A stretch of DNA of 64,000 nucleotides from Nematopogon swammerdamellus (Eukaryota; Arthropoda; Insecta; Lepidoptera; Adelidae), in the NCBI GenBank assembly GCA_946902875.1, contig OX336345.1, positions 9,021,395-9,085,394 of the forward strand. Direction: 5' to 3'. Every line of letters starts with the position of its first letter. The first letter of the stretch is position 1. Both the position numbers and the translations under genes were made by a program. The notes under the pieces are model-generated. The model ran no database searches, was not told where the DNA came from, and was given only the letters and a program-made list of their open reading frames with translations. Shown here piece by piece: positions 1 through 64,000 of this stretch.

Positions 1-22
1 ATAATATTCGCCTAGCCCCGCT

Positions 23-188
23 GCTGCCCCCTCTCCCTCTCCCTCTCCCTCTCCCTCTCCCTCTCCCTCTCCCCCTCCCTCTCCCTCTCCCTCTCCCTCT
101 CCCTCTCCCTCTCCCTCTCCCTCTCTCTCTCCCTCTCCCTCTCCCTCTCTCTCTCTCTCTCTCCCTCCCCTCCGCCTTCCCTCCCCCT
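23..188. repeat. CCCTCT microsatellite
   Basis: Nearly pure CCCTCT hexamer run, with a few CTCTCT and CCCCCT variants. The complementary strand reads as an uninterrupted Arg-Glu/Gly-Glu frame, which is a product of the repeat and not a gene. Confidence 0.95.
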
Positions 189-200
189 CCCCATCATTTA

Positions 201-456
201 ATCCTAAGATCTAATTTTGAAATCATCCCCTATTTTAATTTAAGGGTTGATTTAACTAAAACGCTGAAACACGTAATTCTTTATTTCATACCGAAAGCCT
301 AAATATGAATCGTTATATCCCTAACTTGAGAAATGATGGGTTCCCCATACAAACGTTCATCCCCTATTTCACCCCCTTAAGGGTTGTTTTTTGAGACAAA
401 AGGTAGCCTATGTCCTTCCTCAGGATGCAATTCAGCTCCGTACAAAATTTTATAAA
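201..456 (+). repeat. 256-bp tandem-duplicated interspersed repeat, copy 1
   Basis: A block beginning near CTAATTTTGAAATCATCCCC recurs with a 256-base offset at 467. The copies are nearly identical through the TTGAGAAATGATGGGTTCCC and GAGACAAAAGGTA segments. Copy 1 runs on into GCCTATGTCCTTCCTCAGG, so it keeps the uninterrupted version of the site where a LINE sits in copy 2. Confidence 0.85.
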
Positions 457-661
457 ATCCTAAAATCTAATTTTGAAATCATCCCCTATTGTAATTTAAG
501 GGTTGATTTAGCAAAAACGCTGAAACACGTAATTCTTTATTTCATACCAAAAGCCTAAATATGAATCGTTATATCCCTAACTTGAGAAATGATGGGTTCC
601 CCATACAAACTTTCATCCCCTATTTCACCCTCTTAAGGGTTGTTTTTTGAGACAAAAGGTA
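457..661 (+). repeat. 256-bp repeat, copy 2, left part
   Basis: Second tandem copy, interrupted after GAGACAAAAGGTA at about 661 by a minus-strand LINE. The continuation resumes at about 1920. Confidence 0.85.
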
Positions 662-1921
662 AATCAAAAATCAAAATCAAAATCATTTATTCAGTGATAT
701 CATAAAAATTAACATAGTGTAAGTATATAATTTTTGTTTCTTTTCACTTCGTCATATTAATACTTCTATAAAAAATTTGAATTGATAATTCAATAAAATT
801 AAAATTAAACATTAAAAACAATATAAAAAATTAAAAAGTCATTAGGTTAAATTAAACATTAAAAGCAATATAAAAATTAAATAAATTAGGTATTAAAAAC
901 ATTATTATTATCATTTCTGCTATTTTGTCTTATATATCTAACTTAAAATATGTCATGTCATAAAACGTTTTATTTAAGAGCCATTTATGGAGTTTCTTTT
1001 TAAAAGTGACTTCGCTCTCCTCTCTTTGCAGTTCAAGGGGCAGTTTGTTATAAATGCTAGCCGCCTTGAATTTTAAGCTTTTTTGGAATTTCGTGGTGCT
1101 GTGGCTTGGCATTTGAAGTAGTTGCTTGTGCCTGGTGGTGTAGGTGTGTGTGCGTGCGTTATATTCTGAGCCGTTACACCTCGCAAACAGCGCGACTTTC
1201 TTCACATAAGCATCGTACATCGTTAGCATCTTTAGCTTTTTAAATATTGGTGTGCAGTGGTCGTCCCACGCTGATTTGTTTATTATTCGTACTGCACGTT
1301 TTTGCAGTACGAATATGTTGTGGGCGTCGCCTGCTACTCCCCAGAATTCCAACCCGAATATCATTGTGGAGTAGAAATAGCCGTAATATGCGTTTATCAT
1401 TGTTTTTATGTCACATGATTGGGCCAGAATTCTGAGACAGTAGCATGCTTTGCTCAATTTGGCACAAACACTGTCGATGTGGTCCGAGTACCTGAGGTTA
1501 TTGTCGAGCGTAAGACCTAGGAATTTATGGGAGTTTTGGAACTTGATGACATCGCCGAAATGTCGAACACACATATTATTTCCTAAATCTTCTCTATTGA
1601 TTATCGTGAAATGCACACATCCTGTTTTTGATTTATTCATCAGTAGCTTGTTTGCTGTGAACCAGTCGAATAAAGCTATTAAGCAGTATTCTAACTTGTT
1701 TAGCAATTCAGTTTGATCTTTTGCTTTAACAATTGCATTGGCATCGTCTGCGTACAATATTAGTAATGCGCATTTTATTGCATTCGGTAAATCATTAATG
1801 AAAAGTAAGAATAGTAGTGTCGACAATATGGAACCTTGTGGAACGCCGTATGTTATTTTAAAGGGTGCCGAGATTGAATCCGACAGTTCGAGGTCATGCA
1901 TGCTTTTTACTGATACTATGC
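661..1921 (-). mobile_element. 5'-truncated LINE inserted in the 256-bp repeat
   Basis: The 3' end lies at the left, with a TTTTGAT-type short-repeat tail (ATCAAAA on the plus strand, 661-690). A 3' UTR follows, then RT-coding sequence up to about 1921. The host repeat is interrupted exactly at the LINE boundaries. No long target-site duplication is visible, at most a few bases. Confidence 0.85.
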
Positions 1922-1949
1922 CTATGTCCTTCCTCAGGATCCAATTCAT
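930..1949 (-). CDS. LINE reverse transcriptase, C-terminal part
   Basis: Open frame of 339 codons carrying the central and C-terminal half of a non-LTR reverse transcriptase. Near the start is YGVPQGSIL (fingers/palm), then the catalytic YADD box near residue 67, then FLGLTLDNNLRYSDHI and a thumb/C-terminal region ending in KKLHKWLL. This is a Jockey/CR1-type layout; the exact clade cannot be fixed by eye. The N-terminal endonuclease and early RT motifs are missing, so the copy is 5'-truncated. The first ten or so residues come from the flanking repeat, so the apparent start codon is not the element's own. The frame is open to its stop, which suggests a fairly young insertion. Confidence 0.8.
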   Translation of the reverse strand: MNWILRKDIGIVSVKSMHDLELSDSISAPFKITYGVPQGSILSTLLFLLFINDLPNAIKCALLILYADDANAIVKAKDQTELLNKLEYCLIALFDWFTANKLLMNKSKTGCVHFTIINREDLGNNMCVRHFGDVIKFQNSHKFLGLTLDNNLRYSDHIDSVCAKLSKACYCLRILAQSCDIKTMINAYYGYFYSTMIFGLEFWGVAGDAHNIFVLQKRAVRIINKSAWDDHCTPIFKKLKMLTMYDAYVKKVALFARCNGSEYNARTHTYTTRHKQLLQMPSHSTTKFQKSLKFKAASIYNKLPLELQREESEVTFKKKLHKWLLNKTFYDMTYFKLDI

Positions 1950-2075
1950 CTCCGTGCAATATCTTATCGAAATCCGTTCAGCGGTTTAGGCGTGAAAAGG
2001 TAACAGACAGACAGACAGACAGACAGACAACACAGTTACTTTCGAATTTATAATATTAGTATGGATAGTATGGAT
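1922..2075 (+). repeat. 256-bp repeat, copy 2, right part with (CAGA)n tail
   Basis: Resumes at GCCTATGTCCTTCCTCAGG and ends with ATCCGTTCAGCGGTTTAGG, a CAGA run (2006-2030) and ATAATATTAGTATGGAT. This tail is common in lepidopteran interspersed repeats. Confidence 0.75.
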
Positions 2076-2800
2076 TGTAAAACGTGTGCCTTCCTGTAAT
2101 GATTAACTTGGAAACGGTTGATTGACGTATTTTTCCATAAACTTTTGCCGATGGAGCGGCCGATATCGGCCGCTTTATACATTAATTAAATTTGGTACAG
2201 TTGATTCAGCAATTACTTCGAAAAGTCAAAGTGGTGATTCAAATAAACCATTGAGTGTGCTATATTTTGAAATAATCAAGATACATTTAAGTGGCGGTCA
2301 ATTCGAAAAATTTATCTCATTTTATTTTCAAAACATTACAAACATCAAAATTAAAATTTAATCATCGTTACAATTTTGGTAGTCATTGGTGAATCAAACT
2401 TTGTGCGAAACCAACGAAATCGAATTCAATCCGGTGGTGGTCTGGCGCTGGCGACGTTTTTCGGGCTAACATAGTAATCCTTCACCGAAGTGAAAAGCAG
2501 GGAAGTGTCAGAATTGCTTCTGGCATGTTTATTTATTGATTCGGGGAGTTAGGGCGCGGGGTCGCGAAGTTCCCTGTTGAATCGCCAAAGAATTCAAAAC
2601 GATAGACGTCTGCTTCGACTTGGGCGACTTTCACGAGGTGAGGTGGATTTGCCTGTTTCGAGCAGCTTTGGTCTGTAGGCATAGCCACACCTTTAAAAAA
2701 AAATTCTTTGTCACACTTGAGGACTCAAGTGTTTTTATCAACATGCATGTTAAAAGCAGTTCCATGTATACTATGTGCATTTATAGGTTACTAGCTGTGC
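2076..2800. other. unassigned sequence with one donor-like site
   Basis: No gene recognised. A GC-richer patch at 2415-2640 ends in CACGAG followed by GTGAGG, which resembles a splice donor, so a non-coding first exon is possible. No supporting open frame or promoter is seen. Confidence 0.3.
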
Positions 2801-2801
2801 C

Positions 2802-2835
2802 CGCTGCTCCGCTCGCGGTAAAGTACATAGGTTAA
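2802..2835 (+). repeat. interspersed-repeat end motif
   Basis: ACTAGCTGTGCCCGCTGCTC resembles the CTAGCT(G/T)..CCCGCG..CTCCGCTCGC boundary common to many lepidopteran repeats. Related motifs occur at 9979 and 20530, and inverted at about 35895-35925. Confidence 0.6.
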
Positions 2836-2883
2836 TTAGTAAATCAGATTTAAACCTAAATATGATAATAAACGATCGCTTCT

Positions 2884-3305
2884 TTATAGCTTTTACCCGG
2901 AGTCGCCTTAGTTTCCGAGCCCGAAGGCCGAGCTGTGCTCAGATAAACGGTATGCTCTGTCAAACAAACTAAGGGCCAGGCCGAAGGCCGAGCTCCGTTC
3001 ACGTAAACGATATAGGTAATTTCTCGAAGAAAGTAAGTCTATAAGAGCGAGGCTGACGGTCGGGTTGCGTTCGCGTAAACATATATCCTTTCTCTAAGTC
3101 AATAAGAGCGAGCCGACCTGTGTTAAGGTTAACGTTATATATTTTCTCGAAACTGCAAGTTACTAAGAAAGCGTTCAGACCACTAAGGGAGAGGCTGAAG
3201 GCCGAGCTGCGTTCAGGTAGACGATATACTTTCTCGGAGAAAGCAAGTCACTAAGGGCGAGGCCGAGCTGCGTTCAGATTAACGATATGCTTTCCCGAAA
3301 ACAGT
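2884..3305 (+). repeat. degenerate ~60-75 bp tandem repeat
   Basis: Roughly six units built from GAGGCCGAAGGCCGAGCTGC, GTTCAGGTAAACGATAT and TTTCTCGAAGAAAG-type segments, separated by AAGTCACTAAGGGC. Divergence is high. Single unit-like pieces recur near 44795 (inverted), 46195 and 46588. Confidence 0.75.
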
Positions 3306-3522
3306 ACTGCAAAAACTTAATAAACTTATTCGCCGCCTACGACTTGTACGGGAAGAGATGCAGTGGGCCTATTCTTTTGAAGTACCGGATTCAGATGACG
3401 ATATGCGATGCAATAGCGGTTCGATTATTTCGAATTCCTTGATTGCTGGCGACGAGTGTTGCGCCACGCACGGACCCGTGACCAGCGACAAATGTATCTA
3501 TCTGCTGCTCAAATCTAAATAA
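3256..3522 (+). CDS. small unidentified ORF (possible terminal exon or TE remnant)
   Basis: Open frame of 88 codons with no stop, ending TAA at 3520. The first third lies in the flanking tandem repeat. The non-repeat part reads LNKLIRRLRLVREEMQ, an acidic PDSDDD stretch, a Cys pair and a C-terminus LLLKSK. An internal ATG at 3358 would give 54 residues. An AATAAA motif overlaps the stop codon. The residue mix (basic amphipathic start, acidic middle) looks more protein-like than most chance frames here. No family is recognised and no convincing splice acceptor is seen. It could be a transposon remnant. Confidence 0.25.
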
Positions 3523-3690
3523 ACCTCGTCGCCTTGTGTGATTAATCATATCGCTGAATATTTTATTCTAGATAGCGTGCTTTCAGTGTTGGGCCACTTG
3601 TCTAAACATTTTTCATCACTTGTATGTACTAACTGATTTTAGATGGGCCTATTGGTAATTTTTTATTTATCTTTGTAATGAACGAACTAC

Positions 3691-4268
3691 ATGTGGCGCC
3701 GTTGCGGCCGAGCCACTCATAAGGTGTCTGACGACGCCAACGGACATTCGTTCCTATGCGGGAGTTGTGAATACTATGCCGGCCTGACAGGTGCATATTC
3801 CTGACAGGTTATATATATTGGAAGGAGCCGAGACTGTAACTTGGGGGCAGGGAGACCGTTCCAGAGTTTACCGGTTCTGCAGAGGAAAGATCTGCACAAC
3901 AGATTGGTATGCATCCGCGGTAAATCCAGCGCGTAGGTATGCAAGGGGACAGCGGGTACGCGTCAAACGACTCCTCCGAATACTCCCCATGGATAAGCGA
4001 TAGATAGGGTGCTGACATCCCTACGGAGTTGCAGTGGTTTTAGATCGCGGGACACTTCTGGGTCACCCACTACACAAACTCGACGCTGCGCTGGATTGAG
4101 TACAGAAGCGCAAGCTGGCATTTAGCAGAGCTATCCCACAAGTGTGAGGGGTACTCCAAGCAGGGCCTAATGTGCGATATAAACAAAAGCAGCTTTTGGC
4201 CCAGTGTGAAGTACCGTCGTACCTTATTGAGTACGTACGCCAAGATTTTTGGGCCTGGCCTTGCCCTC
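3691..4268 (-). pseudogene. LINE C-terminal fragment (family L1x)
   Basis: Read on the minus strand, 4268-4070 encodes SHIRPCLEYPSHLWDSSAK, the start of the post-RT region typical of Jockey/CR1-type LINEs. Then 4018-3809 encodes the C-terminal pattern HGEYSEESFDA...YSLGSF. The two parts are in different frames, so the copy is broken. The same C-terminus recurs at 41532-41812, 47650-48345, 49697-50045, 50155-50390 and 61776-61889; together these are called family L1x here. The 5' end is missing. Confidence 0.75.
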
Positions 4269-4474
4269 ATTATGAAGTAATGGTTTTAAAAACCTTAGAT
4301 ATAAAAATTGATCTATATTATTCAGATAAAAGGTAAGTCTGGGTCTAGTTGGCCAACATAATTTAATTGTGTTCAAATATTTAAATGTGAATGTTAATAA
4401 TAGTAATATGTGAATTAACCTCTTATTAATATAATAATAATAATGAATTAAACTGTTATTAATAGTAATTGTAC
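4269..4474. other. AT-rich spacer
   Basis: TAATAATAATAAT-rich stretch with no recognised feature. Confidence 0.5.
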
Positions 4475-4795
4475 TGTGAGGGGCCGGTACTTGAAAAGAA
4501 TAGCCCCACTCCATCTCTCCCCGTGCATGCCGTAAAAGGCGACTAAGGAATAAGGACAAGAAGCCGTACTAAAGGGCGACAGGATAGCCACCTCTCACCT
4601 TGGCGCGGTCCTTCCACCGAGTTATTCAGCAGGTGTGTCTTCGTGCCTAACTTGCTGCTTGATAGTTATCATGTCCTAATACTTTGCTAAACGCGGTGGT
4701 CGGTGTTATTCTGTAATTTACCAGAGTTCTTGCAGCACAACACCGTTTACTTTGTTTACACCGATTGTCGGCATACGGTGTGTGGTATGTAGGTA
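4475..4795 (+). repeat. SINE-like family C, copy 1
   Basis: Dispersed repeat of about 320 bp: GGCCGGTACTTGAAAAGAATAG, CATGCCGTAAAAGGCGACTAAGG, CCACCTCTCACCTTGGC, then GTCGGTGTT...TTACCAGAGTTCTTGCAGC and GATTGTCGGCATACGGTGTG. Homologous copies are at 8508, 17728, 30940 (partial) and 46698, all on the plus strand. There is no coding capacity. Confidence 0.8.
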
Positions 4796-5216
4796 ATTGA
4801 ATGCAATTGGAAATAAATTCATTTATTACACATATCATAGTTCTGATTAACATGTTGAAAGAAACATTTCATATATTATTTTTATTTCAATACGTTATAA
4901 TATTTTTATAATAAATGTTGTTTTACGTACATGCCTACATAAAAGTGTACATAGATCGTTTTGGAATGAAAATGAAAGTGAGCTTGCTTCATCCGACCTG
5001 AGAGAAGAGTGTGGTGAACGTACGGACTAATGTCAGATGAATGTTGTGGAGTATCTCGCAGTGACGGGCAGGGCCAGGACATTAGGCCGTGTTGGTGTTT
5101 CGTTGACAGCTGAGACACTCCCTTTCGATGTTCACTGCACTGCACGAGACATCACCACAATCGAACACATGACATGCAAGAGTGTTCAATTTCATAATAC
5201 CTAGCTAGATGTTGAA
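4796..5216. other. unassigned sequence
   Basis: AT-rich with no convincing ORF or repeat family. Confidence 0.4.
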
Positions 5217-5512
5217 ATTAATTGAAATACGGTTCTTCCTTATAGATGGCACTGCTGAACAGGACATAACAAAAAAAAAATATAATGATTTTTATTAAGC
5301 TTTTTAAAAAAAAAAACACATGCAAATCGGTCCACTTTTTAAGATAAAAACAGCTAAGAACCATCACGAAAACATGCTTCCTAATAAAAAAACCGCATCC
5401 AAATCGGTCAATCCGTTTGGGAGCTACGATGCCACAGGCAGACACACACATACACACACACACACGTCAAACACCCCTCCGTTTTTTTCGTCGGGGGTTA
5501 AAAATAGCGCAA
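5217..5512 (+). repeat. interspersed repeat ending in GTCGGGGGTTAAAAA
   Basis: Contains GCAAATCGGTCCACTTTTTA, CAATCCGTTTGGGAGCTACG, a CACACA run and a GTCGGGGGTTAAAAA end. The same order of blocks is found at 17340-17632, so these are two members of one family. Confidence 0.7.
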
Positions 5513-7261
5513 ACTATAAGCGAAGTAAAGTTTTAGTAATGTTAAGTGTAATTTTGGGAACACGGAATGCTTACAGTTAAGACTTACAGTTAACTTATGT
5601 ACATTTGAAACGTTTTCTCACTTTCCTCTTTAATAATAAGTGTTCAATAAACTGCAAGGCGCGAGGCGCGAATGTCACACCTCGTAATTTGTGTGTAATA
5701 TATATCGTGTATGTCAGCAAAGTATTCGAATAAACGAGATAAGGCATTTTGGGGAATTAGCCTCGGGAATGTAATACGCTGCTCCACTGACAGGCGCGTT
5801 TTACTCGCGGTGAGATTGATAATGCTCGATGGGGGATCTCTATGTAATCCCATCAGGCCGATGTCAAAGAAATGAAATAATAAGAAACAGAACAATGTCG
5901 TATCTACTACATAGCACACATTTTACCTTGTTGCTACATCTACATGACGACGCTTTTAATCAGCCAGACGCAGCCCCGTATCTTCGATTTTTTGGAGCCT
6001 GAACCAAAACTTAGAACTGCCGTCCTCGCCAATCCTCCTGTCCTCATCAAGCTAAGCTTTTTTTTTCAATAAACACGGATATATTTAATATAACGGATAT
6101 ATTAAAATAGTTTTTGGTTTATGATAAAACGTGAAATCCTTGTATACTATGAAGTTATTTAACAAAATTTTCGCAACACAATGCACATGACAATCAAGAA
6201 CTTTCAAATGTAATTAATATACATGAAACGTACATACATAAAACGCCAAAATATGCAAAGAAATAATTGAAATCTAATAAAAAAAAAATTTTAGTAAACA
6301 TGGCCTAAACCTAAGACTGAAAGCTTTCAAAATATTGTCGACTGGCTGTGACACGCCGGCTCTGCTCGAGGCATTTTCGGACTTAGAAGGTTACGAAACA
6401 ATGCTTTTGTATTAAAAAAAAATTTTTTTTTAGATATGCAGAAGCCATTGCGTATTTTTGTTTTATTAACTCAACATTTCCGTTATACACCATTTTCAAA
6501 TATACCTAAGAAATAACGCAGCGTACGTTAGTACCTATTTATTTTGTTAGTGACATCGTCGTATTCAACCCAAGCTTTGCGCACGCTATTCGTTCACTGC
6601 TCACTGATCAATCCACAGAAGAAATTTCGCTATAATCTATATCCGTTCCGATGTCAGATTCTATGACAACTTTATGTTAATCTGTTCAGATTAACTATAG
6701 ATTATGGATTAGACAGAAATAAACTTTGCATTTTATAATTTAATTAAAAGATATAGATTTGTGTGGCTACTGTACTGATCCTAGATGTCCACGAGACGAA
6801 CGAAACGAAAATGTTTTATTCCTCATTTTCGGAGCGACGTGTTTTTTTTGGCTGACCCGAGTGTTTGTTATTCCTCTGGCCAAAAAAACTCAACTCGAAA
6901 AAGGGAAGGCGGGTCCGCGTCGAGCTTTAAAAATAATTACTGCCGCCTGGAAACCGAATACTTTTTGGTGTTTCTATTCGGCAAACTTTTTAAGATGATT
7001 TCACATATTATTCCTTTATGCACTGAATGATCAAGAATACCTCATATGGTCTGTGAGTATATATTAATTTTTTTTGACAACGAATGTCCCCTCTCAAACT
7101 GTGTAGATAATATATGTTATTGCTGACACTGAGCAGGTAAATAAATATTTCAATTAAATATTTTTGTAGTGTTAGATTAATACAGTTTCGACAAGTGGAA
7201 TTTACTGAAAACTCATAGACTAGTTTATCGTGCAAAGTAAGGTTACCGTTAATAAACACTC
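5513..7261. other. unassigned AT-rich sequence
   Basis: No gene recognised. Open frames at 6759-7030 and 5644-5919 show no family motif. Poly(A)/poly(T) runs occur at 6061 and 6413-6432. Confidence 0.5.
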
Positions 7262-7264
7262 GGC

Positions 7265-7340
7265 TGCCAGACACTTGTCTGGTAGCCAAGTGGTTAAGGG
7301 ACCGGGCTCTCATGCGAGAGTTCCAAGTTTCGAATCCCAA
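7265..7340 (+). repeat. tRNA-like SINE head fragment
   Basis: GTAGCCAAGTGG (A-box-like), CTCTCATGCGAGAG and TTTCGAATCCC (B-box-like) are spaced as in the head of SINE family A. No SINE body follows; it runs straight into a different repeat. It is not a functional tRNA gene because no matching acceptor stem is visible. Confidence 0.55.
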
Positions 7341-7349
7341 AAGGTTTTC

Positions 7350-7462
7350 TTTTAGGGTTCCGTAGCCAGATATTCTGGCAGGGACCCTAATAAAATCGGT
7401 CACGTGTCTGTACGTCCGTTCTTCCATCCGTCTGTTCGTCCGTCCGTCCGTCCGTCCCACGC
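7350..7462 (+). repeat. GGTTCCGTA-type repeat fragment with (TCCG)n
   Basis: AGGGTTCCGTAGCC...GGGACCCTAAT followed by a TCCGTCCGTC run. This belongs to the large 'gggttccgta ... gtctgtctgtc' repeat group, also seen at 18480, 34530, 43255, 44560, 45660, 48725 and 51774. Confidence 0.65.
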
Positions 7463-7568
7463 GTTGTCCGAGGTGATCACTCCGGAACGTGAAGTTCAAT
7501 AAATATAACAAAAACTAATGAAGTAGTACATTTAATTCTTACTGTATGAAAACGATTATGAAGTTTTA

Positions 7569-7966
7569 GCAGCGGGTGGCGGAGTGGTTTGGGCAACGGC
7601 TTCTCATGCGAGAGGTAAGAGGTGCGAATCCGGTCGGTGCGTACCAATGATTTTTTTCTGACAAAAAAAATTACGTGCATACCGCTGCTACTTCACCGTT
7701 TGGAACCGGTGTAAAACTGTAGGTCCCTTCCCTAGCCCCTTACTAGGTGGTAGGCTCAAATTGTAGCCGACTGGGTTGATACCACCGTAGTGGATGTAAG
7801 ATGACCGCATAGCAGCCTCGGTTGTGTTCTCCTCTAGTCCAGTATAGCCAGCAATCTAGGGAAGTCTCCGGTATGGCACCTACCTTCTCGGCGGTGATAT
7901 TGGCTGGTCGGAGCATGTGCTTTGGCCCCTCCGACTCAGCCACCCATACCGGATTACATAAAAACA
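7569..7966 (+). mobile_element. SINE family A, complete copy
   Basis: tRNA-derived head with an A box (GTGGCGGAGTGGTT) and a B box (GTGCGAATCC), ending in a CCA-like GTACCA. The body carries AACCGGTGTAAAACTGTAGG, GGTAGGCTCAAATTGTAGCC, CCTCTAGTCCAGTATAGCC and GAGCATGTGCTTTGGCCCC, and ends in an A-rich tail. Pol III transcribed and LINE-mobilised by analogy with other SINEs. Other copies: 31142, 37690, 47706, and broken ones at 44980, 46230 and 61640. Confidence 0.85.
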
Positions 7967-8340
7967 AAATACGGTTAGTACCTAACCGTACCGTCGCTTC
8001 GATTTCGCCACGTGTAATGTCCTGTGTAACGGTATCTATTAATTTAGTAACTAGTACATAACTTGAACAAACATCTGTAACTTGAAGCTATTCTGTGCTT
8101 GAAGTATAATATTTATACAGTTGAGCAAAATAGTAGGGTAAGGACTAATCTATTGTTTTATTAAACGAGTCGACTTGAAGATTTGAATCAACAAACAAAT
8201 TGCCTCAAAACCACTGTAACTCGAGTTGCTCGTTATTTCTGCGACATTAGAGCTTGCTGGACAAAAAGTTAATGTAGGGAGGGCGCCTCCCCCGCACGCC
8301 CTGCGCGACCGCCCGCCTTGACGCATCGCGACCTCCGCCC
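7967..8340. other. unassigned; GC-rich patch at 8278-8343
   Basis: Mostly AT-rich, then a CpG-rich stretch immediately before a TATA-like motif. Confidence 0.4.
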
Positions 8341-8344
8341 ACAC

Positions 8345-8351
8345 CATATAA
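8345..8351 (+). promoter_or_regulatory. possible TATA box
   Basis: TATAAAT follows a CpG-rich patch and lies about 66 bases before ATGTATGTGGTAGGAGTGCC. This spacing is seen in small insect genes with a short signal-peptide first exon. The frame closes after 12 codons unless spliced, and no second exon is recognised. Confidence 0.2.
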
Positions 8352-8507
8352 ATCAGAAGGGTGCCTTCGTATATTTACACTGCATTCGGGTTAAAAAATA
8401 AATTTCGAAAATGTATGTGGTAGGAGTGCCAGTCTTACTCGCAGTGTAGGGGTCAGAGGTTGGCTTCAATTACATATTATTTTTACACATAATTTTTTCA
8501 AGTTACG

Positions 8508-8832
8508 GTCTCCTGTACCGTGTAGGGCAGGTACTTAAAGGAATAGCTCCACTGCATCTGTCCCCGTGCATGTCGTAAAAGGCGACTAAGTAATAAAGGC
8601 GAGATGCCGTGCTAAAGGGCGACATACTAGCCACCTCTCACTCTGGCCCGATCCTTCGACCGAGTCATGCAGCAGGTGGGTCTTCGACCTTACTTGCTGC
8701 ATATATCTTGTACGTATACTTTGCGAAACGTGGTGGGCGGTGTTGTGCTGTAATTTACAAGAGTCCTTGCAGCACAACCCCGATTACTCTGTTTACCCCG
8801 ATTATCGGAATAATTCGTGTGGTATATACGAG
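8508..8832 (+). repeat. SINE-like family C, copy 2
   Basis: Collinear with 4475-4795: GGGCAGGTACTTAAAGG, CATGTCGTAAAAGGCGACTA, GAGTCATGCAGCAGGTGGG, GTTGTGCTGTAATTTACAAG. Confidence 0.8.
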
Positions 8833-9276
8833 CATGCAGTTACGGTTTCCTTTGTTAGTATAGTGGATAAGTTTGCATATTTTTAGCATTTTCTACTGAA
8901 TTAATGTATTTTCTTTATACGTATACTGGTAGGTATTGAAAACATTACCTATTATCTTTCCTTACGAAGTTATTTAGTTTTATTTATTTACAAAATATTC
9001 CTGTGCAAACCTAACAAACAGCAATCTAGTCCGTTTCCGTTACCAACAACAATAAACAACAAACATTGTGCAAGAAGTAAACGGTTCCAGTGTATCGGTT
9101 ATTGTCGCAAACTTGTGAATACCAACGGAACAAAGCGAAATAAATATCTGTGAATGGGCCTTCTCGCTTACACCACTACAAAGTGGCACGATGGATGAGT
9201 AGCAGGATCACAGAGCAAGAGCAAGAAGGTCGCCGGATGAATAGCTAGTTAAAATTGATTAAATATCATAATCTGT
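8833..9276. other. unassigned sequence
   Basis: No recognised feature. Confidence 0.4.
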
Positions 9277-9490
9277 TAGATAGATATGTAGATAGATAGA
9301 AAATGCTTTATTGCTCCTGTAAACATTAAACAGTAACAAGTACATTAGAAAATTTGCATAAGGTGCAAAGGCGGACTTATCCCTTACAGAGATTTCTTAC
9401 AGTAAACCTTTGGATGTTTGAGATTCGATAATATAGTGGAATGTAAGTAGGTAGTAGCACCAGTGTTGAGCGTGTGAATTGAAGATAAAA
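9277..9490 (-). mobile_element. LINE 3' tail (GATA tail)
   Basis: On the minus strand this is a LINE 3' UTR containing GGGATAAGTCCGCCTTTGCA and ending in a (TATC)n-type tail (TAGATAGATAG at 9288-9300 on plus). The same tail is found at 43620-43810 (+) and 49470-49620 (-). Confidence 0.65.
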
Positions 9491-10541
9491 TAATAATAAT
9501 AATACTTATTAACAATTACATATAAGTAAATTTTAGTTAAATACAAGCCATACGTTATATAATCATAATATGAATAGTGTGGATATAACTGACAGTTTTT
9601 TACTTACAGTAATCTTAAATGTTAGTATTTAGTTTTTTTATTTTATTTTTTTATTTATTTATTAGGTTAATTTTATCAATGTTATACATTGTTAGTTAGG
9701 TTTTAATTATTTAGTTATTAGTATTTATTTTTTATATTTGATGAAAATTAAATGGTCATTAACATTTCACTATTTAAAAAAGCTGACAACAACAAATAAA
9801 CAATTCATCACATTTAAAATGTATAAATTACTAAATATATAGAATATTATGTACAAATAAATATACATACATACATACATACATACTTGTCCATCCAGGA
9901 ATGAAACAAAAGTTGTTTTTTGTTTTTTAGGTTTTTAGGGGTCTGTTTACAGTAGCGATTTCCAAAAATTAATTTTTACTAGCTTTTCCCGTGGCTCCAC
10001 TCCGCGTCATTGTAGGATTATGCTTCGGAGTTAGATATTTCACGAACTATTTTATAGAACTAACTTTCATTCATACATAATTTTCATACATCTCTAACAA
10101 ATCAGCCAGCGTTAGTTGATGCCTGTGGCGAGGTTTCAGCCACTCGCGCTGAGTGTTCGCTCACTGCTCGTTCAGCCTCTTGAAGAAATATTATAATATC
10201 ATCATGATGATTATAGGTTTACCAGAATTTGATCGTAGGATCAAAAGAAAAATCTATTCATTTTCACATGTCAATGTGAACGCACACTTGTCAACTCTAC
10301 TTAATAACATTCTAAACACTGACTGACATACAACGCACAGCCTAAACCGGTCTAGAAGCGTGAAATTTTGCATACGCATTCCTTATATAACTTAGATAAG
10401 CACTAAGGCAGGACTTTTGAAAATTCATCCACTAGGGGGGTTAAATAGGGGATTATAATTTGTATTGAAGTTCGTCATTTTTGAAGTTAGAAATATGAAA
10501 ATTGGTGTATAGGCTTCTGTTTGTAAATAAACGTCACTGTA
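9491..10541. other. AT-rich sequence with minor repeats
   Basis: No gene recognised. Holds an ATAC microsatellite (9863-9887) and a repeat-end motif ACTAGCTTTTCCCGTGGCTC at 9979. Confidence 0.5.
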
Positions 10542-10588
10542 TCTGCGTTTTGGGATATTCATGCGGCATGAATATCCCAAAACGCAGA
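10542..10588. repeat. perfect 23-bp inverted repeat, 1-nt loop
   Basis: Arms 10542-10564 and 10566-10588 are exact reverse complements (TCTGCGTTTTGGG... / ...CCCAAAACGCAGA) around a single G. No flanking duplication is seen. Confidence 0.9.
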
Positions 10589-11216
10589 CATGCCCTAAGA
10601 GGGAGGGAGGGATGGAGGGAGGAGGTATTTTATTTTATTCGTGCCATGAGATTCTAGTAATATGCTATTTATCCATCCCGGGATGTGCTACTTTTGATTA
10701 TCATTAATTCTGCAGAAACATGTTTTCCGACTTTGATCGAAAAGTGAAGCGCGCACGATTCGTGATTTCTGTAGGATGCCATTCTTCCGGAATTTTACGG
10801 ACGGCATCAGAGTTTACAAGTGTGTCCGGGGAGGCCATATTTGATGTGTTTGTTTTTTCTAAAATTTAAGTCTCTTGTTTAACTTTGCATTTTAATTTGT
10901 GCGCCTGGGGTTTGTCCCATAAGACGAATATTAAGTAATATGTGCGAGAATCTGTGCCATAAGTCTGGGTTTTTTAGTACGCTGGTCTTCCTTTCAAGGA
11001 GATATACAAACGTGGGACTATCAATGCATGCACACAAGTTTGCGGAGTAGTTTCTATAAATTTTGCGCTCGATTAAATGCCAATATTACGGAACCAACGA
11101 CTTCGTGGCCGAGAGAATATATTGTGATGAATTGTTTATTTGTTGTTGTCAGTTATATCCACACTATTCATATTATGATTATTTATCGTAACTTCTGTCG
11201 CCTGCTGCGTGGTCGA
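10589..11216. other. unassigned sequence
   Basis: No recognised gene. A short purine-rich GAGGGAGGGA stretch lies at 10599-10625. Confidence 0.4.
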
Positions 11217-11219
11217 TTA

Positions 11220-11489
11220 GGGTACGTACACATACCACGAGACCGTTTTGAAGACGGCGCGGCGGGGGGATCGGGGAACCCAGCGGCGCGCGGCGCTCCG
11301 AGACACAATATCAATCGCTTCGGTGGCAAATTTATTCCCAAGAACTCGACACGCATTGTCCAACTGCACGAAAAAGTATTCGCCTGGTCATGAGGGGGTC
11401 GTCAAGATACCACGCATGGTCACAGGGCCCCCCAGGAAGGGGGGTTCAAAAGTGGCCTAAAATCGGTCACGTGGTATGGGTACGTTCCC
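11220..11489. mobile_element. 270-bp TIR element, PIF/Harbinger-like MITE
   Basis: Ends are imperfect inverted repeats of about 30 bp: GGGTACGTACACATACCACG on the left, and on the right the reverse complement of GGGAACGTACCCATACCACG. TTA flanks both sides (11217-11219 and 11490-11492). A 3-bp TTA duplication with G-rich TIRs fits PIF/Harbinger. The interior is GC-rich with no transposase. Confidence 0.7.
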
Positions 11490-11492
11490 TTA

Positions 11493-12108
11493 CTTATTAT
11501 TACTAATCTATGCAATATTTCAGCTCAATCGGTTGAGTTAAATTAAACTGGTGATTTGCAAAATTTTACCCATACTAGCAATGATATTATAAGTTAAAAG
11601 CATACTAGCAAGTGAAGTGAAATAAAAGCTTGTAAAAATAAATAAATATTTGATTAGTACTGTTTATTGTTTATGAAAGAAATGCGCACGAGGGTGCGAC
11701 CTCCTGATTCCTGTCAACACTGACAAATGTGAAATTTAGGTACTTCTCGAATTCGAATTGCATATTATTCGCTTATACGATTTTCTTCAACGTACACCGC
11801 CATCTGTGTTCGGAAGCTGGAACTTACATAGTTTGGAGCGAGCTTTGAGTTCGCGAGTTCGCGACTTTCGAGCTTTTGAACGTTCTTGTCTTGAGTGAGG
11901 TAGGTTTGGTTTCAATGAAAGCGCTCATAAAAGAAAGTGAGAGGTCTTTCCACTAGATGGCGCCCAATAAAACTCGTATTTAAGGCTTTCATAGAGGGCG
12001 GTACGGCCGAAGTGTGAAATCAAATTAGCAAAATGTTACGTCGTCGCTGCGCAGCGACGTAATAAAAACTCTTTGACCACTACCTACTAATTGGCGAATA
12101 TCCGTTTA
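11493..12108. other. unassigned sequence
   Basis: No gene recognised. An 18-bp loopless palindrome, CGTCGCTGCGCAGCGACG, lies at 12042-12059. Confidence 0.5.
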
Positions 12109-12116
12109 AAAAATAC

Positions 12117-12171
12117 CACAGAGCAGCGATCAGTAACTGTCTTCTCGCACAACGTGATTTCTTGCTCTGTG
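12117..12171. mobile_element. 55-bp miniature element with CACAGAGCA ends
   Basis: Terminal 9-bp inverted repeat CACAGAGCA...TGCTCTGTG, flanked by AAAAATAC on the left and GTAAATAC on the right (6 of 8 match). It shares its ends with the 44-bp element at 16100 and may be an older relative. Confidence 0.45.
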
Positions 12172-12820
12172 GTAAATACCTATACCATTTGTAGTTTTAT
12201 GAGTTTATAAAGTTTTCACTAATGGAATCCTAATTGGAATACATGGCGACTTGCTAAGTTGGATCAAGTCTTACCTGTCGAATCGATCTCAAGCGGTGTA
12301 GTTGTTGGTAGACACAAATAAAATTTCGTGGGAGTCCCTGTGTCTGTCTCCTTCTTCGTGCCAATTCCATAGTAGTCAGACAACAGTTTTAGACAGCTTA
12401 TTAAGCATAATAAATAATAATAAGAATATTTGTAAGCTCATGAACACAGTTCAGAAACATCTACTTACTAAATTAATAGAAATATCAATTACTAAAAATT
12501 GTGTTGAATCTCGTTGAGCGTTGAGAGGGAATATGAGTACTAAGGGGCTGATATTAACAAATAAATAATTAAAAAAAACTGGTTTATAGTTATAGTAACA
12601 AACAATTAACATACAACTAAAACAAATGTAACAATAAACTAGGATTAAAATCAACAATATTATAACTAGGTTTTTTTTTTTATTTATTGTACAATGCTAT
12701 TGAACCTGTTATTTCTTGTATTTTCTTACTCTTTGTACCAAGACTCATCCTATGTTACACAGAAACCCCTTAAATTCCAACTAGTTCATACAGAAAAAGA
12801 TAGGACTAAAAATCGTTTAT
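12172..12820. other. unassigned AT-rich sequence
   Basis: No gene recognised. Confidence 0.4.
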
Positions 12821-12861
12821 TGCAGAAAGCCCAGATGTCCGTGACATTTGGGCTTTCTGCA
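12821..12861. repeat. 18-bp inverted repeat, 5-nt loop
   Basis: TGCAGAAAGCCCAGATGT (12821-12838) pairs with ACATTTGGGCTTTCTGCA (12844-12861) with one mismatch. Confidence 0.85.
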
Positions 12862-12907
12862 CTAAACAACCAACAACGAAATGTATTAATGTTACGCGAA
12901 TAGAAAA

Positions 12908-13053
12908 GCATATCCTGCAGGCAAAGTACCAAGAAAGGCGACGAAAATAGTGGATATAAAAAAACTAATGCGATACCTACCGGACAAACGTGCAGTGAGA
13001 AATTTTTACAAGAACATTGTAAAGTGGCCACCTGTGCCTTCACGTGGCGATTG
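12908..13053 (+). pseudogene. protein-like fragment, possible transposon gene C-terminus
   Basis: A frame reading YPAGKVPRKATKIVD, then KKLMRYLPDKRAVRNFYKNI and ending PVPSRGD before TGA. The L..YLP....FY.N pattern resembles C-termini of some insect transposon-associated proteins, but I cannot name the family. No start codon or upstream frame is preserved. Confidence 0.25.
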
Positions 13054-13516
13054 ATAGTGTTATTTTCAGTTTTTTTATAATTTTTTTAAATGATTATGGT
13101 GAGCTGATCGATAGTAATATTACCAAAATTTTTTAACCATTGTTTTATGTTTTTTTTTCTATAAGTCCTAAAAAAGTGGCCTAATGCGGTTTCAAGTGGT
13201 GAATGATGTTTACTTTAAAGTTTTCGTGCGATTTATTTATTTATTTATTTATTTACTTTATTCGGGAAATAGACAGCCTAGCCGAAACAACAATACAAAA
13301 AACAAAAGTCAAGTATTACGCCTATAAACATATTTCCACTAAAACATCTAAGATTATAATAACGTAGAAAAAATTTACAGAATATTAGGTATTTAGTCGT
13401 ATAAAAGTGGTGAGGGCGGGGTGGGGGAAATGGGGAAGGGGTAGGGGAATTATGTGGTTTGTTATGTATATGTAAGGGTGTGTGTGTAAGGTGTGAGATT
13501 GTGTGTGTGCTGTTGA

Positions 13517-15121
13517 CTATTTCATTTGGCGTAGTGTGCTCCTCTTACTGCTTTTATTGCTTTTTATTGCTGCAGTAATTTCTTTTTTAAACATCGATCT
13601 GGACACGTTAAATATGTCTGTCTCATTGAATAAGCAGTTGAAATTATGAACGACTCTGCAAAAGACAGAGTTTTGTGTGTAATTAGTGCGGTGCGCGGGC
13701 TCGTGAAAAAGAGTAGTGTGGCGCGTGCGGCGGCGCGGCACGTTTAGCCCCACCTCCGCCAGCAGCTCCGCGCTGTCCAGGCGCCCGCGCATCACATCAA
13801 ACAGGAATGTTGCATCAGTCAGGAGTCTCCTCTCTTCCAACGTCAACAGGTTGAAGTGTCTGCAACTAGTGACATAATCCGTAAATGAAGTTTTACTGAT
13901 GTAATTGATGTGTTTTATAAATAAAGATTGTATGCGTTCAATTCTTTTGTTGTGTACATCGTACCTTGGACACCAAATACTGCTGGCATATTCAAGCGTG
14001 CTGCGAACGTATGCGCAGTAAACAGTTTTTAGGCACGCTGCACTTCCCAACGGCTTACATGTTCTAAGAACAAAACCAAGATTTTTGAAGGCTTTGTTAG
14101 TGATGCTTTCCACATGACCAGAAAAAGTCAGTTTACTATCTAAGTATATTCCTAAATCGCGGATGGTATTAGTTCTAGTAATATTTGAGTTTTGTATTGA
14201 GTATGTAAATAATATCATATTTTTGCGTCTAGTAAAACTGATAATTTGACATTTGGAGGCGTTTACTGATATTCTGTTTTGTGTGTAATATCGAGATAAT
14301 GCGTTCAGGTCGCTCTGTAGCATTTCACAGTCCGAAGTATTATTGATCTTGAGGGCAATCTTCTTGTCATCAGCGTACATCCAGTGTTTGGTGTTTTTTA
14401 GACAATGAAATATATCATATAGGAAGGATATGTAAAATAACGGCCCTAAGTGGGATCCTTGTGGGACCCCGGAGGGGATTTCGATCACCTTGGAGTGATA
14501 ACCACCTATTGCCACCAGTTGGGAGCGCCGAGTCAGGTAAGATTTGATCCACCTCAGTAAATCGCCCTGTATTCCCAGCCAGCTCAGTTTGGCAAGCAGG
14601 ATGATATGATCCACCCGATCAAAAGCTTTCTCAAAATCGGTGTAGATCACATCAACCTGCCCGCCGTTCTCCATATTATTCAACACAAAATTTGTGAAGG
14701 AAGATAAGTTGGTGACTGTGGAGCGTCCCTTTAGAAATCCGTGTTGTGAATCCGGAATACAGCGTGAGATATGGGGATAGATGTGTGCATATACGACCTT
14801 TTCAAATATTTTGCTAAACGAGTTCAAAATAGATATTGGGCGGTAATTTTCAATCTTTATTTTGGATCCTTTCTTATGTATGGGAATTATATTAGCCATT
14901 TTCCAAGTTGTCGGGAATATGCCTTCCTGCAATGAGCGTCTAAAGATGATAAGGAGTGGCTGTACTAGAGAATAGGCACAAGACTTGATAAAAAATGAGG
15001 GTATGTTGTCATTGCCGGCCCCCTTCGCTGAGTCCAGGTTGCGCAAGAGGCTAAGTAGCATGTCGGGAGTGACTTCCGGAATCCTAATTGTGGCGGGATC
15101 TCCGTTTTGTGGGGCGGACAA
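13517..15121 (-). CDS. LINE reverse transcriptase (534 codons)
   Basis: Non-LTR retrotransposon RT that would prime on nicked genomic DNA to copy its own RNA. Motifs in order: LRNLDSAKGAGNDNIPSFF (about residue 27), WKMANIIPIHKKGSK and NYRPISIL (RT 1-2), DSQHGFLKGRST, DFEKAFDRVDH (motif A, catalytic Asp), IPSGVPQGSHLGP (motif B), MYADDKKIA (motif C), then RDLGIYLDSKLTFSGHV and LEYASSIWCP (thumb and post-RT). All catalytic motifs look intact. The 5' start is not real: it begins at a TTG beside a frameshift, because the preceding linker continues in another frame from about 15130. Jockey/CR1-like; clade uncertain. Confidence 0.85.
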   Translation of the reverse strand: MSAPQNGDPATIRIPEVTPDMLLSLLRNLDSAKGAGNDNIPSFFIKSCAYSLVQPLLIIFRRSLQEGIFPTTWKMANIIPIHKKGSKIKIENYRPISILNSFSKIFEKVVYAHIYPHISRCIPDSQHGFLKGRSTVTNLSSFTNFVLNNMENGGQVDVIYTDFEKAFDRVDHIILLAKLSWLGIQGDLLRWIKSYLTRRSQLVAIGGYHSKVIEIPSGVPQGSHLGPLFYISFLYDIFHCLKNTKHWMYADDKKIALKINNTSDCEMLQSDLNALSRYYTQNRISVNASKCQIISFTRRKNMILFTYSIQNSNITRTNTIRDLGIYLDSKLTFSGHVESITNKAFKNLGFVLRTCKPLGSAACLKTVYCAYVRSTLEYASSIWCPRYDVHNKRIERIQSLFIKHINYISKTSFTDYVTSCRHFNLLTLEERRLLTDATFLFDVMRGRLDSAELLAEVGLNVPRRRTRHTTLFHEPAHRTNYTQNSVFCRVVHNFNCLFNETDIFNVSRSMFKKEITAAIKSNKSSKRSTLRQMK

Positions 15122-15352
15122 GTTTAGAGTAATACGCTCTCGAAAAACCCAGAAAAACCGTTACATATATCATTTCCGGTAGATAGTGTTTCGTTCCCGC
15201 ATGTCATTATTTTAGGGTAGGCAGAGCCGCCGCGTTTCGATTTGACATATGTCCAAAATGCTTTTGGATGTGATTTAATTGAGTTGGCTACATTGGTTTT
15301 ATTGCGCTTATCACATTCCTTTTGAACTCGGTGTTGTCGATTTAAATTTTTG
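15122..15352 (-). pseudogene. endonuclease-RT linker of the same LINE, frameshifted
   Basis: Minus-strand translation gives HPKAFWTYVKSKRGGSAYPK followed by NDICNGFSGFFESV, a linker typical of LINEs of this type. It hits a stop just before the RT frame, so a one-base change near 15130-15160 separates the two parts. The copy ends at about 15365, where the 5' truncation lies. Confidence 0.7.
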
Positions 15353-15444
15353 TATGATTATGTGGTGAGCTGAGGGATTGTGACAATAATAAATGTGTAT
15401 TAAAACCATTGTTTTATTTATATTTTTTTCATATTTCCTTCATA

Positions 15445-15680
15445 CAAAACTAGTTTATTTCAGAAACACCAAAAGTCCACGAGTTAAAAAAACAATAAAA
15501 AATATATGCGCTAGAATTTTCACATAACTTTTTTCAGGAATAATATACTTTTCGCTATACTTTAAAACCTTATATTAGATATTACAAAGTTCTTTGGAAA
15601 ATATTTCAGTAGACAGTTTTTTCTCATTTCCCAAAAGTTTTATCGAATGGACTTTTGGGGTTTTTGAAATAACTGGTTCT
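15445..15680. repeat. imperfect long inverted repeat (~31-bp arms)
   Basis: AACTAGTTTATTTCAGAAAC at 15448 pairs imperfectly with the reverse complement of TTTTTGAAATAACTGGTT ending at 15679. The ACCAAAAGTCCA part is nearly exact in both arms. The spacer of about 165 bp is AT-rich. Possible MITE; no clear flanking duplication. Confidence 0.55.
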
Positions 15681-16015
15681 ATTATGTAATTGAATTTTTG
15701 CTTTAAGTACTTAGAATAACATTTGCATAATATTTGTTCCGATATGTATTACGCAGACTTACACAAAGGGCATCATGCTGCACCTGAATCAACGAATAAG
15801 TATACTTCCCTGAAGGGAAACCAACCAAGAAAATAATTACCGAGAAGTGCCATCAACTTCAAATCAAATTGAAATAAAATTACTTGCTAAAGATGAAATA
15901 AGTGCAGAATCCCCAAACATAAATATCTGTCACACTTGTTTCCTCTGGTATCTTCTGTCTGATGAAAATGGAGTGCATGCCGACCATATCTATTTTGAAA
16001 ACAAGGTAAAATGTG
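15681..16015. other. unassigned sequence
   Basis: AT-rich. A frame from 15847 starts MPSTSNQIEIKLLAKDEISA but has no recognised relative. Confidence 0.4.
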
Positions 16016-16245
16016 TATTGTATTATTTATTGATCATTCATATGGCAGTTAGACTGCACTCGAACTTGTCACTATTTGTTCTATCCGGTTCGATTACACC
16101 ACAGAGCATCGAATACCGCGCGCGTGGTATTCTATGCTCTGTGGATTACACGCACGAAGAAGAACCGACAAGAAACTTCGAAGGTTATTATTTTTTTAAT
16201 ACATATTTTTACAAGTATTTAGTGACTAGCCACATAATAACATCG
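16016..16245 (+). repeat. dispersed repeat D, copy 1 (interrupted)
   Basis: Shares TTTATTGATCATTCATATG, TTAGACTGCACTCGAACTTG and GTGACTAGCCACATAATAAC, in the same order, with 62308-62468. A 44-bp palindromic insertion is present here but not in the other copy. Confidence 0.8.
16100..16143. mobile_element. 44-bp palindromic miniature element, hAT-like, with 8-bp TSD
   Basis: CACAGAGCATCGAATACC (16100-16117) pairs with GGTATTCTATGCTCTGTG (16126-16143) with one mismatch around an 8-base GCGCGCGT loop. It is flanked by an exact 8-bp duplication, GATTACAC (16092-16099 and 16144-16151). The homologous repeat at 62308 lacks both the palindrome and the duplication. An 8-bp duplication is characteristic of hAT transposition. 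Confidence 0.8.
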
Positions 16246-17140
16246 CCCATAGTGTGCAATGCACGACGATGCCTTTTCTGGGTATTCCATGCAGCCGGGC
16301 GACTCGCTCGCCCTGTGCCCGGGCATAAAGTGTCCTTTACTACTTGGCACTGAGGGAGCACCGTGCCGCGTCGTGTCGCCAGTAAACAGAGTTTATAGAA
16401 CCTCTGATAGCGCCATTGCTGTACACTGCCTGCACGGACGTATTTACTTAATGCCGGTCCTTCATATTCGCACGAATACGCGAGCCCGCATGTGTAGGAC
16501 GACACTCGCGAATGCACTCGCGAAGTTTTTACCACATTCGTGCCTTTCCGAACTGTGTCGGTTTTTTGACGCACATCAAAGAGCACGAGCCTCAAATATT
16601 CGCGTAGTCTCCGACACATTCGTGCATGGTCAGTTGCGCGCACGACTGCGAAGGTGGCGCACGTGTCGGCAGTTGGGAGTAAACAACAACAATATGGATT
16701 GGAGTAGCAACAACGTGTTGGAGTTAATTATATAAACACGGGTAAAAAAGCCCAACCGCGTTAATAAACTCATCGTCCATGGCAGCGTCTCTGGTCGACA
16801 AAATCTACAACACTGTGAATTTCGTTAAGCGTAAATGGGTTTACAAAATATGCCCTCGCGAGTACACTCGCGAATGCTGTATTTGCGAGTGAGTATGCGA
16901 ACTTTTTGACGGCCCCTCACAACCGAACAATTGGAACAATGTGCAAACATTCGAACAATCTACGAATGTTTGCGCGCATGTGTGGGAGAAGGGTAAGAGC
17001 AGACTGAAGTTAGTCACGTGATAATATGTTAGGTATTTGATCAAAGTATCGCTGTCTCCGTTAGCCACGCGCACTCCCCGCCAACGCAAGATGAACAGCT
17101 GCACGCTCTCAGCTAATTACCTACAAATGTTAAATTACAA
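16246..17140. other. CpG-rich stretch with repeated CTCGCGAATGC motifs
   Basis: No intact gene. CACTCGCGAATGC occurs at 16503 and again at 16868. A short hairpin, CAAACATTCG/CGAATGTTTG, lies near 16944-16972. Overlapping frames on both strands lack family motifs apart from the MADF-like start below. Confidence 0.4.
16694..16734 (+). pseudogene. possible MADF-domain N-terminus remnant
   Basis: ATG at 16694 encodes MDWSSNNVLELII then stops. The W....VLELI pattern resembles the start of MADF domains, found in PIF/Harbinger accessory proteins and transcription factors. Too short to be sure. Confidence 0.2.
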
Positions 17141-17142
17141 AT

Positions 17143-17632
17143 TAAAAAAACCCCGACCCTTATAAATTCAAAAATAATTTCCGTTTACTTACTTAAAGGA
17201 GTCGGGGGACCGCTAAGTAAATTCCCGCGATGCTCTGAGTTTTATAATTTCTTTACTTAGCAGTCCCCCGACTCCTTTAAGTAAGTAAATGGAAATTATT
17301 TTTGACTTGTAATTTGTAATTTGAATTTTATTTCACACTTTAAAAAAAACCGTATGCAAATCGGTCCACTTTTAAGGATAATATTTTTTTTATTACTTAA
17401 TTACTTGATTACTTGATAACAAAGCTAGCTAGCTAACAACAATCCTGATTAAACCAGCTTTGTAATAAAAAAAACTTCACCCTAACCGGTTCATCCGTTT
17501 GGGAGCTACGATGCAACAGACACAGCCTTACACGCATACACCCATACACACACACCCTCATACACCCGTACACGCACCCTCACAAACGTTAAACTTATAA
17601 CACCCCTCTTTTTTCGTCGCAGGTTAAAAATA
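17143..17632 (+). repeat. TIR-like element containing a long internal hairpin
   Basis: Begins AAAAAAACCCCGACCC and ends GTCGCAGGTTAAAAATA, which are roughly inverted. The right half matches 5300-5512. The left part holds the hairpin listed next. Confidence 0.5.
17165..17305. repeat. long inverted repeat (~53-bp arms)
   Basis: Arms 17168-17221 and 17251-17304 match almost exactly (AAAAATAATTTCCGTTTACT, AGGAGTCGGGGGACCGCTAA and their complements), around a loop of about 29 bases. Confidence 0.9.
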
Positions 17633-17727
17633 CCTACGTCAAAATTTTTACAATTCTTTTTTTGTTGTAATAAGGATTACCACGGTCCCCCATAAAAACT
17701 TTACTTAGCTTTATTTATTTGATTGTA

Positions 17728-18003
17728 CCATGTGGGGCCAGGACTTCAAAATAATAGCCCCATTGCACCTCTCCCCGCGTATGTTGTACAAGGTGACTAA
17801 GGGATAAGGAAAAGATGCTGTGCTAAAGGGTCAGAGTCATGCAGCAAGTGGGTCTCCGTGTCTTACTTGCTGCTCCCTATCCAAATACGTTGCGAAACGT
17901 GGTGGTTGGTGTTGTGCTGTAATTTACCAGTGCCCTTGCAGCGCAACATCGATTACTCTGCTTACCCCTATTGTCGGGATAGAGCGTGTGGTATATGTAT
18001 GTA
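17728..18003 (+). repeat. SINE-like family C, copy 3 (internally deleted)
   Basis: GTGGGGCCAGGACTTCAAAA through CTAAAGGGTCAGAGTCATGC. The CCACCTCTCACC segment of other copies is missing. It continues to TTGTCGGGATAGAGCGTGTG. Confidence 0.75.
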
Positions 18004-18261
18004 TGTAGGGATTGTGCCTTTGAACACTCCTTGGAATGTAATAACTCCGGTGGAATGCCCGACTGTCCGTCCGATTGTCAAGGTGGTCTAGTTTTTGAAA
18101 CGAAATTACTTTTGTTCCTAAATTCTTGTGGACTTGTAGGTACATCACAAGCAATGAAGGCAATACAAAGCTTTGGTTATAAATGAAACGGGATATTGAA
18201 TAACAGTGTATTGACCACTTATTGACAAAAAAAAACTCCATATACATAAATACAGGAGAAA

Positions 18262-18330
18262 GTGAAAACTTGTTTATAACTCTGAGAAGTTTCTTGGCGG
18301 TTCTTCTTTGTGGGTGTATTTGAACCGGTA
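18262..18330 (+). mobile_element. LINE 3' tail fragment (TTCTTTGTGGGTGTA type)
   Basis: AACTCTGAGAAGTTTCTTGG, TTCTTCTTTGTGGGTGTATT and GAACCGG match the tail at 23815-23965. Confidence 0.6.
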
Positions 18331-18875
18331 AACCTATTACTAAGCCTACGCCGCGTCGTCTGTCTGTCTGTCTGTCTAAGAAATGTGCTAAGAATCTATT
18401 AGTTCATATTTGCGCTACTAAATAATACATGGCGCCACAGTTAGTACTTAGTTTGCATCGCAGACAGACAAAAGATAGGCGGATATGGTTTAGTGGATCT
18501 ACGGAACCCTCTGTGCGTCCCACCACACGATGGGGTAGACGTGAAAAAAAATGCATCCCCACTTTACGTGTAGGGGAGGGACCCTAAAAAAAATTATTTC
18601 AATATTTTTATTTTACCACTTTCTCGGTGTTATTAATATCTATGCCCATTCCAACCTCGATTCCAACTTACAACTTTCTAGTACTAAGGGTCTCTGAGCT
18701 AAGCCGCGGACAGACAGACGGACGGACAGACGGACGGACAGACGGACAGACGGATGGACATGGCGAAACTATAAGGGTTCCTTGTTGACTACGGTACCCT
18801 AAAAACCGGATAATTACGTGGTGGCGCGGAACCCTGAGCCAAGTGCGAGTGCGACTCGCACTTGGCCGGTTTTTC
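18331..18875 (+). repeat. composite of GGTTCCGTA-type repeats
   Basis: CCTATTACTAAGCCTACGCC with (GTCT)n at 18360-18378, then TACGGAACCCTCTGTG, then a (GACG/GACA)n run at 18710-18757, and finally a palindrome AAGTGCGAGT-GCG-ACTCGCACTT (18841-18863) before TGGCCGGTTTTT. These are boundary pieces of at least two copies. Confidence 0.65.
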
Positions 18876-19170
18876 TTATTCCGAAGACGTCGACGCCAAC
18901 AGATGTCGCTTCTGAAAGATAACGAGTTTTGTTTCTTGCCAATTTTATCTTAGATACATAGGTACCTAGTGCACAATGATAAAAAATCGGGTAAGAAAAA
19001 TAGTCCATGTTTTTCGCCCAATTCAGTGTAGCATATACCACAAATTATAGCACTGTGCCACCTGGTTTCGAAAGGAATAACTTGTAGTGGAATAACATTA
19101 GTAATGTAGCCAACCACGTCTGATTCCATACAAAACCGAGGGTATATTTAGTACGGCAACAAAAGCGATG
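18876..19170. other. unassigned sequence
   Basis: No recognised gene. It includes GAGGGTATATTTAGTACGGC, a left flank whose relative lies just past the MITE that follows. Confidence 0.4.
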
Positions 19171-19175
19171 GTATA

Positions 19176-19210
19176 TAAGGCCTTTCAAAATTAGTTAATA
19201 GTACGCTAAG

Positions 19211-19244
<34 letters not shown>

Positions 19245-19637
19245 AGAAAGAATGTAATAAAATGTAAAAAAAAAAATTCTTAATCGTTTCAGATTCATGC
19301 CAGGAACAAAAAAGTCTTCCAGCACATAGATCACTTTCTTTCAGAAATTGTGAAAAACCACTTTAGTTTTATTAGTATGGAATAGAAAGAATTTGATTTG
19401 TTTTACCAACTTTAATTACACGTGTTACATTATAATAGTAATGAAGAATGTTTTGTTACTGTTATGAAACTGAATCGATTAGGCTATAAAAATCAACCAC
19501 CAATTTTTTTTAAATACATAAAAAAATTATTTTCATAAAAAAAAGCCCAAGGTCCAAAAAAAATTATACAGGTTTTACTCCCTATATGATACAGAACCCA
19601 CCCTTAGCGTACTATTAACTAATTTTGAAAGACCTTA
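19176..19637. mobile_element. 462-bp MITE, Tc1/mariner-like (TA TSD)
   Basis: Terminal inverted repeats 19176-19212 and 19601-19637 match at 36 of 37 positions (TAAGG.CTTTCAAAATTAG...). TA lies directly outside each end. No transposase. Just inside the left TIR is a run of 30 G. Confidence 0.8.
19214..19243 (+). repeat. G30 homopolymer
   Basis: Thirty consecutive G residues, abutting the left MITE terminus where the right terminus has only GGGTGGGTT. Length is likely unstable and open to assembly error. Confidence 0.85.
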
Positions 19638-19639
19638 TA

Positions 19640-20525
19640 TTATATAGTACGGCAACATAACCGAGGGTTTATATAGTAAGACTTCGTTGTCTGTATGTCT
19701 GTTCGTATGTCTATACATCACAGTCCCTTACCTTCTAATCTATGTCCTAGAAACTTGAAACTTTATATGAAAATAGTTTATTCTGTAGCACACAAAGTTA
19801 AAATGATACATATGCGAAAAAACATTTGTAATGTGCAGGGTGGGACCATACAGTTAGCTTACTTTGAGGATATCAAAAATATTTATTATAATTTTTTAGA
19901 TTACTTTATGGTAATTTTATGTCATCCTGATTATTGTTTCACTCCACTTAATATTTGCTATGATCAATTGAGGCGGATTAGGAGGAACTCTGGCTGTCGG
20001 TTTCATGAAATGAGTTAGATAAATTAGTTAGACGCTGAGTGGTACAGTCGACTCTAATGTACAATTACTCCTGTAGAACTCTGTCACACATGCCATTAAT
20101 ATTATATTTTACAAATATGAATGATTTTCGTTAATGTAACGTATAAAACAATTTTTACACGTTTAATTTATAAAAAGCTTAAATGAAAGAAATTAACACT
20201 AGCAATAAAGTTTTGCACACTTTATGTAATGTCTTTCTTTTCAAAGAAGTTTTAATTAAAAACCCAAAGAGTAGATGAACAATGAAAGCCTTTTCCAAGT
20301 TCGTCGAACTTTCTTGAAAACTGTGGGTATTGTTTTATTTGAATTATTCAGTTTTGCTGAGCTGAAATCGAGCTAAAAAGAGGAGAAAACTTAATTAAAA
20401 CAATCAAAGCTATTCCGCAGCGAACGTTGTCATAGCAATATACTTCTTCACCCGAGGCATCCCGAGGCGAGTTAGGCAATAAGCTTTATGTCACCCGGCC
20501 ATGAAAATATTAAGTCCTTTAATAA
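19640..20525. other. unassigned AT-rich sequence
   Basis: No gene recognised. The frame at 19695-20018 has no family motif. Confidence 0.4.
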
Positions 20526-21164
20526 TAACTAGCTTTTGCCTGCGGCTGCGCTCGCTTGAAATCTGTATTTAAAAAAAAAGAAAGTAAGTAAGCCCGCTAC
20601 CGTACCTTTATTTCGGCGCGCGGAATAATTCGGTTTGTATGAGAGTCACATCTTAGCGTAACCGGAACTTAATTTTATTTAGACTGTGTCACGTATAGCT
20701 AAAAGTGTTTGTACTAAGTTTAATCGAATGCGGATGATCGGTTAAGTGTTATGGAGGAGCATACAGAAAATATTGTGTTTCTAAAAATCGTCAATTTAGT
20801 TTTAGTATCATACATAGAGTCTACAAACGCAATGTATCACAAAACAAGGTAACTTACTCCATGAGCATCCCTTACAAATTTATTGATGATTTTATTGTGA
20901 AATTCCAAACAATTTTCATAACGAGCCACGTTGCTGTCGCTGTGAAATCAGTCAAAAAATGTCATTGATAAATCAGAACAATCTTTTGCAATGTCGTCAT
21001 ATTCCAAAAGGACGCTCTATATAAATACAATTTAACGAAAATAGGTCCATCCAACGTCATGCTTCGATACACTCTATCAAGCTGCAAGTCATGGCTACAT
21101 TAACTGATACCCCGTTATTAATAACTGACATAGAAAGCCTACAGATAAACTGGCGATAGATCTC
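20526..21164 (+). repeat. interspersed-repeat end motif and unassigned sequence
   Basis: ACTAGCTTTTGCCTGCGGCT marks a repeat end. The remainder shows nothing recognised. Confidence 0.4.
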
Positions 21165-23520
21165 GCCTTTTGTGAGTAAACCTCGACCGAGACGATGGTG
21201 GTACAAATTAAACTCAATCATTTATGTGTGAGGTGTTTGTGGTACTTAAATATGTTAGATACTTTTGTGAGTAAACCTCAACCGAGACGACGGTGGTACA
21301 AATTAAACTCAATCATTTATGTGTGAGCTGTTTGTGGTACTTAAATATGTTAAATACTTTTGTGAGTAAACCTCAACCGAGACGATGGTGGTACAAATTA
21401 AACTCAATCATTTATGTGTGAGGTGTTTGTGGTACTTAAATATGTTAGATACTTTTGTGAGTAAACCTCAACCGAGACGACGGTGGTACAAATTAAACTC
21501 AATCATTTATGTGTGAGGTGTTTGTGGTACTTAAATATGTTAGATACTTTTGTGAGTAAACCTCAACCGAGACGATGGTGGTACAAATTAAACTCAATCA
21601 TTTATGTGTGAGCTGTTTGTGGTACTTAAATATGTTAGATACTTTTGTGAGTAAACCTCAACCGAGACGATGGTGGTACAAATTAAACTCAATCATTTAT
21701 GTGTGAGGTGTTTGTGGTACTTAAATATGTTAGATACTTTTGTGAGTAAACCTCAACCGAGACGATGGTGGTACAAATTAAACTCAATCATTTATGTGTG
21801 AGCTGTTTGTGGTACTTAAATATGTTAAATACTTTTGTGAGTAAACCTCAACCGAGACGATGGTGGTACAAATTAAACTCAATCATTTATGTGTGAGGTA
21901 TTTGTGGTACTTAAATATGTTAGATACTTTTGTGAGTAAACCTCAACCGAGACGATGGTGGTACAAATTAAACTCAATCATTTATGTGTGAGGTGTTTGT
22001 GGTACTTAAATATGTTAGATACTTTTGTGAGTAAACCTCAACCGAGACGATGGTGGTACAAATTAAACTCAATCATTTATGTGTGAGCTGTTTGTGGTAC
22101 TTAAATATGTTAGATACTTTTGTGAGTAAATCTCAACCGAGACGACGGTGGTACAAATTAAACTCAATCATTTATGTGTGAGCTGTTTGTGGTACTTAAA
22201 TATGTTAAATACTTTTGTGAGTAAACCTCAACCGAGACGATGGTGGTACAAATTAAACTCAATCATTTATGTGTGAGGTGTTTGTGGTACTTAAATATGT
22301 TAGATACTTTGTGAGTAAACCTCAACCGAGACGATGGTGGTACAAATTAAACTCAATCATTAATGTGTGAGCTGTTTGTGGTACTTAAATATGTTAAATA
22401 CTTTTGTGAGTAAACCTCAACCGAGACGATGGTGGTACAAATTAAACTCAATCATTTATGTGTGAGGTGTTTGTGGTACTTAAATATGTTAGATACTTTT
22501 GTGAGTAAACCTCAACCGAGACGACGGTGGTACAAATTAAACTCAATCATTTATGTGTGAGCTGTTTGTGGTACTTAAATATGTTAAATACTTTTGTGAG
22601 TAAACCTCAACCGAGACGATGGTGGTACAAATTAAACTCAATCATTTATGTGTGAGGTGTTTGTGGTACTTAAATATGTTAGATACTTTTGTGAGTAAAC
22701 CTCAACCGAGACGATGGTGGTACAAATTAAACTCAATCATTTATGTGTGAGGTGTTTGTGGTACTTAAATATGTTAGATACTTTTGTGAGTAAACCTCAA
22801 CCGAGACGATGGTGGTACAAATTAAACTCAATCATTTATGTGTGAGCTGTTTGTGGTACTTAAATATGTTAGATACTTTTGTGAGTAAACCTCAACCGAG
22901 ACGACGGTGGTACAAATTAAACTCAATCATTTATGTGTGAGCTGTTTGTGGTACTTAAATATGTTAAATACTTTTGTGAGTAAACCTCAACCGAGACGAT
23001 GGTGGTACAAATTAAACTCAATCATTTATGTGTGAGGTGTTTGTGGTACTTAAATATGTTAGATACTTTTGTGAGTAAACCTCAACCGAGACGATGGTGG
23101 TACAAATTAAACTCAATCATTAATGTGTGAGGTGTTTGTGGTACTTAAATATGTTAGATACTTTTGTGAGTAAACCTCAACCGAGACGATGGTGGTACAA
23201 ATTAAACTCAATCATTTATGTGTGAGCTGTTTGTGGTACTTAAATATGTTAGATAATTTTGTGAGTAAACCTCAACCGAGGCGATGGAGGTACAAATTAA
23301 ACTCGATCATTTATGTGTGTAGGTGTTTGTGGTATTTAAATATGTTAGATAATTTTGTGAGTAAACCTCAACCGAGGCGATGGAGGTACAAATTAAACTC
23401 AATGATTTATGTGTGTAGGTGTTTGTGGTATTTAAATATGTTAGATAATTTTGTGAGTAAACCTCAACCGAGGCGATGATGGAGGTACAAATTAAACTCA
23501 ATGATTTATGTGTGTAGGAT
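21165..23520 (+). repeat. 95-bp satellite array, about 25 units
   Basis: Unit: GAGTAAACCTCAACCGAGAC, GATGGTGGTACAAATTAAAC, TCAATCATTTATGTGTGAGG, TGTTTGTGGTACTTAAATAT, GTTAGATACTTTTGT. Variants at three diagnostic sites (GATGG/GACGG, GAGGTG/GAGCTG, TTAGATA/TTAAATA) recur in ordered blocks, showing higher-order repeats of two and four units. The last three units are divergent and 96 bp long, which opens a spurious 32-residue-periodic frame at 23189-23479. Confidence 0.95.
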
Positions 23521-23810
23521 ACGTTTTTCAAACAAAAACACAATAGTCCCGCGAGCCGTCGCCGCCGCCGCGGCGCCGCCGGTGCAAATTAATGGTGATT
23601 GCAGAAAAGTAATGTAGGTTACATTCAAGGTGCACCAAAAACAGGCTCTCTAATCACTTAAGGGTGAGCAGTATCAACAATCGGTTTCTCCCGATTTATT
23701 CTCGTAAACTATTGCGAGTTTGATGTTAGAAACGTTAGAAACAATATATGGCTTTCTACAAGACATACTGCTTCTCCATAACAGGAGCTTCTATTTGACT
23801 CTATAGAAAA
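23521..23810. other. satellite flank with a short GC-rich patch
   Basis: GC-rich sequence at 23549-23583 (GCCGTCGCCGCCGCCGCGG), unlike its AT-rich surroundings. No ORF of note. Confidence 0.4.
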
Positions 23811-23814
23811 TAAA

Positions 23815-23965
23815 AATCGCAAAGTAAGAACCCTGCGAAGTTTCTTGCCGGCTCTTCTTTGTGGGTGTAATCGAACCGGATTGTAAAAACTAACAGGACA
23901 AATTCAAGCGTAGTGTACTACCATACGAATGATGAATAAAGAATAAAGAATAAAGAATATGCTCT
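23815..23965 (+). mobile_element. LINE 3' tail with (GAATAAA)n
   Basis: GCGAAGTTTCTTGCCGGCTC, TTCTTTGTGGGTGTAATCGA, then a GAATAAAGAATAAAGAATAA tail. It is the 3' end of a 5'-truncated insertion. Confidence 0.65.
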
Positions 23966-24309
23966 CGAAAATTCTTAAAACCCATGCCGTTCATCTTTTA
24001 TAGTAATTTAAATTTATATAATAATACAATACCCCTTCCCATCAAGGAGAGTATTATTTATTTTACTAAATATTACTTAAATAAAAAATAATTAAAATAA
24101 ATAATCGTTAGAAATCTATATTAATTGATTCTGTACTCACGTCCTCCAAGCTCACAGTAGTATACAAGAAACATCTATCGGGAGAAACCGATTTTCGGCA
24201 CACATTTAGAATATGTTCAATTTCGAGTTGAGTCTATGACCTTCGAGTCATTTTTTCCGATGAGCTTTTTAAATTATCCACTGGGTCAACTGACAAACGG
24301 TTTAAAATT
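23966..24309. other. unassigned AT-rich sequence
   Basis: Probably intronic if the minus-strand exon at 24466 belongs to a gene continuing to the left. Confidence 0.35.
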
Positions 24310-24445
24310 ATTTTCTAACATACATACATACATAGCGTCACGCCTGTTTCCCAGTGGGGTAGGCAGAGACAACGGATCTCCACATGCCACGATCCTGACA
24401 CACCTCTGCCGCCTCTTCCACTCCCATAATGATCTTCACGCCAAC
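24310..24445 (-). repeat. interspersed repeat (LINE C-terminal type) in the putative intron
   Basis: CGCCTGTTTCCCAGTGGGGTAGGCAGAG...GTGCCACGATCCTGACACAC also occurs at 32437-32560. Its minus-strand reading EEAAEVCQDRGMWRSVVSAY looks like a LINE polyprotein C-terminus. It lies just beyond the exon's donor site, so it is not part of the transporter gene even though the frame runs into it. Confidence 0.65.
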
Positions 24446-24465
24446 AATACTCAAAATGAACTTAC

Positions 24466-25396
24466 CGTAAGTATGCAGAGGCGGCACCCTAAATATGATG
24501 GCGGCATTGCGCGCTATAGGGCCCGCGCCGCCGCCGAGCTGCAGGCCGTGCGCGAGCACGTGCACCACGGCGCCCACCGCCGTCACCGTCCACCCCCACC
24601 CGCCCTCCGGGTAGTAGCGGCGCGCCAGCGTGAGCGCCGCGCGCTGCCGCAGCGCCGCCGCGCCCCCCACCGCCGCCGCCGCGCTGTTGCACCGCCGGAA
24701 CTGCGCTACCGCCTTCGTGGGAACGTAGCCGACGCTCTTGGACCTGCCTCTCTCGCCGAACTGCACGGAGCGCCCGGCCGCCGAGGCGTTCCCGTTGGTC
24801 AGAGTCTGCGAGCACATGCAGATGCATCTCTTCACGCTCTTCCTCTTCTTGGAGAGTCGACAGTCGCAGTCTCTCGTCCTCCAGGAGAGCAGCCGCTCCA
24901 GCAGGGTCCTGCGCCGCGCGGCGGACGCGCTGCGCTCGCTCTGCCGCCGCCCGCCCTCGCCGCCGCCGCCGTCCTGGACCGCGTCCAACGGAAACGACGA
25001 ACTCCTGTCGGCCTCCCGAGAGCCGCCCGCTATCCGATTATCATAAGTGATTCTCTTTTTAGCAACGTTTTTGTTAACGATAAGTGCCTTCTGAATGAAA
25101 CCGTTGGTAATGGCGCCGCCCCCGCCTTCTCCACCTCTGCCGCCGACGCCGGCGTCACGCACGATTCTCTGCAAGTTTTTAGATGAAAAACCATTTTTTA
25201 TTTTGCGTACGTCCGATTGAAGCGACTTCCAGGTCTCGATCACCTCGTCGCGACTGCTGGCGTCGGTGAATTTGGCTCCGGCGTCAGAATCCGGCAGCTG
25301 GCACTTCTGGTTGAAGTTGTCGGTTTCAGCGTTCGAGTCGGGGTCTCTGAAGTCCTTTAGGCGCGAGGGAAGACTGTCACTTCTTCGAATTTTCAT
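24466..25396 (-). CDS. SLC16/monocarboxylate transporter-like protein, 5' coding exon
   Basis: Likely N-terminal exon of a proton-linked monocarboxylate transporter family (SLC16) membrane protein. ATG at 25396 in AAAATG context opens about 310 codons. The N-terminal part is long, hydrophilic and Arg/Ser-rich (MKIRRSDSLPSRLKDF, later RSKSVGYVPTKA), presumably cytosolic. It is followed by YYPEGGWGWTVTAVGAVVHV, which matches the conserved [DE]GGWGW motif at the start of transmembrane helix 1, then a hydrophobic Ala/Gly-rich stretch. The exon stops at TTACG followed by GTAAGT (donor at 24465), in a window that otherwise lacks coding exons. The remaining 11 or so helices must lie on other exons, not recognised here. 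The strong GC bias differs from its surroundings. Caution: the N-terminal region before GGWGW is unusually long for the family. Confidence 0.6.
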
Positions 25397-25471
25397 TTTC
25401 GCTAAATTGATTTAGCAGCATTGTTTGACTTGGTAAAATTTGGTCGAATTGACGCCAGAAGTAGACTGAAT
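25397..25471 (-). other. 5' UTR part of the SLC16-like exon with acceptor site
   Basis: On the minus strand TTTTCTTTTGTTACAG ends at 25472, a strong 3' splice site. It places 75 bases of 5' UTR before the ATG and implies at least one upstream non-coding exon. Confidence 0.5.
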
Positions 25472-25985
25472 CTGTAACAAAAGAAAAGTAACTTGTTTGA
25501 AAAGTTGTTAGAAAAGTTGTAGTGTTTCCGTCGGCGCTTTCAGACAAGCTTTGTGCCGACGGGAAGGGTTTTCACGCTTTCGCTAAATGGATTTACATGT
25601 TATTATTAAGTGAGCTCGACTACGTGATTTAGAATTTAATAACCGTATTACTCAAAGTTTTACGAGAAGCGATGCATGGGAAGATAAATTCAATTTGGAA
25701 TAATATTATGTATGATCATCTTTTCCTTAGCTATATCAGCGATTTAGTATAGTCTTCATTATTACTCATTTCTGGTTTGTTTACTCGTATTTTTGTGTAA
25801 AATCGTTAAATTAATTGCTTTAAAATAAGCAATAGGTATTCCAAATAGGTCCAATTTATTGCTTATTTTTTAAGATCGTGGAACTATTTATTAAATCTTA
25901 TGTGCCCCTGTGATTGGTGTATAGGTATACCGTGCTTATGTCCTTACGTCCTACGCTGCAGTACTGTACTTATATATTATTCTTA
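25472..25985. other. unassigned, probable intron or upstream flank
   Basis: AT-rich with no coding exon recognised. Confidence 0.35.
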
Positions 25986-25989
25986 ATTT

Positions 25990-26165
25990 TATTTATAGGG
26001 TGATTTGGTTACCATGCTTCACTTCACGAGGTTAATCGGTATCGAAAACGAATTAAATTCTAAATACACCCATTTAAAGGCATGACATACGGACAGACGG
26101 AGAGACCGACAAACGGACAGATGGACAAATGGTCAGACTTAAGAGGTTCCGTTTTCACCGCTACG
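25990..26165. repeat. interspersed repeat with GACAGACGGA run
   Basis: CATACGGACAGACGGAGAG...GAGGTTCCGTTTTCACC, a divergent member of the GGTTCCGTA-type group. Confidence 0.5.
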
Positions 26166-26625
26166 AGGTATGGAAATTAAAAATAAAGGTGGCGAAATTG
26201 AAAAAAAAAAATATCCCCATACATTTTCGTAAATACCCAAGCTAATCTCATTCATAGTTAAGTAATATATGGCGACTGCTCACTTTAGCATAGATCTCCA
26301 TTATAAACCGGAGCGTGTAGTGTGGAGGCAGAGTCGAGTAGGGCCTGAAGAGAGTAAGTACTTAGTGGGCCGCAGCGTGAAGCGGCCACTTTAATTTACT
26401 CTGAAAGCTTTCGCGGGAAAGCTTCCTACTGGGACATGTTCCTCAGATAGAGACATGCAGGGTGTGATGTAAGGAACATTTTGCAAAAATAACTCGTTTT
26501 TAATGGAATATATGACATGGTCGACTTCATCAGCTGTTTCATCAGTGATTCCAACTCGTTCCTCTCGGAACCACGCGTCATTTATTTATTTTTATTTGTT
26601 TTATTTATTGATTGATTTTCTAGCA
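26166..26625. other. unassigned sequence
   Basis: No recognised feature. Confidence 0.4.
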
Positions 26626-26627
26626 CC

Positions 26628-27010
26628 TTAATAGGCTCATGAATCATGTACAAGTATCATGGAGCAACTACATAGGCTCAAGAATCATCAATCATGGAGC
26701 AACTAAATAGGCCCATGAATTATGAACCATTTGCCAACTGCATAGACTGATGAATCATGAACCAAGGAGCAACTACATAGGCTCATGAATCATAACTATG
26801 GACCAACTACATAGGCTCAGGAATCATGAACGATGGAGCAACTACATAGCCTCATGAATCATGAACCAAGGAGCAACTACATAGGCTCATGAATCGTGAA
26901 CCATGGATCAAATACATAGGCTCATGAATCATGAATCAAGGAGCAACTACATAGGCTCATGAATCGTACCTATGGACCCACTAATAGGCTCATGAATCGT
27001 GAACCATGGA
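26628..27010 (+). repeat. ~35-bp minisatellite
   Basis: About eleven units of ATAGGCTCATGAATCATGAA plus CCA(A/T)GGAGCAACTAC, with small indels. Confidence 0.9.
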
Positions 27011-27323
27011 GCAAGACAGAAACAATGGTGCACACCAAAGTGTATCGAATCCATTGCCGTTAACAAATTATGCTACCAGGCAAGCAAGCTATTACCGCTT
27101 GACTACGGGCTTAATGAGAATATTTATTTTTGTGAAACAATTTTGAATAGCCAATTACTTATCGGTGTGCGGAATAGGCCTTCGAAAAGAGCCCTCAGCC
27201 CTAAATCAATAGTGAGATGTTTCACTCCGAAGCGATATACAATATGCCGAGGAATCATCCCTAACTGAGCAGTATTTTCATCAATATACCTTTTTTTATT
27301 AATGTCCATGGCAATTCACAGGT
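27011..27323. other. unassigned sequence
   Basis: The frame 26999-27268 begins in the minisatellite and lacks family motifs. Confidence 0.4.
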
Positions 27324-27376
27324 AGCGGAGATATTTTTTCCTCGTATGGAGAATACGAGGAAAAAATATCTCCGCT
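27324..27376. repeat. perfect 24-bp inverted repeat, 5-nt loop
   Basis: AGCGGAGATATTTTTTCCTC... (27324-27347) is the exact reverse complement of 27353-27376; loop GGAGA. Confidence 0.95.
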
Positions 27377-27769
27377 GCTTATTGAATAGGGTATTTTTAT
27401 GAACAATATTATCAACTCCCACGAATATTGTCAAGTGGCGTAGATGGAAAGTACACCATTTGTATTATAAATAAACAACAACATAAAATAATACGTCAAA
27501 GTGCTGCTTTAAGTACGTACCTACAGAGGTTTTTTATCTGACTACAGCGAAGCCAAAAAGAGGGCAACGTGTTTAGCCTGAATGTTTGTATTCATTAAAT
27601 ATTACATCCTATACTGTGTCAAGCTGTGACTTCATTCATACTATTGTGGTAGCCTCCGAATCAATGATTAAATAAACATCAACAGCAAGAAGATTGGTTC
27701 GGCATTTCAGTATTGATATCGCTTTCTTCTTCTCGCGTCGTGTTAGTTATGTAGGATCAGAAAGCCCAT
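27377..27769. other. unassigned sequence
   Basis: No recognised feature. Confidence 0.4.
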
Positions 27770-27777
27770 AAACTACA

Positions 27778-28140
27778 TATACAAACTCAATGCAGTTGCT
27801 ATTCAGCGCACCGATGTCGTTAGAGATCTGGATGTTATGTTCGATTCGAGGCTTATCTTCGATAAGCACTACGAGCACATAGTCTCGAAGGCATATAAAA
27901 TTTTATTATTCCTCATACGTAAGTACAAGTCATTTTCCAGCCCCGCGACAATGAAATTACTTTATTACGCATACGTCTGCCAGTGTGCTGGAGTTTGCAT
28001 GCCAAATTGTCACCGTCGTATGTTACGCGTGCAGGCACGTCGTATCGAGGAAATCCAGCATAAGGTTCATTAAACATTTCAACATTCGTTAAAATTCGTA
28101 ATTATTTGCAAAGACTCAACTTGCTTAAATTTGTACGAAA
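27778..28140 (+). pseudogene. LINE RT thumb fragment
   Basis: The frame runs from 27778, reading AIQRTDVVRDLDVMFDSRL, then HYEHIVSKAYKILLFLIRKY, MKLLYYAYV and RRIEEIQHKV before a stop. This is the RDLGV.FDSKL...HIEHI..KA..L.F..R region after motif C of Jockey/CR1-type RTs. The EYAS.VW.P part is garbled, and downstream similarity fades through stops. It is a decayed fragment of a family related to the one at 13517. Confidence 0.75.
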
Positions 28141-29702
28141 CTTTTTCGGAAAAACTATGCCAGAGACCGAAATTTGCTTTGAAAAAATTACTCTTGGCTT
28201 AATAGTCAAGAGTCTTTTTTTCAATACTTAATGCTAATGCATTAGCTTGCGAAAAATAATTTTAATGCAACGGTTTCCTATAAACTATCAAATATGGATT
28301 TTATTAGAGTTCAGAATAAGTCACCCTAATTGAAAATTCAATAACGACATCTTGATGAGTCTACGAAAGCCAAGAAAGGTAAATTGAAAAATAAAACAGC
28401 CATCATGTCGGCAATTCAAATTTGCTCCACTAATGCGTTCGTAATTTTCTCTCACGAAATGAGAGTTTGGGTGGGGGATATTGCATTGTAAGAAGCGGCA
28501 CGGCATATTCTTTTTGAAATACCTGAATCTAATAATAGTCTTTAGGTTAGTCAATAAATAGTTCAATTCAATAAATTGTTTGTTTTAGTTTTCGTTGTTT
28601 TAATAAATGATTCGATGTAACGCCTAAGTTTAAACTGAAAATTTTATGGAAAAGCACATTACCCTCCTTTTGGCTTCGCCATAGTCTGGTAAAAATATAT
28701 TAAAATGCAACCATAAAATTGTGCATCTATCTATATTACTTTTAACACACTATAATAGGACAAGGATGTAATGAAGAAGGTTGGATTTGGAGGTTGTGGC
28801 TAAAAAGAAAAATGTTTTGATTTATTTTGTGGTGGTTATCCTATCCTATTACTTTAAGTAATCTAATCTTCTATCTAATAATTGGTTTCTCGGACAGGGC
28901 TCTAACGATTTCGATGACATTTTTTTTTAGACAATGTTTTATTTTTGTAGTTATTGTAATCTATCAGATGTCATCTGTGAGAAAATCCGGTTTCACACAC
29001 AAAAAAAAATTGCTTGTAACGCCATCTCGTATAATATTGAGGTGTAATGTGTCATGTAGGCGATCTGTTAGACACCCAGCGAAGTTCATTTGCCTTGGGA
29101 CTTATTATAAACAACCGTTTTCTTTGCTATTTTTTTTATCTTCTCCTGAACAAGCCTAAATTTTGAAACCAAAAATTATAAAAGTAAAAAAAAGAAGAAC
29201 AGGAAGTGTAGGTACTTAAATGCGTACTGGGGCTAGGCACAAATACGGAAACCCAACTGGGTGTCAGCTCGTTGCCCTGCTTCACTGTCTGCAAAATGCA
29301 AAAAAGATAACAAATAAATAAAATAAATAAATAAATATTTATTCTTACGCATTTTGAACATAGGTACTCTTGTTTTCTATACGCTAATAAATTAAATAAA
29401 TGCATAAATTTGTTTTTATATTTATTTTACACATGTGATTAAAACAATTTTTTACTAAATGTTACTTGATGCTTCGGGCTTACAAGTTTTATAAAAATAA
29501 GTATTAATTGCTACTTCCTACTTATGATTGTGCATGCATAGTGTTAGACGTTCCAAGACACAAGGTATTCAGTGTGGACTTCACCTCTAAAATTCAGTTA
29601 AAATTTAAATTTGTTTACGTTGAAATATAACGTGATGAAACACTAGTTTGAGAAATAATTTAAATAGCTATTCTTTTCTATGTATTCTATTCTAAATTAG
29701 GT
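28141..29702. other. unassigned AT-rich sequence
   Basis: No gene recognised. Frames at 28321-28566, 28827-29159 and 29136-29405 have no family motifs. An (AAAT)n stretch lies at 29314-29335. Confidence 0.45.
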
Positions 29703-29787
29703 ATGCGAAAATAAGACGCACCATGACTCTTCTGTAAGCATCTGCTCCATTCCTTGACGCTGTTGTTCGTCGGCGTCGAGTTCAGTG
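29703..29787 (-). other. short exon-like acidic frame
   Basis: Minus-strand reading EYDDTELDADEQQRQGMEQM then LTEESWCVLFSHT and a stop. Composition is that of a real protein segment, but no acceptor or donor is convincing and no family is recognised. Confidence 0.2.
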
Positions 29788-30939
29788 TCGTCATACTCAT
29801 TCTATTTCACTTAGTTTTCCTTCATCTGCGCGTTTTTGCTCTGAAACTTTGCAAATAGTCGAGGGAAGTTCGCCCGCGGGTGGCCACGAGACTCAGACGT
29901 TGCAAATCGGATCTTATGGCTTGGGACGCGTCTCCGAAGCCGGTCTGAGGCGCTATCGAATTAACTTTTATACAGCGTAAAGTAACGCCAAACAGAAGTT
30001 AGTTTGGGTTCGGTGCGAGAGATAGAAAATTATACTTTCACTTGTATTACTTTGGTGGTGTACCGTTACCTACGCACAAAATTTTCTCCGAATTCGAACC
30101 TAAATTTAGACTAGAATAGAAAACTTCGATACCTTGGAACAAAATATAATTTCTTTTTTTAATGTATTTTTAACAATGAATTTAAAGTTTTCTTAAAGGG
30201 TCCTCTTTAGAAAAACACAAATAAACACATGGTAGCATAGACAATATACGAGAGTGACAGAGATAGGCATTGTAAATTTGGGTATGTGAGTGTGTTTGAC
30301 TGAGTGTGTTTTAATTAATTAAGATGACGTGTGCGTGTGAGTAGCATAATGCTTTTGAACGAGCTGTATATGCCTTATCAAAAACTAAATGAAATAGCGC
30401 ATTGCACATCTCCCAGTGTTGTACATTAATGTTGACAGCGCCATCCAGCGGCAACCGTTTACATAACTTGATGTTGATGCCACCACCACGAACCACCACC
30501 GCAGATGCCAAGCAACAAACAAGCAACGAACATTTCAATGTTTCATGTGAATCCCATTGATTCAGGGTGGGCTCGCAAGCTTAGTCACCGATCGCACTGA
30601 CGGCACTGCTGGGAGCAGTCGTCTCCGTCTCCGACCAGATTAACTGCACTACTTAACTCTTTGTTTTCATTACTCTTGCGAAAAGTTTCCACAGAAGACT
30701 TAAATTGCCGATTTATAATAGAACAGCCGAACAGATTTCGTCGGAGGTTTTATATCAGAGCTTGTTTTTGCAGGGTAAACTTTCTCTTGTAAATTTCGCG
30801 TTTATTAGGAGTTCTAAAATGTTTTATTTTCCTTAGAGGAATTGGTTAGGTTTCTTATAGTAGCGTATATAGTAGGTAGGTACTTAAATAATTTTGAAAT
30901 TGTGAATATATTATGTTTTCAATTCCTTTGAATTTTCAA
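29788..30939. other. unassigned sequence
   Basis: No gene recognised. Confidence 0.4.
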
Positions 30940-31065
30940 TTCCTTTTATCTTGTAAGTACTAATACTTTGCTAAATGTGGTGGTCGGTGTTGTGCAGTAA
31001 TTTACAAGAGCATACTCTGCTTACCCCGATTGTCGGGAATTCGGGATACAGCGTGTGGTATGTAT
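30940..31065 (+). repeat. SINE-like family C, 3' fragment
   Basis: TACTTTGCTAAATGTGGTGG, TTGTGCAGTAATTTACAAGA and GATTGTCGGGAATTCGGG match the 3' third of family C. Confidence 0.7.
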
Positions 31066-31141
31066 TCAATTCCTTTGACATGCATACAGTAAAATATTCC
31101 CTTGAAGGCAGTAGATCTTAATGCGTTTTGGACGAATTTGT

Positions 31142-31552
31142 TTTTTTTTTTATAAATTCCGATATCGGTGGCTAAGTCAGAGGTACTAAAGCACATGCTT
31201 CGATCAGTCAATATTTCCTCCGAGAAGGTGGAGGCCATACCGGAGACTTCTCTTTAGATTTATGGCTATATGAGTTCCTGAGTTCTCCTGGGAGAATTCA
31301 GGCGAGGTTGATACGCTTCCATTTTACATACATCCAGGACGGTGGTATCAACCCGGTCCGCTACAATTTGAGCCTACCGCATAGTAAGGGGCAAGGGAAG
31401 GGACCTACAGTTTTATACCGGTTCCGAACTTTGAAGCACCTAAATTTTTCCGTCAGAAAAAAACTTATTGGTACACGCCACCGTTTGGATTCGAACCTTG
31501 GACCTCTCGCATGAGAAGCCGATGCCCAGACCACTCGGCCACCCGCCGCCAA
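31142..31552 (-). mobile_element. SINE family A, complete copy, minus strand
   Basis: Reverse orientation. Head at 31552-31480 with GGTGGCCGAGTGG (A box) and GGTTCGAATCC (B box); body to GGTGGCTAAGTCAGAGG at 31160. The T-run at 31139-31153 is the complement of the A tail. Confidence 0.8.
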
Positions 31553-31604
31553 GTTTATATGTAAATCCTGGTTATTGGATAAGGTTAAAAATTTCACTGA
31601 AACA

Positions 31605-31905
31605 AGAGGAAGCCACATAGCATTGACCGTGGCTCACATTCCACGTTAAACAGTAGGTCCCTTCCCTTCTTACCTCATTAGGTGGTAAGGTTTATCCCGG
31701 CCGGGTTGGTACCACCGCACTGAACGAAACGTCGGTCGAAACGGCTATGTAAATAGTTCGTGTTTTCCGACCAGTTCAGTGTAGCCGACATCAAATGAAG
31801 GGAAGCACTGACATGGCACCTAGTTCACCCGGTGTTATGGGCTGACATCACGCATGTTGTAGGTGATGTAGCCAACAGTGTCAGTTTCCATAAAAAAAAG
31901 CATTC
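31605..31905 (+). mobile_element. SINE family B, 5'-truncated copy
   Basis: GAGGAAGCCACATAGCATTG through GGGTTGGTACCACCGCACTG, TGTTATGGGCTGACATCACG and GTAGGTGATGTAGCC to an A-rich tail. It matches the complete copy that follows. Confidence 0.75.
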
Positions 31906-32064
31906 GTCCGTAGATGTAGAGGTGCCGGAAAAGCTTTTACAGCGGTTGAACCTGACCTCCATGTCGTTCGTGTCGCGAGAGCGTTGAAATAGCAGAAGTA
32001 AATGAAATTACTGTAAGACATGGCATTTTAATACACGCTTACGTTCATTACATCGCCACGCCTT
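31906..32064. other. unassigned sequence
   Basis: Spacer between two SINE B copies. Confidence 0.35.
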
Positions 32065-32445
32065 GTGCCAACCTCGGTAGCTCTGTGGTACGATAGGTCG
32101 ACTGTCGTTCGTGATCATAAGCACACCTGGTAAAACCTTGAATGGGTGACGGTTCGACCGTTGGAGGCTGACCGTGGTTCAGATTCCTCGTAAAACTGTA
32201 AGACTCTTTCTTCTTTTCTTTCCTTACTAGGTAGTAGGGTTTAACCCGTCACAGTTGGTACCACCGCACTGAATGAAAGGTCGGTCTAGGCGGCTATGTA
32301 AATAGTTAGTGTTTTCCGTCTGGTTCATTGTAGCTGGCGCGAACAAAGGGATACACTGACATGGCACCGCTCACCAAGGTGTTATGGGCTGACATCACGA
32401 ATGTTGTAGGTGATGTAGCCAACCGTGTCAGTTTCCATTAAAAAC
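32065..32445 (+). mobile_element. SINE family B, near-complete copy
   Basis: tRNA-like head with GGTAGCTCTGTGGTACG (A-box-like) and GACGGTTCGACC (B-box-like). The body has TTGGTACCACCGCACTGAAT, GACATGGCACC and GTAGGTGATGTAGCCAACCG, with an A tail. Other copies: 31605, 36190, 38470 (-), 50620 (-), 62735 (-). Confidence 0.8.
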
Positions 32446-32660
32446 ACGCCTGTAACCCAATGGGGTAGACAAAGGCACCGGATTCCCACGTGCCACGATC
32501 CTGATACACATCTGCTGCCAATTCCACTCTCATAATGTTCTTCACACAAGCTCGCCAGTTGCAGGCACTACGAGCACACGCCCGGTCTGGTCCAGGTTCA
32601 ATATTCACCCACCACTGACCCGAGCGCACCAGCATTGCGGCCATAGCACCCGCACTGTGT
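32437..32660 (-). pseudogene. LINE C-terminal-type fragment
   Basis: Minus-strand frame includes MRVELAADVYQDRGTWESGA, similar to the repeat at 24310. It is an interspersed remnant that overlaps the end of the SINE. Confidence 0.5.
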
Positions 32661-32935
32661 CACGACTTCATCATGGAACAATCATTTGAAAGTCGTTGCA
32701 CGCAGGGAGGCCCGCTGTCGGGATACCACCAATTTGGCCCCGATGACGCGCATTGACTGCGGTCCAGCCCCCCCTTGGAAGGACTCATAAAGGCGTTCTG
32801 AGCCCCCCCCCCCTTGGAGTGCACCGACTCCGAATATTGTTCCCATCTACGTCTAACGTCCGTCAGTCTGCGTCCCAGATGGGAGACAACGTCACAAACA
32901 GCGACTTGTCACCCCGGTCCTCGCGTCCCGAATCG
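32661..32935. other. unassigned, GC-moderate sequence with C runs
   Basis: A C9 run at 32805-32813. Several overlapping frames, none with a motif. Confidence 0.4.
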
Positions 32936-32959
32936 CCCTGGTCTGGTTCAGGTACGTGC

Positions 32960-33140
32960 GTCAGTCAGTCAGTCAGTCTTTCAGTCCGTCAGTCTGTCTT
33001 TCAGTCAGCGTGTATGCGTGCGTCTACTAAATGGGGATAAGCTTCTCCAATTTTCCTCCAGTCCTCCCGGCCTTCAGCGACACGGAACCACTGCTTTCCG
33101 CCGACGTACCACCCGGCGGGTTATCTTCCCACACTCCGTT
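32960..33140 (+). repeat. CAGT repeat plus LINE-tail-like segment
   Basis: A CAGTCAGTCAGT run, then CTTCTCCAATTTTCCTCCAG, CCTTCAGCGACACGG and CGACGTACCACCC. Related to 36965-37125 and, more weakly, 36530-36575. Confidence 0.6.
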
Positions 33141-33299
33141 TTCCTGTTCACGGCCGCCAGTTACTCCAACGGTCATCGCCTCTTCGGCTAACGTGCCCAC
33201 CCTACTGCCACTTTAGTTTAGCCATCCAGTGTCCAATATACTCGTAGACTATAATTTTAACTTTTTTTTACTCATATTATTATATATATATAAAAAAAA
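33141..33299. other. unassigned AT-rich sequence
   Basis: TATATATA/poly(A) region, possibly the 3' UTR of the minus-strand LINE fragment that follows. Confidence 0.35.
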
Positions 33300-33339
33300 T
33301 TTTTTATATAAATCTGCACGGGTTGCTGTGCCGAAAGAC

Positions 33340-33710
33340 CAATGGTGCAGTCGACAGTGCCAAAATAACCTCTCCTCACGAAACCACGCTCAGTTAGGTG
33401 CCATGCCAGCAGCTTTGCGGACTGTTGTTAGGCTGTCTAGCCCGTTAATACGATGCTTGAAGACACCCAGGTTAAAGGATTCAGGAAATACACCCACCGG
33501 AAGACAGTTCCACATTCTAGCGGTGCGACCAAGAAACGATTTAGAGAACCGATGGGTTCTCGAAAGCCCAATGTCAACAACAAATGGGTGCAGAGTCTCT
33601 CTGCGACGAGTCATGCGGAGATAGGACGGGTGGCAGGGAATAAGGGATGCTAGTTCCACAGAGCAGCGTCCGTGATAGTATCTGTAAAACAAACTAAGCG
33701 AACCCACAAA
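33340..33710 (-). pseudogene. LINE C-terminal fragment
   Basis: Minus-strand frame of 105 codons with LSLFYRYYHGRCSVELASLI, then RMTRRRETLHPFVVDIGLSR, SFLGRTARMWNCLPVGVFPE and NLGVFKHRIN. This is the conserved C-terminus of Jockey/CR1-type LINE proteins. Different from, but related to, family L1x. The 5' side is cut at about 33710. Confidence 0.8.
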
Positions 33711-34504
33711 ACATCCACAAATTTAGAGGAAATGAACTCATCATTTCTCCCCAAGTACGATTTGAGATTCAAAACGGGCGTTAAAAGACATTCAATCCGA
33801 CATGGCATCCGCGACTCATAGCAACATCATGTAGCGCTATTTGTAAAAAAAAATCCAAATTAATGCTTCAGATGCTTCACCTGCCGACCAAATGAGCCGA
33901 AATTGTTCGATAAAACTCCGCATACATTTTAATATTCTCCGTGAATCTTTTCGCATGCGTCACTCATCATCACTCATCACCTCTCTGTTAGATTCGTAGC
34001 GACCCATAGGGACAGCTACAGACATGTTCGATAGAGTAGTGAAGAGTAGACAGCCACTTCCACTCACGGCCATCAATCATGTTTCAGCTAAGCTGGCGAA
34101 AATAATCTCAGAATTTGTTTTTCATCAAAAGTTCTTACGTGACTGACGACGGCTCGAAGGTGCTCAAATTTTTCCTCTCTAAAATACCAATTTTCTCACG
34201 TCAACAGGTTACGAGAGTGCTCTGTCAGCTAACCCTATAGATAGACTATAAGCTATAGTGTAGGTCAAGTACATTTAAATAGGTACCTATTAAATGGTCT
34301 TGGTGTAGGTATAGGGCCTTGACTTGAATATAACCTTGACCTTAGACACCGTATTTTGAACACTGCCTACTGATCCGCTCGGACAGCGTGATGGTGTAAG
34401 TATGTATACGAAAAAGTGCTTACGTGGACACTATCAAGGCACGCTACTACACGCAGTTTTCCGCTCTTCTCATTAACTCACTCCCTAACGGCTACCTTTT
34501 TTAG
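33711..34504. other. unassigned sequence
   Basis: No gene recognised. Confidence 0.4.
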
Positions 34505-34527
34505 ATCGTCTGCCCACCTATATGATT

Positions 34528-34570
34528 TTAGGGTTCCGTACCTCAAAAGGAAAAATAAAGTGTTTATATC
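34528..34570 (+). repeat. GGTTCCGTA-type fragment
   Basis: TTAGGGTTCCGTACCTCAAA, a boundary piece of the dispersed group. Confidence 0.5.
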
Positions 34571-34639
34571 TGACCGTGATGTGACCGGTACTCTGATAAT
34601 CTCGCTTCCATCGTCCCTCCTCCTCCTGTTCACATTCGC

Positions 34640-34929
34640 TCAAACCCGCCATACTCTCGCGGAAAACTCCTTTGTTTCGACAGAAGGGTTTCTCGAACGG
34701 CACGATTCTCTAAATCCTTCTGGTGTCGCACTACAAAGGTGAGGAATGTGCTTCCTGGGAATGTCTTCTCCTACTCCTACAAACCACGGATCTTCAAATC
34801 GCGGGTTAATAGCCTTTCCCCCGCGACATTAGTCCGCCTTCAGGCCGGGCTGGCACCTTCTCGGCGGTGAAATTGGCTGTACCTGAGGCTATGACTTCGA
34901 GCACAGCCACCCAGTACGGGTGCAATAAA
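34640..34929 (+). pseudogene. LINE C-terminal fragment and tail
   Basis: Plus-strand frames include RNVLPGNVFSYSYKPRIFKS and RVNSLSP, the C-terminal W..LP..VF....LQ.FKSRV pattern. A tail follows with GGCTGGCACCTTCTCGGCGG and a short A run near 34926. Confidence 0.6.
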
Positions 34930-34997
34930 AAATATGTAGTTATAAATTAACAGAAATGTGAGAAATTTCGGAGATTCGTCGAAATAACTACATATTT
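34930..34997. repeat. perfect 14-bp inverted repeat, 40-nt spacer
   Basis: AAATATGTAGTTAT (34930-34943) and ATAACTACATATTT (34984-34997). Confidence 0.7.
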
Positions 34998-35320
34998 GCA
35001 TAGGACAAACTGCGCGTCATACCTACTACCAGCGGATTTAAAATTGTATGTCGAGTTATATATGTGTGACTAATGAAAGGAAAACGTGTGCACAACATTT
35101 TTTAATTTCATATCCTTGCCTCGACCGTGACGTCCGGGGTGTGATGGCGCGACTCACTGGCGTCGCCACGCACATGTTGGGAACCTGTGGTATGGGTAAC
35201 ACGATTTTAATACTGTTTGCTAATTGGCTTGTCTACCTGACCTAGTTAATGCAATGATAGGACACCCGTCCGTAGTGACCCGTGCCCGGCGAAAATGAGG
35301 CCGCGGCCGCAAATATGTTC
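34998..35320. other. unassigned sequence
   Basis: No recognised gene. A NotI-like GCGGCCGC lies at about 35302. Confidence 0.4.
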
Positions 35321-35324
35321 CTCA

Positions 35325-35562
35325 TTTCTAGCCACTGACCAGTAAGCATTTCTATCCACTGACCAGTAAACATTTCTAGCCACTGACCAGTAAGCATTAC
35401 TAGCCACTGACAAGTAAGCATTACTAGCCACTGACCAGTAAGCATTACCAGACACTGACCAGTAAGCATTACTAGCCACTGACCAGTAAGCATTACTAGC
35501 CACTGATCATTAAGCATTACTAGACACTGACCAGTAAGCATTTCTAGCCACTGGCCACACAA
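35325..35562 (+). repeat. 24-bp minisatellite, locus 1
   Basis: About ten units of CTAGCCACTGACCAGTAAGC plus ATT(A/T). The same unit forms a second array at 48882-49165. Confidence 0.95.
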
Positions 35563-36185
35563 TTTAAGCACCCTAAAAGATACTAACTTCTTTTCTCTTC
35601 TCTTCTTTCTACATTAATATATAGATTTAAACGTCCGTCTGTATTGTCACTTATATGTCAAGAACGGCTCAAGCTACTTGTCTATGTAATTTAATTAGAA
35701 TTTGATAAAATTTAATTTAATTAATATAAAAATATTATTTTTACCTATGTAATACGACATATCTCCGCAAGGTTATAGGCTTTACAGCATCACGTTATTA
35801 TTAATTTGAACTAAGCATTGGGGCCAAAAGCGAACACGGTCGGAGAAAATTCGATGATTTCCGATTGAAATTCGATTTGCTATTACATTGACTTTGCCGC
35901 GAGCGAAGCCGCGGGCGCACCTAGTGAGAATATAAAATTGAGATATCAAACCAATATTCATACTATAATAAGTAAATAGTGCACAGCCAAGCAATCTTCA
36001 CAAATCCATGCAAATAAATCGCAAAAAAAAAATATATATATATATCGCGCACTGGACAATTTCGAGTAAACATCTTCACATAAAATAAAATATATTTTCC
36101 AGGCTATACGATGATGTACAATTGACTTCAAAACATAAAGACAGAGTTGACACAATATTGTCACACTCACCAGCAGCGCACCTCA
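35563..36185. other. AT-rich sequence with a repeat-end motif
   Basis: The inverted motif CCGCGAGCGAAGCCGCGGGC near 35897 marks an interspersed-repeat end. An (AT)n run lies at 36032-36045. No gene. Confidence 0.45.
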
Positions 36186-36189
36186 GAGA

Positions 36190-36325
36190 GAAGGCCACGA
36201 GTATAATGATCAAAGGGGAACATTTACATGGCATCTAGATCGAACAGAAACTAAGTGTGATGGACTGGACGTGTGTAGTATAGGTGATGTAGCCAGCGAT
36301 GTAAGGTTCAATATAAAAAGTTCTA
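36190..36325 (+). mobile_element. SINE family B 3' fragment
   Basis: TATAGGTGATGTAGCCAGCG followed by an A-rich end, with TTACATGGCATCTAGATCG upstream. Confidence 0.5.
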
Positions 36326-36964
36326 TCAATGTGTCTTCACTTTTAGAGTTGACTGTACAGGGAAAGCGTTAGCTCGAGTGCTCCAGAGGCATTGCGAGCG
36401 ATTTCGCAATCAACTTATCAAATTTCCAATAATTCTGCACGTTATCTTCACACTATTCGATTCAGAAATAAATTGTTATCAATTTTGAAATAATCCCTAT
36501 TACCATATTCTATTATAATACTATGTAGTGCTCTCCAATTTTCCTCAAGGCCTCGCGGCATTCAGCGGGAGAAGTCACTCATAGTGATAAGTCCATCTTG
36601 CGCACTCCTGTACTTCTACGTATGGTTTTTAATTTTTGTAAAATGTGTATACAAATTATATTCCGTCCGATTGTATTCGTGTTCCAATGTATACGTTTCG
36701 AGCACCGACTTACCTTTAGGTACATACGTCGGTGGTTTCGATGCATAAATGGGGCATTTTTTACCAAACTGGTTCGCTCAAATTCACTTGTCCTATAAAA
36801 TAAAAATGGTGTAGATACCGAAGATATCAAATATTTTCTTGCTATCTGAATTCAAAGAATGTGTCATGTTTCTCACATTTCCTATCTCAAATAGACAAAT
36901 TGGTAGCAAGACGGGCGTAGCGACAGAAATGGCCAAATAATGTATACATTTTTATCAGAAACGT
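36326..36964. other. unassigned sequence
   Basis: A short tail-like segment CTCTCCAATTTTCCTCAAGG at 36531. Otherwise nothing recognised. Confidence 0.4.
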
Positions 36965-37135
36965 TCAGGCTCTTTCGGTCAGTCAGTCAGCGTGCATGCA
37001 TCCACTGCTGGACATACGCCTCTCCAATTTTCCTTTAGTACTCCCGACCTTCAGCGGTACGGAATCACTGCTTTTCGACGACGACGTACTTGAGGTCATC
37101 GTCCCACCTGGGGGGTAGATCCTGTAGGATTGTAG
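36965..37135 (+). repeat. interspersed repeat (LINE-tail type)
   Basis: TGCATCCACTGCTGGACATA, TCTCCAATTTTCC and GACCTTCAGCGGTACGG. The 'CCACTGCTGGACATA' phrase is widespread in lepidopteran LINE tails. Confidence 0.65.
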
Positions 37136-37688
37136 GAATAGAAAAAGATATTCCCCGGAAGCCCATTCCGGGTGAGATTAGAGAAATCTTCTTTAACGTT
37201 CAATGGACATCACTATATTTATAATGATTAATAAATTTATTATTATACTACTCATTATAGTATATAATACAATAATGGATCAAAACAAATCTATTCACAA
37301 CATCATCAACAAATATATCAAGGTGACAAATAATATGTGGTTCTATTCACATCAAGAAAGTTTACTAATCTCGATATAAGTAGGTTAGACATATGATTTA
37401 CGCAAGAATGACTAGCAACAAAGGAGCTACTGTAACACATTTCTGAGTTTATAGCTTTGCCATAGGCGACTATTGTTTCAACTGTACCGCCTCATTTATA
37501 GACCGAGCGAATGGGCAGAAATCGTCTTATCTAGAAGCAGGGATAATTCCCAAAGCGTCCACAGTGTAGATCCCGGGATTATGAGGCTCTGCCTTACTAC
37601 GAACCGCTTGACATAGGTAACGGGCGTGGAATAAACACTTTAGAAGGGGTAGCAACTAGTCGTGGAGTAGGTACAACATACGTCTCTT
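37136..37688. other. unassigned sequence
   Basis: No recognised gene. Confidence 0.4.
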
Positions 37689-37691
37689 CAT

Positions 37692-38088
37692 ATTTATAAG
37701 CGGAGGGTGGCCGAGTGCTTTGGGCAACGGCTTCTCATGCGAGAGGTCCGCGGTTCGAATCCGGTCGGCGTGTACCAATGAGTTTTTTTCTGACGAAAAA
37801 ATTTACGTGCATACCTACACCTGCTGCTTCACCATTCGGAACCGGTGTAAAACTTTGCCCCTTACTAGGTAGTAGGTTCAAATTGTAGCCGACTGTGTTG
37901 GTACCACGGTACTGGATGTAAGATGGTCGCATAGCAGCCTCGGTTGTGTTCTCCTCTAGTTCAGTATAGCCAGCAATCCAGGGAAGTCACCGGTATGGCA
38001 CCTACTTACTCGGAGGTGATATTGGCTGGTCGGAGCATGCGCTTTGGCCCCTCCGACTCAGCCACCTGTAAGGGATTACATAAAAAAA
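37692..38088 (+). mobile_element. SINE family A, complete copy
   Basis: Head with GGTGGCCGAGTGC and GGTTCGAATCC, a CCA-like GTGTACCA, and the body to GAGCATGCGCTTTGGCCCC with an A10 tail. A short internal deletion removes the TAGGTCCCTTCCC segment. Confidence 0.85.
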
Positions 38089-38465
38089 AAAATCTCGACC
38101 CCTCCCGGCGGCGGCCTTCAGTGAAATTACAAATAGAACTCTGTCGCACCTGTCTACTCACGTATCTAGCTAGCCACCGATATCTAGCTATCTCTGTCTG
38201 CTGCAAATTGAGTGTGCCACGATCGAATGTAGGTAACCTGTATCCAATATATTATTTTTGATGTCTTACGCCTGGTAACGTCTTTGCTCTTGGTATGGGC
38301 AGTAATTTAGTGAATGAAGCGGAAATGCGTTCAGGAAGTGATGTATAATTTTTTGAGCTAAGTATATTATGATTCTTTGGTACGGCCTACAGTTGGTGCA
38401 TGTCAAAAGCTGTCAACCGTGAGTTTATAAATACAGTGTTATACAACATCATTGGCAACTGTAAG
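38089..38465. other. unassigned sequence
   Basis: No recognised gene. Confidence 0.4.
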
Positions 38466-38484
38466 ACTAGTTGTTTATGAAACC

Positions 38485-38715
38485 TGACATGGTTGGCTAC
38501 GTTTATCACCATTCAGTGCGGTGGTACCGATACGGTTGGATTGAATTCTACCAGGTAGTAAGGTAAGGAAGGGGACCTACAGTGGAGTCCAGTGGAGACC
38601 AAACCACGATCAGCCTCAACGGTTGAACGGCCATTCATTCAAACTTTGACCGCGCCTGAATGGGCTTAATTTCACGATCGTATGTCGATTCATTGCACCA
38701 CCGAGGTTGACAAAA
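38485..38715 (-). mobile_element. SINE family B fragment, minus strand
   Basis: Reverse complement of the head and middle: ACGATCAGCCTCAACGGTTG, TTGCACCACCGAGGTTG. The body 3' part is missing. Confidence 0.65.
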
Positions 38716-38924
38716 TGCACGAAAATGCCGTCTCTATTCATTTCCGTGACTTCTCCTCGCCGGGTAGCCTAGATCAGTACCGTGTGGTCAGTTGAGTAAG
38801 GACTGGAGATGATGTACGACTGAGGAACGATCTCGTCCCTCTAGCCAGCGAGATGTTAGCTCGATGCGCGGTTAACCACTTCGTTTCTCTTCGAGGAGCA
38901 AATTAATTGTGGCGGGGTTAGGGT
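38716..38924. other. unassigned sequence
   Basis: No recognised feature. Confidence 0.35.
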
Positions 38925-38927
38925 ATC

Positions 38928-39418
38928 AAAGAAGTGTTAGAAATTGCTATTGTCGAACGGAAGTGTTCCAAATTGTTATACAAAGAAGCCTTACAAATTG
39001 TTATACAAAGAAGTGTTACAAATTGTTATTCAAAGAAGCATTACAAATTGTTATTGTCGAACGGAAGTGTTCCAAATTGCTATACAAAGAAACCTTACAA
39101 ATTGTTATACAAAGAAGTGTTACAAATTGTTATGCAAAGAAGCGTTACAAATTGTTATTGTGGAACGGAAGTGTTACAAATTGCTATATAAAGAAGCGTT
39201 ACAAATTGTGGTACAAAGAAGTGTTACAAATTGTTATGAAAAGAAGCGTTACAAATTGTTATTGTCGAACGGAAGTGTTACGAATTGCTATACAAAGAAG
39301 CGTTACAAATTGTTATTCAAAGAAGCGTTACAAATTGTTATTCAAAGAAGTGTTACAAATTGTTATGCAAAGAAGCGTTACAAATTGTTATTGTCGAACG
39401 GAAGAGTTACAAATTTTT
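38928..39418 (+). repeat. 25/29-bp minisatellite with 104-bp higher-order unit
   Basis: Basic 25-bp unit: CAAATTGTTATACAAAGAAG plus CGTTA. A 29-bp variant with ATTGTCGAACGG recurs at 38951, 39055, 39159, 39263 and 39392, giving higher-order spacings of 104, 104, 104 and 129 bp. All three plus-strand frames are open across most of the array. Confidence 0.95.
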
Positions 39419-39964
39419 ATACTCCATACGCCAGATTTGTATGTTTTCTGTGTGTCAGAATTTGTGTTTTATTTTGCACGAGACCGCGTCGGTATAAATT
39501 TTTTTAAAGTCGTTTCTAATAAAAAGTGTTTTATGTTTAAATAACATTTCATGAGTTATGTAAGGGTATTTTATCACGAACACGAATTGCTCCATTTCAT
39601 TTAATTATATAATTTTCCTTTTCTTTCCTTTCCTTTGTAAGCTTAACAGAATAAAGAAAATGAGGCTTCACTGTACTGTTGTCGCACAGTGAAGAACAGT
39701 CGGAAAGCACACGTCGAAATAGTGCCCACAAAACTGGCCAAAAGAAATTAATTCAGTCTGAGCGACCGAAAATGAGCGCCATAGCTCCGCTACGCAGCGG
39801 GAATACCAGACGGAATTTATTTAATTGTAGACCACGACACATTGATCTTCTGAATCAGACAAATTAACTCGTTCAAACGTATTTGTGTACTGAATAATAG
39901 GTACTATATCTATTTTAAACGAGTAAAATTTTAATTAAAAACTAAACATATTGTACAATACATA
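39419..39964. other. unassigned AT-rich sequence
   Basis: No recognised gene. Confidence 0.4.
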
Positions 39965-40043
39965 AAGCTAATTACAAAATAATATAGAAACTAAACCTAC
40001 ATAATATGTAGGTTTAGTTTCTATATTATTTTGTAATTAGCTT
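39965..40043. repeat. perfect 38-bp inverted repeat, 3-nt loop
   Basis: Arm 39965-40002 (AAGCTAATTACAAAATAATA...) is the exact reverse complement of 40006-40043; loop AAT. Confidence 0.95.
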
Positions 40044-40129
40044 ATAAAATCATTATATATTATATAGCTTATCGCATAGCTTATCAAATTATAATTACAT
40101 AAAACTACCAATTAAAATCTAAAACAAAA

Positions 40130-40295
40130 AGTCCCACTAATAGCCTGGGTTCGCCCCACCGCGCCGCGCCGCCGGTGGTGGAAGCTCCGTTTATATTTTT
40201 TATAATATATTTGTATTTCTATACTTTGTTTATGTAAAATTTATGTAAATATTGTAAATGTGTAAATAAAGAGAAAATAATAAATAAATAAATAA
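40130..40295 (+). mobile_element. LINE/SINE 3' tail candidate
   Basis: CCTGGGTTCGCCCCACC, a GC-rich patch, then an AT-rich stretch ending in an (AATA)n run at 40277-40296. Confidence 0.4.
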
Positions 40296-40362
40296 AAACT
40301 TTAACGGTAAACTCTCGAAACCCACTGACATAAACTAAAAGTAAATCTCATCCATCGCCAGC

Positions 40363-40387
40363 CTTTTTTATGGATAGTGCAACATGT
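40363..40387 (-). mobile_element. LINE L1x 3' end (distal part of an interrupted copy)
   Basis: TTTTTTATGGA is the complement of the TCCATAAAAAA tail used by other L1x copies. The rest of the LINE resumes at 41532. Confidence 0.75.
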
Positions 40388-41531
40388 CGTCGCCCTAGTT
40401 CTTGTTTTGGGCATACGCCATTTATAAAATTTTACAGGAAACGGTTTTTTCTGTTTTAAAATTAAAACATTAATCCTTTTTGCATCAAAATTTAACAGTA
40501 TGTAGAAGAAATGCCCCTATAGTGGATAGCACTCTTTTTTTATTTATATACACTAAAACAAATTAATTAAAATTACTAACATTTGGATATGCCACAAAGT
40601 TGCAAAAAGTCCGTTAACTTTTATGGATATGCCCCAAGACAACGTGGATATGACATTTCATGAGTAGCATTCTCTCAGTTCTTGTTTTTGGCATGTCCTA
40701 GTTTACACACACAGGTTGTTTTTGTTTTTATTACGCCTAAAGAAATTTTTACAATTTGTTTGAGTGAGATTGGTAGTATTCTTGCATCGATCATGCATGA
40801 AACTTCTTACACGTATTCAAATTAGCGTATTCATAAACTTTCAACATAGGTATATAAACTTACATATTATTTTTAAATGTAATATGATATTGAAGCTACA
40901 CCGCGCAAAGTAGGTATATAATATATTTTTTTTATGTAATCTTATATTGGAAGCTATACCGCGCATTCAATTTGAATTTGATACACATCCTGAGGACGAA
41001 AAGGCGCAGCCTGTATAACAGCCAGCTGTTTTAGGTTAGTTTAATAAATTGTAGATAAATCTTATTTACGTCGCGTATCTTCTTCCAAGTGTGTTGCCTC
41101 CAGGTTCAGGAGTCACTTCCATGTCCATGATGTCGATTTTCAGACGAAAATCAGCAAAAACCTTTGCAAACTATTCAAAAACACGAATGAAAAACGGTTC
41201 GCGTTGTAAATTCCACTGATAAAGATAGACAATATGGCGTCTACTGACATGACGTAAGCAAAATCCCTGCGCTCTGATTGGCGGGAACATGGATATACCC
41301 AAATTAAGAAGTCAATAAATATTAATTCGGTAAATTTTTGGATATGCCAAAATTAAGAACTAAACGTTTTCTTCACATGTTGGATATGGATTCTGAAAAA
41401 AGTACTTTACTGTTTAAAAAATAAGATCTTTTTTTGTCTATCGGATGCGTAATTTTTTTTTCAATGTTTCTACATTCATAACTCAATTTCGCCAAAAATG
41501 GTCTGTGCCCAAAACAAGAACTAGAGCGACG
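40388..41531. mobile_element. 1,144-bp non-autonomous DNA transposon, 4-bp ATGT TSD
   Basis: TIRs CGTCGCCCTAGTTCTTGTTT...GGGCA (left) and the complement of CGTCGCTCTAGTTCTTGTTT...GGGCA (right) match at 25 of 26. ATGT lies on both sides (40384-40387 and 41532-41535). Subterminal copies of GGATATGCC and AGTTCTTG occur inside. There is no transposase ORF. The superfamily is not assigned; a 4-bp duplication limits the choices. Confidence 0.85.
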
Positions 41532-41812
41532 ATGTGGCATCGTTTCACTTACAAGTAGGTGTCTAACGATGCCCATGGACATTATGTGATGCACGGGGAT
41601 TGAGAGTGCCATGCCGGCCTGACAGTAGCATTTTCACGCCTCTTTTGAAAAACCCCAGGCTGTACTTGGGAGGAAATAGATGGGCAGGGAGTGTCTTTGT
41701 CGAAAAGGTGCCCGACCAAAGACATTATTTTTAATCTCTTTGTGCCCGACACTGGCCGACACTCACAATGGCAAGGCCAATGTTTTGTGTGAGGTTGAAA
41801 CCGTGGGTACAT
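41532..41812 (-). pseudogene. LINE L1x C-terminal fragment
   Basis: Minus strand: CHCECRP-like start is noise, then FQKRRENATVRPAWHSQSPC and NVHGHR-like residues in adjacent frames. These align to the ...FKKRA...GRHG..H..RMSMG end of other L1x copies. Broken by frameshifts. Confidence 0.65.
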
Positions 41813-42010
41813 TTATGTAAAGTAGGTGTTGTAGCTGTAGCGTAAAATAATCCGGGCAACACTGGAGAACACATTGATGTGGCGCATTGTTGTGGCAGGA
41901 GGTCCACCGATAACGAGCTCCCAATCGTTGATATTCTCTATTAGTGATTATCGCAAAAATAACGGTGGCCGCAGCTCTCAAGTAGTCTCAACCCAACTAA
42001 CATTATGGTG
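41813..42010. other. unassigned sequence
   Basis: No recognised feature. Confidence 0.35.
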
Positions 42011-42463
42011 TTAAGAGCGCGGTACTACAGCATCGAAATGCGCACTGATATGGCGCATTATGAATAGTGAAGCGTTCGCTTGTTTTATAGTATTTGTTCA
42101 AAGTTTGTTAAACCAATTTACAATACACGAATATCCAAATCTGTCAAATGAAGTAAAATTTTATCTTACATCATCTTCTGCAATTAATATAAACTCAAAA
42201 TAATGTTTTAGAAAGCTGCAATTTCGAAACGAAGAGAGCATTTCAGAGTATTTCGACCGTTTAGTAGTTCGTTTGTGATTTTTTTTTGACATATTAATTG
42301 ACATAAATAAAAATAAAAATCAGTCAGCAACTTTTAAATATGGTCAACTTTTAGACAGGATTTTTTAATATATATATTTTTGAAATTCGTTGAACAAAAA
42401 AGCGAAACGAAAATGTGGCAAATTTTGCAAATTGTGCCTCACGCTGTAGTACCGCAGTCTTAA
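42011..42463. mobile_element. TTAA-flanked MITE (piggyBac-like)
   Basis: TTAA at 42011-42014 and 42460-42463. Inside are TIRs GAGCGCGGTACTACAGC (left) and GACTGCGGTACTACAGC (reverse complement of the right). The interior is AT-rich without a transposase. Confidence 0.7.
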
Positions 42464-43254
42464 GGCAGGCGTTATAAGAGCTGTTTAATAGCCCATTCTA
42501 ATACGGGTTAAGGTTCTTTAGTGACTTCACAATAGCGTTAGTAAGTGCTATAAGGGTGGGACAAGAGCTCTACAGTAGTGATGCGTTATATTAATCCAAT
42601 ATACCAATTTAAGATCTAAAACAACCTGCCGTTAGCACCAATTTGTTTTTTGGGAACCGACGCCTTGAGAATCCCGTTGGAGTTAGTGAGACGGATCATG
42701 ACAAATTACTAGCAGCAATGAACTCCTAATAGTGAATAGCCCCTTCTGGTTCATGCTCTATTTGGTCAGAATTTCAGTCATGCGTGTAAGAAAGAGAATG
42801 ATACCTACCTACTGTTACTTTGCGAGCAACTTTGCAGTTTTACAAGTTTCATAGTTCTTCCAATATCGCGAACTTCTTTATAAAAGTAGGTCTCGTAAAA
42901 TTATTTCATTTCGAAGCAAAAACCGCAATAATTTACAATGTCACGCTTTTATTGGTTAGTAAATCAAAGTTCGGCCTTTTGTTTACGGCTGTCTGAAAAT
43001 GTGAAGTTTTCGGGCCAGTGATCGCTCGAAATGATCATAAATCAGAATACAAAGTTCACCGTTTCATTAGTATGAATTAGTACACTTCAATTAATTCTGA
43101 GGCGAGCCCATTTACATAAGTATTGTGAAGAATTTTTATTTTGCAGCTTTTGCCCATAGTTTCCCCTCAATTTATTTTTGTCTTTATAAATTTTTTTTCA
43201 AAAAATTTTAGATGGTGCATTTACTAGAATGATGGATGTTAGATGGATGAATGA
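42464..43254. other. unassigned sequence
   Basis: No recognised gene. Confidence 0.4.
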
Positions 43255-43257
43255 AAT

Positions 43258-43590
43258 TAAGGTTCCGTATCCGTCGTACAGGACCCTATTACTAAGCCTA
43301 CGCGCCGTCTGTCTGTCTGTCTGTCTGTCCATCGGTCCGGCTGTATCCCTTGAGCCGTAATAGGTAGCCCGTTGAAATTTTCACATAATATGTATTATTA
43401 TGGCGGATATAACAATAAATCATAAAAATAAGAAAAAGTAAAAAATTCACGGGGTCCCCATACAAGTAACTAAAAAGTGTATGCGCGCCATTTACCGAAA
43501 AGAGTATGAAGTATTTTAATTAATACATAGATAGCGTGAGTGGCCATGACATGGCGATACGGAACCCTCGGTGCGCGAGTTCGACTCGTT
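43258..43590 (+). repeat. GGTTCCGTA-type element, near-complete
   Basis: AAGGTTCCGTATCCGTCGTA, (GTCT)n, GAGCCGTAATAGGTAGCCCG, ATTATGGCGGATATAAC, then CATGACATGGCGATACGGAA and CGCGAGTTCGACTCG. Its complement is seen at 51774-52015. Confidence 0.75.
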
Positions 43591-43619
43591 TATATTATTA
43601 TTATTATATTTATAATATT

Positions 43620-43815
43620 TTATTTTATATTCCCACACTCCAGTATTTGCTAATTAGTACTTGTACTTTCACAACATCAATATCTTCCTCAATCATCCAA
43701 AGGTTGGTTGGAAGGAATCACTGTAAGGGATAAGTCCGCCTTTGCCTCTCATGTAAATTATATTTCGTACTTATTTCTGTAAAATGTTTATGGAGTAATA
43801 GAGTAGAATAGCACA
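43620..43815 (+). mobile_element. LINE 3' tail (GGGATAAGTCCGCCTTTG type)
   Basis: Contains GGGATAAGTCCGCCTTTGCC. Plus-strand relative of 9277-9490 and 49470-49620. Confidence 0.65.
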
Positions 43816-43837
43816 GGATAGAGAGAAGTGGGCATCA

Positions 43838-43975
43838 TTGGAGGAGACCTTTACCCAACCTGGGGACCTTGGTTAATAAATCAAGTACCTAATTTAGTAA
43901 TAATATCATTAATAGTAACTAAGATGAAATGCAGCATGGTCAAATAAAGGCTTTTTATTTATTTATTATGGAGTA
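43838..43975 (+). mobile_element. RTE-like LINE 3' end
   Basis: Reads DREKWASLEETFTQPGDLG in frame before two stops, resembling the C-terminus of lepidopteran RTE-type LINEs. A tail follows with GGTCAAATAAAGGC and (TTTA)n. Confidence 0.6.
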
Positions 43976-44405
43976 TTTCTATTTATCTGTCAAACATACT
44001 ATAAAACATATTTTATAGCGCTGCGTTTCGCTGTTATCCTATCGATTTAATTTCACCCTATATCTGTCCTTTGGAAGGCAAGATGCGTATAATTGCAGGC
44101 CATTGGGCGAAAGATAATCCAAAGAATATTCGACCTCTCAGGCGGGACGGAAGCGGCGCAAAATTTATGAGGCAGATCTTCATTCACCAACAAATAGCTG
44201 GCTTTGAGCGGGTGTGGTTACGCGCGAAGGAGTCTCTGTAAGACGTTTTCATTATTTTTGCAATGTCGCACTGTCTACTGTAGTCTTTTTCATTGGTAGG
44301 ATTAAGATGAATGTATTAGCTGTGGTATTAGTGATCAGGGAGGAGTGTTCATATGTTTGTTCAGGCTTTGCAGACGGGTTGGTATGCTTTCTTGTTCGAC
44401 TAAGC
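43976..44405. other. unassigned sequence
   Basis: No recognised gene. Confidence 0.4.
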
Positions 44406-44414
44406 TAAAGATAA

Positions 44415-44645
44415 AAAAAAAGGTCAAGTGCGAGGCGAACTCGCGTGGAGAGATTTAAGACGTTCTAAGGATTTTCGTTTAGGCTTTCCTGTAAACTATA
44501 AAAGAGGCCCTATATTAGATTTTTTTTTTCAAAATTATAGACTCGGTCATTTTTGGTATGATCTTCTATAAGGGTTCACATTTTTCCTCTTTTGAGGTAC
44601 GGAACCCTAAAAACGGTCAAGTGAGAGTTAGACTCTCGAGTCGAG
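44415..44645. repeat. GGTTCCGTA-type element pieces
   Basis: GTCAAGTGCGAGGCGAACTC and TTTTGAGGTACGGAACCCTA boundaries. Confidence 0.6.
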
Positions 44646-44979
44646 GGTTTCGTATCAGTCAATTGCATCAATATTCTCTTAAGCCCTCTTAAGCTCGATC
44701 GGGCCTTAATTAACTTACTTCAGGAGATCTATTCATTCTTTTATCTAAACGCTTTCTTCTTCTTATAAACTTACTTTCTCAAACTATATCTTTTACCCGA
44801 ACGCAGCTCGGCCTTCGGTAAATTAATAATAGTATAGAATAGTATGTAAGTAAAGTGGCTATCGCTGATACCAGAGAACAAAAAAAAGAAAGTTTATTCT
44901 TTCCTGGCCTTTTGCTGGATTTCGATGCCGTATACTTAGACATAGCCGTTTCAAGAGTTTGTTATAGGAAAACACTTAG
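44646..44979. other. unassigned, with a unit of the 2.9-kb tandem repeat
   Basis: ACCCGAACGCAGCTCGGCCT at 44795 is the inverted form of the 2884-3305 repeat unit. Confidence 0.45.
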
Positions 44980-45050
44980 TACACGCCGACCGGATTCGAA
45001 CCTGGGACGTCTCGCAAGAGAAGCCGACCATTCGGCCGACTTAACTGTTG
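44980..45050 (-). mobile_element. SINE family A head fragment, minus strand
   Basis: CCGACCGGATTCGAACCTGG (B box complement) and AAGCCGACCATTCGGCC (A box complement). Confidence 0.65.
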
Positions 45051-45195
45051 CCGAGAAAGTAACTATTTTCGAGAAAATATAGCGCTGTTGCAACTTGGAT
45101 TTGAACCACTAAGCGGATTCATATTAATGATCCAAAATTTCATCAAGCTGAATTGAACAATGTTTGATGGAGTTGGTACAGTTAAGTAGTTGTAT

Positions 45196-45241
45196 TAGGC
45201 AACCTGCATTGGTACCAACCGGTACCAATGCAGGCTGCCTA
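45196..45241. repeat. 21-bp inverted repeat, 4-nt loop
   Basis: Arms 45196-45216 and 45221-45241 (GGTACCAATGCAGG core) match with one mismatch. Confidence 0.85.
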
Positions 45242-46189
45242 TATCCTACCACATAGAATATAGTATTAGGATTATCTTATAAGAACCCGACGTGACCGGA
45301 TACGTCACGTCTTACACCTGTGTTTACTGTGTAAGGATTCCTAGATCCTGCGAGTGAATAACTGTTTGTTTCTGCTTTTATCGCTAATTCTCATGGCACC
45401 GGAAATACAGACAGACTAACCTGAATCAGACAGTATCAATTACTTAAAAAATAGTATCACAATAGAATAGGAGTGGGCGCTACTCACGACAACCCCGACG
45501 ACGCCAACTAAAGTTAGGCAGTGGAAGCTAGGAGCTTTCTATAGTTTAGGTTTCTGTGGCGACTAGCTATTCCAAAGATACAGCAGTATTACAGACATAC
45601 ATAAAGACGGCGTAGGCTTAGTAACATCTGTGATAATTAGGCTTCCGTACGGACGAGAGTGCTCTTATAAGGGTTCCGTTTTTCCTCTTTTGAGGTACGG
45701 AACCTTAAAAACAGCATTGTGCCACGAGTAAACCTTCTGTACCACAGAAAACCGAAATAATAATTCAATGGTCTTCATCTCAATCACTCAGAAATCCGTT
45801 GTTCACTATTTATAGGATTTACATATTCGATCACATGGAATGGACAATAGAATTCCGATAGATCAATATCGCTAAGAGGGTTTCTCAAATCTTTGCTCTC
45901 GGTGCTCTTGCAGGGGTACGGGCTATATCGTTGATCGATATGTGACAAAATGTGTAGTCCACCAAAGAGATATCGTCTATCCTTTGCTACTTGTTCAGAA
46001 CGCCAGCCTTTCTGTGTTGTAAGTTATTAAGTTACATTTCTAGCAGGCTAACCCTTTCGAGTCTCAATCTCACCCCATGCTAAAATGTTAAATAATTCAG
46101 TGTTAACTTTACAAACTCCGTCAAACATTATTCAGCTTGAAGACATTTTGGATCATTAATGAGAATCTGCTTAGTAGTTCAAATCAAAG
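45242..46189. other. unassigned, with a GGTTCCGTA-type fragment
   Basis: TAAGGGTTCCGTTTTTCC and GAGGTACGGAACC at 45667-45706. Otherwise nothing recognised. Confidence 0.4.
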
Positions 46190-46197
46190 TTCCAAAA

Positions 46198-46600
46198 GCG
46201 CTAAGGTAAACGATTTACTTTCTCGAAAACAGTTTGGTCGGCTTCTCTTGCGAGAGGTCCCAGGTTCGAATCCGGTTAGCGTGTACCAATGGGTTTTTTC
46301 AGACGGAAAAATGTACCTGATGCTGCACTGTTCGGACTTCATGTAAAACTGTAGGTCCCTTCCCCTGCCTTTTACTAGGTGGTAAGCTCAAATTGTATAT
46401 TGACTTAGTTGGTAACACCGTATTGGATGTAATATGGCCGAACAGCAGCCCCGGGTGTGTTCTCCTCTAGTCCATTATAGCCAGCAAACCAAAGGGAAGT
46501 CACCGGCATGGCATCTACCGTCTCGAAGGTGATGTTGGCTGGTCGGGGCATGCCCTTTGGTCCATCTGATTCAGCCACCTCCGACCCGTTCAGGTAAACG
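46198..46600 (+). mobile_element. SINE family A copy with a repeat unit fused 5'
   Basis: GTAAACGATTTACTTTCTCG-type repeat unit (46205) runs directly into the SINE head at about 46236 (GGCTTCTCTTGCGAGAGG, GGTTCGAATCC). The A-box part of the head is replaced. The body continues to GGGGCATGCCCTTTGG at 46560. After CAGCCACCTCCGACCC comes another unit fragment, GTTCAGGTAAACGATATGC (46590). Confidence 0.75.
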
Positions 46601-46697
46601 ATATGCTTGTTCAAAGAGAGTGAGGAAAGACACCGAGAAGCCGCGCCGGATACAAGATTTTTGCATTTATAGATTTGTATGCAATATATAAAAATTA

Positions 46698-47035
46698 CCG
46701 TGTGGGTTCGGTACTTAAAAAGAATAGCCCCACTGCATCTCTCCCCGTGCATGTCGTAAAAGGCGACTAAGGGATAAGGACAAGATGCCGTGCTAAAGGG
46801 CGACAGGCTCGCCACCTCTCACCTTGGCACGGTACTTCCACCGAGTCATGCAGCAGGTGGGTCTTCGTGCGTTACTTGCTGCTTGATCGATTTAATCTTG
46901 TTCGAATACTTTGCGAAACGTGGTGGTCGGTGTTGTGCTGCAATTTACCAGAGTTCTTGCAGCACAACACCGATTACTCTGCTTACCCCGATTGTCGGGA
47001 TTCAGTGTGTGTGATATGTATGTATGTATATAAGA
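46698..47035 (+). repeat. SINE-like family C, copy 5
   Basis: GTGGGTTCGGTACTTAAAAA, CATGTCGTAAAAGGCGACTA, GAGTCATGCAGCAGGTGGG, GATTGTCGGGATTCAGTG. Near-complete. Confidence 0.8.
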
Positions 47036-47645
47036 ATTAGCAGTGCCAGTACCCGCCTGATTTCTTCGTCTACAGGACTATCAGTATTCGTAGTCTGTGC
47101 AATCTGATTCAGAGCCTCTGACACGTAGCGAGAACTGATTTGTTTCGATGTTAAACATCAAGTTTAGTATCGTATCGATGTCCGTTTGCTATGTTTGAAT
47201 AGCGACGTCTAGACTTCGTTATGACAATTGTCTTATAAAGCTGAAAATCTGTTCGACGTGGACAAAAAGCGACAATATCGCAGCCCGAAAGCCTTTTGTA
47301 ATGACGCCTTTCGATTTTATGACGCAGAGACGTACGTGTTATTTCTATGGAAGTTTTACAGCCGTTTTGCGATAGGTATCGCGAAGGATTCTGCGCATGT
47401 CTTGCTTCTCATCATTGCGCACGAATGCATGAAAACTTTATGGATTCGCTGGATCTTAAAGTTGGGAAGTTTCTAGTTGTTACGTTTGCTAACAACCCTT
47501 TCGAAGAAGCGTTGAAATTCTTCTTATGAATATTTTTATAAAAATCAAACTTCATGCTGAATTGTTGACTTGAAGTCTACTTTGTGTCTAGTCTACATGC
47601 TGCACAGCAGAAAATACACCTACACAATATTATTTTTGTTCTAAT
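47036..47645. other. unassigned sequence
   Basis: The frame 47228-47476 (MSYKAENLFDVDKKRQYRSP...) has no recognised relative and no clear splice sites. Confidence 0.35.
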
Positions 47646-47649
47646 CTAC

Positions 47650-47700
47650 ATACATACCTACGCGCTGGACCTACCGCGGATGACTACCAACCGATTCTGC
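47650..47700 (+). pseudogene. LINE L1x fragment, upstream of a SINE insertion
   Basis: Encodes YALDLPRMTTNRFCR, the L1x segment immediately preceding the part found at 48130. It is interrupted by the SINE. Confidence 0.75.
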
Positions 47701-47705
47701 AGACC

Positions 47706-48118
47706 GATAAGCGGTGGGTGGCCGAGTGGTTTGGGCATCGGCTTCTCATGCGAGAGGTCCGCGGTTCGAATCCCGTTGGCATGTACCAATGAGTTTTTTC
47801 TGACGAAAAAAATTATGTACATACCTACACCTGCTGCTTCACCTTTCGGAACCGGTGTAAAACTGTAGGTCCCTTCCCTTGCCCCATACTAGGTGGTAGG
47901 CTCAAATTGTAGCCGACTGGGTTGGTACCACCGTACTGGATGTAATATGGCCGCATAGCAGCCTCGGTTGTGTTCTCCTCTAGTCCAGTATAGCCAGCAA
48001 TCCAGGGAAGTCTCCGGTATGGCACCTACCTTCTCGGAGGTTATATTGGCTGCTGGTCGGAGCATGCGCTTCGGCCCCTCCAACTCACATACCAGCACAC
48101 ACACCAGATTACATAAAA
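47706..48118 (+). mobile_element. SINE family A, complete copy nested in LINE L1x
   Basis: Head GGTGGGTGGCCGAGTGG and GGTTCGAATCCCG, the body to GAGCATGCGCTTCGGCCCC, and an A-rich tail to about 48140. The LINE coding frame stops at its left edge and resumes after the tail. Confidence 0.85.
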
Positions 48119-48129
48119 AAAAAACAAAA

Positions 48130-48345
48130 AAAAAAAACTTTCCTCTACAGAACCGGTAAACTCTGGAACGCTCTCCCTGTGCATATATTTCCCCCAAGTA
48201 TAGTCTCGGGTCCTTCCATAGGGGCTTGAATAGGCACCTGTCAGATCGGCATAGCATTCACAGCCCGCGTATACGACCGAATGTCCATGGGCGTCGTTAT
48301 ACACCTTATGGGTGGCTCGGCGCTACATGTCGAGTTTTCAATAAA
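48130..48345 (+). pseudogene. LINE L1x C-terminal fragment, downstream of a SINE insertion
   Basis: Starts NFPLQNR then, after a frameshift, LWNALPVHIFPPSIVSGPSI and a stop. Next come the conserved ATGTCCATGGGCGTCG and an A-rich end (TCAATAAAAAAAAG). Confidence 0.75.
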
Positions 48346-48724
48346 AAAAAGTACAAATATTAATTTCAAAATGGAGATAACATATTATTGTGTTAGGGAC
48401 TTATATTATTCGTAAGTTCTAAGCTTACAATATTCAGTAACTGTAGTCACAATATACGTTTGCGGCATAATAATTCAACCTATGCATAATTCAAACAGGT
48501 TACAACAGAAATAGAAAACATTGCTTCGTTTGTTCAGTTCTACCGCCTCAATAGTGAAGAAATATCTGTGCCCGAGATTGAGTCATTTGAATTCGTATAA
48601 GTTGTGCCTAGACCGCACCCCAGGGAGTGGAGAAATAACTTCTTATATCTTCTAGCTCGAAAGTACAAACACATCATAACAAGCCAGTCTCCGACCTACA
48701 TAGGGATTCCTAGTGACAAAGTGT
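48346..48724. other. unassigned AT-rich sequence
   Basis: No recognised gene. Confidence 0.4.
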
Positions 48725-48729
48725 CACTT

Positions 48730-48880
48730 TTTAGGGTTACGTGTACGTACGGAAGCCTATTACTAAGCCTATGCCATCTGTCTGTCCGTCAGTCCGAGGG
48801 CTGTAATATGTACCCGGTTGAAATTTTAACAAAATATGCGTCATTATGGCGGATATGCTAAAAAATAATAAAATAATCGT
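48730..48880 (+). repeat. GGTTCCGTA-type element, left part
   Basis: TTTTTAGGGTTACGTGTACG, CCTATTACTAAGCCTATGCC, TATGCGTCATTATGGCGGAT. Interrupted by the 24-bp minisatellite. Confidence 0.7.
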
Positions 48881-48881
48881 T

Positions 48882-49165
48882 TCTAGCCACTGATCAGTAA
48901 GCATTTCTAGCCACTGACCAGTAAGCATTTCTAGCCACTGACCAGCAAGCATTTCTAGCCACTGACCAGTAAGCATTTCTAGACACTGACCAGTAAGCCT
49001 AACTAGCCACTGACCAGCAAGCATTTCTAGTCACTGACCAGTAAGCATTTTTATCCACTGACCTCTAAGTATTTCTAGCCACTGACCAGTAAGCATTACT
49101 AGCCACTGAGCAGTACCTAAGCATTTCTAGCCACTGACCAGTAAGCATTACTAGCCACTGACTAG
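48882..49165 (+). repeat. 24-bp minisatellite, locus 2
   Basis: About twelve units of CTAGCCACTGACCAGTAAGC plus ATTT, the same unit as locus 1 (35325-35562). It sits inside a GGTTCCGTA-type element. Confidence 0.95.
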
Positions 49166-49194
49166 CGTCAAACTAGTGGGATATATAGTTCAAA

Positions 49195-49290
49195 TTCGAA
49201 ACAACAAACAATACACACTTGCCAGTTACGTGGTGGAACGGAACCCTCGGTACGCGAGTCCGACTCGTACTTGGGCGATTATTTTTTATG
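49195..49290 (+). repeat. GGTTCCGTA-type element, right part
   Basis: TACGTGGTGGAACGGAACCC and CGCGAGTCCGACTCGTACTT, the end expected for the element begun at 48730. Confidence 0.7.
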
Positions 49291-49469
49291 GAACTTGATA
49301 GGGTTGACTACAACACCTCAACCGCGATGTCAGGATATTGGACCTTCTTTTTGTCGGGACTAGGTACTATGCCAGAGCTTCTCATTAGTCATGCTTGCTC
49401 TGAACTGGGCAAAAACACGAATAATTTTCATAGACATTTTAATCGGCGATCAGTGCGAATAGTATAGAT

Positions 49470-49625
49470 AGAAAATTTATTTATTGCTCCACATATATTT
49501 TTAAAGAAAAATAACACAATTAATATAGGTACATGAGGTGCAAAGGCGGACTTATCCCTTGAAGATATTTATTCTAGCCAACTTTTAGGTGTGTAAAATG
49601 TGTAAATGAATGAACGTAGGTAGTA
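49470..49625 (-). mobile_element. LINE 3' tail
   Basis: TTTATTTATTGCTCC and GAGGTGCAAAGGCGGACTTA match 9277-9490 in the same orientation. Confidence 0.65.
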
Positions 49626-49696
49626 GCAAAGATAAGATGCACTTATTATATGAAACTTTAAAAAAAAGGTAACTAACTATTTTTATTATTTTTTTA

Positions 49697-50045
49697 TAGT
49701 AAGCGCGACATGTGGCTCCGAGTCACCCATAAGGTGTCTAGCGACGCCCATGGACATTCGGTCGCATGCGGGGGCTGCGAATGCTATGCCAGCCTGACAG
49801 GTGCCCATTCAAGCCTCTCTTGAAGGACCCGAGACTATACTTGGGGGAAATATGTAGGCAGGGAGAGCATTCCAGAGTTTACCGGTTCTGCGGAGGAAGG
49901 ATCTGCAGAACCGATTAGTACGCATCCGCGGTAAGTCCAGCGTATAGGGATGCAATCCCTGCCCAGTGCGCGTTGTACGGAGGTGGAAAGGGGACGGCGG
50001 AATCGCGTTAAACAGCTCCTCCGAGCACTCCCCGTGGGATAAGCG
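49697..50045 (-). pseudogene. LINE L1x C-terminal fragment
   Basis: Minus-strand reading: ECSEELFN..., a stop, then LHPYTLDLPRMRTNRFCRSF, RRTGKLWNALPAYIFPPSIV and a shifted C-terminal RMSMG segment. 5'-truncated, with internal stops. Confidence 0.8.
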
Positions 50046-50154
50046 AACTAAAGCTAAAGTAAGCGAACTAACTTTAAGATAACTTTAAGACTAATTTTAC
50101 TCGTAAATACAGTAGGTATGTACCTACCTATCGATCCAGGAGATATTTACAACT

Positions 50155-50395
50155 TACAAAGTCGTCCCCATTCCACCTTCGCACTGCGCGTACTGGAATG
50201 TGGAGCGCACTCCCTGCTCATCTATTTCCTCCCAAGTACAGCCTACGGTTTTTCAAAAGGGGCGTGATAAGCTCCTGTCAGGCCGGCATGGCATTCGCAA
50301 TCCCGGTGCATCACAGAATGTCCATGGGCATCATCAGACATCTACTCATAGGTGAAACGATGTCACATGCTTTCCATAAAAAAAAAAGTTCTACG
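50155..50395 (+). pseudogene. LINE L1x C-terminal fragment, opposite orientation
   Basis: FHLRTARTGMWSALPAHLFP, PKYSLRFFKRGV, then HHRMSMGIIRHLLIGET and a TCCATAAAAAAAAAA tail. About 25 residues between FHLRT and W.ALP are deleted relative to the copy at 49697. It lies back-to-back with that copy but covers the same region, so they are two insertions rather than one inverted event. Confidence 0.8.
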
Positions 50396-50615
50396 TTCTA
50401 CTTTTCTGTGCCTCAGTGTGAGAATGTTTCGGCCATTCATCTGTTTATATGTCTGTACGTTTACATTTCAGCAACCACATAAGCAGTGAAAAGATACAAA
50501 ATATTATTTACAAAAATAAAAATCGTGTTGTCTGTAACGTGTTAAACTGAGGTTAAAAAAAGTTGGTACTATTTATTCTGTTAGGTGAAATTTATTATTA
50601 TACCATAATAATTTT
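50396..50615. other. unassigned AT-rich sequence
   Basis: No recognised feature. Confidence 0.35.
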
Positions 50616-50619
50616 TTTA

Positions 50620-51010
50620 TGGAAACTGACACGCTTGGTCACATAACCTACAGCATCCGTGATGTAACGCATAACTCTTGTCATGGCAGCGCTGCCGCGC
50701 CGCACTGACATGGTGTCATGGTCGTGACGGCTACATTGAACTGGACCGAAAATACGAACTATTTACTTACATAGCCTCTTTGGCCGATCTTTCATTTAGT
50801 GCAGTGGTAACAATCCGGGTGGGTTAAGCGCTAACACCTATGGCAAGAAGGGGAGGGACCTAAAGTTTTACGTGGAATCTGAACCACGGTCAGCCTCCAA
50901 CGGCTGAACGGTCACTCATCCAAGTTCTGACCGCGCCGATGCTTGTGTGGTGTGCTAATGATCAAGAACGACAGTCGACCAATCGCACCACTGAGCTACC
51001 GAGGCTGACT
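50620..51010 (-). mobile_element. SINE family B, complete copy, minus strand
   Basis: Head at the right: CACTGAGCTACCGAGGCTGA (A box complement) and GGCTGAACGGTCAC (B box region). Body and tail complement TTTTTTATGGAAACTGACAC at the left. The full length matches 32065-32445 in reverse. Confidence 0.8.
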
Positions 51011-51535
51011 GATGTACTAAAAAAGTAATAATGTAACTATTGCCATGCTAGATGCTGACAAACCACAAATTCAACAAATTTGAAATTTACTTAGTAAGCG
51101 TTTGGGGAAAGCGATGCATCAGCTCAAAATGACTAGAAGGCCACCGGTTAAGGAGCTCCAATGCACCATAAATATTCCACTTTCCTCCAGAAATCAAAAT
51201 AAGCCCTTTCGCAGACGAAATTTGTCCTTCACAGTACTACATTAAGGATTAGAATTGAGTAAGCTCGAAATTGGAATGTCTAAATCGGAGTTGGAAAATT
51301 TATACCAAACTTTATGGTATCGAAAATTTTAAGACTCGGGTCGTCAAAGCAAACCCGGCCGGACGTATATTAAAATTTAACGAGTAGTCCGCTCTTTGCC
51401 TACTTTTGAAGTGATATCGTTTAAAAGAAGGGAAAGGCAGTCTTATGGCGCTCGGTTGGAAAGTTTGAGGGTAGTTTTCCCGATGCGTGGTCGACGGTAA
51501 AGTGACCGCCTCTGTGAATAATTTATGAGGTAATT
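51011..51535. other. unassigned sequence
   Basis: No recognised gene. Confidence 0.4.
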
Positions 51536-51539
51536 TGAA

Positions 51540-51700
51540 TAGAGGACGCGGTGAATATGAGCCGCGGAGCGCGCGAGATCCGTCAAGCTGTCACCAGCGA
51601 ATAATGAAGTTGTGTGGCGCCGCCCGCGCCGCGCCGCGCCGGGCGGAATTCTCTCACTGCGTTCCGAAGTGCGACCGAGTACGGTGTAAGCAGCACTTCG
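51540..51700. other. CpG-rich patch
   Basis: GCGGAGCGCGCGAGATCCG and CCGCGCCGCGCCGGGCGG in an otherwise AT-rich region. It could be a promoter or UTR, or an old repeat. The short frame from 51604 (MKLCGAARAAPRRAEFSH) has no recognised relative. Confidence 0.3.
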
Positions 51701-51773
51701 CTAAAAAATTTAATATTATTTATAGGAAAATTTTGTATGGAAAAAATACGCTTATTAATCAACATCAAAGATA

Positions 51774-52018
51774 AAACCGGCCAAGTTCGAGTCGAACTCG
51801 CGCACCGAGGGTTCCGTATCGCCATGTCATGGTCAGCGCTGCTTCATACTGTTTTCGGTAGATGGCGCTGTCATAGCGGTATTATTTGTTATATCGGCCA
51901 TAATAAAACATATTCTGTGAAAATTTCAACGGGATACATATTACGGTTCAAGAGATACAGCCCTCGGAAAGGCGGACGGACGGACGGACGGATGTCAGTC
52001 CATAACACCGGGTGAACT
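51774..52018 (-). repeat. GGTTCCGTA-type element, minus strand
   Basis: AAACCGGCCAAGTTCGAGTC, GAGGGTTCCGTATCGCCATG, CGGTAGATGGCGCTG, then (GGAC)n. Confidence 0.7.
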
Positions 52019-52023
52019 ACATA

Positions 52024-52345
52024 TACTATACGGGTTCCGGATCCGTACGGGACCCTATTACCAAGCTTATGACGTCCGTCTGACTGTCTGTGTCCTACCT
52101 TTAATACATATTTTGAACCGCAATAGGTAGCCGGTTAAAATTTTGTTTATTGTTTTTTTTTTTGGTTGAAACAAAACAGCCAAAAAGTCAGACGCGTAAT
52201 AAATTAGTACAAGAAACGTGTTTTTTTGAAAGTTATTTTTGTTTTTGCTGTATAAAACGGTAATACATACATGCGTAAAGTTGATGTGATTATAGTGCAA
52301 ACTAAAAGGTAAAACATCAAGTCATAAAAACCGGCCAATTATTAT
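52024..52345 (+). repeat. GGTTCCGTA-type element, plus strand
   Basis: GGTTCCGGATCCGTACGGGA, CCGCAATAGGTAGCCGG, and AAAACCGGCCAATTATTATT at the right end. Confidence 0.6.
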
Positions 52346-52695
52346 TTTCTCGAAAAGAGTCGCACAACTAGATTAGGAACGCAAGTCTAATATAACGTAG
52401 TTCGGGTATCCGGGATTTCTTTCCTGAGGTCGCAGGACGTGGGGTAACTTGGCGACGTTCTATAAAACTTTTCCGAAAACTGGGGGCAAGCAACCTAAAA
52501 CAACGAAAGAAAAGATGTGAAATACATTACAAGTATGTAAACTATGGCTGAATAATGAAGTGCACATTTGTCATGAAAATTGTGAAATCATAAGGTTTGT
52601 ACAATCATACGAGATTGAATTTACAGTTCAAAATAGACTTAAACAAACCTAAGTAATTGAGAAACTTCAAGTGGTTCTACAACTTAATAAATATA
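52346..52695. other. unassigned sequence
   Basis: Flank of the LTR element, with no recognised gene. Confidence 0.4.
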
Positions 52696-52700
52696 CATAT

Positions 52701-53815
52701 TGTTGGCGACAGACACAATAATATTAAGAAAACTGCGAAATTAATAAATAAGGCTAGAACTATAGTTTCAGATTCATATTATCGGTAAAGACCTGGGCCC
52801 AGGTAATTCATATAGGTAGGTAGAAAAATAGAGTAAGTTAGAATGTAAATTATAGGAAATATATGTTAGTCTGCCAATCAAAGTTGAAACTGGGGTCAGG
52901 ATACAGGTACCTACCGCACACACGATGACGAGAGTATAAACATATAGAGCATTGTATCCCAAAATAGATTTGTTATGAAGAAACACTAAGTCAAGGTTAA
53001 GGACCGCTCGACTAGGAGACGCGAGCTGCGATGGAACAATGGGGTTCATTATTGGCGGGTGCGAGGTCATACGCGTGGTGACGACTCTCGCGCCGGCCCG
53101 GACGCATACTGTAAACATTAGCTGCCCCAGAGACGAACATAGTTTAATTAGGCAGTCCCATTCAGACAGCTCCTCAGAACGGACCGACGACGGTAGAGAA
53201 GCTCTCGAACTCACGAAACGTACATGACAGTGACGCTCCAGTGAAAATAATGATTAAAATAGAACCGAGAATAGAACCAAGTAAAACATAGTGACAGTTA
53301 TGTGCAGACAACCGGAAACGACGTTAAAACATACTCGTGATACCTATCGTGAATTGGTAGTGACACCGAACTATTTATAGTGACAACTAGTGACAAGTGA
53401 CAACTCAAGCGAATACTTGTTACCTGGCCTTGGGACTAAGATTGGTGGCGGGGCAACCCGTATGCTAGTTTCATTTGTCTCCACAAACTTCCCCAAACAT
53501 GATTAGTTTGAGAACAAAGAACAGTGCTTAATAAATAATACATAAATAGTAAAACAGTAACAAGTTATTTGGTTTAAAGAACCATTGTCAAGTGGACGCG
53601 TGCACAGGAGACGATTGACACTCCCACGATGAACAGTCGAACTGTAGATTGAGTCACGGTTTCGCCGGAGGAGACCGAACCGGCAAAGGGTGAATGCTGA
53701 CAGCGAATAGGCGAACCTTTATAAGTGTGAACTCTGGCGAATAGGTGAACTTATAAATGGGTGAACTTTTGTCAGTAAGTAAATGAAATGAATCCTTGAA
53801 CAGTGCTTTTTAACA
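52701..53815 (+). repeat. 5' LTR (1,115 bp)
   Basis: Starts TGTTGGCGACAGACACAATA and ends CAGTGCTTTTTAACA. It contains a perfect 14-bp palindrome, ACCTGGGCCCAGGT (52790), and an AATAAA near 53531 that may serve as a polyadenylation signal. The 146-codon minus-strand frame 52774-53214 is repeated in the other LTR and is not a gene. Confidence 0.95.
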
Positions 53816-53816
53816 G

Positions 53817-53834
53817 TGGTCCTTCGAGCCGGAT
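53817..53834 (+). promoter_or_regulatory. primer-binding site
   Basis: TGGTCCTTCGAGCCGGAT begins one base after the LTR. Its complement, ending CGAAGGACCA, fits the acceptor and T-arm end of an animal tRNA-Tyr as I remember it. Confidence 0.75.
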
Positions 53835-53919
53835 CCGCGATGCCGTGGACTCGATTCGGCAGTGAAAAATAGCCGCGATGCATAGTACAGTGACGGAGTC
53901 CGAAGCTTGCCTGCGCGCG

Positions 53920-54930
53920 CGCTTACCTGTGTGTCCGTGTACATCCGAGTGCCCGCGTCGCCGCGCCCGCACCGCCGCGGTTGCGCCCACGTGCGCGCGC
54001 TGCTGTACCAGCGACGCCAAAGTCGAGCCGCCGCCCCTGCGCGCCCTCACACACCCGCGTGCCCGCATTTGTGCCGCCCGCGTGCGCGCCCCTCTGTACC
54101 TACGACACCAAAGCGGAGCCCTTGCGCCCGCGTGCGCGCGCTGCTGCACTTGCGTGCCCACATACACCTGAGTGCCCGCACACACTCGCGTGCCCGCGCC
54201 GTACCGCTGCGCTTGCGCCCGCGTGCACGCGCCTCTGTACGCACACGTCTGCGTGCCCACACACACCTGCGTGCCCGCGCCACCGATGCGCGCGCCGCCG
54301 CTGCGCCCGCGTGCCTGCGCCACAGCTGCGCCCGCACCACCGCTGCGCCCACGTGCGCGCGCCGCGCTGCACCTGCGTGCGCACGCCGCTGTACCTGTGC
54401 TACCAAAGCCGAGCAGCCACCCCTGCGCGACTGCACACACCCACGTGTTGGGGCCGAGGCGCTGCGCCCGCATGCGCGCACCGCTACACCTGCGTGCGCG
54501 CCGCTAAATCTGCGTGCCTGCACACATCTGCGCACCTGCACCTGCACGCCGCTACACCCACGTACGCCCGCCTCTGTACCTGCCCCCGCCAAAACCGAGC
54601 TGTTGCAACAAGCGTGCGCGCACCGCTGCCCCTGCGTGGCTGCGTAAGTAAACTCACGTATCTGCATACACCTGCCTGCGCGCGCCGCTATGCTTGCGCC
54701 CACATGCGCGTGACTCTTTCCCTGCGTGGCCGTACACACCCGCGCTACTACACACCGCTGTACTACACTCCAGAGTGCCCAAGCCAGTGTTGCCTGTGCT
54801 GCCAAACCCGAACTGATGCGCCCGGGTGCGAACGCCACTGCACCTGCGTGACCATACACACCTGTGTACCTGCACACACCAGTGAGCCTACACACTCCAG
54901 CGAGCCTACACACCCCCGGAGCTACGTGCA
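53920..54930 (+). repeat. GC-rich degenerate minisatellite inside the LTR element
   Basis: Repeated GCGCCCGCGTGCGCGC, TGCGTGCCCGCACACACC and CGCTGTACCTGCG-type phrases over about 1 kb. Frames of 246-327 codons are open on both strands and encode only Arg/Ala/Pro/Cys/Thr periodic sequence, so they are low-complexity by-products. Confidence 0.85.
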
Positions 54931-55074
54931 TAAATTGTATGTACTACGTACACCGACTCGCTGAAGCAAGAACATATTACTTCGAAATAGCTAAGAAGAA
55001 CTGGAACTTGTGGAACACCTTCCGTTGCCGAAGCACAATGCTGCCCGCGCTACCACTCTGCAGAAGTCGATCAT

Positions 55075-55580
55075 ATGTGACGGTGCGTCCAGAGCACATT
55101 CTGCTCGCATCCATAAGCGAGCGGGAGGCAGCGCCCCATCGTGTGAAGCGACCCCGTGTGCACGGTGTTGCAACGTATGGAACCGAAATTCACGTCAAGT
55201 TGAAAACCGTGAGTACCACCGTCACGTCGTCGTATCACAATGTAGCCGGCTCCTTCACGGCATGCAAATCAACCGTTATACATCGGCAAGCCCGGAGCAC
55301 ATCCTGTTTGCAGCTTTAAGGGAGTAGGAGGCTACGCCTCATCCATCGCATCGTACAGAACAACACGGGATGAACACTGATGTCATGTGCAGTTACTTTG
55401 CCAAGCACTATGGAGCGTCATAGACAGTGTCTCGCTGGACGCATTGTAATCCAGTCACACACACACAGCCCACACGAGATAATGTAAATCGGATGTTATG
55501 TGACGGCGCGCCCAGAGCGAATCCTGCTCGTACCCGTATGCGAGTAGGAGGCTGCGCCTCACCTGTCGCCTGTCGCCTTG
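55075..55580 (+). repeat. ~210-bp degenerate tandem repeat inside the LTR element
   Basis: GACGGTGCGTCCAGAGCACA...GCGGGAGGCAGCGCC at 55079 recurs in altered form near 55285 and 55500 (GTAGGAGGCT(A/G)CGCCTCA). Confidence 0.6.
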
Positions 55581-56520
55581 CGCGGAACGACACCGGAAGA
55601 GTTAAGTTTGAGTCAATTAATTTGTAGCAGCCTCCACATAGAAGTGCGATACAAGCGCCGCGAGGAGTACGCGCCTTACACTCGGTAGCACTGCTGTCGT
55701 CTCGAGCATGCATAAATTGGGGACTTACACTGAAAGACATTTCATTCTTTCACATATCGAATATGAAACCGAACTGGTGACCCTCGACAAGAGCAAATAT
55801 GTAAAACATATATAAAATTATACTTCACCTCAGAGCGAGTCAACAACATTAACTTGAGGTCCCGCATCCCAGCCTTTTGGCGCGAACATCTGCGGCTCTG
55901 ATTTGCTCAGTTCGAGGCCGCAGAAGCAAGGCGACGAAGTTAAATACATGTATCTACGCTAATCTACAACACGTCTAACATCTACAAGACATCTAACAAA
56001 ATCAGGACATCGGTATATCACCACCTATCACGAACAAATATGCACTGAAGAAAGAACTGACTCTTATCAGATTATGAGGAATCAGAGGAAAGACAGTTCC
56101 AGAAGTTAATTCAGAGAAATGGAACTCGGAGACCATCTCAGCTTCTTTGAAGGATGCGTGAGCTAGCGCAGTCCAAGGATTCGGCCACATACCTTGCTCA
56201 GCGCGTGAGATGCTCACACAGGAGATCCAGCTGGACGTCCTTTCACGACGTCATTTCAAACGTGAGCGGGCGCTACCGGAGCATATCTAGAGTATCTGTG
56301 CAAAGGTCGAGGTTCAGCCAGATTTTTTCGACCCATTGGAATGCCATAGCTTCGCATAGTGCGACCCGTGCCGCTACACGGAGGGGAGCCATCACGAGTC
56401 ACCAAAACTTCAACCGACAAGCGTCTTAAGCACCTCTGTGACAGAGTGGCACCACGCCACGTCTATAGGCTGATCAAACAAGACACATCCGTGATGCTTC
56501 ATAACAAGATCTGAACAAGA
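55581..56520. other. LTR element interior, unassigned
   Basis: No frame above 110 codons and no gag motif recognised. Confidence 0.5.
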
Positions 56521-56522
56521 TC

Positions 56523-56960
56523 CCCCACCTGAGCGAAACCTCTCTGCGGAACGCAGTGAGTTGGTGGGCAAAGAAGGTGGACCCTCCACTCACCCGAGCG
56601 CAACCTCATCACAACCGATTGCGATGAGGTGGTGGGCGGAGGCGTCCGAAGAAGGCCCACCCGAGCGAAAACTCGTCCCGCCGTAGTGCGGCGAGGTGGT
56701 GGGCGGAGTTTCTGAAGTGGATTCTCTCCTCACCCGAGCGAAACCTCATCCCGGCGTAGTGCGGCGAGGTGGTGGGCAGAGTTTTTAAAGAACGTTCACT
56801 TCCCCACCCGAGCGAAACCTCGTTCCGCCATGATGCGGCGAGGTGGTGGACACAGTTTCTGAAGAAGGAAGACTAAGATAAGGAAGACGAAGATTCAATA
56901 ATGAAGACTCTCGTCACACGAGCGAAGCCTCGTCTCCCTATAGTGCGAGGATATGATGGA
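56523..56960 (+). repeat. tandem hairpin modules 1-6 (candidate structured RNA)
   Basis: Six modules start near 56525, 56591, 56658, 56731, 56805 and 56914. Each has the pattern CACCCGAGCG(A/C)AA, an inner stem-loop, then GGTGGTGGGC. The outer stem pairs CCCACC with GGTGGG. Inner stems differ in sequence but keep pairing: CTGCG/CGCAG, CCTCATC/GATGAGG, CCGC/GCGG with CTCG/CGAG, and CCTCG/CGAGG. Module 6 is weaker. Two more modules lie at 58954 and 59087. Confidence 0.75.
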
Positions 56961-57420
56961 CACAAGCTTGAGAAGGAGGAGTCATTGCCCCCTGCCAAGC
57001 AGAATCTTGCGACATTCATCACACCGACGCATCGACCAGATTGACCCTGCTTCGGTCACTTGCGTGGGGAGATGTAGCAGACATATGAACCAGAGGAGTG
57101 TCAAGTCAAAGTCACCCGATGGTGACTCTTCGCGATGCCGAATAAAGGAAGCATACTTTATTACGCTGAAGGAAATCGCTGCCACTAACATAATTGGAAT
57201 AAAAGGCCCAAAATCAAGGCATGGCTTACCATAAATGAAGTAAAACATAAATATACAGAGCCATCCCGCTCATTGTGGCTGGCTGATTGTTGCTGAGAAA
57301 GAGACAAACAAAACTGAGGCGACAGGGTGAAGTGCCCCGTAGAGGCAGTGACGCTGAGCCCTTGAGACCATTCTGTGTGAAGGATGCAGGCTGACATTAT
57401 GTCGGCTCACGACAACTGGC
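56961..57420. other. LTR element interior, unassigned
   Basis: Only short frames, none with a recognisable domain. Confidence 0.45.
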
Positions 57421-57479
57421 CTATGAGAGTAGCCGAAATAAGGGTTCAGTGAACTCGAAGAAAAATGCCGCTGGAGTAA

Positions 57480-57720
57480 CTACACTGATTCTGCGCGATC
57501 GCCAATGCGGCCCTCGCTGTTTTCTATCACAGAACACCACCTTAGACGATTTAAGTCGGTTTGTGATGACAAAAAATGACATCGGGACGTTGAAAATGTT
57601 GCAGCGAACAATTGGCGTGACCAAGGTAACAAATGGCCACCGACATTCATAAACGAAGCACGAAATGAACCGTAATTCAATTGAATGGAGCATACATTCT
57701 GAATGTGGGAAGCCTTATTG
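57480..57720 (+). pseudogene. possible decayed BEL/Pao integrase remnant
   Basis: One plus-strand frame gives EHHLRRFKSVCDDKK, then HRDVENVAANNW, then FINEARNEP and later MWEALL, broken by several stops. The order recalls the BEL/Pao integrase core (FLAAFKRFxxRRG, HSDNGTNFVGANN, NEARNxxIxW, APHFGGLWEA). Similarity is judged from memory and is weak at each segment. The catalytic Asp is partly retained and Glu is not certain. No function can remain. Confidence 0.35.
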
Positions 57721-58945
57721 AGCATAATAAAGAGATATATTTTGTCTTCGGACTGACTGCGGCGCACGCACCAAACGATTTGAAATCTGCGGCTGAACGA
57801 GCGATAGACCAGCTGATCTATAGCGCACTCACCGCGTCAAGCTGACGATAAACTTCGACTTACACCAAGTCCCACTGAAAATTACATCGGGCAACCTGAA
57901 ACCGGCTCAACAACAGCGAATGATAGTTGAGGTCCATCATGCCAATACATATTGATGCCTTTCTTGGGTTTTGAGATCCATTTGGGAGTGATAGTGGAAC
58001 AAAGTTTGTGGAGAAATGTGTTCGCATAGAACGAGAGGCGTACCCGCGAATTCTACACGACATGGACTAGCTGCCACACTAACAAGAATTCGATGCCAAT
58101 TGCGTTGCCTACATTGCACCGGGTCCTGAGGTGACTACAGAATTATCAGAACAACTCGTACAGTAAAGCTGAGCCATCTGTGGGGTAGGTACTGTTGCAC
58201 ACGTACCACATGTCAATGCCACCTAAGACAGCATTTTGTATCCAGCAAAACCCAAGTAACCATTTCTACTACCAATGACGATCTGGATGACGCAAAGCTG
58301 GGAGACCAACGGCCTGCAACTCCAATAAATTATATTAGTAATGCTATTCAAATTCATTGAAGCTGGACTGGCATTGAATAACCTACGAGCAGCAACCATA
58401 TACTGGAGAAAGCCGAAACTGTTTTAGAACTGGACGCATTGCACCACTAAACCAGTCGTGGTACACGGCGTAGCGAATAGACGAAAACCTGAACACCCGT
58501 ATCAATGGCGATAGATATAGAAGAATTTACCGAATTGATCCTTGAGAGCGAACTTTGACACGACACATTGACAGATTTGTTCTGATGAGACTCAAAAGCG
58601 AGAGGAGTGGCCTACGAAAAACTCTTTCTACCACACGATCTACATTTCGAAACCGAGAAACGAGTTTGCTGTGCGAGCTGCTACACCGCACACCGTACTA
58701 TCGACACACGATGATCCTCCAATTTGGGCGTACTTGCACGCACTACAAGCGGTGACCTAGACACGTGTATGAGAGTGAGAGTGCCCAAGACTGAAGCAAT
58801 TTGAAGAAAAGGGTGCGCAACTCTAATACTGACGCCACTACATCACATTAAGAATCAGATAGACATGGAAGAAACAGCACTGCCCTTCCGCGTCTGATTG
58901 CGGCGGAGTGACGAAAGACAACCTGAGTAGTGGGACAAGCTCGGG
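57721..58945. other. LTR element interior, unassigned
   Basis: No frame above 100 codons and no recognised domain. Confidence 0.45.
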
Positions 58946-58947
58946 AT

Positions 58948-59140
58948 GATCCCTCACCCGAGCGCAACCTCACTGCAACGAGTGGTGGTGAGGTGGAAAC
59001 GGTGATGGCCGAAAGGGGGGAAATTCCCCACACTAGCATGCTAGAGCGAGATAGCCTAAACTAGCGAATAATGGTGACGTTACCTCCACCCGAGCGCAAC
59101 CTTGCCGCAACAGAGTGCGGTGAGGTGGTGGGGCGGAAGC
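58948..59140 (+). repeat. hairpin modules 7 and 8
   Basis: CACCCGAGCGCAA with inner stem CCTCAC/GTGAGG (58954), and CACCCGAGCGCAA with CCTTGCCGCA/TGCGGTGAGG (59087), the latter with GGTGGTGGGG after it. Same architecture as the modules at 56.5 kb. Confidence 0.75.
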
Positions 59141-60375
59141 GTCAGAGCCGCCACGAGGCAATCCTATTGAACCAGCTCACAGAAGCAATGAGACACGCTT
59201 AGCACCTTGACGAATTCGACGTGTTACGAAATTACGACTCGCTAGCCAAGCTGTGCCGACCGACACCGATATCTACACGAGGGTGGAAATTCCTGCACAC
59301 TCTACCTACATACGAGTACTAGAGTTGTCATCACGAGAAATATTGCACCATCTCGTGAATTTAAGTTACTGACGTACTATACTGCGATTGATACGTCGAG
59401 TTCGTATACGTTGAGCGCAGCCACTGCAAGAACTGTAAAGAACGACGACGAAGGCCGTGCCTACTGCTACCGGGTAATCTACCGAGCACCCGCTTAGCTC
59501 ACCACCAACCTTCCGTTCGACGCATTAACCGACAATGGCTGGAGTCTGCTCCATGGACATCGAATTGACATTGCATTGAAAAAGCAGTGGAGTCGACTCT
59601 CTTCGCATATCTGAGTTAGCCGCAAGCTTGGCCGCTGACTCTATGTTGGTCGCATTTCGACGGTTCAAAATCACAGCAACGACGCACATTGAATCTGAAC
59701 CGAAGAAAGTTGGAGACTACCCGCCGACTAGACTGGCTGGGCAAGCTGGCCATCCAGTGGAGCACCATCTCGCCGGCGCGCCAAGAATATATGGAATCGA
59801 AGTACGAATGGTCCGCCCAACAAAGACCATCTTCACCATGACACCTCACCGGAGAGACACTTAAGGAGCGAGCTCGCTACACTATTGCTAGAAGAGAATG
59901 ACGGTACCGTCTCGAGAACTGACATGCTGCGGCTAGTAATGCCGTTACACGAGCTGCTCACAGGCTAGATATTTCCGACGTCGTGATGGAACTATGCAGT
60001 TCCTCCGCATTACGCTGTGAGTAAATCGTTTCAATAAACGTTTAGGTTTTTCTTTGTTTTGAAGTTTGAACACATCAGCGATCTAATGCTGTCTACTGAT
60101 GGGCACAGATCACTACGATAGAAACCAATATCTTCTATCTTAACCTGCAGCACTGACGCCCGCCGGGCTATTGTTATTATTGGACTTTATGGTGGTCTAT
60201 TTTTTTTTAAAACAGAGCCTCGTCCAAATAAATGATATGTGTTCTATGATGACAGTATTATTGAACCAATGCATTTCTTTTCATGTCACTGCATCACCGA
60301 CCGAGACCTGGCCAACTGGAGAGGACAGACGGTGCGATGAGTCTGCCGCCCCAAAGTTTAAGTATGACCGAGGCA
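59141..60375. other. LTR element interior, unassigned
   Basis: Short frames only. ADSMLVAFRRFK at 59634 faintly recalls an integrase segment, but the rest does not follow. Confidence 0.4.
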
Positions 60376-60378
60376 TAC

Positions 60379-60389
60379 GGAGGGGAGAC
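60379..60389 (+). promoter_or_regulatory. polypurine tract
   Basis: GGAGGGGAGAC directly before the 3' LTR, in the expected place for plus-strand DNA priming. Confidence 0.8.
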
Positions 60390-61504
60390 TGTTGGCGACA
60401 GACACAATAATATTAAGAAAACTGCGAAATTAATAAATAAGGCTAGAACTATAGTTTCAGATTCATATTATCGGTAAAGACCTGGGCCCAGGTAATTCAT
60501 ATAGGTAGGTAGAAAAATAGAGTAAGTTAGAATGTAAATTATAGGAAATATATGTTAGTCTGCCAATCAAAGTTGAAACTGGGGTCAGGATACAGGTACC
60601 TACCGCACACACGATGACGAGAGTATAAACATATAGAGCATTGTATCCCAAAATAGATTTGTTATGAAGAAACACTAAGTCAAGGTTAAGGACCGCTCGA
60701 CTAGGAGACGCGAGCTGCGATGGAACAATGGGGTTCATTATTGGCGGGTGCGAGGTCATACGCGTGGTGACGACTCTCGCGCCGGCCCGGACGCATATTG
60801 TAAACATTAGCTGCCCCAGAGACGAACATAGTTTAATTAGGCAGTCCCATTCAGACAGCTCCTCAGAACGGACCGACGACGGTAGAGAAGCTCTCGAACT
60901 CACGAAACGTACATGACAGTGACGCTCCAGTGAAAATAATGATTAAAATAGAACCGAGAATAGAACCAAGTAAAACATAGTGACAGTTATGTGCAGACAA
61001 CCGGAAACGACGTTAAAACATACTCGTGATACCTATCGTGAATTGGTAGTGACACCGAACTATTTATAGTGACAACTAGTGACAAGTGACAACTCAAGCG
61101 AATACTTGTTACCTGGCCTTGGGACTAAGATTGGTGGCGGGGCAACCCGTATGCTAGTTTCATTTGTCTCCACAAACTTCCCCAAACATGATTAGTTTGA
61201 GAACAAAGAACAGTGCTTAATAAATAATACATAAATAGTAAAACAGTAACAAGTTATTTGGTTTAAAGAACCATTGTCAAGTGGACGCGTGCACAGGAGA
61301 CGATTGACACTCCCACGATGAACAGTCGAACTGTAGATTGAGTCACGGTTTCGCCGGAGGAGACCGAACCGGCAAAGGGTGAATGCTGACAGCGAATAGG
61401 CGAACCTTTATAAGTGTGAACTCTGGCGAATAGGTGAACTTATAAATGGGTGAACTTTTGTCAGTAAGTAAATGAAATGAATCCTTGAACAGTGCTTTTT
61501 AACA
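60390..61504 (+). repeat. 3' LTR (1,115 bp)
   Basis: Matches the 5' LTR along its whole length except for one C/T difference noticed at 60796. Followed by CATAT. Confidence 0.95.
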
Positions 61505-61639
61505 CATATAATACAATTGTATAATTGGCGTGTCTGTACTTTCAAGTTATTTGCCATTCAAATAACTTAGAATAATATAACCTATGAAGGATCTGTAATA
61601 GAACTGAGATCATTTTTCATATTTTTGTGTGCATGATAA

Positions 61640-61775
61640 ATATGTCCCTTCCCTTGCCCCTAGTAAGGTATGTTCAAATTGTAGCCGACTGGTTTGATAA
61701 CACTGTACTAGATGAAAACACCTCGGATGTGTTTTCCTCTAGTCCAGTACAACTAGCAATGTGAAGGTGCACCTA
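61640..61775 (+). mobile_element. SINE family A, left part (split by a LINE tail)
   Basis: TCCCTTCCCTTGCCCCTAGT, CAAATTGTAGCCGACTGG, CCTCTAGTCCAGTACAACTA. The head is missing. Interrupted at about 61776. Confidence 0.7.
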
Positions 61776-61893
61776 GCCGGCCGACATGGTATTTGTAGCC
61801 CCCGTAAATATCCGAATGCCCGTGGGCGCCGTCGGACTACACCTCTGCGTTAGTCTGGCGCGCGCCATATGTCGTGCTTCCCATAAAAAAAAA
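61776..61893 (+). mobile_element. LINE L1x 3' end nested in SINE family A
   Basis: GGCCGACATGGTATTTGTAG, CCGAATGCCCGTGGGCGCCG and TCCCATAAAAAAAAAAA form a 5'-truncated insertion of about 115 bp with a poly(A) tail. Confidence 0.75.
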
Positions 61894-62012
61894 AAACCAA
61901 AGGGAAGTCTCCGGTATGGCACCGTTACGCAGGGGATTTGTCGGATCGAAACATGTGCTCCTATTGAACTTGACGTATTGACTGCCACCAATACCGGATT
62001 GTATTGAAAAAG
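61894..62012 (+). mobile_element. SINE family A, right part
   Basis: Resumes with CCAAAGGGAAGTCTCCGGTA and GATCGAAACATGTGCTCC, then ACCGGATTGTATTGAAAAAG. An AACCAAAGGGAAG junction is also found intact in the SINE at 46486. Confidence 0.7.
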
Positions 62013-62307
62013 AAAAGAAAACTAATTATTACTTTTCCAATTGGATCAATAAACAAACGCAAACTAAACTTACTTATATTTTCTGATCAGATAGAAAATT
62101 ACTGCACGCTTTCATCTAGATCGAATTATCTGCTACGAAAAAAGCTCAATATGCATTAGACAATTTCATAGCAATATAAAAATATTAAAGTTTCAAATAC
62201 AATAGGTTTATTTAATTTAAGATATTTATAACCGTGTGTTTCCCTAAAATAAATAAATAAATAAATAAATAAATTCGTAGCCATCTTCGATTTTTGTATT
62301 GTTATAT
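62013..62307. other. AT-rich, with (AAAT)n at 62247-62274
   Basis: No gene. The AAATAAATAAAT run could be a LINE tail. Confidence 0.5.
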
Positions 62308-62468
62308 TGTTGTATTGTTTATTGATCATTCATATGACAGTTAGACTGCACTCGAACTTGTCACAATTTCTTATATCTGGTTCGATTACATTTACGATAG
62401 TATTTTGTTCATACTTACATATTATTACAAGTATTTTAGTGACTAGCCACATAATAACACGGCTCACA
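62308..62468 (+). repeat. dispersed repeat D, copy 2 (uninterrupted)
   Basis: Homologue of 16016-16245 that lacks the 44-bp palindrome. It keeps CTGGTTCGATTACATTTACG at the equivalent site. Confidence 0.75.
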
Positions 62469-62734
62469 GTCTATCGAAAACTATATTTTTCTAATATGTA
62501 CAAGAAAAATAGGTATAGGTATTTCTACTCCGCATTTGTACAAAGCAAACCTTCTCACTGTGCTACTTGCTCGTTCCTGAATTCAACTCGCAGAAGCCTG
62601 CTTACGTATAAAAGTTGGCAGTTGTTTCACTTCGTCCTATAACGTAACACATTTCAGTAGGCGCGCGTCCCACGTCACCAGCACGAAGTCTATTCCAAGT
62701 ACAACACAAACACTTGGCGGAAAGCTATGCGGAA
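62469..62734. other. unassigned sequence
   Basis: No recognised gene. Confidence 0.4.
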
Positions 62735-62741
62735 TTTTTTT

Positions 62742-62940
62742 TTAACCTCACATGATTGGCTACCTCACCTACTACACTCGTGATGTCAGTCCATCTGGTT
62801 CCTATATGAACTAGGTGAAATGTCAGTCCCTTTGGTCGCGCCGGCTACACTGAACTGGACGGTAACACGAACCATTTCCATAGCCGTTTCGACCGAGCTA
62901 CATAATGTGCGGTGGTATAAATCCGAATGATAAATTACTA
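62742..62940 (-). mobile_element. SINE family B fragment, minus strand
   Basis: ACATGATTGGCTACCTCACC, GAACTGGACGGTAACACGAA, CATAGCCGTTTCGACCGAGC. The head is missing. Confidence 0.65.
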
Positions 62941-64000
62941 TAACTTAGCATTTACTTTGGCATTGCCCTGAAAGTAAGGTGCCTATAGTGAAGGTGAAGT
63001 TAGAGTGCAACACTTTACCGTGAACTCTGTGAAAGAACAGATGGATGTACGCAAAGGATGAAGGTACCATCACATACGCGCTGCTAAAACAATTGTATCT
63101 ATGCGTGTGTTTTTTCGGAACTTTTAGCTCGTGTAACAATCCAAAAATCTGCTGACATGGCATCTTACTGAGCATAAACCCGTCTCTGTCTATGAGTATA
63201 AAAAGACAAGGTTCAAAATTCCAAATATTTATTGATAATTTTGCAAATTACGTACGGGTACACATGTGCATATTTTGACGTGTTATATAAACTTATATAA
63301 CATTATATAAACTTAAATATTGATCCCCACGTTAGGTTAGATCTTCGAGAGCTTAGAGCACGCTTCAAGCGCTGCCGCGGTGGGTAACTGAACCGCTGCC
63401 TAAATACGAGTAACATTTCATCTCTATTATTATAATGTAGGAGCATGTCGCGCAGCGCGCGTTAGTTGGAATCGACTAGGAGCTCAGTCCGCCGAGTCCG
63501 GAGGAGTCTGATTTCGAATAATAAATAAAAAAGTTTTATAACTAGGCAGGCGTACCATAGAACATTGAATCGAGGGTGCTGCATCTTTTCTCTATTTTAT
63601 GTTATGATGCGTAAAACTTGACAATTTAAAAATATGTTTTTTTGGTTAGGATTCTACTCGGTAATTCGCGTGATCCGTTCTGCGTATCTTTCACAACCTA
63701 AGAGAATAGCTGTACATATTAAAAATATATGTGAAAAAACATCCAATTTAGTATAATTACAGGGTGTTCAAACGGAAATGTCATTCGAACGCGTTTTGTT
63801 TGTTTTGATATCAGAATTTAATTATCTCTTAACAATGTTAAGTCATTTTGTATAAGCAATACGGTAACGTCCAAAATTTGTCCCCTCCGCGAGAGAGAAT
63901 TGAGTTCGTATGTATGTGTGTATGTGTATAGGATGTAAATTATTTGCTAGTATGCCTATAGATATTCAGTTCACCCTAGTTTTCTGGTGTTTTGCCAAGC
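62941..64000. other. unassigned sequence to window end
   Basis: No gene recognised. A CpG-richer patch at 63435-63510 (CGCGCAGCGCGCGTTAGTTG, CGCCGAGTCCGG) is unlike its surroundings and could belong to a UTR or promoter. Direct copies of TATATAAACTTA lie near 63285-63315. Confidence 0.4.

What the first reader, a model, noticed from the sequence alone, without database searches (positions are those of the whole stretch)
52696..61509. Complete LTR retrotransposon with near-identical LTRs but no intact genes
LTRs of 1,115 bp, a CATAT target duplication, a primer-binding site and a polypurine tract are all in place, and I see one difference between the LTRs. The 6.57-kb interior encodes nothing of gag-pol size. 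A young insertion by a gene-less element means it was mobilised in trans. Large non-coding retrotransposon derivatives are known best from plants; an insect example with its cis signals visible is of interest.
Basis: partly seen in the sequence, partly recalled or inferred. Interest (0 to 1): 0.88.

Follow-up and report, generated by a model that had tools for sequence, protein, structure and literature searches.

The report
Gene-less but still-spreading insect retrotransposon family
A retrotransposon in what looks like a moth or butterfly genome has lost its genes, yet many young copies show that it kept spreading, most likely by borrowing the enzymes of an intact relative that shares its end signals.

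Summary
52701-53815 and 60390-61504 are LTRs differing at 1 of 1,115 bases inside a CATAT duplication. It is not an assembly duplication: the LTR-end/primer-site junction recurs exactly at 39 places in the 699-Mb genome. Of 15 full copies read, 14 have their own perfect 5-bp duplication and 9 have no LTR substitution; none has a frame above 391 codons. The window interior holds an eroded BEL/Pao integrase, recognisable at the same place in all 15 copies (12 at E<0.001): a BEL/Pao derivative that lost its genes. Copies differ from each other far more than their own LTR pairs do and are mosaics, so several gene-less lineages kept replicating and recombining. A coding BEL/Pao family in the same genome shares primer site, LTR end and 13 of 14 bases at the LTR start; it is the likeliest helper examined. 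Trans-mobilisation is well supported but inferred. An array of 8 hairpins with covarying stems may be a recognition signal; its function is unproven. Large gene-less LTR elements are known from plants (recalled) and Culex (PMC3286476): a new member of a known kind, unusually well resolved.

The parts
52696..52700 (.). target-site duplication CATAT, left copy
52701..53815 (+). 5' LTR, 1,115 bp, TGTT...AACA
53817..53834 (+). primer-binding site TGGTCCTTCGAGCCGGAT, complementary over 18 nt to the 3' end (CCA included) of tRNA genes of this genome read as tRNA-Tyr
53890..54960 (+). GC-rich, repetitive, hypervariable stretch; long frames on both strands but no frame constraint across copies
56526..56973 (+). 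array of six hairpins (motif starts 56526, 56591, 56658, 56731, 56805, 56915)
58955..59000 (+). seventh hairpin
59087..59132 (+). eighth hairpin
59419..59514 (+). remnant of a BEL/Pao integrase zinc-finger region (H2C2)
59613..59855 (+). remnant of a BEL/Pao integrase core region
   Evidence: weak in 107
60379..60388 (+). polypurine tract
60390..61504 (+). 3' LTR, 1 difference from the 5' LTR
61505..61509 (.). target-site duplication CATAT, right copy

Best explanation
A large non-autonomous LTR retrotransposon derived from a BEL/Pao element. Shown: its genes are eroded, while LTRs, primer site and polypurine tract are intact; many young copies exist; copies are mosaics. Inferred: its RNA is made from the LTR, packaged in particles of an intact BEL/Pao family, primed by tRNA-Tyr, copied with template switching between co-packaged sister RNAs, and inserted by the helper's integrase, which recognises the shared LTR ends. 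The likeliest helper among those examined is the family read at C2:4209300-4216700 (about 0.55 on its own).
For: LTR pairs of 15 copies: 10 substitutions in all, 9 pairs with none, 14 perfect 5-bp duplications. Longest frame 256-391 codons in 15 of 15 interiors. BEL integrase remnant: best 4.7e-7, 28 hits under 0.01 against 2, 1, 0 and 1 in four controls; same place in 15 of 15 copies, 12 at E<0.001, three at 0.01-0.31, 0 reversed controls. Divergence between copies: 1-6% in LTR windows, mostly 2-9% in the interior. Mosaics. Helper family: BEL domains, LTR end plus primer site 25 of 26, LTR start 13 of 14, 20 junctions in the genome. tRNA match.
Against: No expression, particle or transposition data. 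The LTR-start match alone is marginal (score 31, maximum of 500 shuffles 30). Outside the ends no DNA similarity to the helper was found, and its LTR is about 2,290 bp, not 1,115 (inferred). No RT/A17 remnant was found. Only 40 of 128 LTR candidates and 27 of 44 interior candidates were scored, so a coding relative with similar LTRs could be unseen; the copies read were the best LTR matches.
Confidence: 0.83

Rival explanations
1. The family lost its genes only recently and was amplified by its own master copy with the same LTRs, still present but unseen.
For: 88 of 128 LTR candidates and 17 of 44 interior candidates were not scored.
Against: All 15 interiors share the same kind of eroded content while differing mostly by 2-9%, so the loss is older than the spread. 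The 39 exact junctions were not all read; the one long LTR pair, on C29, owes its length to inserts.
Confidence: 0.08
2. The helper is another BEL/Pao family, or an LTR element of another superfamily, not the one at C2:4209300.
For: 1146 A17 candidates, 150 scored, many with long open frames; two of 18 upstream regions examined have 18-19 of 19 bases of the primer site. Gypsy and Copia elements were not searched.
Against: Four other BEL families compared at both LTR ends share no more than TGTT at the LTR start, against 13 of 14 bases in the C2 family.
Confidence: 0.4
3. The GC-rich 5' stretch encodes a protein, so the element is not gene-less.
For: A 356-codon frame that only 1% of shuffles reach.
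Against: Long frames on both strands, shifting between copies, indels not in threes, no codon-phase bias; no Pfam retroelement match.
Confidence: 0.04
4. Copies spread as DNA duplications or by gene conversion, not by retrotransposition.
For: Mosaics could come from ectopic conversion; one copy (L023) lacks a duplication and has a truncated LTR end.
Against: 14 of 15 copies have perfect, different 5-bp duplications; L024, nearly identical to L023, is mosaic yet has identical LTRs and a perfect duplication.
Confidence: 0.02

Closest known systems
Culex quinquefasciatus cqUNK non-autonomous LTR elements (PMC3286476; passages, section 14)
   Same: No coding sequence, LTRs over 98% identical, sharp primer site and polypurine tract, target duplications, repeats between the LTRs; four of them have a Tyr primer site (cqUNK_13, 19, 33, 39); lengths overlap.
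   Different: They could not be tied to any superfamily or master copy; here a BEL/Pao remnant and a helper candidate are found. Repeats here are structured hairpins and a GC-rich stretch. Sequence was not compared.
LARDs of barley and relatives (Kalendar 2004; recalled, paper not held)
   Same: Large gene-less interior with LTR, primer site and polypurine tract; moved in trans.
   Different: Plant elements, recalled as of another superfamily with much longer LTRs.
TRIM of the ant Pogonomyrmex barbatus (PMC3532108; search listing and start of abstract only)
   Same: Gene-less insect LTR element.
   Different: Small; this one is 8.8 kb.
Achilles, a BEL element of the olive fruit fly (PMC4580426; passages)
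   Same: Tyr primer site after the LTR.
   Different: A coding BEL element with a 672-bp LTR.

Membership tests
Large gene-less non-autonomous LTR retrotransposon (LARD-like, in the wide sense) | LTRs, primer site, polypurine tract and target duplication in place | tested here: met
Large gene-less non-autonomous LTR retrotransposon (LARD-like, in the wide sense) | Long interior without coding capacity | tested here: met
   the GC-rich stretch has a frame longer than 99% of shuffles but no frame constraint
Large gene-less non-autonomous LTR retrotransposon (LARD-like, in the wide sense) | Several recent copies, hence mobilised in trans | tested here: met
   recent copies; the trans step itself is inferred
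BEL/Pao superfamily (as a derivative) | BEL/Pao pol sequence | tested here: met
   integrase remnant only; no RT/A17 remnant
BEL/Pao superfamily (as a derivative) | Primer site and 5-bp duplication as in BEL/Pao elements of this genome | tested here: met
   primer site; 5-bp duplication; duplications of the coding BEL elements were not tested
Autonomous BEL/Pao element | Intact gag-pol frame | tested here: not met
TRIM | Small size | tested here: not met
   element 8.8 kb, LTR 1,115 bp

The most novel reading that the evidence does not exclude
The repeated hairpin (constant CGAGCG bulge, variable stem, 7-10 units per element, sense strand only) is a cis signal that recruits a BEL/Pao Gag or dimerises RNAs, making this gene-less RNA a specialised, long-lived parasite whose lineages recombine inside helper particles: a packaging-signal array that evolved or was kept after the genes were lost.
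Probability: 0.2. Interest if true: 0.75.

Novelty: new member of a known kind. Interest (0 to 1): 0.5.

Why it matters
The gene-less LTR families reported in Culex could not be tied to a source of enzymes (PMC3286476). Here the superfamily, the cis signals, a helper candidate and a recombining set of gene-less lineages can be read from one genome, so what an RNA must carry to be copied by BEL/Pao machinery becomes testable.

Tried and rejected
Hidden coding: 116 pieces against Pfam and frame constraint, negative. Rfam on the window: 0 matches. The 13.7-kb LTR pair on C29 as coding partner: rejected, it holds two inserts, one with an antisense RT frame. Hairpin and primer-site patterns in viral contigs: 2 and 0 matches; the 2 lack the stem and look like chance. 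Hairpin motif in 24 fetched BEL stretches: 0 (parts of elements only). Extra conservation of hairpins between copies: not found. Constant part 8 of 52 variable sites, rest of hairpin 25 of 132, nearby interior 161 of 940; the first run used coordinates two bases off and was repeated; rows L020 and L023 were dropped in both as near-duplicates. GC-rich stretch against the last part of the helper frame: no match. tRNA patterns: no match; three sites, which are not tRNA genes; a corrected pattern worked. ARAGORN called the two genes Thr and Leu; I read the intron and anticodon loop as Tyr. Not seen: 88 of 128 LTR candidates, 17 of 44 interior candidates, 996 of 1146 A17 candidates, 20 of 120 primer-site places, 48 of 88 helper-LTR candidates. 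The LTR-start pattern did not complete.

Full report
What is there. A complete LTR retrotransposon lies at 52696-61509. Its LTRs differ at 1 of 1,115 positions and it sits in a CATAT duplication. A one-base spacer and the primer site follow the 5' LTR; a polypurine tract precedes the 3' LTR. In 55001-60389 the longest frame is below the shuffle median, and none of 116 frame pieces of 36 aa or more shows a retroelement domain in Pfam. The GC-rich stretch has a 356-codon frame that only 1% of shuffles reach, but no frame constraint across copies.

The genome. The window is on contig 13 of a 699-Mb assembly in 39 contigs. Of the named relatives of the RT frame at 13520-15160 in the best 120 hits, nearly all are Lepidoptera, with one beetle. 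The host is probably a moth or butterfly; this is inferred.

The family. An LTR search scored 40 of 128 candidates. From it I fetched 15 places with two LTRs at the expected spacing and five other stretches. In the 15, LTR pairs differ by 10 substitutions in all; 9 have none; 14 have perfect 5-bp duplications; L023 has a truncated LTR end and none. Interiors are 5,985-6,818 bp, with longest frames of 256-391 codons. The junction of LTR end and primer site occurs exactly at 39 places. L029 looks like a solo LTR. With a butterfly mutation rate near 3e-9 per site and generation (recalled), one LTR difference means about 150,000 generations, an order of magnitude only.

Long life without genes. 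Mean differences between copies are 1-6% in LTR windows, mostly 2-9% in the interior and 4-17% in the GC-rich stretch, against 10 substitutions in 15 LTR pairs. The interiors share the same eroded content, so the genes were most simply lost before these lineages parted. The integrase-core remnant is the most variable stretch listed (60 of 243 sites); the LTR (118 of 1,115) and the leader after it (7 of 74) are the least. This fits a dead remnant and maintained cis signals.

Mosaics. L011 and L023 have no substitution over 2,678 aligned sites (55887-58564) but 130 in the rest of the interior. In 7 of 7 pairs tested, picked from the 14 of 105 pairs that one search printed, the longest clean run was reached in 0 of 2000 permutations. 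L024 is nearly identical to L023, also mosaic, and has identical LTRs and a perfect duplication, so its mosaic most simply predates insertion. Template switching between co-packaged RNAs is the simplest reading; gene conversion is not excluded.

Origin. tblastn with 240 BEL proteins finds, on the plus strand and in order, an integrase zinc-finger remnant (59419-59514) and core remnant (59613-59855): best 4.7e-7; 28 hits under 0.01, against 2 in a reversed and 1, 0, 1 in three shuffled controls. 120 non-LTR RT proteins gave 1. A profile from 60 of 120 integrase fragments hits the same place in 15 of 15 copies: 12 at E<0.001, L022, L018 and L019 at 0.01, 0.043 and 0.31; 0 reversed controls. The RT/A17 profile hits none. 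Copies are related, so these are not independent.

Primer. 24 sites in the genome carry a tRNA 3' end complementary over 18 nt, CCA included, to the primer site. The 2 of 24 examined are tRNA genes by Rfam; the one printed has a CTGTAG anticodon loop followed by an intron, which I read as tRNA-Tyr. A Tyr primer site is on record for the BEL element Achilles (PMC4580426, passages).

Helper. 150 of 1146 A17 candidates were scored, many in frames over 1,700 codons. Of 18 upstream regions examined, 2 have 18 or 19 of 19 bases of the primer site. Four families compared at both LTR ends share no more than TGTT at the LTR start. The primer-site pattern gave 20 places with one and the same kind of mismatch. 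One was read (L055, L056): DUF1759, aspartic protease, A17 and integrase zinc finger above Pfam's cut-offs, RT and rve below them, in one frame running to a stop in the next stretch. It matches this element at LTR end plus primer site (25 of 26; score 47, maximum of 500 shuffles 28) and more weakly at polypurine tract plus LTR start (31 against 30). Its LTR is about 2,290 bp (inferred). Fourteen places are identical over 185 bp; by my pairing of positions 8 have LTR ends 9.1-9.4 kb apart and 6 only 6.1-7.1 kb, which suggests internally deleted versions (40 of 88 candidates scored).

Hairpins. The motif occurs 8 times in this element, all in sense, and nowhere else in the 64-kb window on either strand; 7-10 times per element in 15 copies, 128 in all, 0 antisense. 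In the 50 of 56 distinct units that could be registered, 91% of cells over 14 positions pair, against 32-49% with partners slid by 1 or 2; stem positions 5, 6 and 7 show changes on both sides, position 8 often fails to pair. The register was anchored on the 3' arm, which favours the true register, and units are repeats of one another. Single folds are mixed: 4 of 8 have z below -1.9, one is positive; the array folds at z -5.0, 0 of 100 shuffles as good. Hairpins are not clearly more conserved between copies than their surroundings. Function is open.

Known or new. Seven full-text searches of open-licence papers led to large gene-less LTR elements with repeats and no master copy in Culex (PMC3286476, section 14 read) and small ones in an ant (PMC3532108, listing). 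I saw no lepidopteran or BEL/Pao-assigned gene-less family in those listings. It is a new member of a known kind; the finer features (remnant, helper candidate, mosaics, hairpins) are what make it worth a look.

Noticed in passing
window 13520-15160 and 933-1985, minus strand: Reverse-transcriptase frames (RVT_1); the first resembles non-LTR elements of Lepidoptera.
   Followed up: partly
window 52774-53214, and 60463-60903, minus strand: A 146-aa frame antisense in both LTRs; the stop-to-stop length of 159 is reached by 2% of shuffles.
   Followed up: no
window 61641-61760 and 62310-62470: The right flank matches other parts of the window (75-76% at 47866 and 7720; 89-93% at 16018-16253), so the insertion lies among older repeats.
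   Followed up: no
L026 and L027 (C29:4212491-4226620): A copy of the family with two inserts, one holding an antisense RT frame of 727 aa.
   Followed up: partly
C34:17135371, C27:2433014, C19:6133207, C20:14731956, C14:8328492, C2:6001369: Helper-family places whose LTR ends are only 6.1-7.1 kb apart, perhaps internally deleted non-autonomous versions.
   Followed up: no
L057 121-161 (C23:2276520-2276560): An inverted primer-site-like sequence reaching into the tRNA T-arm and followed by CCA, outside a recognisable tRNA gene.
   Followed up: no
window 53752-53776: TATAAA followed by TCAGT near the LTR end, a possible core promoter (reading recalled).
   Followed up: no
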